Origin: an uncultured Bacteroidales bacterium
Lineage (GTDB): Bacteria > Bacteroidota > Bacteroidia > Bacteroidales > Bacteroidaceae
Reading direction: 5' to 3'
Assembly: GCA_902763885.1 (NCBI GenBank)
Contig: CACWTU010000018.1
Span: 1 to 33,130 of the forward strand
DNA length: 33,130 nucleotides
Under the pieces are notes generated by a model, which saw only the letters and a program-made list of their open reading frames with translations, made no database searches and was not told the DNA's origin. Positions within the stretch are counted from its first letter, which is position 1, and every line of letters starts with the position of its first letter. The position numbers were made by a program, and so were the translations under genes. This document shows, in pieces, positions 1-33,130 of this stretch.

Positions 1-44
1 GTGTGTATACACAGAAAAATCGACTAAAGCAACAACTATCCTTT

Positions 45-1004
45 TTATACTCCTTTCCGGATCCACTGCCTATAAAAGGGGTCCTCTATTTCATACCTGT
101 CGGAATAGATTACATAACCATCTTTTTGAAGGCGCTTAAGGGCACTGTAAACCGTACTGGTGGGATAATATCCTGTTTGAAGCGGCTGTCCTGATGCAAG
201 TCTTTGTAGTATCCATTTATTGGTACGGTTAAGATTCATCCATAGACGCTCATAATCCAGACCATGTGACATGACAATATGCTCAATGGCCTCGACAAAA
301 GGATCTTCAACATCGGGCTGTAATATTCCTATTTGCCACACCACTGAAGCTAATTGTTGAGAGTAATATGGATGGCAGTTTGTATAATCAAGGATTCTGT
401 CAGACAGTATGTCGCTGTTGTTCGGGAAACAATGTGCCAGTCGTTCAGAGAGATAACGGTGAAAATCATCCCTAGGCAGTTTACTCAAACGCATAAGCTC
501 ACCAAAATGATAGAAAGGTGATTTCTTGTTTTCAAAAATATCAGTCATCATGCTCTCCTGACTTCCCAACAATATGTAATTGATGTGTTTCTGCTCCTGC
601 ATTATGGAACGGAGTTGCTTGTCCAGTTTTGGTGCTATATCACGTATTTCCTGAAACTCATCAAGCACAACAATCAAACGATTATTCTCAGTATAGGCAT
701 TCTCCATCAATGTGAATACATCTTCCATTATGACCGTACCGTCAGCATCAGGTTGGAACGATACGTCCATCATGCCGGTAAGTGGATTGGTTGAGATAGT
801 GGGTATTATACGGAAATGTGTTATCAAATGACGAACGCGCTCCAAAGGATGAATCCTGAAAAATTCACGTAGAAGTTTAGCCGACATCTCTGATACCGAT
901 GTTACTTTCTGCAGATTCAATGTTATATATTCCCGACCACTCTGCTTGACAGCCTTTGCCACAACACTGCTTTTTCCAAAACGACGCGGTTTTTCGTTAC
1001 GCAT
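45..1004 (-). CDS. AAA-type ATPase, N-terminally truncated (possible pseudogene)
   Basis: The protein (319 aa) resembles the archaeal-type P-loop ATPases common in Bacteroidetes. The Walker A core PRRFGKSS lies at residues 6-13, a Walker B strand LIVVLDEFQEI near residue 110, and the C-terminus looks like a winged-helix segment ending EDPFYRQWI, as in full members. Relatives normally have some tens of residues before Walker A (an anchoring helix and the first strand) and an SPRR-type loop. Here the ATG is only five codons before it, and an in-frame stop lies a few codons further upstream. I therefore read it as a 5'-eroded copy or a gene whose start was lost. Substrate and partner are unknown. 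Family assignment is fairly sure; whether it is functional is not. Confidence 0.65.
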   Translation of the reverse strand: MRNEKPRRFGKSSVVAKAVKQSGREYITLNLQKVTSVSEMSAKLLREFFRIHPLERVRHLITHFRIIPTISTNPLTGMMDVSFQPDADGTVIMEDVFTLMENAYTENNRLIVVLDEFQEIRDIAPKLDKQLRSIMQEQKHINYILLGSQESMMTDIFENKKSPFYHFGELMRLSKLPRDDFHRYLSERLAHCFPNNSDILSDRILDYTNCHPYYSQQLASVVWQIGILQPDVEDPFVEAIEHIVMSHGLDYERLWMNLNRTNKWILQRLASGQPLQTGYYPTSTVYSALKRLQKDGYVIYSDRYEIEDPFYRQWIRKGV

Positions 1005-1083
1005 ATTTTCGTAATAGTGATTGCAAGATTACATATTTTATTTGTAACAAAAAAATAAACAATACAGTTTTATGCAATTGAGT

Positions 1084-1145
1084 GACGCAAAGGGGTCGTT
1101 TCTCTTTGCGTCAAGTGACGCATTGTTAAACGACCCCTTTGCGTC
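1084..1145. repeat. Palindromic element with 18-base perfect arms
   Basis: GACGCAAAGGGGTCGTTT at 1084-1101 is repeated exactly in inverted form at 1128-1145. Inside lies a second small palindrome, TGCGTCA at 1107-1113 and TGACGCA at 1116-1122, so the whole could fold as a cruciform or branched hairpin. The core recurs at 1931-1946. It sits between the ATPase and the lipoprotein gene. It looks like a REP-like intergenic repeat; no associated transposase is in the window. Confidence 0.75.
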
Positions 1146-1148
1146 TAC

Positions 1149-1156
1149 TATTTTTG
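1149..1156 (+). promoter_or_regulatory. Candidate -7 box for the lipoprotein gene
   Basis: TATTTTTG matches TAnnTTTG and lies 29 bases before the ATG at 1185. The nearest TTG (1123-1125, inside the palindromic element) is 23 bases upstream, longer than usual, so this is only a weak promoter call. Confidence 0.3.
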
Positions 1157-1184
1157 CTATCTTAGTAGCGCAATTGGAGTTAAG

Positions 1185-1538
1185 ATGATGAGATATTTTG
1201 TGGTTTTGGCATCGGCCATAATGATGCTGCTGTTGGGCGGATGCCGCGGGAGCAAGACGGAGCGGATATCGGCCAAGATGGCTTATGATGGAGTGAGCAA
1301 TTATTGCCACAGCGAGTTTGACTGGAGCCCGGCGCAGGACAACCCGTCCATTATGTATGTGGCGTTGGCCGATAGCACCGACGCGGAGTACAAGCTTGTG
1401 TTCCGCAGTTATACCGGCGCGCTGACCTACTTTCACGTGGACAAGGAGAGCGGTTCCACAAGGATGGTGGAGTTTGTTCCGGCGCTCAATCTGGAGACTG
1501 AGGCCGGCACTATCAATTTGCGCGATTACCTGAAATGA
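1185..1538 (+). CDS. Small conserved lipoprotein of unknown function
   Basis: The product is 117 aa. It starts with a short signal peptide and a lipobox LGGC (Cys at residue 20), so it should be lipid-anchored in the periplasm or outer membrane. The mature part has no motif I can name; it is rich in aromatic and acidic residues and ends in TINLRDYLK. A second ATG follows the first directly, so the start could also be at 1188. It stands alone on the plus strand with its own weak promoter and is followed by a small membrane protein gene. No function is proposed. Confidence 0.75.
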   Translation: MMRYFVVLASAIMMLLLGGCRGSKTERISAKMAYDGVSNYCHSEFDWSPAQDNPSIMYVALADSTDAEYKLVFRSYTGALTYFHVDKESGSTRMVEFVPALNLETEAGTINLRDYLK

Positions 1539-1563
1539 ATGATTTGTGACACTTAAAAACGCG

Positions 1564-1571
1564 TACATTTG
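1564..1571 (+). promoter_or_regulatory. Candidate -7 box for the small membrane protein gene
   Basis: TACATTTG matches TAnnTTTG, 24 bases before the ATG at 1596. A TTTG at 1543-1546 is 17 bases upstream, slightly short of the usual 19-21. Confidence 0.4.
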
Positions 1572-1595
1572 TAATCGGACTATCAATATTGAGTT

Positions 1596-1916
1596 ATGGC
1601 AACAACACTGATTTTATACGGATTAATAACCAGTTCACTTGTATCGGTACTGGTGGGTTTGCTGGGCGCAAGGAGACGGATTGGATTCGGGTGGGCATAT
1701 CTGCTCTCTGTCCTGACCACGCCGTTAATCGGCCTTATCATTACGCTTCTGTTTGACAAGCTGCCCGACGGCGAGCGCAGATGGGGCTGCCTGGGAGTGA
1801 TTCTGGCTATCATTGCCATTGTGCTTCTGATTATGCTGGCGCTTGGTGCTTTTGCCGCTGTTCTGGACACCGGCACGAGTGTTTCCGGCGGTAGCTTGGC
1901 TATGGCGTTTGGCTAA
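1596..1916 (+). CDS. Small membrane protein, unknown function
   Basis: This 106 aa protein has about three hydrophobic segments: residues 4-24, 32-52 and 63-90. A basic turn (ARRRIGFGW) separates the first two, and a charged loop DKLPDGERRWG precedes the third. The C-terminal tail is Gly/Ser rich. No enzymatic motif is visible and I do not recognise a named family. It has its own promoter-like sequence and ends just before a second copy of the GACCCC palindromic repeat. It is convergent with the ABC exporter gene. Confidence 0.65.
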   Translation: MATTLILYGLITSSLVSVLVGLLGARRRIGFGWAYLLSVLTTPLIGLIITLLFDKLPDGERRWGCLGVILAIIAIVLLIMLALGAFAAVLDTGTSVSGGSLAMAFG

Positions 1917-1921
1917 AACGA

Positions 1922-1955
1922 CGCAAAACGAAACGACCCCTTTGCGGCGTTTTTC
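1922..1955. terminator. Hairpin with repeat core between convergent genes
   Basis: CGCAAA (1922-1927) pairs with TTTGCG (1941-1946) and is followed by CGTTTTT. The stretch AAACGACCCCTTTGCG at 1931-1946 is identical to part of the palindromic element at 1128-1143. It lies between the ends of the small membrane protein (plus) and the ABC exporter (minus), so it may end transcription on one or both sides. Confidence 0.4.
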
Positions 1956-3573
1956 AGAGTGAGAGGGTTTCTGTGCAGAGAGCGGTTACGGCCGGGCGGT
2001 GAGTGATGAATATCATTGTCTTGCCAGGGTAGGCCTTGAAGAGACGTGTGTAGAGTTCTGTCTCTGTGGGGGCATCAAGTGATGAACTGATCTCATCGAG
2101 CAGCAGGATTGAGCCGGGACGCAGCAGGCCGCGGGCAATTGCTATACGCTGGGCCTGACCCTCGCTAAGACCGGTGCCGCGCTCGCCAAGAAGGGTGTCA
2201 AGACCATCGGGGAGTTCCTTTACAAAATCAGCGCAGGCGGTGTGCAGTGCTTCAAGCAGTTCCGGGTCCGATGCTTCGGGCTTGGCCACCTGCAGGTTGA
2301 ACCGGATAGTGCCGCTCATAAGAGTGTTTCCCTGCGGTACGAATACAAAGTCGGAGCGGGTGGAGGCACCTGCAGGCATAGTGGTGCCGTCATTCCCATA
2401 TAGGTTTATGCTACCGCTCTGAGGGCCGATGAATCCAAGCATAAGGCGGAAAACTGTGGTTTTGCCTATGCCGGTCTCGCCCATAAGGGCGGTTTTGGTG
2501 CCTGGCCGGAAATCATGCGTAAAGTCTGAAAGAATCTGGCGGTCACCGCCGGCGTATCTGAAACTGACGTTATCAAAACGGATGCCGTTAAGGGTGGGGT
2601 GCAGCGTGGATGTACCGGACTCCGCCTCAAGGTTCTCCAGTTCAATGAGTCGGTCAATGCTGGCGGTGGAGTGTATCACCTGAGGCACCAGATTGAGCAG
2701 TTGCATTACGGGGTGCTGTATCTGGCCTACAAGTTGCAGGAACGATGTCATGATACCGAACGTGATTGCGCCGTTTCTCAGTTGCAGGCCTCCCCATACG
2801 AATGCCAGCAGATAACCCAAACCGAATGCACAGCCCAAAATGATGCGTATCATAATGGTAAAGCGGGCGCGACGCATCATGTTACCCTTGAGTTTCTGCT
2901 GCATTGAGTCTAAACGTCCGGTCATCCACTCCTCGCTGCCCATGGCACGCAGTACGGCGTTGTTCTCCATGCCCTCCTGCACCTGCATCTGTATGCGGCT
3001 CTCGTCCTGACGGATATCAAGAGTCATCTTGCGCAGACGGGTGCCTATGAACTTGGCCATGAGTATGGCAAGCGGGGTCATGATGAGCAGAGCCCAGGCA
3101 AGCCATCGGTCAAAATAACGGAGCAACAGGAATGCTCCAATAAGCTGTATTGCGGTGATGCACATCTGGGGCAGGGTATCGGTCGTGGTCTCTGATACCA
3201 CCTCTATATCCTTGGTGAGGCGGGAACTTATGTCACCTGAGTGAATTTGCTTCTCTTCATAGAGCTGGCGGCGGAACAGGCTGCTGAACATCTTAAGGCG
3301 CAGCGTGTTGGTCTGATGTATGCCGGCTGTGGTGGTGAGCAGAAAATATACCTGCCGCAGCAGCACTCCGCCTACAACGGTCAGGATAAGCCAAATGGCC
3401 ATAACCGTGACATCATGAGCCGATCCGGTGCGTATGGTCTCATCAATGAAACGGCGGCAGAGCCAGACCATCATCAGGCCTAATCCTACCTGCGCCGTGC
3501 CTGCCACTATGCGCACCGCCGTGTTCCAGCGAATGCCCAGAGTGTTATTCCATATCCACCGGAAGTATTTCAT
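1954..3573 (-). CDS. ABC exporter, fused permease and ATPase
   Basis: This 539 aa half-transporter has an N-terminal six-helix permease (about residues 1-300) and a C-terminal ATPase. In the ATPase I see Walker A GETGIGKTT (365-373), a variant signature LSEGQ (469-473, usually LSGGQ), Walker B ILLLDE (489-494), a D-loop SSLD and an H-loop His525. There is no N-terminal C39 peptidase domain, so it does not cut leaders itself. It is the last gene of a four-gene operon and overlaps the PqqD-like gene by 4 bases. With a PqqD-like protein and a peptidase-like protein before it, export of a modified peptide is the most likely role, but a lipid or other substrate cannot be excluded. Confidence 0.9.
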   Translation of the reverse strand: MKYFRWIWNNTLGIRWNTAVRIVAGTAQVGLGLMMVWLCRRFIDETIRTGSAHDVTVMAIWLILTVVGGVLLRQVYFLLTTTAGIHQTNTLRLKMFSSLFRRQLYEEKQIHSGDISSRLTKDIEVVSETTTDTLPQMCITAIQLIGAFLLLRYFDRWLAWALLIMTPLAILMAKFIGTRLRKMTLDIRQDESRIQMQVQEGMENNAVLRAMGSEEWMTGRLDSMQQKLKGNMMRRARFTIMIRIILGCAFGLGYLLAFVWGGLQLRNGAITFGIMTSFLQLVGQIQHPVMQLLNLVPQVIHSTASIDRLIELENLEAESGTSTLHPTLNGIRFDNVSFRYAGGDRQILSDFTHDFRPGTKTALMGETGIGKTTVFRLMLGFIGPQSGSINLYGNDGTTMPAGASTRSDFVFVPQGNTLMSGTIRFNLQVAKPEASDPELLEALHTACADFVKELPDGLDTLLGERGTGLSEGQAQRIAIARGLLRPGSILLLDEISSSLDAPTETELYTRLFKAYPGKTMIFITHRPAVTALCTETLSL

Positions 3574-3839
3574 TCAATCACACCTAATTTGCTCCAATTG
3601 TCTATGGTTTCCCTGACATCGGCCAAAGCCTGGTCTGGGGTTACTTCATACTCGGTGCAAAGTGCCTGAGACAGACTTTCTGCAGTGAAATCGCCCGACT
3701 CCTTGGCCTTGTTCCACAACCAGGCGGCTGTCTCGTTGAGGCTGAGCATGCGGCCAAAGTTTATGGCGTCAAGGCCTTCACCAACTATCACGTTCTCACC
3801 GCATACGGTGCGGAGCACAAATCCTTTCTTTATTTTCAT
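3570..3839 (-). CDS. PqqD-like peptide-binding protein
   Basis: The 89 aa protein shows the PqqD pattern: a first strand region MKIKKGFVLR, the central LNETAAWLWN (about residues 34-43) and a helical C-terminus ending in a short strand, LGVIE. PqqD proteins are RiPP recognition elements that bind the leader of a precursor peptide and present it to modifying enzymes. Both ends overlap neighbours by 4 bases (ATGA), which indicates translational coupling with the peptidase-like gene before it and the ABC exporter after it. No radical SAM enzyme, lasso cyclase or transglutaminase partner is encoded nearby. Confidence 0.85.
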   Translation of the reverse strand: MKIKKGFVLRTVCGENVIVGEGLDAINFGRMLSLNETAAWLWNKAKESGDFTAESLSQALCTEYEVTPDQALADVRETIDNWSKLGVIE

Positions 3840-4279
3840 ATTGCGTATTTCTTTACAGTTCTTCTTAATATAGCCAGGATGTATCTGCGTAAGGGCCTTA
3901 TCAGGTACCAGATACGCGCTTTAGCCATCCTGGTGCGTGACCCGAGTTCACGGCGACGCCCTTTTTCATCCACCACGTGTGTGGCAACGGCCAGTACGCA
4001 CTCCGGCTTGCAGCTCTCGGTTCCGCGTATATTACCGTCGCCCATAAGCGTTATGCGGTGGGGCTCAATCTTTATGATGCGGTGTACCACATAAACATTG
4101 GGGCCAATCTCTGCGAGCACCACTTGCCCACGCTTGAGTAACTCCGGCTTTTGGAGTATTACGCTTTCCCGTCCGCCAAAAATGAACGGCAGCATGCTCC
4201 GTCCCTTTACAGGGAAAGTCACGCTCACACCGTCACGTACCAGGCGTACAGCCTCCTGTATTATAACATCATCTGTCAT
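3836..4279 (-). CDS. S24/S26-type signal peptidase-like protein (Ser-His type)
   Basis: The 147 aa protein carries the three hallmark segments of the S26 fold: GRSMLPF with Ser28, VVHRII with His66, and LMGDGN with Asp81. A His in the second segment, instead of Lys, is the SipW/archaeal type of signal peptidase. There is no N-terminal membrane helix; the basic C-terminus (RRYILAILRRTVKKYAI) could be an amphipathic membrane-binding helix. In this operon a role in cutting a leader peptide is plausible. Overlaps of 4 bases with the kinase-like gene before it and the PqqD-like gene after it support one transcript. Confidence 0.8.
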   Translation of the reverse strand: MTDDVIIQEAVRLVRDGVSVTFPVKGRSMLPFIFGGRESVILQKPELLKRGQVVLAEIGPNVYVVHRIIKIEPHRITLMGDGNIRGTESCKPECVLAVATHVVDEKGRRRELGSRTRMAKARIWYLIRPLRRYILAILRRTVKKYAI

Positions 4280-5130
4280 ACCGCTATGGTGTCTTTACAC
4301 AGGTGGGCTGCATCGGCATCGGGCAGGCAATCCAGATGCCATACCGGTATATTGGAGGCCAATGCGTTCTCAGTCTCGTGCAGTCCGTCGGCGATGAGGC
4401 TGTCCCACCGCTTGCCCGATATGCTGGGCACCACGGCGGCGTATGCGCCTATTCCATTTAGCCGTGTAATCAGGTTGTGCGGGGCCTGGCTCAGCAATAC
4501 TATGCCGCCAACCGGGGCGCTCACGTTGCGGTAACACGGCGTCTTGCCGCTCCATGGAGTTCCATATACAACAGCGGTGCCATCGGCCTTGATTCTGACT
4601 GCAGGGTTGTCATCGTTCATGAGCTCCGTACCGGATATGTTATTGAGCCAAAGCCGTGCATGGGTACTCTTGCCTGTGCCGCTCTTGCCTAAGAACATAT
4701 ATCCCTTGCCATCCAGACTCACAGCCGCTGCATGGAACAGTACGGTATCAAGTGTGGCCGATGCCATTGCGAACTGTATCATAAGCGCATTGTCAATGGC
4801 AGCCTTAACCTGGAATCCGCTAAGGTAAAGTGTGCCCTGCCGATAATCAGCCGAGCATACCAGCCATCCGGCGGTGCAACCGTCCCATCGGAACTCAAAA
4901 ACCGCATCTCCCTGTTCAGTATGTCCGCAAATGATATCCTGTCCCTCCTCATCCTGCCTCAGTTCCTCAATGAAACTTACTGGTTTTCCCTGGGTTACGG
5001 TAAGGAAAAAGAGAGGATTGTCTTGTTTCTCAGACCTGAAAGGTTCATAATTGGAAAGCAGTTCGAGAAGGTTCTCTTGAGCCTCTACACAAAACAGATG
5101 TTCCGCTACAATATAATATACCTTATTCAT
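4276..5130 (-). CDS. HPr kinase-like (HprK-related) protein
   Basis: I chose the ATG at 5130 (284 aa, MNKVYYIV); a longer reading frame to 5205 would run into the inverted repeat. The C-terminal half is HprK-like: FHAAAVSLDGKGYMFLGKS followed by the P-loop GKSGTGKST (148-156), then NDDNPAVRI in the Walker B position. The N-terminal half is not the classical HprK domain. HprK-like kinases of this sort occur in RiPP clusters next to PqqD-like proteins; in lasso peptide clusters one phosphorylates the peptide. The substrate here is unknown. It is the first gene of the minus-strand operon, divergent from the leu operon. Confidence 0.8.
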   Translation of the reverse strand: MNKVYYIVAEHLFCVEAQENLLELLSNYEPFRSEKQDNPLFFLTVTQGKPVSFIEELRQDEEGQDIICGHTEQGDAVFEFRWDGCTAGWLVCSADYRQGTLYLSGFQVKAAIDNALMIQFAMASATLDTVLFHAAAVSLDGKGYMFLGKSGTGKSTHARLWLNNISGTELMNDDNPAVRIKADGTAVVYGTPWSGKTPCYRNVSAPVGGIVLLSQAPHNLITRLNGIGAYAAVVPSISGKRWDSLIADGLHETENALASNIPVWHLDCLPDADAAHLCKDTIAV

Positions 5131-5168
5131 TAGCTGCAAAGTTAATGATTTTAGGCACAAACTTAGCA

Positions 5169-5176
5169 CAAAAGTA
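5169..5176 (-). promoter_or_regulatory. Candidate -7 box for the HprK/S26/PqqD/ABC operon
   Basis: On the minus strand this reads TACTTTTG, about 38 bases before the kinase ATG at 5130. It lies in the left arm of the inverted repeat. No TTG is found 19-21 bases upstream on this strand, so the promoter is incomplete by consensus. Confidence 0.35.
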
Positions 5177-5191
5177 TCGTATCCCTGTGTC

Positions 5192-5223
5192 ATTGCCGAT
5201 GACACAGGGATACGATACTTTTG
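5192..5223 (+). promoter_or_regulatory. Candidate upstream leu promoter inside the inverted repeat
   Basis: ATTG at 5192-5195, 20 bases, TACTTTTG at 5216-5223. The -33 part falls in the loop of the inverted repeat, which is why the mirror-image promoter on the other strand lacks it. It would give a transcript running through the second leu promoter and the leader. Confidence 0.4.
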
Positions 5224-5263
5224 TGCTAAGTTTTGCGGTTACTTCAAAAAAAGAGGGTTTTGT

Positions 5264-5294
5264 TTTGTCAGTTTGATAGGAGTGTATAACTTTG
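5264..5294 (+). promoter_or_regulatory. Main leu operon promoter
   Basis: TTTG at 5264-5267, 19 bases, TAACTTTG at 5287-5294: a full match to the Bacteroidetes housekeeping promoter. Transcription would start near 5301, about 25 bases before the leader peptide ATG. Confidence 0.75.
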
Positions 5295-5326
5295 CGGCGC
5301 AAAAAGCAAAAAGAAAGAGAAAATAT

Positions 5327-5395
5327 ATGCGACTGCAAGGCTTGATTATTCTATCAATTATTATCATTCCGGACTGCCGGTGTGAGAAAGCCTGA
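5327..5395 (+). CDS. leu/ilv leader peptide (22 codons)
   Basis: A short reading frame starts at the ATG at 5327, after an A-rich stretch, and stops at TGA 5393-5395. Its 22 residues include three Leu (3, 6, 9) and six Ile, with Ile-Ile at 7-8 and four Ile in a row at 11-14. The last codons (TGT GAG AAA) overlap a segment, TGTGAGAAAG at 5381-5390, that can pair with the 5' arm of the downstream terminator. This is the layout of a ribosome-controlled attenuator. Stalling at Ile or Leu codons would free that segment to block the terminator; reaching the stop codon would cover it and allow termination. Confidence 0.8.
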   Translation: MRLQGLIILSIIIIPDCRCEKA

Positions 5396-5438
5396 CGCAT
5401 ATATCTGAACTGAGTACAGAAACAAAACAATACGCGAT

Positions 5439-5473
5439 AAAGCCTTTCTCACAAGAGTGAGAGAGGCTTTTTT
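5439..5473 (+). terminator. Attenuator terminator of the leu operon
   Basis: The arm 5439-5452 (AAAGCCTTTCTCAC) pairs with 5457-5470 (GTGAGAGAGGCTTT) over 14 positions, one of them G-U, with a 4-base loop and a following T-run (5468-5473). The competing pairing is 5381-5390 with 5444-5453, a 10-base perfect match. Position between the leader peptide and leuA makes it a conditional terminator. Confidence 0.85.
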
Positions 5474-5502
5474 GTTTGACCAACATTAACAAACAAAATA
5501 GA

Positions 5503-7008
5503 ATGTCAGACAGGATCATTTTCTTTGACACCACGCTCCGGGACGGCGAGCAGGTCCCGGGATGCCAGCTCAACACCATTGAGAAGATTGAGGTGGCACG
5601 CCAGCTGGAGCAGCTGGGTGTGGATGTGATTGAGGCCGGATTTCCGGTAAGCAGCCCGGGTGATTTCAACTCGGTAGTGGAGATATCAAAAGCCGTGAGC
5701 AACCCTATTATCTGCGCCCTTACCCGTGCCGTAGAGGCCGATATAGACGCAGCTGCCGATGCCCTGCAGTACGCCAGGCTAAAGCGTATCCACACCGGCA
5801 TAGGTACAAGCGATGAGCATATCCGCTACAAGTTCAACAGCACCCGAGAGGAGATTCTGGAGCGCGCCGTGGCAGCCGTAAAGTATGCGGCATCCAAGCG
5901 TTGTGAGGTGGAGTTCTACGCCGAGGATGCCGGCCGTACCGATAACGAATACCTGGCACGCGTAGCCGAGGCTGCAATCAAGGCCGGTGCCACCATAATA
6001 AACATACCCGATACCACAGGTTACTGCCTGCCCGATGAGTTCGGCGCCAAGATAAAGTACCTGATGGAGCATGTAGATGGCCTGGCAGGCGGCAAGGCCA
6101 TACTCTCCACCCACTGCCACAACGACCTGGGTATGGCCACCGCCAATACCATGAGCGGGATCCTGAACGGAGCCCGTCAGGTGGAGGTTACCATAAACGG
6201 AGTGGGTGAGAGGGCCGGCAACACATCGCTTGAGGAGGTTGCAATGATACTCAAGTGCCACCATGACCTGCCGCTGGAGTGCGGAATCAACACCCGGCGC
6301 ATAACCGCCGCCAGCCGACTGGTGTCATCGCTCATGAGCATGCCGGTGCAGTTCAACAAGGCTATCGTGGGCCGCAACGCGTTTGCGCACTCCAGCGGCA
6401 TACATCAGGACGGAGTACTCAAGAACACCAGCACATATGAGATAATCAACCCGGAGGATGTGGGCTTGGAACAGGGTGACATAGTGTTGACTGCACGTTC
6501 CGGAAGGGCAGCCCTGAAACACAGGCTCGCTGAACTTGGCGTGGAGTTGAAGGGCGATAAGCTGGACCGTGTATATGAACAGTTCCTTAAGCTGGCAGAC
6601 AAGAAGAGGGAATTGACTAATGATGATATACTGATGCTGGCTGGGGCCGATATGGCCATAAACAAGAAGGTGCGTCTTGAAAGCCTTCAGGTGCTTGCCG
6701 GCAAGGGTGTCAATCCATACGCAAAAATCCGCCTTATGGTAGATAAAGAGAGTTTTGAGGCGGAATCGGCAGGAAATGGACCGCTTGATGCATCAATCAA
6801 GGCTCTCAAAAAGATAATAAAGCGTGACATGATACTTAAGGAGATGACAATCCAAGCTATTTCAAAAGGCTCTGATGACGTTGGTAAGGTACACATGCAG
6901 GTAGAGACAGGCGGTCATCTCTATTACGGATTCGGTTCAGATACCGATATAGTTACCGCCAGTATCGAGGCTTATATAGATTGTATCAACAAATTCAGAC
7001 CTGAGTGA
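5503..7008 (+). CDS. leuA: 2-isopropylmalate synthase
   Basis: It joins acetyl-CoA and 2-oxoisovalerate, the first step of leucine synthesis. The 501 aa protein has the catalytic DTTLRDGEQ at residues 9-17, the metal-binding HCH at 204-206, the GNTSLEEV segment and a C-terminal allosteric domain (about 370-501), so leucine feedback inhibition is likely. I chose ATG 5503 (MSDRIIFF); an upstream TTG at 5476 would lie right behind the attenuator. It is the first gene of the leu operon; its TGA overlaps the leuC ATG (TGATG). Confidence 0.95.
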
Positions 7009-8402
7009 TGGGAAGGACACTTTTTGACAAGATATGGGATGCGCATGTAGTGCAGGCCATACCCGACGGTCCTACACAGTTGTACATAGACCGTCTGTAT
7101 TGCCATGAGGTTACCACCCCGCAGGCTTTTGATACCATACGTGACAAGGGTTGCGGCGTGCTGCGCCCCGAGCGTGTGGTTGCCATGCCTGACCATAATA
7201 CGCAGTCGGACTGCAGTGACCGCATTGACGATCCGGTGGGACGCAAGCAGGTGGAGACACTTGAGCGTAACTGCCGCGAGTTTGGAATAAGGTGCTTTGG
7301 ACTGGGTAGCCCCGATAACGGAATCATCCATGTGGTGGGCCCTGAGAAAGGTCTTTCACTGCCCGGAATGACAATAGTGTGCGGTGACTCGCATACATCC
7401 ACCCACGGTGCAATAGGTGCAATAGCAATGGGTATAGGCACATCCGAGGTGGCTCAGGTGCTGGCTTCACAGTGCATACTGCAGCGCAAGCCCAAGACCA
7501 TGCGCATCAACATTGAAGGTACGCTTGGTGAGGGTGTCACCGCTAAGGATGTGGCGCTCTATATCATGGCGCAGATGACCACATCGGGCGCTACCGGCTA
7601 TGCCGTGGAGTATGCAGGGCAGGTGGTTCGTGACATGAGCATGGAGGGACGTCTTACGCTCTCCAACCTCTCTATCGAGATGGGCAGCCGTGCAGGTCTG
7701 ATAGCCCCTGATGAGACCACGTTCAGCTGGCTTAAGGGACGTGAGTTTGCACCAAAAGGCGCAGATTGGGATGTCGCAGTAAACCGTTGGAGACAGCTAC
7801 GTACGGATGACGATGCGGTGTTTGACCGTGAAGTTACCTATTATGCCGATGACATTGAGCCGCGTATCACATACGGCACAAATCCTGGTGCGGGTATTGC
7901 GGTAGGCGGTACTGTTCCCGTTATGGAGGGCTTGACGGATGCTGATAAAGATCAGCTTAAGGTACAGCTTGATTATATGCAGTTCCGTCCCGGTCAGAAG
8001 CTGGAGGGTACACCCATAGACTGGTGTTTCTTAGGCGCATGTACCAACGGCCGTATTGAGGATTTCCGTGCTTTTGCAAGTGTGGTACAGGGCCGCCGTA
8101 AAGCTCCCGGCGTTACTGCGTGGCTGGTGCCCGGATCATGGGCTGTGCGTCGTCAGATAATAGAGGAGGGCCTGGACAAGATACTGGAGGATGCAGGTTT
8201 TGAACTGCGTCTGCCGTCATGCTCGGCCTGTCTGGCCATGAACCCTGATAAGGTTCCGGCCGGTAAGCTGTGCATATCAACCTCAAACCGTAACTTTGTG
8301 GGCCGTCAGGGACCCGGAGCCAGAACCGTGCTGGCCAGCCCTCTCACTGTGGCTGCCAGCGCCGTGACGGGCGTAATAACTGACCCCCGTAAACTCTTGT
8401 GA
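7008..8402 (+). CDS. leuC: 3-isopropylmalate dehydratase, large subunit
   Basis: With LeuD it isomerises 2- to 3-isopropylmalate. The 464 aa protein begins [14 protein letters not shown], contains the [11 protein letters not shown] motif, and has the three 4Fe-4S cluster cysteines at 345 (GACTNGR), 405 and 408 (CSAC). The start codon overlaps the leuA stop, and its own stop lies 3 bases before the leuD fusion ATG, so translation of leuA, leuC and leuD appears coupled. Length and motifs are normal for the family. Confidence 0.95.
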
Positions 8403-8404
8403 CT

Positions 8405-10540
8405 ATGGAAAAGAAAATGAATATAGTGGAATCAACCTGTATTCCCATAAGCATAGACAACTGTAATACGGACCTTATCATACCGGCCCGATACATGTCA
8501 TCCACAACGCGTGACTTGGGATATTTTGGTGATGCGTTCATGCATGACCTGCGTTATAATGCTGATGGTACCCCAAAATTAGACTTCGTCCTCAACCGCC
8601 CCGAGTACAGCGAGCGCCCACGTAAGGGTTCACATGAGATTGTGATTGCCGGGACCAACTGGGGATCCGGTTCCAGCCGTGAGCATGCGGCATGGGCTAT
8701 TGCGGGCTATGGTATCAGAGTTATCATATCTGACCGTTTTGCCGATATCCACCGCGGCAACCTTCTGAACTGCTTTGTGCTGCCGGTTACCGTGAGCACG
8801 GCATTCCGTAATGAACTGGCTAAGACGGTAATGAATAATCCCGCCGCTGTGGTACGTGTGGACCTTGAGCAACAGACCGTAACCAACGTTACTACCGGAC
8901 ACTCTGAGAAGTTTGAGATAGATGCCTATAAGAAACACTGCCTCTTGAACGGTTATGATGACATAGACTATCTGCTTAGCCACAAGGCTGATATTGAGTC
9001 GTATGAGAGTCGCGTCGTTCGCGGACGTTACATAGAGATACTGGATACTACATTGCGTGACGGTGAGCAGACATCGGGCGTGAGTTTCTCTGCCCAGGAA
9101 AAGCTGAGCATCGTACAGTCTTTGCTGTCGGACCTCAATGTGGATCGCGTGGAGATAGCATCGGCCATGGTATCCGACCGTGAGCAGGATTGCGTACGAG
9201 GCATAGTTGAATGGGCTGCCCGTAATGGTTACACTGACCGTCTTGAGGTGCTGGGATTTGTTGACCAGAACCGGTCGGCCGATTGGATCCTGGGTGCCGG
9301 TTGCCGAGTGATGAACCTGCTCTGCAAGGGTAGTCTTAAGCATGTTACCGCACAGCTGGGCAAGACTGCTGCAGAGCACATAAAGGATATACTGAGTACT
9401 GTAGAGTATGCGGTGAGCCGTGGTATGGAGGTGAATGTCTATCTTGAGGACTGGAGCAACGGCATGAAACGCTCACCCAAGTACGTGTTTGACCTGATGG
9501 ATGCCCTGACTGCCATGCCTGTAAGGCGTGTAATGCTGCCCGATACGCTTGGTATCCTTAACCCTGACACCACTGTGGAGTACTGTCGTCGTATGGTGGA
9601 GCGTTATCCCTCTATCCATTTTGATTTTCATGCCCATAATGACTATGACCTGGCAGTAGCCAATGTTTATGCTGCAGTCAAGGCTGGAGTTAAGGGTGTG
9701 CATGTAACCGTGAACGGTCTGGGTGAGCGTGCAGGAAATGCTCCTCTCAGCAGTGTGATGGCTGTCTTAAAGGATCAGATGGGTGTTGAGACTGGCCTGC
9801 GTGAGGACCGATTGTTCAAGGTGAGCCGTAAGGTGGAGATGGATAGCGGCATACATATTCCGCATAATATGCCTGTAGTGGGTGAATTTGTGTTCACGCA
9901 GTGCGCCGGCGTGCATGCCGATGGTGACAAAAAGGATAACCTCTATTACAATGCGTTGCTGCCGGAGCGGTTCGGCCGCGTGCGTGAGTATGCGCTGGGC
10001 AAGAACAGCGGCAAAGCCAATATCCAGATGAACCTTATGGCTATGGGCATAGAGCTGGATGAGGAGTCCATGCGCAAGGTTACGGACCGTATCATTGAGC
10101 TGGGCGTCAAGAAAGAGCAGGTTACACAGGATGACCTTCCTTATATTGTGCATGATGTACTGCATCACGAACAGGAGGAACAGCGCATCCGCATACTGAA
10201 CTATTCGCTCAGCCTTACGCAAGGTTTGCGTCCGCAGGCTACGGTCAAGATTGAAATTGACGGCAAGGCATATCAGGAGGCGGCTACCGGTGACGGTCAG
10301 TATGATGCTTTTGTACGTGCCATGCGTAAGATATATGCCGGCCTGGACAAGCCCTTCCCGGTGCTGACCAACTATACGGTGTCAATTCCGCCAGGCGGCC
10401 GTACCGATGCCTTTGTGCAGACCATAATCACATGGAGCTTCAAGGGTTCAGAATTCAAGACACGCGGTCTTGACGCTGACCAGACTGAGGCGGCTATCAA
10501 GGCTACAGTCAAGATGTTGAACAAGATAGAATCAATGTAA
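8405..10540 (+). CDS. leuD: LeuD fused to a second isopropylmalate/citramalate-type synthase
   Basis: One uninterrupted 711 aa frame. Residues 1 to about 205 are 3-isopropylmalate dehydratase small subunit (IAGTNWGSGSSREHAAW, then ISDRFADIHRGN). From about 210 onward it is a complete second synthase of the isopropylmalate/homocitrate/citramalate family: DTTLRDGEQ at 214-222, HAH metal ligands at 409-411, GLGERAGN, and a C-terminal regulatory-type domain. The join (YESRVVRGRY) is short. In other Bacteroidales I would expect two separate genes here. The synthase specificity cannot be read from sequence; citramalate synthase, feeding isoleucine synthesis through LeuCD and LeuB, is the attractive option. 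Start ATG 8405; ATG 8417 is an alternative. Confidence 0.9.
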   Translation: MEKKMNIVESTCIPISIDNCNTDLIIPARYMSSTTRDLGYFGDAFMHDLRYNADGTPKLDFVLNRPEYSERPRKGSHEIVIAGTNWGSGSSREHAAWAIAGYGIRVIISDRFADIHRGNLLNCFVLPVTVSTAFRNELAKTVMNNPAAVVRVDLEQQTVTNVTTGHSEKFEIDAYKKHCLLNGYDDIDYLLSHKADIESYESRVVRGRYIEILDTTLRDGEQTSGVSFSAQEKLSIVQSLLSDLNVDRVEIASAMVSDREQDCVRGIVEWAARNGYTDRLEVLGFVDQNRSADWILGAGCRVMNLLCKGSLKHVTAQLGKTAAEHIKDILSTVEYAVSRGMEVNVYLEDWSNGMKRSPKYVFDLMDALTAMPVRRVMLPDTLGILNPDTTVEYCRRMVERYPSIHFDFHAHNDYDLAVANVYAAVKAGVKGVHVTVNGLGERAGNAPLSSVMAVLKDQMGVETGLREDRLFKVSRKVEMDSGIHIPHNMPVVGEFVFTQCAGVHADGDKKDNLYYNALLPERFGRVREYALGKNSGKANIQMNLMAMGIELDEESMRKVTDRIIELGVKKEQVTQDDLPYIVHDVLHHEQEEQRIRILNYSLSLTQGLRPQATVKIEIDGKAYQEAATGDGQYDAFVRAMRKIYAGLDKPFPVLTNYTVSIPPGGRTDAFVQTIITWSFKGSEFKTRGLDADQTEAAIKATVKMLNKIESM

Positions 10541-10552
10541 AATCATTCCAAT

Positions 10553-11638
10553 ATGAAACTAAAGATTGCTGTTTTGGCCGGTGATGGCATCGGCCCGGAG
10601 ATAATGGAGCAGGGTGTGGCAGTGACAAGTGCTGTGGCCCGCAAGTTCGGACATGAGGTAGAGTACCATGAGGCCATATGCGGTGCTCATGCCATTGACC
10701 TGGTGGGTGATCCGTTCCCCGATGAGACTTTCCGCACCTGTATGGATTGTGATGCGGTGCTGTTTGCCGCTGTGGGTGATCCCAAGTATGACAATGACCC
10801 TACATCGAAGGTGCGCCCAGAGCAGGGCCTGCTGGGTATGCGCAAGAAACTGGGACTCTTTGCAAACATTCGCCCCATTGAGACTTTTGACTGTCTGGTA
10901 CACAAGTCACCTCTTAAGGATGAGATTGTACGCGGTGCTGATTTCATCTGCATCCGTGAGCTTACCGGCGGTATGTACTTCGGTCCAAAAAAGGAAGGAA
11001 CTGATGAGGCTTTTGACACCAATCTGTACAGCCGTGCTGAGGTTGAGCGCATTCTGCGTGTAGGTTATAAGTATGCCCGTGCACGTAAGCACCACCTTAC
11101 CGTGGTTGACAAGGCCAATGTGTTGGCCAGCTCACGTCTGTGGCGTAACGTAGCTATGGAGATAATGAAAGAGTATCCTGATGTCACTACTGATTTCATG
11201 TTTGTAGATAACGCCTCCATGCGTATGATTCAGGAGCCTCGTTTCTTTGACGTGATAGTGACCGAAAACACTTTTGGCGATATCCTGACTGATGAGGCAT
11301 CATGCATAACCGGTTCCATGGGTCTGCTGCCCAGCGCATCCACAGGTGAGCATACTCCGGTATTTGAGCCCGTGCACGGATCATGGCCTCAGGGCAAGGG
11401 CATGAACATAGCCAACCCGTTAGCTCAGATATTGAGTGCTGCCATGATGTTTGAGTATTTCGGCCTCAATGAGGAAGGCGCTTTGATCCGTAAGGCCGTC
11501 CAAGCCTCCCTTGATGCCAATGTCCGCACCCCTGAGATCCAGGTCTCCGGTGGCGCCACTTACGGCACCCGCGAGGTTGGTCAGTGGATATGCAATTATA
11601 TAATTGAAAATTTTTGGAGCAGCGAGAGGAGAGACTAA
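10553..11638 (+). CDS. leuB: 3-isopropylmalate dehydrogenase
   Basis: NAD-dependent oxidative decarboxylation of 3-isopropylmalate, the last operon-encoded step. The 361 aa protein shows GDGIGPEIM at residues 9-17, [14 protein letters not shown], the metal ligands in DNASMRM and [14 protein letters not shown], and [10 protein letters not shown] in place of the usual EPVHGSAP. The gene begins 12 bases after the leuD fusion. Its last residues ([12 protein letters not shown]) run into AT-rich repeat sequence (AATTGAAAATT) and probably are not part of the ancestral C-terminus. Confidence 0.95.
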
Positions 11639-11690
11639 ACTCGTTTAGGCTATCCCGAGTCGCGACAAAAATCATGGAACGAAGTGACAT

Positions 11691-11813
11691 AATTGAGAAT
11701 TGAAAATTGAAAATTATAAAAGGCGTTCGAAAAGAATTTCGAGCGCCTTTTAATGTCGCGGGAATTAACGCAGGTGCTTGTTAATTTTCAATTTTCAATT
11801 CTCAATTTTCAAT
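11691..11813. repeat. Intergenic palindromic element, copy A
   Basis: The outer arms 11691-11715 and 11783-11807 are exact reverse complements (25 bases, units of AATTGAAAATT/AATTGAGAATT). Inside is a 15-base stem hairpin, AAAAGGCGTTCGAAA (11718-11732) with TTTCGAGCGCCTTTT (11737-11751), followed by AATGTCGCGGGAATTAACGC. It fills the space between leuB (plus) and the DUF3237 gene (minus), whose stop codon it touches. The inner hairpin with T- and A-tracts on both sides should act as a two-way terminator. Confidence 0.9.
11718..11751. terminator. Bidirectional terminator hairpin in copy A
   Basis: A 15-base stem with one G-T mismatch, a 4-base loop, an A-tract before and TTTT after. It ends leuB transcription on plus and DUF3237 transcription on minus. 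Confidence 0.75.
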
Positions 11814-12341
11814 TTACTTCACTTTCCAGACATCGAGGGTGATGCCGCCACCGGCGCCGAAGCCGGGCTGGCAGAGGAAGAGGCACTCGTTCATCCATGA
11901 GTACTTGCTGTCCTTGGGAGCCTCAAATCTGGGAGCGCAACGGAAATACATGCCGCCCTGGCCGCCCATCTTGATGATGCCGCAGTTGCGTACGTGTATG
12001 CTTACGCCGTCATCGGTACGGATGCAGTAGATAGCCTCAATCTCTGTGCGGCCGTCACACTGCATCTGGTAGTCTGCGCCGCCGGGCAGTACCTCACCCT
12101 TGATGTTGGGACCTTCAAATGTGCCGCCGGTGATGGGGATTACGGTACGTGTTCCCTTACCGGTGTCACCTACGGTAAATGCCTGTCCAAGGGATACGTT
12201 AAGGCGTACTACATACTCCAGTTCAGGGGCTTTTGGCTCACCGCTCTGCTGCTGGGGTGCTCCGAAACCGAACTGTGCAAATGCTGTTGTTGCGCCTGCA
12301 AGCAATGCTACTGCTGCCACTACTAAAATGATTTTCTTCAT
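11814..12341 (-). CDS. Exported DUF3237 protein
   Basis: I chose the ATG at 12341, which gives a 175 aa protein with a clear signal peptide (MKKIILVVAAVALLAGATTAFA, cleaved before about residue 23). The mature part matches DUF3237: ITGGTFEGPNIKGEVLPGGA followed by DYQMQCDGRTEIEAIYCIRT and DDGVSIHVRNCGI. The family is a small beta-barrel-like domain of unknown biochemical role. The gene stands alone, divergent from the FecCD permease gene. Upstream on the minus strand TAACTTTC (12384-12391) is a near match to the -7 box. Confidence 0.85.
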   Translation of the reverse strand: MKKIILVVAAVALLAGATTAFAQFGFGAPQQQSGEPKAPELEYVVRLNVSLGQAFTVGDTGKGTRTVIPITGGTFEGPNIKGEVLPGGADYQMQCDGRTEIEAIYCIRTDDGVSIHVRNCGIIKMGGQGGMYFRCAPRFEAPKDSKYSWMNECLFLCQPGFGAGGGITLDVWKVK

Positions 12342-12403
12342 AGTTGTAAATATTAATTGATTAATGATTTCTGAATTGGTCCGAAAGTTAGGCATTATTT
12401 GTT

Positions 12404-12411
12404 TAAATTTG
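12404..12411 (+). promoter_or_regulatory. Candidate -7 box for the FecCD operon
   Basis: TAAATTTG matches TAnnTTTG but lies only 8 bases before the ATG at 12420, which would give an almost leaderless transcript. No well-spaced -33 box is seen. Confidence 0.3.
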
Positions 12412-12419
12412 TACTCATT

Positions 12420-13451
12420 ATGGCAGGAGAAAAAAGAAAATCGGTCATGATAGCGGCGGCACTGGTGCTTGCAGTACTGGTGTTGTTTTTCCTGAATCTG
12501 TGCTTGGGTACGGTGCATATTCCGTTCATGGATGTGGTTGCATCGCTCTCAGGGACGGGGGCAAGCCGCGAGAGCTGGGATTTCATTATACATGAGTCCA
12601 GATTGCCGTCGGCTGTTACGGCTCTGTTGGCAGGGGCGTCGCTTGCTGCATCGGGCCTTATGCTTCAGACTGCTTTCCGTAACCCTTTGGCCGGTCCTGA
12701 TATCTTAGGCATTAACGGTGGTGCAGGTCTTGGTGTGGCGCTGGTAATGCTGTTGTTCGGCGGTAACCTTACTATGGGTAATCTCACGTTGGGCGGTTCC
12801 GTCTCAGTCATAATAGGTGCTTTTGCGGGGGCTATCGCAGTGACAGCCCTGGTGCTTTACCTGTCAACCAAGCTTAAGAATCCCGTGATGCTGCTCATTA
12901 TGGGTGTCATGGTAAGCTACCTGACATCGGCCATGATTTCACTTCTTAATTTTTTCTCTACAGCTGAGGGCGTACACTCTTACACCATGTGGGGTATGGG
13001 TAACTTCGGCGGAGTTTCACTTGCGCAGCTAAAGGTGTTCTGCCCGGTGGTGGCGGTGGGGCTTGCCATCGCGGTATCGCTTATAAAGCCGCTCAATGCA
13101 CTGCTGCTGGGCGATATGTATGCTGAGAACCTGGGCATCAACATAATACGTACACGTAACTGGCTGCTGCTCTCTACGAGCCTGCTTGTGGCTATCATCA
13201 CTGCTTACTGCGGGCCGGTGGCATTCATAGGCCTGGCTGTGCCGCATATTGCGCGTATGCTGCTGCAGTCCAGCAACCACCGCAGTCTGATGCCGCTTAC
13301 AATTCTTTGCGGTGCGGTGATTGCGTTGCTTTGCAACCTGCTCAGTTCTATTCCGGGTGACCGTGGGCTCATTCCGCTCAATGCCATCACTCCGGCTATC
13401 GGCGCCCCCGTTATTCTATATGTCCTGTTAAAACAGCGTCACTACAAATGA
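12420..13451 (+). CDS. FecCD/BtuC-type ABC permease
   Basis: The 343 aa protein has about ten membrane helices and FecCD family signatures: LAASGLMLQTAFRNPLAGPD, ILGINGGAGLG, and the ATPase-contact loop GPVAFIGLAVPHIARML near residue 265. Such permeases import iron-siderophore, haem or cobalamin. Neither an ATPase nor a binding protein follows; instead a heavy-metal exporter gene overlaps its end by 4 bases. A binding lipoprotein of the matching class lies far away at 26727-27830. Start ATG 12420 was preferred over TTG 12399. Confidence 0.9.
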   Translation: MAGEKRKSVMIAAALVLAVLVLFFLNLCLGTVHIPFMDVVASLSGTGASRESWDFIIHESRLPSAVTALLAGASLAASGLMLQTAFRNPLAGPDILGINGGAGLGVALVMLLFGGNLTMGNLTLGGSVSVIIGAFAGAIAVTALVLYLSTKLKNPVMLLIMGVMVSYLTSAMISLLNFFSTAEGVHSYTMWGMGNFGGVSLAQLKVFCPVVAVGLAIAVSLIKPLNALLLGDMYAENLGINIIRTRNWLLLSTSLLVAIITAYCGPVAFIGLAVPHIARMLLQSSNHRSLMPLTILCGAVIALLCNLLSSIPGDRGLIPLNAITPAIGAPVILYVLLKQRHYK

Positions 13452-14491
13452 TCCTTAATGTCCTGATAGATTCATTGCGCACCGCAGTTCTGGTAACGGG
13501 GCTCGTGGTGATAATGATGATGCTCATTGAGGTGTTTAACGTGCGCTCCGATGGACGCATGTTCAGCGGCATTAAGAACCGCAGGGTGGGGCAGGTGCTG
13601 CTGTCGGCGGCGCTTGGCGCAATACCCGGATGCATGGGTGGATTTGCGTCAGTCTCTCTTTATACACACGGTCTTATAAGTTTTGGCGCTTTGATAGCCA
13701 TGATGATTGCTTCATCGGGTGATGAGGCATTCGTGATGTTGGCTATGTTTCCAGGTAAGTCAGCCTGGATATTCCTGATACTCTTTGTTATAGCGGTTGT
13801 GGTGGGCCTGCTCGTGGATCTGTTCCACAGTAAGTATGATGGCTGCCATTCCATGAATGTGCATGATGAGGACCGCGAGCCTAAACACGAGCATAGGCAT
13901 GAGCGTCATTACGGATGGCAGCGCATTGTTATGTTTCTGGGCATACTGCTTTTTATGTGTGCTTTGCTGACAGGTTGGCTGGAGGGAGATGAGCCCGATG
14001 CTGTATCGGGTGGTTTCAATCTGCTGTCTGAGGATTGGATGTACTGGCTGTTTGCTGCGCTGAGCCTTTGCGTGCTTGGAGTGCTGCTGTTTGCCGGTGA
14101 CCATTTTGTGGTGGAACACCTTTGGGAACACATAGTGTGTCACCACCTGCCAAGTATCTTTTTGTGGACATTCGGTACGATACTGATAATAGGTGTGCTG
14201 ATGTCATATCTTGACGTATCAACCTGGATCAGTGACAACACAATCCTTATGATTCTTCTGGCTGCGGCCATCGGCATCATCCCGGAATCAGGTCCGCATC
14301 TGCTATTCGTATCACTTTACGCCGCCGGCGTAGTTCCGCTACCGGTACTCATGGCCAGTTGCATCAGCCAGGATGGACATGCTTCACTGCCCCTGCTGGC
14401 TGAAAGCCGTGGATCATTCCTTAAAGCCAAGCTTATTAATGTGGCAGTGGCTGTATTGGTGGGGATGATTACATTTTTAATTGAAAATTGA
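13448..14491 (+). CDS. Putative 10-TM heavy-metal (manganese/arsenic-type) exporter
   Basis: The 347 aa protein is highly hydrophobic and built as two related halves: GAIPGCMGGFASVSLYTHG in the first and GIIPESGPHLLFVSLYAAG in the second. Between them is a His-rich cytoplasmic loop (about residues 127-155, many His, Asp and Glu), a likely metal sensor or binding site. This fits the 10TM heavy-metal exporter family (PF11449), annotated variously as manganese or arsenic efflux. It overlaps the FecCD permease gene by ATGA. Its last residues LIEN and its stop codon come from an AATTGAAAATT repeat. Confidence 0.8.
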   Translation: MILNVLIDSLRTAVLVTGLVVIMMMLIEVFNVRSDGRMFSGIKNRRVGQVLLSAALGAIPGCMGGFASVSLYTHGLISFGALIAMMIASSGDEAFVMLAMFPGKSAWIFLILFVIAVVVGLLVDLFHSKYDGCHSMNVHDEDREPKHEHRHERHYGWQRIVMFLGILLFMCALLTGWLEGDEPDAVSGGFNLLSEDWMYWLFAALSLCVLGVLLFAGDHFVVEHLWEHIVCHHLPSIFLWTFGTILIIGVLMSYLDVSTWISDNTILMILLAAAIGIIPESGPHLLFVSLYAAGVVPLPVLMASCISQDGHASLPLLAESRGSFLKAKLINVAVAVLVGMITFLIEN

Positions 14492-14517
14492 AAATTTAAA
14501 ATTGAAAATTGAAAATT
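14479..14517. repeat. Short AATTGAAAATT repeat run (partial element)
   Basis: Several AATTGAAAATT units without the GGCGTTCGAAA hairpin fill the gap between the metal exporter and the next membrane protein gene. They also provide the TGA stop of the exporter (ATT GAA AAT TGA). It looks like one arm of the larger elements at 11691, 18231 and 24437. Confidence 0.8.
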
Positions 14518-14543
14518 AGCAACTGCGCTGCTTACTTAACGAT

Positions 14544-15116
14544 ATGGAAGAATTTGATGCACTTGAAGTTATTGCCCGGACAAAGGGCAAAGTGGAGATG
14601 GATATTGTTCCTACCGGGCAGAAACTGTTTCCTATGTGGGGGTGGCTTACAGCTGTGACTTATCTGCTGGAATTTGTACTGTGGCAGGTGTTTCATGGGG
14701 AATGGTGCTTGTGGCTGTGGATAGCTATTCCTTTGGTGGGACTTCCGCTAATGTACATGATAATACGCCGGGACCACGAGCGCTCCCATATTCGTACCCG
14801 TGAATCCAGGCTGGTGTTGGACTATTGGATATTTGCAGCTTGCGCGTTTGGCGCAGGTGGTTTCCTGTTTGGCTTTTTGGGCGTTTATGAGGTGGTTGAG
14901 AATCCGTTGATATGTCTGCTTGTTGGTATAGGGGCATTCATTACCGGTGAAGTATTACGTTTCCGGCCTATGATTGTGGGCGGTCTTGTAGGTGCAGGTT
15001 TGGGAGTTGTCTCTTTTATTCTACAAGGTGACTTATGGTTATATCAGATATTATTCATTGTGGCAGTTGCCGTTGTCTCTCTCATTATACCAGGATGTCT
15101 GTTTAAAAAAGCCTGA
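14544..15116 (+). CDS. Membrane protein of unknown function, next to a winged-helix regulator
   Basis: The 190 aa protein has a soluble N-terminus (about 30 residues, MEEFDALEVIARTKGKVEM) and about six hydrophobic segments between residues 32 and 185. There is a basic loop IIRRDHERSHIRTRESR in the middle. The stop is 3 bases before the winged-helix gene. Pairs of such membrane proteins with small HTH_34-type regulators are frequent in Bacteroidetes, which suggests they function together. No catalytic motif is visible. Confidence 0.7.
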   Translation: MEEFDALEVIARTKGKVEMDIVPTGQKLFPMWGWLTAVTYLLEFVLWQVFHGEWCLWLWIAIPLVGLPLMYMIIRRDHERSHIRTRESRLVLDYWIFAACAFGAGGFLFGFLGVYEVVENPLICLLVGIGAFITGEVLRFRPMIVGGLVGAGLGVVSFILQGDLWLYQILFIVAVAVVSLIIPGCLFKKA

Positions 15117-15119
15117 AGC

Positions 15120-15407
15120 ATGGAATTTAAAGACCTGGACCCGATACTGCACAACGAGCTGCGCCTTAAGGTGATGGCTGCATTGGATTCCTTGGCCGAT
15201 GCAGATTTTGTGTATCTGAAAGAACTAACCAAGGCGACGGCAGGCAATCTGAGTGTGCAGATTTCCAAACTTGAGGAGGCAGGTTATATCAAGGTTTCCC
15301 GTAGTGGTGAGGGACGGGGTTCTCATACCATCTGCCGCATCACTCCCGCCGGCATTCGTGCTCTCAAACTATACCAGCAGGCTCTGCAATCATACTTTTC
15401 ACGATAG
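15120..15407 (+). CDS. Winged-helix transcriptional regulator
   Basis: The 95 aa protein is a single winged-helix domain of the HTH_34/MarR-like type: LHNELRLKVMAALDSL, the recognition part ELTKATAGNLSVQISKLEEA (about 38-57), and the wing GYIKVSRSGEGRGSHTICRI. It begins 3 bases after the membrane protein gene and is the last gene of the FecCD operon. It probably regulates this operon or acts with its membrane neighbour. A T-run follows at 15412-15420, but I see no convincing stem. Confidence 0.85.
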   Translation: MEFKDLDPILHNELRLKVMAALDSLADADFVYLKELTKATAGNLSVQISKLEEAGYIKVSRSGEGRGSHTICRITPAGIRALKLYQQALQSYFSR

Positions 15408-15452
15408 GTGCTTTTTTTTTGTGGAGTTATAGTTTATTTTTTAAACTTTTAT

Positions 15453-15460
15453 TATTTTTG
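15453..15460 (+). promoter_or_regulatory. Candidate -7 box for the BspA-like gene
   Basis: TATTTTTG matches TAnnTTTG, 45 bases before the ATG at 15505. No TTG is present at the proper distance upstream. Confidence 0.3.
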
Positions 15461-15504
15461 TGGATGTTGATTAAGAACATCAAATCAATCAAACAATATT
15501 GCTT

Positions 15505-18243
15505 ATGAATAAAGGACTACTCAAAATTGCGTCCACATTGCTTTTTGCAATGGTGTGTACAACTGTTTATGCCCAAACCAGTGGCTCATGCGGCGATAAC
15601 GCAACGTGGTCATATGAAAGTACAACGTTGACCATCAGCGGTACAGGTGCAATGGATGACTACGCATACGGCGAAGCACCTTGGAATGCTTATGCAGAAG
15701 AGATAACAAGCCTTGTGATAGAGAAAGGTATCACATCCATTGGCAACAATGCCTTTGCCGGATGTGAAAAACTAAACAGTGTGCAATACCCCTCATCGGG
15801 TTTTACCAGCATCGGTGACTATGCTTTCAGCGGCTGTAAGGTGAAGAATGTCACCCTGCCCCAAACGCTTACAGAGCTTGGCGAGGGTGCCTTTGCAGGG
15901 TGTCAGACAAGAAACGTTTCCATTCCCGGCAGTCTGAAGAAAATAGGTGACTACGCCTTCAATAGTTGTCAGTTGGAAGGTTTCGGTATATACGAAGGTG
16001 TAGAGGAGATAGGCGAGGGAGCATTTGATGATGCCTTTAACAATGAAACCGCTGATAAGTTTGCCATTTTTATTCCCAATAGTGTTACGAAAATAGGTGC
16101 CTGTGCCTTCATGTCGAATGCGTCATTGGAAACAGTGACCTTCGGAGAGGGGGTGATAGAAATCGGCGATGCAGCTTTTCAGGGATGTGTCGGTCTTAAG
16201 AAAGTGGGACTTTTCTGCAATAAAAGGCCTGCTCTTGGAGATGCCGTGTTCACTGACTATGACGGTGAAACGCTTCTGGAGATAGAGGCATTCTATTATC
16301 CCTACGGTGTGAATTACGACGGATGGGGAGAGTATGATTCGGACAGATTCAAGGATTCTTTCTACGGTACTTGGACGTATTATGATCGCGATGCCGGCTA
16401 CTGGGATAGTGAATTGGGGAAGTATGTTGAGGTATATGATGCTTCAAAAGGTAGTGGTAACTGGTCTTTTGAGGTAAGAGAGAGAAAACTGACCATCACC
16501 GGAACGGGAATATTGAATGTTTCTCCATGGAACAACGAACCGGTCATTAATCCTATTGTGTATCCGGATGAGGAACATCCCGGATTCTGGGGCGGTGTAA
16601 AGACCTGCGCCATCGGTAAAGGCATTACTGAACTGGACGGCATGATTTGCGGAATGCAGGTCAATTGCGCTTCTGTCACGTTGCCTAATTCGCTCAAGAG
16701 AATCTCGAGCAGTGCACTGGAAGAGTGTGCCTTCACCAGCATTGCCCTACCGGAGGGCCTGGATTCAATTGATATGTATGCATTCTTCGGCTCAAAGCTT
16801 ACCGCCCTTACCATTCCGAGCACGGTGACTTACATCGGAGCCAGTTCTTTCTTGTATAATCCGGACTTGGCAGTAGTGACGATGTTGCCCATCACACCTC
16901 CGGAATTGTATGCTGATGAACTGCCGTTTGGCGAGTGTGAGAAGCTGACAGCTATCTATGTACCTGAAGGCTGTGCCGATGCCTACAAGGCTGCCGATGG
17001 TTGGAGCACTTATGCAGACCTTATTAAGGATGCACCGACCACAACATTCACCTACACCGCAACAGAGAAGGTAGCTAAATTTGATGATAACCTTGGCAAA
17101 TTCGAGGGAGCGATAAGCGTGAAATCGCATGAATTCGATGGAACTAATGGTACGGTGGTCTATTCCGGCTATGTAACAGGAATAGGCGAACTTGCACTAA
17201 GCTATGCAAAAATGACCAGCATCATCATTCCTGAGAGCGTCACTGCTATCGGCAGTGGGGCCTTCCAAAGCAGTAAGCTGGCCACTGTCACGTTCGCTGG
17301 AACACCCGCAATTACAACTATCGGCGCTCGGGCATTCAATTCTTGCTCGGCGTTGACGGCCTTCACCGTTCCCGCTACTGTGGAGAGCATCGGTGCGAGT
17401 GCGTTTGCCTATTGTTCAGAACTGGCCACCGTCACCTTCGACGGCACGCCGACTATCACCACCATCGGTAACAATGCTTTCGGCGACTGCAAGAAACTCA
17501 CGGCCTTCACCATCCCCGAGAGTGTGACCACCCTTGGCACGACCGTCTTCTGGTTTGCCGGACTCACGTCGCTCCACATCCCTGCCGGAGTGACCAGCAT
17601 CGGCCAGGCTCTCTACTGCTCATCACCGGTGGCCTCACTTACTATCGATGAAGCCAATCCCAAGTATGCTGATCTGGGCTGTAACGGTGTCTTTGAGAAG
17701 GATAAAAATAAGCTTGTAGCTGGCGGTGCTGCCACTACCGTTCCTGATGGAATCACCACTATCGGTCAGGAAGCTTTCTGGGGAGAGGAAGGAGCATTTA
17801 CACTCGTTCTGCCAGAGAGTGTCACTGCCATTGAAGAACGTGCCTTCCATATGGCCAGCGGCCTGACGGAACTCACTATTCCTTCCGGCATCACCTATGT
17901 TGATGAGGAGTGTTTCTTCTTCTGTGAAGGAATGAAAGATGTCTGGTGTTTTGCCGATCCTGATGCCTTAACTTGGGATGGCGGTATGGAGATGGCGTTT
18001 ACTATGATGACACAAAAGACTACTAAGTTCCATGTGTCTGATGTTGATGCCTGGAGCACTAAGTTCCCCGATGCCAACGTGACGTTTGTGGGTGATTTGC
18101 TCACATCGGCACCATTGGTTGAGATTGAGAACCCGTTGGATGTTGAATGGTACTCGATAGACGGAACACGGCTGTTTGAAGCACCGACAGAGAAGGGTGT
18201 TTATTTTAGGGACGGAAGGAAATTTATTATAATTGAGAATTGA
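15505..18243 (+). CDS. BspA-like leucine-rich repeat surface protein
   Basis: The 912 aa protein starts with a signal peptide (MNKGLLKIASTLLFAMVCTTVYAQ). It then has the typical BspA opening SGSCGDNATWSY...LTISGTGAM, many LRR_5 repeats of the pattern SIGxxAFxxCxxLxxVxxP, and a second LTITGTGIL module near residue 330. Two adjacent 48-residue units (bases 17278-17421 and 17422-17565) are very similar, a recent tandem duplication. The end (WYSIDGTRLFEAP, KGVYFRDGRKF) resembles the C-terminal tail of Bacteroidales secreted proteins. BspA-like proteins bind host or bacterial surfaces. The final IIIEN and stop come from repeat element B. ATG 15505 was preferred over TTG 15499. Confidence 0.9.
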   Translation: MNKGLLKIASTLLFAMVCTTVYAQTSGSCGDNATWSYESTTLTISGTGAMDDYAYGEAPWNAYAEEITSLVIEKGITSIGNNAFAGCEKLNSVQYPSSGFTSIGDYAFSGCKVKNVTLPQTLTELGEGAFAGCQTRNVSIPGSLKKIGDYAFNSCQLEGFGIYEGVEEIGEGAFDDAFNNETADKFAIFIPNSVTKIGACAFMSNASLETVTFGEGVIEIGDAAFQGCVGLKKVGLFCNKRPALGDAVFTDYDGETLLEIEAFYYPYGVNYDGWGEYDSDRFKDSFYGTWTYYDRDAGYWDSELGKYVEVYDASKGSGNWSFEVRERKLTITGTGILNVSPWNNEPVINPIVYPDEEHPGFWGGVKTCAIGKGITELDGMICGMQVNCASVTLPNSLKRISSSALEECAFTSIALPEGLDSIDMYAFFGSKLTALTIPSTVTYIGASSFLYNPDLAVVTMLPITPPELYADELPFGECEKLTAIYVPEGCADAYKAADGWSTYADLIKDAPTTTFTYTATEKVAKFDDNLGKFEGAISVKSHEFDGTNGTVVYSGYVTGIGELALSYAKMTSIIIPESVTAIGSGAFQSSKLATVTFAGTPAITTIGARAFNSCSALTAFTVPATVESIGASAFAYCSELATVTFDGTPTITTIGNNAFGDCKKLTAFTIPESVTTLGTTVFWFAGLTSLHIPAGVTSIGQALYCSSPVASLTIDEANPKYADLGCNGVFEKDKNKLVAGGAATTVPDGITTIGQEAFWGEEGAFTLVLPESVTAIEERAFHMASGLTELTIPSGITYVDEECFFFCEGMKDVWCFADPDALTWDGGMEMAFTMMTQKTTKFHVSDVDAWSTKFPDANVTFVGDLLTSAPLVEIENPLDVEWYSIDGTRLFEAPTEKGVYFRDGRKFIIIEN

Positions 18244-18344
18244 AAATTGAAAATTGAAAATTATAAAAGGCGTTCGAAAAATATTTTTCGAGCGCCTTTT
18301 AATGTCGCGGGAATTAAACGCACTGCATGGCAATTTTCAATTTT
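18231..18344. repeat. Intergenic palindromic element, copy B
   Basis: Left arm 18231-18262 of AATTGAAAATT-like units; hairpin AAAAGGCGTTCGAAAAA (18265-18281) with TTTTTCGAGCGCCTTTT (18284-18300), 17 positions with one G-T; conserved AATGTCGCGGGAATTAAACG after it; short right arm AATTTTCAATTTT (18332-18344). It fills the whole gap between the BspA-like gene and the AraC gene, whose stop codon it overlaps. Confidence 0.9.
18265..18300. terminator. Bidirectional terminator hairpin in copy B
   Basis: A 17-base stem with flanking A- and T-tracts between two convergent genes. Confidence 0.75.
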
Positions 18345-19254
18345 ATTCCTCTCGGTACTGCGTGGGGGTCTGCCCGGTATGGGCTTTGAAGAAGCGGAAA
18401 AAGAATGAATGGCTGGGGAAATTGAGGGTTGCCGCAATCTCCTTTATGGTCATGTCAGTGTGCCGCAGCATGTTCTTGGCGTCAAGTATCAGCAATTCAT
18501 TGAGCCATTCCGGTACGGAGCGGCCGCTGGCCTCCTTGACTATCTTGGAGAGGTATTTGGGGGTTACGCACATCTTGTCGGCATAATAGCCCACCAGATG
18601 CTCGCGGGCGTGTTCGTTGATAGCCAGTTTGATGAACTGCTCCAGCATCTGGCGCTGGCGCGTTGTACGTGCCGGAGCCTCCAGGTCCTGGCGTTTCTTG
18701 GAGTCGGCCAGGAACCCTGCAAACTGGTAGAACACTGATGATACCAGACCGGCCATGCTGTCATGCACAAACTGCGGGTTGGTCTTGGTTATGTCAAGAG
18801 CCAGATTCACATACTTATGGAGCATCTCGGTTTCATCAGTAGAGAGGTGAATGCACGGATCGCGCAGCACATCCATCGCCTCAACCAGGAATTTGCTTGG
18901 ATTTATGCCGATGCTTGATATGAAAGAGGCCGATGCACAGATAAGAGAGAAACGCAGATTGTCGGTAAGGTCATCCGGTTGAGCAATCCTTACTATGTTG
19001 CCCGGCGTAATGAGCAACAGTGTACCTGTGGTAAGGTGATAATCTGTCAGATTTATGGAACAATCAACAGTGCCCTCTACGCAATATGCAGCCATGTAGC
19101 AATCCACGCGAAACGGATAGCGCAGATACTTGTATTGGGGTGTCTCCTGCAGACGTGCAATAAAGAAATCATCGCCTATGCCAAGCGATACACCTGAGGG
19201 AATCATCTGCTTGATTCTGGAGGGTGTAATGAGCAGCTCTGAATACGATTCCAT
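18343..19254 (-). CDS. AraC-family transcriptional regulator
   Basis: The 303 aa protein has an N-terminal cupin-like sensing domain (about 1-180) and a C-terminal AraC double helix-turn-helix (about 205-303), with YYADKMCVTPKYLSKIVKEA as first motif and IKEIAATLNFPSHSFFFRFF, GQTPTQYR as the second. It is divergent from the TolC efflux operon, so local control of that operon by a small ligand is likely. The 178-base shared upstream region carries -7 boxes for both directions and a small inverted repeat. Confidence 0.9.
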   Translation of the reverse strand: MESYSELLITPSRIKQMIPSGVSLGIGDDFFIARLQETPQYKYLRYPFRVDCYMAAYCVEGTVDCSINLTDYHLTTGTLLLITPGNIVRIAQPDDLTDNLRFSLICASASFISSIGINPSKFLVEAMDVLRDPCIHLSTDETEMLHKYVNLALDITKTNPQFVHDSMAGLVSSVFYQFAGFLADSKKRQDLEAPARTTRQRQMLEQFIKLAINEHAREHLVGYYADKMCVTPKYLSKIVKEASGRSVPEWLNELLILDAKNMLRHTDMTIKEIAATLNFPSHSFFFRFFKAHTGQTPTQYREE

Positions 19255-19276
19255 CTCTTTTTCTTCAAGTTTGCGC

Positions 19277-19284
19277 CAAAAGTA
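19277..19284 (-). promoter_or_regulatory. Candidate -7 box for the AraC gene
   Basis: On the minus strand TACTTTTG, 23-30 bases before the ATG at 19254. The -33 region has no TTG, which fits a promoter needing an activator. Confidence 0.4.
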
Positions 19285-19305
19285 ATATGTTTTTGCGTTA
19301 AATGG

Positions 19306-19321
19306 TACCTATTTGTAGGTA
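19306..19321. promoter_or_regulatory. Candidate operator between AraC gene and efflux operon
   Basis: TACCTA (19306-19311) and TAGGTA (19316-19321) form a perfect inverted repeat around TTTG. It lies upstream of both divergent -7 boxes. A regulator site is an inference from position. Confidence 0.3.
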
Positions 19322-19382
19322 TTTTCGACCAATAGATACAAGTAGTGTAAAAAAAGATTACATCATAATGGCTAAACGGCAC

Positions 19383-19390
19383 TACTTTTG
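19383..19390 (+). promoter_or_regulatory. Candidate -7 box for the efflux operon
   Basis: TACTTTTG, 43 bases before the tolC-like ATG at 19433. No TTG stands 19-21 bases upstream, which again would suit activator-dependent transcription. Confidence 0.4.
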
Positions 19391-19432
19391 CATTCGATTT
19401 AATAACGAAAAACAAAACAATAAACGGACTAT

Positions 19433-20944
19433 ATGAAACAACCAAGTAGAATTATGATTGCGGTCTGCATGATGCTGATAACCACTTACACGATGGCTCA
19501 GACCGTATTGACACTTGAGGATTGCAGGGCTATGGCACTTGAAAACAACGGCCAGTCCAAGATGGCGCAGGAGAAAGTGACTGCCGCCGAGTATGACAGC
19601 AAGGCTGCATTTGCCAATTATCTGCCCAAGGTTTCCGCTACCGGAATGTATCTGCATAACAGCGAGAACCTGAATCTTATCAGTGATGAGCAGGGCAACA
19701 AGCTATCAACTATCGGTACGAGAGTGAACGGAGTGGCACGCTCCATTATGATGGATCCTGCTATTATCGGTCTGGTAGGAAGTAGTGACGCCGCTGTCAG
19801 AAATGCTGCTACCGCGCTTTTTACCAAGATGTCAACTACTGATATAGAGGGAGCTCTCAACCAGGTGGGAAGTGAACTTTCAGACAACCTTTCTCTTGAT
19901 ATAAAGAATGTATATGTGGGTGTTATCTCCGTTGAGGAGCCTCTCTATGTGGGCGGAAAGATACGTGCATACAATAAGGTGACTGCATATGCCAAGGAAT
20001 TGGCCGAGACCCAGCTTGACGGTGAGGACCAGAAGGTGCTGGTCACGGTCGATGAGGCATACTGGCAGATTGTATCTGTTGCAAACAAGCTGCGTCTTAC
20101 AGAGCAGTATGTGGAGCTGCTGCGCCAGATGGACCACAATGTTGAGGTGATGAAGAATGAGGGCGTGGCCACGGCATCAGACCAGCTTTCCGTAAGAGTT
20201 AAGCTGAATGAGGCTGAGATGAGCCAGATCAAGGCTCAGAACGGTCTGACACTCTCCAAGATGCTGCTTTGCCAGCTTTGCGGCCTGCCGCTTGATTCAG
20301 AGATAATGCTTAAGGACGAGATGAATGAGACTCTTGAGATTCCGGCCGATGAGGTTACATACACAGAGGAAAGCCTCTATGAGAATCGTCCCGAGCTTAA
20401 GAGCCTGCAACTGGCCGTAAACATGTATGACCAAAAGTCCAGAATTGTACGTGCCGATTTCCTGCCTACGGTTGCGGTTATGGGTAATTACCTGATTACC
20501 AATCCGTCGGCCAGCAACGGTGTGTCCAATGAGTTTCATGGGATGTGGAATGTGGGCCTTGTAGCCAAGATTCCGGTGTTCCATTTTGGCGAGGGTCTGA
20601 ACAAGTATCGTCGTGCCAAATCAGATAAGATAATCACCCAGTATCAGCTTGATGATGCCCGCGGCAAGGTGACACTCCAGGCTTCACAGTATGAGAAGAA
20701 GATTGCTGAGGCTGATTCACGCTTGGAGATGGCACTCAAGAATATGGAGAATGCTGAGGAGAACCTGCGTGTGGCAAACATAGGATTCAAGGAGGGCGTG
20801 GTAGAGTCATCTCTGGTGCTGGCAGCCCAGACAGCATGGCTCAAGGCGCATTCCGAGGAGATAGACGCACGCATAGACCGCATAATGGCTACGGTTTATC
20901 TGCGTCAGGTGACAGGTCAGTTAAGTGTAAACGATAAAAAATAA
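19433..20944 (+). CDS. TolC-family outer membrane efflux protein
   Basis: The 503 aa protein has a signal peptide (about residues 1-22, ending TYTMAQ) and starts its mature part with TLEDCRAMALENNGQ, the usual TolC opening. Two long alpha-helical coiled-coil halves follow (LYVGGKIRAYNKVTAYAKEL in the first, FHFGEGLNKYRRAKSDK in the second). It should form the trimeric outer membrane channel for the adaptor and permeases encoded just downstream. A 5-base gap to the adaptor gene indicates one operon. Confidence 0.93.
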   Translation: MKQPSRIMIAVCMMLITTYTMAQTVLTLEDCRAMALENNGQSKMAQEKVTAAEYDSKAAFANYLPKVSATGMYLHNSENLNLISDEQGNKLSTIGTRVNGVARSIMMDPAIIGLVGSSDAAVRNAATALFTKMSTTDIEGALNQVGSELSDNLSLDIKNVYVGVISVEEPLYVGGKIRAYNKVTAYAKELAETQLDGEDQKVLVTVDEAYWQIVSVANKLRLTEQYVELLRQMDHNVEVMKNEGVATASDQLSVRVKLNEAEMSQIKAQNGLTLSKMLLCQLCGLPLDSEIMLKDEMNETLEIPADEVTYTEESLYENRPELKSLQLAVNMYDQKSRIVRADFLPTVAVMGNYLITNPSASNGVSNEFHGMWNVGLVAKIPVFHFGEGLNKYRRAKSDKIITQYQLDDARGKVTLQASQYEKKIAEADSRLEMALKNMENAEENLRVANIGFKEGVVESSLVLAAQTAWLKAHSEEIDARIDRIMATVYLRQVTGQLSVNDKK

Positions 20945-20949
20945 AAGAT

Positions 20950-21942
20950 ATGGACAACAAAACTCAAAAAATGAACATTGCGCTGTCACTTACAGCGTTT
21001 GCGATTGTTGTGGCTATAGTATGTTTGGTAGGTATTTATACCTTCAATCACAGAGAGCCGGAGATTGTTCAGGGACAGGCTGAGGCAAGTGAGTATCGCG
21101 TGTCAAGCAAGGTACCCGGACGTATCCTCAAGATTCTTGTACAGGAGGGTCAGGCAGTTCACGCAGGTGATACCCTGGCTATACTTGATACTCCCGATAT
21201 CAATGCAAAGCAGGCTCAGGCCAATGCTGTGCTCAGTGCTGCTACTGCACAGAACGCCAAGGCTCAGAAGGGTGCCCGTGAGGAGCAGATACAGGGCGCT
21301 TATGAGATCTGGCAGAAAGCCAAGGCCGGTCTGGATATATATGAGAAATCATACCGTCGTGTGGAGAACCTTTTCAAGGAGGGTGTAGTGAGCGAGCAGA
21401 AACGTGATGAGGCCAAGGCACAGTATGATGCTGCCGCCGCTACTGAGAGAGCTGCCAAGTCACAGTATGATATGGCTGTCAATGGTGCAGAGGAGGAGGT
21501 TAAGGAGATGGCTGCCGCACAGATGCGTCAGGCTGAAGGTGTAGTTGCCGAGGTTAACTCATACATTGAGGAGACCGTTCTCACTGCATCACTTGACGGT
21601 GAGGTGAGTGAGATATTCCCTATGGTAGGTGAGCTGGTTGGTACCGGTGCTCCCATCATGAACATAGCCGTGATGGATGAGATGTGGGTTTCATTCAATG
21701 TTCGTGAGGACCTGCTCCAGGATCTTACAATGGGTGCAGTACGTGAGGCATACGTGCCTGCATTGGACAAGAAGATACAGGTAAAGGTCTCATACATGCG
21801 TGACCTTGGCTCATATGCCGCATGGAAGGCCACAAAGGTAAATGGTCAGTATGACCTCAAGACCTTTGAGGTACGTGCCGTTCCTGAGGAGAAGGTTGAG
21901 AACCTGCGTCCCGGTATGACAGTTATCATTGACAGACAGTAA
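20950..21942 (+). CDS. HlyD-type membrane fusion (adaptor) protein
   Basis: The 330 aa protein has one N-terminal membrane helix (about 10-33), then a lipoyl-like half (YRVSSKVPGRILKILVQEGQ, VHAGDTLAILD), a coiled-coil hairpin (about 80-200, Ala/Glu/Gln rich), the second lipoyl half (VLTASLDGEVSEIFPMVGEL) and a beta-barrel domain ending LRPGMTVIIDRQ. It links the inner membrane permeases with the TolC-like channel. It is 6 bases before the first permease gene. Confidence 0.93.
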   Translation: MDNKTQKMNIALSLTAFAIVVAIVCLVGIYTFNHREPEIVQGQAEASEYRVSSKVPGRILKILVQEGQAVHAGDTLAILDTPDINAKQAQANAVLSAATAQNAKAQKGAREEQIQGAYEIWQKAKAGLDIYEKSYRRVENLFKEGVVSEQKRDEAKAQYDAAAATERAAKSQYDMAVNGAEEEVKEMAAAQMRQAEGVVAEVNSYIEETVLTASLDGEVSEIFPMVGELVGTGAPIMNIAVMDEMWVSFNVREDLLQDLTMGAVREAYVPALDKKIQVKVSYMRDLGSYAAWKATKVNGQYDLKTFEVRAVPEEKVENLRPGMTVIIDRQ

Positions 21943-21948
21943 ACAGCC

Positions 21949-23121
21949 ATGAGTGGAACAAAGCAAGGATTCTGGGCGATAGCAAGACGTGAGATCGTGC
22001 GTATGCAGTCACGTCCGCTTTACGGACTGAGCATGATCTTTGCGCCGCTGTTCTGCTTCCTGTTCTTTACCACCCTTATGGGTGAGGGGCTGCCGCAGAG
22101 CCTGCCTGCCGGTGTGGTTGATGAGGACAACACCACGGTATCGCGCTCCATTCTGCGTAATCTGGACTCTTACCAGCAGACAGAAATCATAAAACAATAC
22201 TCAAATTTTGCAGAGGCACGTGAGGCCTTGCAGAAGAATGAGATTTACGGTTTCTTCTATATACCCAAGGGTACTCAGGAGAAGGCTTCAAGCCAGCAAC
22301 AGCCCAAGATATCCATATATACAAACGGTACATACCTGATTCCGTCATCACTTCTGTACCGTGACATGAAGACCATGGCTGTGATGGCATCGGCTGCCGT
22401 AGGGCGTGAGATTCTGTATGCCAAGGGTGCCAATCTGGACCAGGCTATGGGATTTCTGCAGCCCATCCAGATGGATATGCATCCGCTTGGAAACCCGTGG
22501 CTCAATTACAACGTCTATCTGACCAACACCTTGCTGCCCGCTGTGTTGGCTCTTATGATACTGATGGTGACCTGTTTCTCCATACATACTGAGCTTAAGG
22601 ATGGTACAGCCGCAGAATGGATGTCCATAGCCCATGACAATGTGTTCAAAGCCGTGAGTGCCAAACTGTTCCCGCAGACAATGATGTTCTCGCTTATGGC
22701 GCTGATATACCTTATATTGCTCTACGGATGGCTTGGATTCCCTCATAATAATGGCTTCTGGCCCATGTTCATTGCGGCCGAGCTGCTGATACTGGCATCG
22801 CAGGGATTCGCGGTGTTCATGGCTGCGGCCATCCCGTCTCTGCGCTGGTCTCTGAGCCTATGCACTCTGTGGGGCGTGCTCTCCATTCCTATCAGCGGAT
22901 TCTCATTTCCTGTTATGGGTATGCCTCCTGCACTGCAGGCTCTGTCATATATGTTCCCGCTCAGATACTATTTCCTGATATATGTGGATCAGGCACTGAA
23001 CGGAGTATCCTTGGTCTATTCGGCATGGTTCTATGTGGCTCTGATCCTCTTCACCATTCTGCCGCTTATTGACATTCACATGCTCAGGAAAGCTGCGCAT
23101 GAATATACATACTTAGAATAA
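21949..23121 (+). CDS. ABC-2 type permease, first of two
   Basis: The 390 aa protein has the ABC-2 layout: one N-terminal helix (about 22-42), a large periplasmic domain (GVVDEDNTTVSRSILRNLDS... to about residue 180) and five to six C-terminal helices, with GFSFPVMGMPPALQALSYMFPLRYY as the typical late segment. It probably forms a heterodimer with the next gene product. No ATPase is encoded in the operon. Confidence 0.88.
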   Translation: MSGTKQGFWAIARREIVRMQSRPLYGLSMIFAPLFCFLFFTTLMGEGLPQSLPAGVVDEDNTTVSRSILRNLDSYQQTEIIKQYSNFAEAREALQKNEIYGFFYIPKGTQEKASSQQQPKISIYTNGTYLIPSSLLYRDMKTMAVMASAAVGREILYAKGANLDQAMGFLQPIQMDMHPLGNPWLNYNVYLTNTLLPAVLALMILMVTCFSIHTELKDGTAAEWMSIAHDNVFKAVSAKLFPQTMMFSLMALIYLILLYGWLGFPHNNGFWPMFIAAELLILASQGFAVFMAAAIPSLRWSLSLCTLWGVLSIPISGFSFPVMGMPPALQALSYMFPLRYYFLIYVDQALNGVSLVYSAWFYVALILFTILPLIDIHMLRKAAHEYTYLE

Positions 23122-23134
23122 TCAAGAAAAAGAT

Positions 23135-24442
23135 ATGTGGGTAAAAGATATGCTTGATGTTTCCGGAAAGGAGCTCCGCGCCTGCCTGCAGGATGTGGGT
23201 GTAATGGTATTCTTCATTATAGTGCCGTTGCTCTATCCGTTGCTTTATGCCTATCTGTACAGTCGTGAGGTGGTTCATGAGGTGCCTGTGGTTGTGGTCG
23301 ATGAGTGCCGCAGTGCCACAAGCCGTGAATTCCTGCGCAAGAGTGATGCTACCGCTGACCTTAAGATAATCTCATATTGTGCCGATATGGAGGAGGCGCG
23401 TAACCTTATGCACCGCCACAAGGCATATGGCCTGATCCATATTCCCGCCGAGTTTGAGAAAACGCTTGCCAGCGGTCATCAGGCTACCATAAACCTCTAT
23501 TGCGATATGAGCGGTCTTCTCTATTACAAGGCTATGCTGAGCGGCTGTACCATTGTATCGCTGGATATGAATCGGGATATACAGATGCAGCGTCTGTCAG
23601 GTATGTCTGATTGGGAGAAGGATGTCATGACCATGCCGATAGAGAATGAGTATGTGACCATGTTCAACCCTGCAAACGGATTCCAGGCCTTCCTGATACC
23701 TGCCATATTGATACTGCTGCTGCAGCAGACGCTGGTGCTTGGTGTAGCCATGCTGGCTGGTACCGAGGCTGAGCGCCGTCGTGCCGGAACCCTGATTTTG
23801 GGACATGAGTATGACAATCCTATTACCGTGCTGGGTGGCAAGGCTATGGCCTATCTGCTGGTTTACGGATTTACCGCCACATACGTGCTCTGCTTTGTGC
23901 CGTGGCTGTTTGGTATGCCTCAGCTCTGGCAACTGCCTACTCTTGTGGCATTTGTCATTCCGTTCCTGCTCTCCAGCATATTCTTTGCCATGTGTATATC
24001 CTTCTTTGTAAGGGATAGGGAGTCATGTTTCCTGCTGTTTGTGTTCGTCTCTGTACCGCTTATCTTCATGAGCGGCATATCATGGCCATCATCAAACATG
24101 CCTGCATTTTGGAAAGTCCTGGCTCAGATATTCCCATCCACTCATGGCATCAACGGATTTGCACGCATCAACACATCAGGGGCGTTGCTTCAGGATGTAA
24201 GGATAGAGAGTCTGTCGCTCTGGGTTCTGACCGGAATCTATTTCATGCTCTCTCTGTTCATTTATGAGCGCATGTACCGCTCAGACAAGATGCCGGGTGC
24301 AGAATTTGTGATTGCTATGCGTACCCGTGCACGCCGTAATATCCGTGTTGCAGCCCGAGCCGGCCAGGAACTTATTGAGACAACCCAGAGAATTCAGAAG
24401 GTACGCAGATACCGGAAAGAGAAGGGAAAGAATGGGAATTGA
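23135..24442 (+). CDS. ABC-2 type permease, second of two
   Basis: The 435 aa protein is a paralogue of the gene before it: N-terminal helix near residues 23-42, periplasmic domain starting VPVVVVDECRSATSREFLRK, and C-terminal helices with GISWPSSNMPAFWKVLAQIF. The cytoplasmic tail is long and very basic (about residues 385-435). The last two residues and the stop lie in repeat element C. It is the last gene of the efflux operon. Confidence 0.88.
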   Translation: MWVKDMLDVSGKELRACLQDVGVMVFFIIVPLLYPLLYAYLYSREVVHEVPVVVVDECRSATSREFLRKSDATADLKIISYCADMEEARNLMHRHKAYGLIHIPAEFEKTLASGHQATINLYCDMSGLLYYKAMLSGCTIVSLDMNRDIQMQRLSGMSDWEKDVMTMPIENEYVTMFNPANGFQAFLIPAILILLLQQTLVLGVAMLAGTEAERRRAGTLILGHEYDNPITVLGGKAMAYLLVYGFTATYVLCFVPWLFGMPQLWQLPTLVAFVIPFLLSSIFFAMCISFFVRDRESCFLLFVFVSVPLIFMSGISWPSSNMPAFWKVLAQIFPSTHGINGFARINTSGALLQDVRIESLSLWVLTGIYFMLSLFIYERMYRSDKMPGAEFVIAMRTRARRNIRVAARAGQELIETTQRIQKVRRYRKEKGKNGN

Positions 24443-24553
24443 AAATTGAAAATTGAGAATTGAAAATTATAAAAGGCGTTCGAAAATTTTTTCGAGCGCC
24501 TTTTAATGTCGCGGGTATAAAACGCACCGCATGGCAATTTTCAATTTTCAATT
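24437..24553. repeat. Intergenic palindromic element, copy C
   Basis: Left arm 24437-24468 of AATTGAAAATT/AATTGAGAATT units; hairpin AAAAGGCGTTCGAAAA (24471-24486) with TTTTCGAGCGCCTTTT (24489-24504); then AATGTCGCGGGTATAAAACG and CATGG as in copy B; right arm AATTTTCAATTTTCAATT (24536-24553). It fills the gap between the second permease gene and the LytTR gene and overlaps both stop codons. Confidence 0.9.
24471..24504. terminator. Bidirectional terminator hairpin in copy C
   Basis: A 16-base stem with one G-T, flanked by A- and T-tracts, between convergent genes. Confidence 0.75.
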
Positions 24554-25403
24554 ATTTCAGGGTGGAGAATCTGCCGGTGACGGCCTCAGAGTAGGTGGCT
24601 GAAACCGGAATGTGCGGAGCGCCTGCGTACTCAAGCTCAGCAAACAGACCGTCAGGGCCTTTCTGGATGGCGCTTACCTTGCGCAGATTGACGTAGTATG
24701 ACCTGTGGCAGCGTACTATGTTGTTAGCCTCACAGATCTGCTCAATGGCTCTCATTGAGTTGCGTAAGGGGTAGCGTACCATCTTGTCCATATTCATGTA
24801 GCAGATGTTTACGTAGTTGTCAGCAGCCTCAATGTATAGCAGGGTGTTGGCGGTGATGGCCAGTTTCAGGCTCTTTTTCTCATCAAAGAAGGGTAGGGTG
24901 CTCTCCTCACGTCCTATCTGCCCGCTGGCATATTTTTCAATGGTTATCTGGTCTTTTGCCAGGCGGTTGTTCTTGTCCTGAATCTCAGAAATCAGCGCTA
25001 CTATAACATAGGGGAATACCAGAATGGAACAGGTTATCAGGAACAGTTTTGGAAGCAGATCCACGTATGTCATGGTGCGTTTGTCCATGAGCCATACAAA
25101 CAGGGCACAGAACATGGTTATCACTAAGGCTTCCATCAGCTCCCATATAACAAAGCCCGTATAGTTTATCTGATGCTTGCTCCTGACAAGCAGCATTGAC
25201 AGGCGGCTAAACAGTACAACAACAAGTTCTATTGATGCCATGATAGCGGCACGGAATGCAAGCTGTCCCTGTGTTACCTGCATGAACGTATCTATATTGA
25301 AAGGCTTGGCGCCGATAAGGAAAAAGAATGCATATAAAGGTATGAGCAGTATGTAACATGACATTGCGCCGCTCTTGAAATATGAGTCTGGAATCTTGAT
25401 CAT
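24552..25403 (-). CDS. LytTR-type DNA-binding regulator with membrane helices
   Basis: The start at 25403 (MIKIPDSYF, 283 aa) fits a strong promoter just upstream; a longer frame to 25520 has no support. Residues about 14-150 hold four hydrophobic segments. A short linker with coiled-coil character follows, then a LytTR domain (about 180-280: LLYIEAADNYVNICY, RNSMRAIEQI, RCHRSYYVNLRKV). It lacks a receiver domain, so a membrane signal rather than phosphorylation probably controls it. It is divergent from the SGNH hydrolase gene and may control it. Confidence 0.88.
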   Translation of the reverse strand: MIKIPDSYFKSGAMSCYILLIPLYAFFFLIGAKPFNIDTFMQVTQGQLAFRAAIMASIELVVVLFSRLSMLLVRSKHQINYTGFVIWELMEALVITMFCALFVWLMDKRTMTYVDLLPKLFLITCSILVFPYVIVALISEIQDKNNRLAKDQITIEKYASGQIGREESTLPFFDEKKSLKLAITANTLLYIEAADNYVNICYMNMDKMVRYPLRNSMRAIEQICEANNIVRCHRSYYVNLRKVSAIQKGPDGLFAELEYAGAPHIPVSATYSEAVTGRFSTLK

Positions 25404-25428
25404 AGTCTTGTCTGTAGTGTTCCGGATG

Positions 25429-25458
25429 CAAATATAGGGGTAAATTTTTGTCCCACAA
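25429..25458 (-). promoter_or_regulatory. Promoter of the LytTR gene
   Basis: On the minus strand TTG (25458-25456), 19 bases, TATATTTG (25436-25429), a full Bacteroidetes-type promoter 26 bases before the ATG. Confidence 0.65.
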
Positions 25459-25463
25459 GATGT

Positions 25464-25496
25464 GGGGTGAAAATTTTTTGCTCTGAATTTCACCCC
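25464..25496. promoter_or_regulatory. Inverted repeat between LytTR gene and SGNH gene
   Basis: GGGGTGAAA (25464-25472) and TTTCACCCC (25488-25496) are exact reverse complements 15 bases apart. Two more related words lie downstream (TTTTCACCC at 25562-25570, GGTGAAAA near 25595). The set looks like a regulator target; which protein binds is not known. Confidence 0.4.
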
Positions 25497-25585
25497 TGTA
25501 TTTTGAATTTTACCATTCAATATGGCTTTTTGTCACTACAGACTTGCACATATCCCTTTTATTTTCACCCATCAAACACCTGCAT

Positions 25586-25593
25586 TATCTTTG
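25586..25593 (+). promoter_or_regulatory. Candidate -7 box for the SGNH hydrolase gene
   Basis: TATCTTTG matches TAnnTTTG, 27 bases before the ATG at 25620; no clear -33 box. Confidence 0.4.
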
Positions 25594-25619
25594 TGGTGAA
25601 AAATAAAGGCGATTTTTCA

Positions 25620-26321
25620 ATGAACAAGATATGCGCATTTGGTGATTCGGTCATGAAAGGAATAGTTGAGGATTATTCCCGGGTGACAGACTCCATAAAA
25701 TATATAATCAGCAACTTTAGTTTTGCTGAACTATGCAGTCTCAGGTTGGGACTTGACATTAAGAACTATGCCCGGTTCGGCGGAACCATTAATCAGGGCA
25801 TGGATCTTGTTGAGAAACATAAGGATGAGGTGTCAGATTCAAGATATTGCGTTATCGAATATGGTGGCAACGATTGTTCCTACCATTGGGATGAGATATC
25901 TGAGAATCCCATGTCTGTCCATAACCCACTTACAATGTTGAGTGATTTCCGCAGGCAGTATTCTGTTTTGATTGATAAAATCAAGGAGAGAGGAGCAAGT
26001 CCTGTACTGCTTTCGCTGCCTCTCATTGACAGCGAGCGTTATTTCAACCACATTACCAAGGGGCTTAATGCGGACAATATCCTGAAATGGCTGGGAGGTG
26101 ATGTTGATTTTATCGGCCACTGGCATGATATGTACAACATGGCGGTTTGGAAACTGGGTGCCGCAAAGCGTGTTCCTGTAATAGATATTACGTCACCGTT
26201 CCTTATAAGGAAGGATTACAGGGATTATTTGTGCAATGACGGCATTCATCCCAATGAGGATGGGCACCGTATTATTGCCGATGCCATTTGTGATTATGTA
26301 ACAAATTTGAATAACAAATAA
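25620..26321 (+). CDS. SGNH/GDSL-family hydrolase, cytoplasmic
   Basis: The 233 aa protein starts directly with block I (AFGDSVMKG, catalytic Ser9), has block III YGGNDCS near residue 81, and block V DGIHPNEDGHR with the Asp and His of the triad near residue 205. No signal peptide is present. The family includes esterases and acyl- or carbohydrate deacetylases; the substrate is unknown. It is followed after 12 bases by a small gene of unknown function. The upstream frame from 25467 was rejected as a start because it crosses the promoter. Confidence 0.88.
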   Translation: MNKICAFGDSVMKGIVEDYSRVTDSIKYIISNFSFAELCSLRLGLDIKNYARFGGTINQGMDLVEKHKDEVSDSRYCVIEYGGNDCSYHWDEISENPMSVHNPLTMLSDFRRQYSVLIDKIKERGASPVLLSLPLIDSERYFNHITKGLNADNILKWLGGDVDFIGHWHDMYNMAVWKLGAAKRVPVIDITSPFLIRKDYRDYLCNDGIHPNEDGHRIIADAICDYVTNLNNK

Positions 26322-26333
26322 AAACCATATAGT

Positions 26334-26726
26334 ATGACAACAATCTGTTCATTTGACTGCAATCATTCAGCAATCAGGACCATTGCCGGTGATGTTAAGC
26401 CCTTTGCGCCGGTTGACGGCAAGTGGGTTGAGGTATCTCCCCGTGTTTTTGAGGAGCGAGTACGCAATCTTGCATACGGTCTTATGGTTCGTGATTACCG
26501 TCGTGATGAGACCATTGCTTTTGCCGGTTGTACAGATGAGATGAAGCCTTTCATCAAGACAGCCTGCAAACTGGCACACCTGAATGCCTCTTTCAATGCT
26601 GATTCAGATGCAACCCAACTTTCTGCAACTGATGTTGAGTATCTGATGCTGATAGGCGGAACCTGGTCACGCAAGTACAAGGCATTGGTTGATCGTACTA
26701 TCACACGTATCCTGTTAGGCTGCTGA
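26334..26726 (+). CDS. Small protein resembling the N-terminal part of acyl-CoA synthetases
   Basis: The 130 aa protein has no certain family. Its segment KPFAPVDGKWVEVSPRVFEE, RVRNLAYGLMVRDYRRDETI follows the pattern at the start of AMP-binding (acyl-CoA synthetase) proteins, and LSATDVEYLMLIGGTWSRKYKA is placed like their degenerate P-loop segment. The large catalytic part is absent. It could be a remnant or a free-standing small domain. It probably shares a transcript with the SGNH hydrolase, and its stop is directly adjacent to the stop of the convergent lipoprotein gene. Confidence 0.6.
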   Translation: MTTICSFDCNHSAIRTIAGDVKPFAPVDGKWVEVSPRVFEERVRNLAYGLMVRDYRRDETIAFAGCTDEMKPFIKTACKLAHLNASFNADSDATQLSATDVEYLMLIGGTWSRKYKALVDRTITRILLGC

Positions 26727-27830
26727 TTACTCGTCAAGCGGGTGGTAAAAGGTGCGGGCGTGGCTCAGTTCCGGATGGAATATGGCCATAAAGTCAGCCA
26801 GCAGTATTTCAGGATGAAAGGCGGTAAGCTCAAAATAGGGAACCTGATAAACATCGCACACCCAAATATTCCTCTCTTTAAACGGTTTGAATGAGGAGTA
26901 TTGCTTATAATCGGATTCCAGCAGTTTGTAGGTAAGATTATTTGATGAACTGTTCTTGAGCAACCATACATCGGCATCCTGAGCCTTCTCAAATACGGTC
27001 TCAAATGACAGCGGCACAGAGCCGCTGTTTTTGTTTTCGGCAAATATATAGTTTCCTCCGGCATCAGTTATCATCTGTCCGATGGTGCTGCCTCCTCCTG
27101 CTACATACCAGGCTGAGCCGCTTTTGGTATCAAGCATCACTCTGGGGCGCAGTGGCGTTTTTGCTGCAACCTCACAAAGGGTCTGATAATTTGACTTGAC
27201 CTGTTGGAACAACGTGTCGGCATTGTTGCCCACTCCGAACAGGCGTCCGTAGAAACGCATCCATTCAGCACGGGCCAATGGCGATGTCTCCATATAGTCT
27301 GCGCACTCCAATAATGGTATTCCCAGTTTCTCAAGCTGACCGTAACCTGTCTCCTCAAAAGGTGATACCATTATGGCGTCAGGCTTGAGTTCCATGATTT
27401 TCTCTATGGTAGGATACATGCTGTTGCCGCAGTCCACTATGGTGCCGTCGGCCAGACGTGCACAAACTGTAGAGTCTGCAATATACTCCGGCTCACAAAC
27501 ACCTGCTATGCAATCTACTGCTCCAAGTTCCACCATCAGGTGCGCCAGGCTGTTGGTCATGACAACTATGCGCTGCAAGGGTACTTGTATGGTGTTGCTG
27601 TTCCTGTTGAAACTGTAGTCGGTACTCGCTTCAGTGCTGAATGTATAAGAGTGCAGCAAAGTGTTCTTTTTCCAAGGGTTGGCTATCTGAGCTGTAAATC
27701 CTTGTGGAGTATCTTCCAGGACAATATGGCTTGAGTACTCCATGATGCCGCCGGTGGAATTGAAATGCGTACCGTTGGCGCATCCTGCAAACAGCGAGGC
27801 TATGGCAAGAAGTATGGTTCCGGTTCTCAT
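26727..27830 (-). CDS. Periplasmic-binding lipoprotein for a FecCD/BtuC-type importer
   Basis: The 367 aa protein (start 27830, MRTGTILLAIASLFAGC) has a lipobox at Cys17. It shows the BtuF/FhuD fold: RIVVMTNSLAHLMVELGAVD, the long central helix region, PDAIMVSPFEETGYGQLEKLGIPLLECADY, and a second lobe with QMITDAGGNYIFAENK. Such proteins deliver iron-siderophore, haem or cobalamin to a FecCD permease. No permease or ATPase is adjacent; the only FecCD permease in the window is 13 kb away. It ends directly next to the stop of the convergent gene. Confidence 0.88.
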   Translation of the reverse strand: MRTGTILLAIASLFAGCANGTHFNSTGGIMEYSSHIVLEDTPQGFTAQIANPWKKNTLLHSYTFSTEASTDYSFNRNSNTIQVPLQRIVVMTNSLAHLMVELGAVDCIAGVCEPEYIADSTVCARLADGTIVDCGNSMYPTIEKIMELKPDAIMVSPFEETGYGQLEKLGIPLLECADYMETSPLARAEWMRFYGRLFGVGNNADTLFQQVKSNYQTLCEVAAKTPLRPRVMLDTKSGSAWYVAGGGSTIGQMITDAGGNYIFAENKNSGSVPLSFETVFEKAQDADVWLLKNSSSNNLTYKLLESDYKQYSSFKPFKERNIWVCDVYQVPYFELTAFHPEILLADFMAIFHPELSHARTFYHPLDE

Positions 27831-27905
27831 CGTCTGATTTGTGGTTGTTAGGAAAAATCTGTGCGAAGTTATGATTTTCCTCACAGTTTTCATTTTTAAT
27901 TGTAC

Positions 27906-27913
27906 TACTTTTG
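27906..27913 (+). promoter_or_regulatory. Candidate -7 box for the antiporter gene
   Basis: TACTTTTG, 21 bases before the ATG at 27934; a consensus -33 box is not visible. Confidence 0.4.
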
Positions 27914-27933
27914 CATAACAAATATTACGGAGC

Positions 27934-30201
27934 ATGTCTGAAGAAGCGAATCTACTTAAGGACCTTGCGCTGATACTTATCTCGGCGGGTGTCTTTACGA
28001 TAATATCCAAGGCTTTGAAGCAGCCTCTTATACTTGGCTATATCCTGGCCGGTTTCCTGGTGGGGCCCCACATGGGACTGTTTCCTACGGTGACCAGCAC
28101 GGCCGAGGTATCAGAGTGGTCAGAGATAGGCATCATATTCCTGCTGTTTGCCCTTGGACTGGAGTTCAGTTTCAAGAAACTGCTTAAGGTGGGCAGCAGT
28201 GCACTTATAACCGCCATGACGCAGTGCGTGGGCATGTTCATACTGGGTTTTATGGTGGGAGAGGCAATTGGATGGAGTAATATGGAATCCATCTTCCTGG
28301 GCGGAATGCTCTCCATGTCATCAACTACTATAATCATCAAGGCCTATGATGATTTAGGGCTCAAGGAGAAACCTTTTGCACCATTGGTGTTCGGTGCACT
28401 GGTTTTTGAAGACCTCATTGCCGTGGTTCTTATGGTCTTGCTCTCCACCCTGGCTGTTTCAAACAAGTTTGCAGGCGGCGAGATGCTTATGGGGCTTATT
28501 AAGTTGGTATTCTTCCTGATATTATGGTTTCTTGTGGGTATCTATCTTATTCCTACACTGCTTAAGAGGGCTCAAAAATATCTGAATGATGAGATTCTGC
28601 TGTTGGTAAGCATAGGGCTCTGTTTCGTGATGGTCACTCTGGCTACGCTGGCCGGTTTCTCTGCTGCATTGGGTGCTTTCGTGATGGGTTCCATACTGGC
28701 AGAGACGCTTGAGAGCGAGCATATAATGCAATTGGTGAAAGGCATCAAGGATATGTTCGGAGCCATTTTCTTTGTGTCTGTAGGTATGATGGTCGATCCT
28801 AACGTGATCGCGGAGTATTGGGGGACAATCCTGGTGCTGACAATTACTGTGATGGTGGGAATACTGTTCTTCTCCACATCCGGTGCAGTATTGGCAGGAC
28901 AGGGACTGGACAACGCTGTCCATGCCGGTTTCAGTCTGGCTCAACTTGGTGAGTTCTCATTCATCATTGCCGGCTTGGGAGTTTCGCTGGGCGTGATGCG
29001 TGATTTCATTTATCCTGTTATCATTACGGTATCGGTCATAACAACCTTTACTACTCCTTATATGATAAAGGCGGGAACACCGGCATTTCATTTCCTGCTC
29101 AAAAAACTGCCATCGCAGTTTGTTGAGAAAATCAACTCTTTCTCAGCACAGGATCGTGACAATACTGCCGCTGAGCAGAACGAGTGGAAACGCCTGATAA
29201 AGGAACTGGCTTTGCGTATGTTGCTTTACGGAGTAGTGCTGATAGCTCTCAACTTAGGTTCGCATCTGTTCCTTGACAAGTTCCTGAACAACCGTCTGGA
29301 CAGTCTCACTCCTTTTGTGAGGAATCTTATCAGTGTGGTGGTGACAATTGTCCTTATGTCACCGTTCCTGGTGGGTTTTGCCCTATCCGGAGAGCAGATA
29401 TCAAAGTCATCAATCAAGCTCATCAAGGAAAAGCGATCCAATCTCTGGCCGGTAATATCACTTGCCCTGTTGCGTATCCTCATTGCCATGGGTTTTGTAA
29501 TAAGTGTGATAGCCAGTCACTTCAATCTGGCGTTCTGGACCATATTGCTGATATTCATATCGGGTGTGGCATTCTTCTTTATAGGCCGCCGCTCCATAAG
29601 CAAGTTTACCATCGTGGAGGACCGTTTTATGGCAAACCTCAACGAGAAGGAGCAGCATCAGCGCCGTCTGGCTCCCGTTACCTCATCGGTAACAGACAAG
29701 ATGTCACGCTATAATGTCAAGACGGATATGCTCACCATTTCACCCGATTCACTTTATGCAGGCAAGCCTTTGAAGGAGTTGCCGTTCCGTCATAAATCAG
29801 GCGTGAACATAGTAAAGATAGTACGTGGCAGCCGTACCATTATGATTCCTACCGGATCAGAGATGGTTTTCCCGTATGATAAGCTTCTGGCTGTTGGCAC
29901 CAAGGAGCAACTGGCTGAATTCCGCAAGGATATGGCTGAGGATGTTTACGTTCCTGAGAAAACTGCAGCCGATGCGCTTGCCCCACGTGAGTTCCAGCTG
30001 GAATCCATCACACTGAAAGATGACTCCTGGCTTACAGGTAAGACTCTGCGCGAGGCTGATATGCGTTCATACGGTTGCATGGTGATAAGCGTGGTCAGTG
30101 ACGGTCAGATTACCACTAATCCCACACCAGACTACCGTTTCAAATCAGGTGATCTGGTCTGGCTGGCCGGGGAGAAATCAGCTTGTGAGTGGTGGGATTA
30201 A
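27934..30201 (+). CDS. CPA2-family cation:proton antiporter with two TrkA-C domains
   Basis: The 755 aa protein has an N-terminal Kef/NapA-type exchanger domain (about residues 1-395, with GYILAGFLVGPH, LLFALGLEFSFKKL, SMSSTTIIIKAYDD). A further four or so membrane helices lie at about 410-550. Two TrkA-C domains follow (about 590-665 and 685-755: SLYAGKPLKELPFRHKSGVN; WLTGKTLREADMRSYGCMVI). The nucleotide-binding TrkA-N (RCK) domain usual in KefB/KefC is absent. It should exchange K+ or Na+ for protons. It is transcribed alone. Confidence 0.9.
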   Translation: MSEEANLLKDLALILISAGVFTIISKALKQPLILGYILAGFLVGPHMGLFPTVTSTAEVSEWSEIGIIFLLFALGLEFSFKKLLKVGSSALITAMTQCVGMFILGFMVGEAIGWSNMESIFLGGMLSMSSTTIIIKAYDDLGLKEKPFAPLVFGALVFEDLIAVVLMVLLSTLAVSNKFAGGEMLMGLIKLVFFLILWFLVGIYLIPTLLKRAQKYLNDEILLLVSIGLCFVMVTLATLAGFSAALGAFVMGSILAETLESEHIMQLVKGIKDMFGAIFFVSVGMMVDPNVIAEYWGTILVLTITVMVGILFFSTSGAVLAGQGLDNAVHAGFSLAQLGEFSFIIAGLGVSLGVMRDFIYPVIITVSVITTFTTPYMIKAGTPAFHFLLKKLPSQFVEKINSFSAQDRDNTAAEQNEWKRLIKELALRMLLYGVVLIALNLGSHLFLDKFLNNRLDSLTPFVRNLISVVVTIVLMSPFLVGFALSGEQISKSSIKLIKEKRSNLWPVISLALLRILIAMGFVISVIASHFNLAFWTILLIFISGVAFFFIGRRSISKFTIVEDRFMANLNEKEQHQRRLAPVTSSVTDKMSRYNVKTDMLTISPDSLYAGKPLKELPFRHKSGVNIVKIVRGSRTIMIPTGSEMVFPYDKLLAVGTKEQLAEFRKDMAEDVYVPEKTAADALAPREFQLESITLKDDSWLTGKTLREADMRSYGCMVISVVSDGQITTNPTPDYRFKSGDLVWLAGEKSACEWWD

Positions 30202-30210
30202 AATGGCACA

Positions 30211-30227
30211 GAGGGGACAGTCCCCTT
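30211..30227. repeat. GGGGACAGTCCCC palindrome between convergent genes
   Basis: GGGGAC (30213-30218) and GTCCCC (30220-30225) around one base, extended by an outer A-T pair (30212/30226) and a G-T pair (30211/30227). It lies in the 30-base gap between the antiporter and the SGNH lipoprotein gene. It may serve as a short two-way terminator or be a REP-like repeat. Confidence 0.6.
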
Positions 30228-30231
30228 TGGG

Positions 30232-30879
30232 TCACTTTTTGAAAACCTTTTCAAAAATAATTTCAGCAATCATCTTCTCACCCTCCTCATTGGGATGGAT
30301 GGTGTCAGGGAAATACTGTTTCTTGCCCTGGAACGGTGTGTTCAGGTCTATAAGGGAGAGGTTCTCCTCCTGGGCCACCTCCTTGATATAGGGAATGACG
30401 CCATTGTATATGATGCTGTCATTGATGCTCCATGCATGGCCGTAAGCAGGTACAGGCAGGCAGAGCCATATCTTGGGCTTGGAGGGGAGTGCGCGGAATG
30501 ACTCAATCAATGTCTTGAGGTCCTTCTTGAAATGCTCCTGCTCCTTCCAGTTGTAAGGCTTGCTGTCATTGGTGCCAAGCTTGATGGTAACAATCTGCGG
30601 ATTGAACTCCAGGGCATCCTTGTAGGCCTGCTCATTCATGTAGGGCATATCTGTTCCCATCATGGTTGTGGTACCGCTTACGCCAAAATTACGTACGTCA
30701 TATTTTTCACCCAGCATGGAACTGAGCACACCGGGATATGCATCGTGAAGGCGGTCCTTGATGCCATGTCCATAAGTTATACTGTCACCTACGCAAGCCA
30801 CGCGTACAGGCTCTCTGTTGCAGGCCGTAATTGTCAGAACTATTACTGACAACAGGATAAATGTGATTTTTTTCATCAT
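30232..30879 (-). CDS. SGNH/GDSL-family hydrolase, lipoprotein
   Basis: The 215 aa protein has a lipoprotein signal (MMKKITFILLSVIVLTITAC, Cys20), block I CVGDSITYGHG with the catalytic Ser, LGTNDSKPYNW as block III, and DTIHPNEEGEKM as block V. It resembles acetyl-esterase-type SGNH enzymes that act on carbohydrates in the periplasm or on the cell surface. Its ATG overlaps the stop of the DAHP synthase gene (ATGA), so it is in the same transcript although the functions seem unrelated. Confidence 0.88.
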   Translation of the reverse strand: MMKKITFILLSVIVLTITACNREPVRVACVGDSITYGHGIKDRLHDAYPGVLSSMLGEKYDVRNFGVSGTTTMMGTDMPYMNEQAYKDALEFNPQIVTIKLGTNDSKPYNWKEQEHFKKDLKTLIESFRALPSKPKIWLCLPVPAYGHAWSINDSIIYNGVIPYIKEVAQEENLSLIDLNTPFQGKKQYFPDTIHPNEEGEKMIAEIIFEKVFKK

Positions 30880-31949
30880 TTTGTATGTTTGTTTTCAATT
30901 TGACATCTGATGCTTTCAGCGTGAATGGTTTCAAAAAGAAGACGTATGAAGTTCTCATCAAGGCCGTTCCTGCTGCCTTCACTCACAAGTCTGTCCGATA
31001 TCATATTGTAACGGTCAGGCTGCAGGATGGCAAGGTTATGCAGGTTCTTGTAATCACCTATGCTACCTGTTATGCGGAACCTTTCAGCCAGGTCATGTAT
31101 GAGCTTGAGGTCTATCTCTTCAAGTTGCTCCCGATAAGGCTTCATAAACTTGAGGTCAGCCTGTTTCGGTTCACGATGCCGGATAAGCTTTCCGGCCAGT
31201 TCCTGGAACTCTGTCGGAGTAAGCTGTTGCTTCTTGTCGCTCAGTGCATGCTCAGGGTCAGGATGAACCTCGATAAAGAGACCGTCGGCCTTCATGTCAA
31301 GTGCCATCTGTGAAAGAGGTGCCACCAGGTCGCGGCGGCCTGACATGTGGCTGGGATCGCACAGTATGGGCAACCCTGGAATGCGGCGGCGCAGTTCAAT
31401 GGGGATCTGCCACTGAGGGGAATAACGGTATATGCGCTCTCCGTATGAGCTGAAACCGCGGTGTATGGCGGCCAGATGTGTCACACCTGCTCCGGCAAGA
31501 CGCTCAAATGCACCTATCCAGAGTTCCAGCTCGGCATTGATGGGGTTCTTGACCAGCACGGGTACGTCGGTGCCACGCAGAGCATCGGCTATCTCCTGTA
31601 CGGCGAACGGACTTGTGGTGGTGCGGGCGCCAATCCATACCATGTCAATACCGCTTTTGAGGGCATCCTCCACATGACGGGCATTGGCCACTTCTGTGGT
31701 GACAGCCATTCCTGTCTCGGACTTGACAGACTGTAACCACTGTAACGCCTGCAGTCCTGAACCTTCAAAATTGCCTGGCCTGGTACGTGGTTTCCATACT
31801 CCGGCGCGGAACACTTTCACTCCAAGCCTGGCCAGGCTACGGGCACAGTCCAATACTTGGGTCTCGGATTCAGCGCTGCAGGGACCTGCTATTATGGCGC
31901 ATCGGCCCGGCTGGGCATCAAGAAGTCCTATTTTCTTTATGTTAATCAT
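30876..31949 (-). CDS. DAHP synthase fused to chorismate mutase
   Basis: The 357 aa protein combines a KDOPS-type 3-deoxy-7-phosphoheptulonate synthase (about residues 1-250: AIIAGPCSAESE, RAGVWKPRTRPGNFEGSG, LCDPSHMSGRRD) with a C-terminal AroQ-type chorismate mutase (about 260-350: YREQLEEIDLKLIHDLAERF, ISDRLVSEG). It starts the shikimate pathway and makes prephenate for Phe and Tyr. This order (mutase last) is the usual one in Bacteroidetes. Its start overlaps the recQ stop, so it is cotranscribed with recQ and the SGNH lipoprotein gene. Confidence 0.95.
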   Translation of the reverse strand: MINIKKIGLLDAQPGRCAIIAGPCSAESETQVLDCARSLARLGVKVFRAGVWKPRTRPGNFEGSGLQALQWLQSVKSETGMAVTTEVANARHVEDALKSGIDMVWIGARTTTSPFAVQEIADALRGTDVPVLVKNPINAELELWIGAFERLAGAGVTHLAAIHRGFSSYGERIYRYSPQWQIPIELRRRIPGLPILCDPSHMSGRRDLVAPLSQMALDMKADGLFIEVHPDPEHALSDKKQQLTPTEFQELAGKLIRHREPKQADLKFMKPYREQLEEIDLKLIHDLAERFRITGSIGDYKNLHNLAILQPDRYNMISDRLVSEGSRNGLDENFIRLLFETIHAESIRCQIENKHTK

Positions 31950-33130
31950 TTTTGAGCAAAAACTTTTCCGTCCTTCATCAGGATATGGCCCTCATTGACC
32001 ATATAATGCAGGACTGTATCTATCTTTTTTCTGTCGTATGGCAGTGAATATACTTTCTGTGGATTATTGGGGTTGGAGTGGAATGTGTCAAGCACGTCTC
32101 CCATTATGGCATCGCGTTCACCCCGGGTAAGATCCCCCTGAATCTTTTCCTGACACAGGTCACAGCAAAGGCAGGGCTTCTTCTGATGCTCGCCAAAATA
32201 TTTTAGCAGCATTGCGCTACGGCATCCGGTTTCACGGGTAACATATTCCATCATGGCGCCTATTCTCTCCTTGAACTCTTCTTTTCGCTGGCGGTAAACC
32301 TCAGGGTCAAAATAGAGCAGACTGGTTTCTATCCGTTCCCTTGTCCAGGTTATGACCGGCGTACGTCTTTCAGGTACGTATCTCACAACCCCCTGGCTCT
32401 GCAGATTCATGAGCGTTGTATAGAGCTTTTCGCGGTCAATCCCGGCTCTTGTGCAGATAAGGTGTTCGTCTATGTATGCGTAATCAGTGAATATGCCGCT
32501 GTAGAGTCTTAGGATGATGTTCATCACATCCTCTGTAACCTTATCCTGATGCAGGCGGTACAGGTCATCGCGCGTGGAGGTAAAGAGCAGCCGGGCTGAG
32601 TAATCCATCTCATCGACATACTCTATGTACCCCATTCGCGTAAGGATGCGCAAGGCACTGTCAGTGGGTATTACGGGCAGCATATAATGCTGGCAGAACT
32701 CACCTAATGAGAAGGCATATGTGCAGCCACGGCCGTCACCGACAGCCATCTCATGATAGAATCCCAATTTCTCATAGACATCACGGATGTACTCCTCCTT
32801 TGGGAATGAGTCCGATATGCGTTTGCTAACAGTGCGTTTGTCGCCCGGTGAGTGCAGCAGCACGGCGTATGAGCGCAGTCCGTCGCGACCGGCGCGCCCT
32901 GCCTCCTGGAAATAAGCCTCTATGGAGCTGGGAATATCAAGATGAATGACGGTGCGGACATCAGGCTTGTCTATGCCCATACCGAAAGCATTGGTGGCCA
33001 CAACCACGCGGTAGCGGTCTTGAGTCCAGGCTTTCTGGCGCTCGTCCTTGACCACCTGGTCCAGGCCGGCGTGATAGAATGTGGCAGGTATGCCCTCTGC
33101 GTTCAGGAAATCGGCCGTCTCCTTGGTCGC
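31946..33130 (-). CDS. recQ: RecQ-family ATP-dependent DNA helicase, 5' part outside the window
   Basis: The frame is open to the window edge (25 more codons upstream of the GTG at 33055, reading ATKETADFLNAEGIPATFYH and on), so the gene continues beyond. Visible are helicase motifs V and VI (VVVATNAFGMGIDKPDVRTV; QEAGRAGRDG), the RQC zinc site (C, then CLCCDLC, spaced as in RecQ) and the winged-helix part. The first helicase domain with Walker A and DEAH must lie outside. The C-terminus ends shortly after the RQC region (HILMKDGKVFAQK), without a HRDC domain. It unwinds recombination intermediates. Confidence 0.93.
   Translation of the reverse strand, partial: ATKETADFLNAEGIPATFYHAGLDQVVKDERQKAWTQDRYRVVVATNAFGMGIDKPDVRTVIHLDIPSSIEAYFQEAGRAGRDGLRSYAVLLHSPGDKRTVSKRISDSFPKEEYIRDVYEKLGFYHEMAVGDGRGCTYAFSLGEFCQHYMLPVIPTDSALRILTRMGYIEYVDEMDYSARLLFTSTRDDLYRLHQDKVTEDVMNIILRLYSGIFTDYAYIDEHLICTRAGIDREKLYTTLMNLQSQGVVRYVPERRTPVITWTRERIETSLLYFDPEVYRQRKEEFKERIGAMMEYVTRETGCRSAMLLKYFGEHQKKPCLCCDLCQEKIQGDLTRGERDAIMGDVLDTFHSNPNNPQKVYSLPYDRKKIDTVLHYMVNEGHILMKDGKVFAQK

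Follow-up and report, generated by a model that had tools for sequence, protein, structure and literature searches.

How is a leucine operon controlled when a short open reading frame rich in isoleucine codons and an intrinsic terminator stand between its promoter and its first gene, leuA? The locus that raises this question belongs to an uncultured Bacteroidales bacterium and lies in a window of 33,130 nucleotides (the whole stretch of DNA analyzed here; contig CACWTU010000018.1 of assembly GCA_902763885.1). Leader-peptide attenuation is a textbook mechanism, and an initial annotation, made from the letters of the DNA alone, had read this region as a complete ribosome-stalling attenuator. We follow up this reading with RNA folding, a comparison of leuA loci and covariance-model searches of other genomes. 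We find that the region is very probably a ribosome-stalling leader-peptide transcription attenuator which would sense charged tRNA-Ile and tRNA-Leu.

Results

Parts of the element upstream of leuA

The features of the element and its operon are collected in Table 1. The leader peptide, MRLQGLIILSIIIIPDCRCEKA followed by a stop codon (translation of 5327-5395), devotes 9 of its 22 codons to six Ile and three Leu, with four consecutive Ile codons at 5357-5368, just as the initial annotation had it. The IIII run is unique to this leader among the 381 ATG-initiated short ORFs of 14-35 codons on both strands of the window, and its Ile+Leu fraction is reached by 3 of the 381. The terminator (stem-loop 5439-5470) has a 14-bp stem with six G-C pairs, a 4-nt loop and a T-run, and it lies roughly 30 nt upstream of the leuA start (5503). 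Strand 2, at the end of the leader ORF, is a perfect 10-bp complement of strand 3 in the terminator 5' arm; this pairing is matched by 1 of 5000 dinucleotide shuffles of 5327-5438. The terminator stem and, at these coordinates, the 10-base pairing had been proposed in the initial annotation, and both hold up. The fold of 5300-5480 has a z-score of -6.0, with equal stability in 0 of 200 shuffles, and the leader/attenuator region is single-copy in its own genome.

We take the promoter, TTTG-19 nt-TAACTTTG, to fit the Bacteroides -33/-7 consensus; a sigma-70 promoter scan of the window did not report it. The initial annotation had placed a promoter here, and it is present: in the 110 nt before the leader ATG, the motif TAnnTTTG turns up at 52 of 52 leader loci (defined below), compared to 92 of 1040 mononucleotide shuffles. 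A near-perfect palindrome (5160-5232, at least 20 pairs) also lies between the leu promoter and the divergent gene, with 10 other genomic matches, four of them near full length and six single-arm. This palindrome is a member of a palindromic repeat family.

Table 1. Features of the leuA leader region and its operon (positions in the window).
Feature	Position	Strand	Details
Promoter, Bacteroidota type	5264..5294	+	-33 TTTG 5264-5267, 19 nt, -7 TAACTTTG 5287-5294
Predicted 1:2 (protector) hairpin	5323..5404	+	computed fold
Leader ORF	5327..5395	+	22 codons + stop TGA (5393-5395)
Additional leader Leu codon	5333-5335	+	translation
Sensor codons Leu6-Ile7-Ile8-Leu9-Ser10-Ile11-Ile12-Ile13-Ile14	5342..5368	+	translation
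Antiterminator strand (strand 2)	5381..5390	+	within end of leader ORF
Intrinsic terminator	5439..5473	+	stem 5439-5452/5457-5470, loop 5453-5456, T-run 5468-5473
Antiterminator partner (strand 3)	5444..5453	+	most of terminator 5' arm
leuA, 2-isopropylmalate synthase	5503..7008	+	NF002086, TIGR00973 above cut-off
leuC, 3-isopropylmalate dehydratase large subunit	7005..8402	+	TIGR00170 above cut-off
Fusion of LeuD (residues ~5-206) and CimA-like citramalate synthase (~212-710), 713 aa	8399..10540	+	LeuD models above cut-off
leuB, 3-isopropylmalate dehydrogenase	10553..11638	+	TIGR00169 above cut-off

Conservation across leuA loci

We compare 81 leuA loci, which are the window and the best 80 of 587 confirmed ones, a sample that tilts to close relatives. 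An automatic test asks for a terminator no more than 140 nt from leuA and an ATG-initiated leader whose Ile+Leu share is 20% or more; 51 of these 81 loci (window plus best 80 of 587) pass it, as do 5 of 620 other ORFs within the loci. The earliest terminator rule missed L004-L011 and L013; a second rule found 47 of the 81 loci and 2 of 405 shuffles, and among its hits L018 and L067 resembled chance. Curation by eye removed one locus from the automatic set (L062, whose leader goes with an AT-rich chance hairpin) and added two, L036 with a poor T-run and L040 with Ile+Leu slightly under 20%. A leader, a terminator and a pairing between leader end and terminator are thus found together at 52 of the 81 loci (window plus best 80 of 587) and the leader is absent at the other 29; the loci are mutually related, and counts over them are not independent. 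The initial annotation had named the upstream regions of related leuA genes as the place to look for leaders with Ile and Leu codons, and this is where they are found. Named hosts that carry the leader include Bacteroides ihuae, Segatella copri, Hoylesella oralis and Paraprevotella xylaniphila. Across the 52 leader loci, between 23 and 70 nt separate the leader stop from the paired terminator arm.

Seven leaderless loci (L045, L055, L061, L066, L067, L070, L081) share, by eye, a stretch resembling AAGGTAWAAAG that lies from a few to about 30 bases before leuA, shortly after a promoter-like TTTGC.

Covariation and energetics of the terminator and antiterminator

In an alignment of 48 terminators (the near-duplicates L002, L003, L006 and L007 left out), 92.7% of cells are paired and 8 of the 14 pairs have double-sided changes; one pair is open in 29 of the 48 loci. 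The 29 double-change cells compare with a mean of 7.9 after shuffling, and 0 of 500 shuffles, which ignore the relatedness of the loci, equal the alignment in each measure. Sliding the partner by 1-3 columns lowers the pairing to 35-69%.

For the antiterminator we use the 38 loci that fall outside the window clade and give 32 distinct rows; the window-clade loci are nearly uniform here. Pairing reaches 87.8% of cells. Reshuffling the arms among loci gives a mean of 82.1% and a maximum of 85.9% (0 of 2000, again ignoring relatedness). The inner pairs outside the window clade show replacements of G-C by A-T, G-C by C-G and A-T by T-A, and three end positions are open in 12, 8 and 13 of the 32 rows. 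Window-clade strands are of the type TGTGAGRRAG with CTTTCTCACA, and most other loci have GGAAGTGAG with CTCACTTCC. Because the antiterminator strand extends beyond the stop codon in six loci (L048, L049, L058, L060, L073, L078), it is conserved as RNA and not as peptide. Compensating stem changes, which the initial annotation had put forward as a check, are therefore seen in both helices, for the antiterminator outside the window clade.

When strand 2 is freed, the segment from strand 2 to strand 3 is predicted to fold into the antiterminator in 51 of 52 loci, in the window at -18.5 kcal/mol. At equilibrium over 5381-5475 the terminator (-30.0 kcal/mol) beats the antiterminator (-20.3 kcal/mol) once its 3' arm is present, so that the switch would have to be kinetic. 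Timing likewise decides in other attenuators.

The competing 1:2 hairpin

A stalling attenuator also needs a structure that holds the antiterminator strand when the ribosome is elsewhere. The predicted 1:2 hairpin, which is absent from the initial annotation, pairs 5323-5331 with 5396-5404, 5338-5343 with 5388-5393, 5364-5367 with 5382-5385 and 5369-5372 with 5377-5380, and it would mask most of that strand. The region has a z-score of about -3.2 in the window and falls below -2 in 31 of the 52 leader loci (median -2.4), leaving 21 that do not. RNAalifold gives the 1:2 fold -18.5 kcal/mol for 11 window-clade loci, compared to -0.6 for 11 Bacteroides-like and 0.0 kcal/mol for 27 Prevotella-like loci, the last two from poor alignments. 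As modeled, the 1:2 hairpin appears to be the weakest part of the attenuator, with partial support. The description of the attenuator as complete thus stands for the leader, the terminator and the antiterminator, and less well for the 1:2 hairpin that such a switch needs.

Signs of leader translation and ribosome spacing

Codon usage is counted over 48 distinct leaders from the 52 loci (1201 codons). Ile makes up 18.8% and Leu 14.4% of leader codons (226 and 173), compared to 8.5% and 6.8% in leuA. The use of CUA is more skewed still, at 53 of 173 leader Leu codons (31%) against 42 of 1628 in leuA (3%; Fisher p 3e-32); RNA pairing could be the source of part of this leader codon bias. The other two leader frames hold 86 and 77 stops, and among ten aligned window-clade loci a 3-nt indel in the leader leaves the frame intact.

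In 41 of 52 loci exactly 12 nt lie between the last Ile or Leu codon and the antiterminator core (range 1-16), and the last Ile codon of the window is at this distance too. A ribosome reaches about 12 nt ahead of its A site, and therefore a stall at the final sensor codon would leave the antiterminator strand just uncovered.

The operon and its link to isoleucine

The third gene of the operon is a fusion whose second part has its top match in NF042433 (CimA), at 637.7 bits under a cut-off of 950, and is likewise below the cut-off of the citramalate synthase model TIGR00977; since both fall under their cut-offs, we use the name CimA by best match only. LeuD and CimA matches are also adjacent and in the same frame in loci L002-L005 and L008-L014, and open frames of about 715-750 aa, the size of such a fusion, occur in many genus-mates. 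CimA makes citramalate, which LeuC, LeuD and LeuB convert to 2-oxobutyrate for isoleucine. Threonine deaminase is named for none of the five PALP-domain proteins in the window's genome, which is 91% complete (matches listed to E 1e-30): these are CysK, TrpB, a TrpB-like protein, ThrC and one more, whose top match is threonine synthase at 115.9 bits, below the cut-off of 303.

The leucine operon may therefore double as an isoleucine operon. We attribute the six Ile against three Leu codons of the leader to the operon's also carrying a CimA-like enzyme of the isoleucine route, likely the reason for the Ile codons. To call the element a "leu" attenuator understates an operon that includes this enzyme.

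The same association is seen across the 81 loci (window plus best 80 of 587). A cimA gene lies within 7 kb after leuA in 68 of them, 50 with a leader; in the 10 loci with enough flank and no cimA, a leader is found in 0 of 10, and 3 of the 81 had too little flank for this test. Thus every leader locus with sufficient flank, 50 of 50, carries cimA (Fisher p 1e-5 for the association, a value inflated by the relatedness of the loci). The reverse is not the case, since 18 of the leaderless loci carry cimA. Some cimA-less loci differ in the whole operon, as three of the 10 have leuA alone and one has only leuA-leuC.

Proposed mechanism and alternatives

From the parts, their conservation and covariation, and the ribosome spacing, we infer the following sequence of events. 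RNA polymerase would start near 5300 and a ribosome would translate the leader. With ample Ile- and Leu-tRNA, the ribosome would reach the stop codon and cover 5381-5390, or the 1:2 hairpin would re-form after its exit; with the antiterminator strand unavailable either way, the terminator would fold and transcription would end near 5473. When Ile (or Leu) is short, the ribosome would stall within 5342-5368. A stall on the last Ile codons would put its front edge at about the start of the antiterminator strand and open the 1:2 hairpin, letting 5381-5390 pair with 5444-5453 before the terminator 3' arm is made. Having formed the antiterminator, the transcript would be extended into leuA-leuC-leuDcimA-leuB. 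Because the CimA-like part would feed isoleucine synthesis and the Ile block adjoins the antiterminator, we infer that isoleucine is the stronger signal.

The same mechanism could instead take leucine as its main signal, with the Ile codons secondary. This would suit an operon in which leuA, leuC, leuD and leuB are leucine genes, a leader set in which the rare CUA codon is strongly enriched among Leu codons, and the many leaders outside the window clade that have LL beside the antiterminator. Yet Ile outnumbers Leu in the leaders (226 against 173 of 1201 codons), it is the Ile block that comes closest to the antiterminator in the window clade, cimA is co-operonic wherever a leader locus has enough flank (50 of 50), and the five PALP proteins of the 91% complete genome include none named threonine deaminase. 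We consider a leucine-led switch rather unlikely.

Two further readings would do without the ribosome as a sensor. The strong, conserved RNA structure is what one would also expect from another kind of regulated terminator, such as a riboswitch, a T-box or a protein-bound leader, above an ORF that is not read by ribosomes for control. We think this very improbable given the Ile and Leu richness, the CUA enrichment, the 86 and 77 stops of the two alternative frames, the frame-preserving 3-nt indel and the 12-nt spacing, together with the absence of any Rfam match at gathering score in the window. That the terminator merely insulates leuA from upstream transcription, with the short ORF and its pairing due to chance, we regard as scarcely credible: the palindrome at 5160-5232 and the divergent gene do put other transcription signals nearby, but the promoter comes before the terminator, as it does at each of the 52 leader loci, the arrangement recurs in 52 of 81 leuA loci (window plus best 80 of 587) while 5 of 620 other ORFs pass the automatic test, and terminator and antiterminator both covary.

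Related leaders before other operons

We build a covariance model from 48 leuA-leader loci and search three genome sets, which overlap and include the window's genome and other genomes used in building the model. It matches at least 79 of 295 genomes of the order (E 0.01, 10 candidates scored per genome), at least 25 of 395 of the phylum (E 0.001, 7 candidates scored per genome) and 23 of 37 relatives (E 0.01). Of 30 loci from the order search, one being the window, 24 precede leuA and six ilvD. We inspected 27 more, namely 15 new loci from the phylum search and 12 of the 27 new ones from the relatives search, and these precede leuA (8), ilvD (6), ilvE (4, one 268 nt away), an ilvN-like gene (2, a weakly matched acetolactate synthase small subunit), a thrA-like gene (6) and a PaaK-like ligase (1). 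The aspartokinase calls behind "thrA-like" rest on a family model in two cases and on N-terminal likeness in four. The model search, suggested in the initial annotation as a check, thus brings in further leaders before leuA and before ilvD, ilvE, ilvN-like and thrA-like genes.

The codons change with the operon. The ilvD leaders (L129, L131, L134, L138-L140, L180, L183-L185, L147, L148) are rich in Leu, Ile and mostly Val and are followed by a terminator; Val accounts for 36 of 205 residues in the sensor part of 12 ilvD leaders, whereas for 47 leuA leaders the figure is 32 of 773 (p 1e-9); one ilvD leader, L138, contains zero Val. Of the 127 residues in the six thrA-like leaders, 32 are Thr and 33 are Ile; these leaders, of which MTINNTTIITIITTGINFGGR is an example, stand at L149-L152, L155 and L157, loci from other members of the class. 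Thr and Ile codons are found in the E. coli thr leader as well, and in this the two are alike. Upstream of ilvD in the window's own genome, we see no such attenuator leader.

These leu-, ilv- and thr-type leaders may be one common element, or they may be alike through a terminator sequence common in the phylum. It is possible, and we put it forward tentatively as a little short of an even chance, that they represent a single Bacteroidota attenuator layout retuned by codon swaps, and that the leu operon of the window's species is in effect also an Ile operon, answering mainly to Ile. If true, the shared layout would consist of an antiterminator strand at the leader end, set at a fixed ribosome-length from the sensor codons, and a stereotyped terminator, and the codons would be retuned to Ile/Leu for leuA-cimA, to Leu/Ile/Val for ilvD, to Ile (with some Val) for ilvE and ilvN-like genes and to Thr/Ile for thrA-like genes.

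A separate observation concerns the PaaK-like arylacetate-CoA ligase. In 9 of 28 readable PaaK-like loci of the same genus (30 were fetched, and in two the start was not found), namely L190-L192, L203, L208, L213, L214, L218 and L219, the ligase gene is preceded by a tyrosine leader (for example MRVNSYIGYYYYYYRT), arms of the GTGGGGCA and TGCCCCAC types and a terminator, in this order. The ligase operon at L221:1682-8647 (minus strand) holds, after the ligase gene, IorB over its cut-off, IorA under its cut-off and a symporter, together with what we take to be ACT and aminotransferase genes. A tyrosine attenuator, if real, would point to this operon as a route from arylacetates to aromatic amino acids. 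The window's own genome (L199) has the ligase without a tyrosine leader. We rejected candidate aromatic leaders at L194, L195, L206, L211 and L212, which look like the ends of upstream genes.

Discussion

What would such an element add to the known RNA switches? In the window no Rfam family is matched at its gathering score: Thr_leader (RF00506) scores 30.1 bits against a gathering score of 55, and Leu_leader is absent among the 14 matches to E 10. A scan of 11 further loci, of about 190, returned rRNA and tRNA matches only. The trp leader-peptide attenuator known as Bacteroid-trp RNA (RF01692) serves another operon with other codons than those seen here; its model matches nothing in the window and 0 sites in the window's genome, and it does match the control, Bacteroides ihuae. 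A published table gives this RNA as a candidate cis-regulatory RNA of Bacteroidetes (PMC2864571). Proposed leaders in the same phylum as ours come from Flavobacterium psychrophilum, with reported strong clues of leader-peptide attenuation upstream of amino-acid operons (PMC9723704), and from Bacteroides thetaiotaomicron, where short ORFs in long 5' UTRs are described as reminiscent of leader peptides (PMC7366714); as far as the main texts go, the former has no "leuA" or "ilv" and the latter no "leu" as a whole word. Searches of the open-access literature turned up no description of a leu leader in Bacteroides or Prevotella, and the form of attenuator seen in these Bacteroidales of gut and rumen appears to be uncatalogued.

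Many Bacteroidales would gain a concrete amino-acid-sensing switch, one that falls below Rfam thresholds in the window and in the 11 other loci, and the Ile codons of a "leucine" leader would be tied to the citramalate route of isoleucine synthesis. Since attenuation by stalling needs a ribosome close behind RNA polymerase, these leaders would also offer a direct test of transcription-translation coupling, which is of interest in a phylum where translation starts largely without Shine-Dalgarno pairing.

It is with the enterobacterial leu, ilv and thr attenuators that the element compares most directly. The likeness drawn in the initial annotation is borne out in how the switch appears to work, outside the Rfam families of those leaders: in both there is a short leader ORF with codons for the product, followed by mutually exclusive antiterminator and terminator, and the E. 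coli leu leader has the rare CUA among its Leu codons, as do the leaders here. The differences from the enterobacterial systems are that here the leader ORF itself contains the antiterminator strand, at its end, that Ile codons outnumber Leu codons, and that a leuD-cimA fusion is part of the operon.
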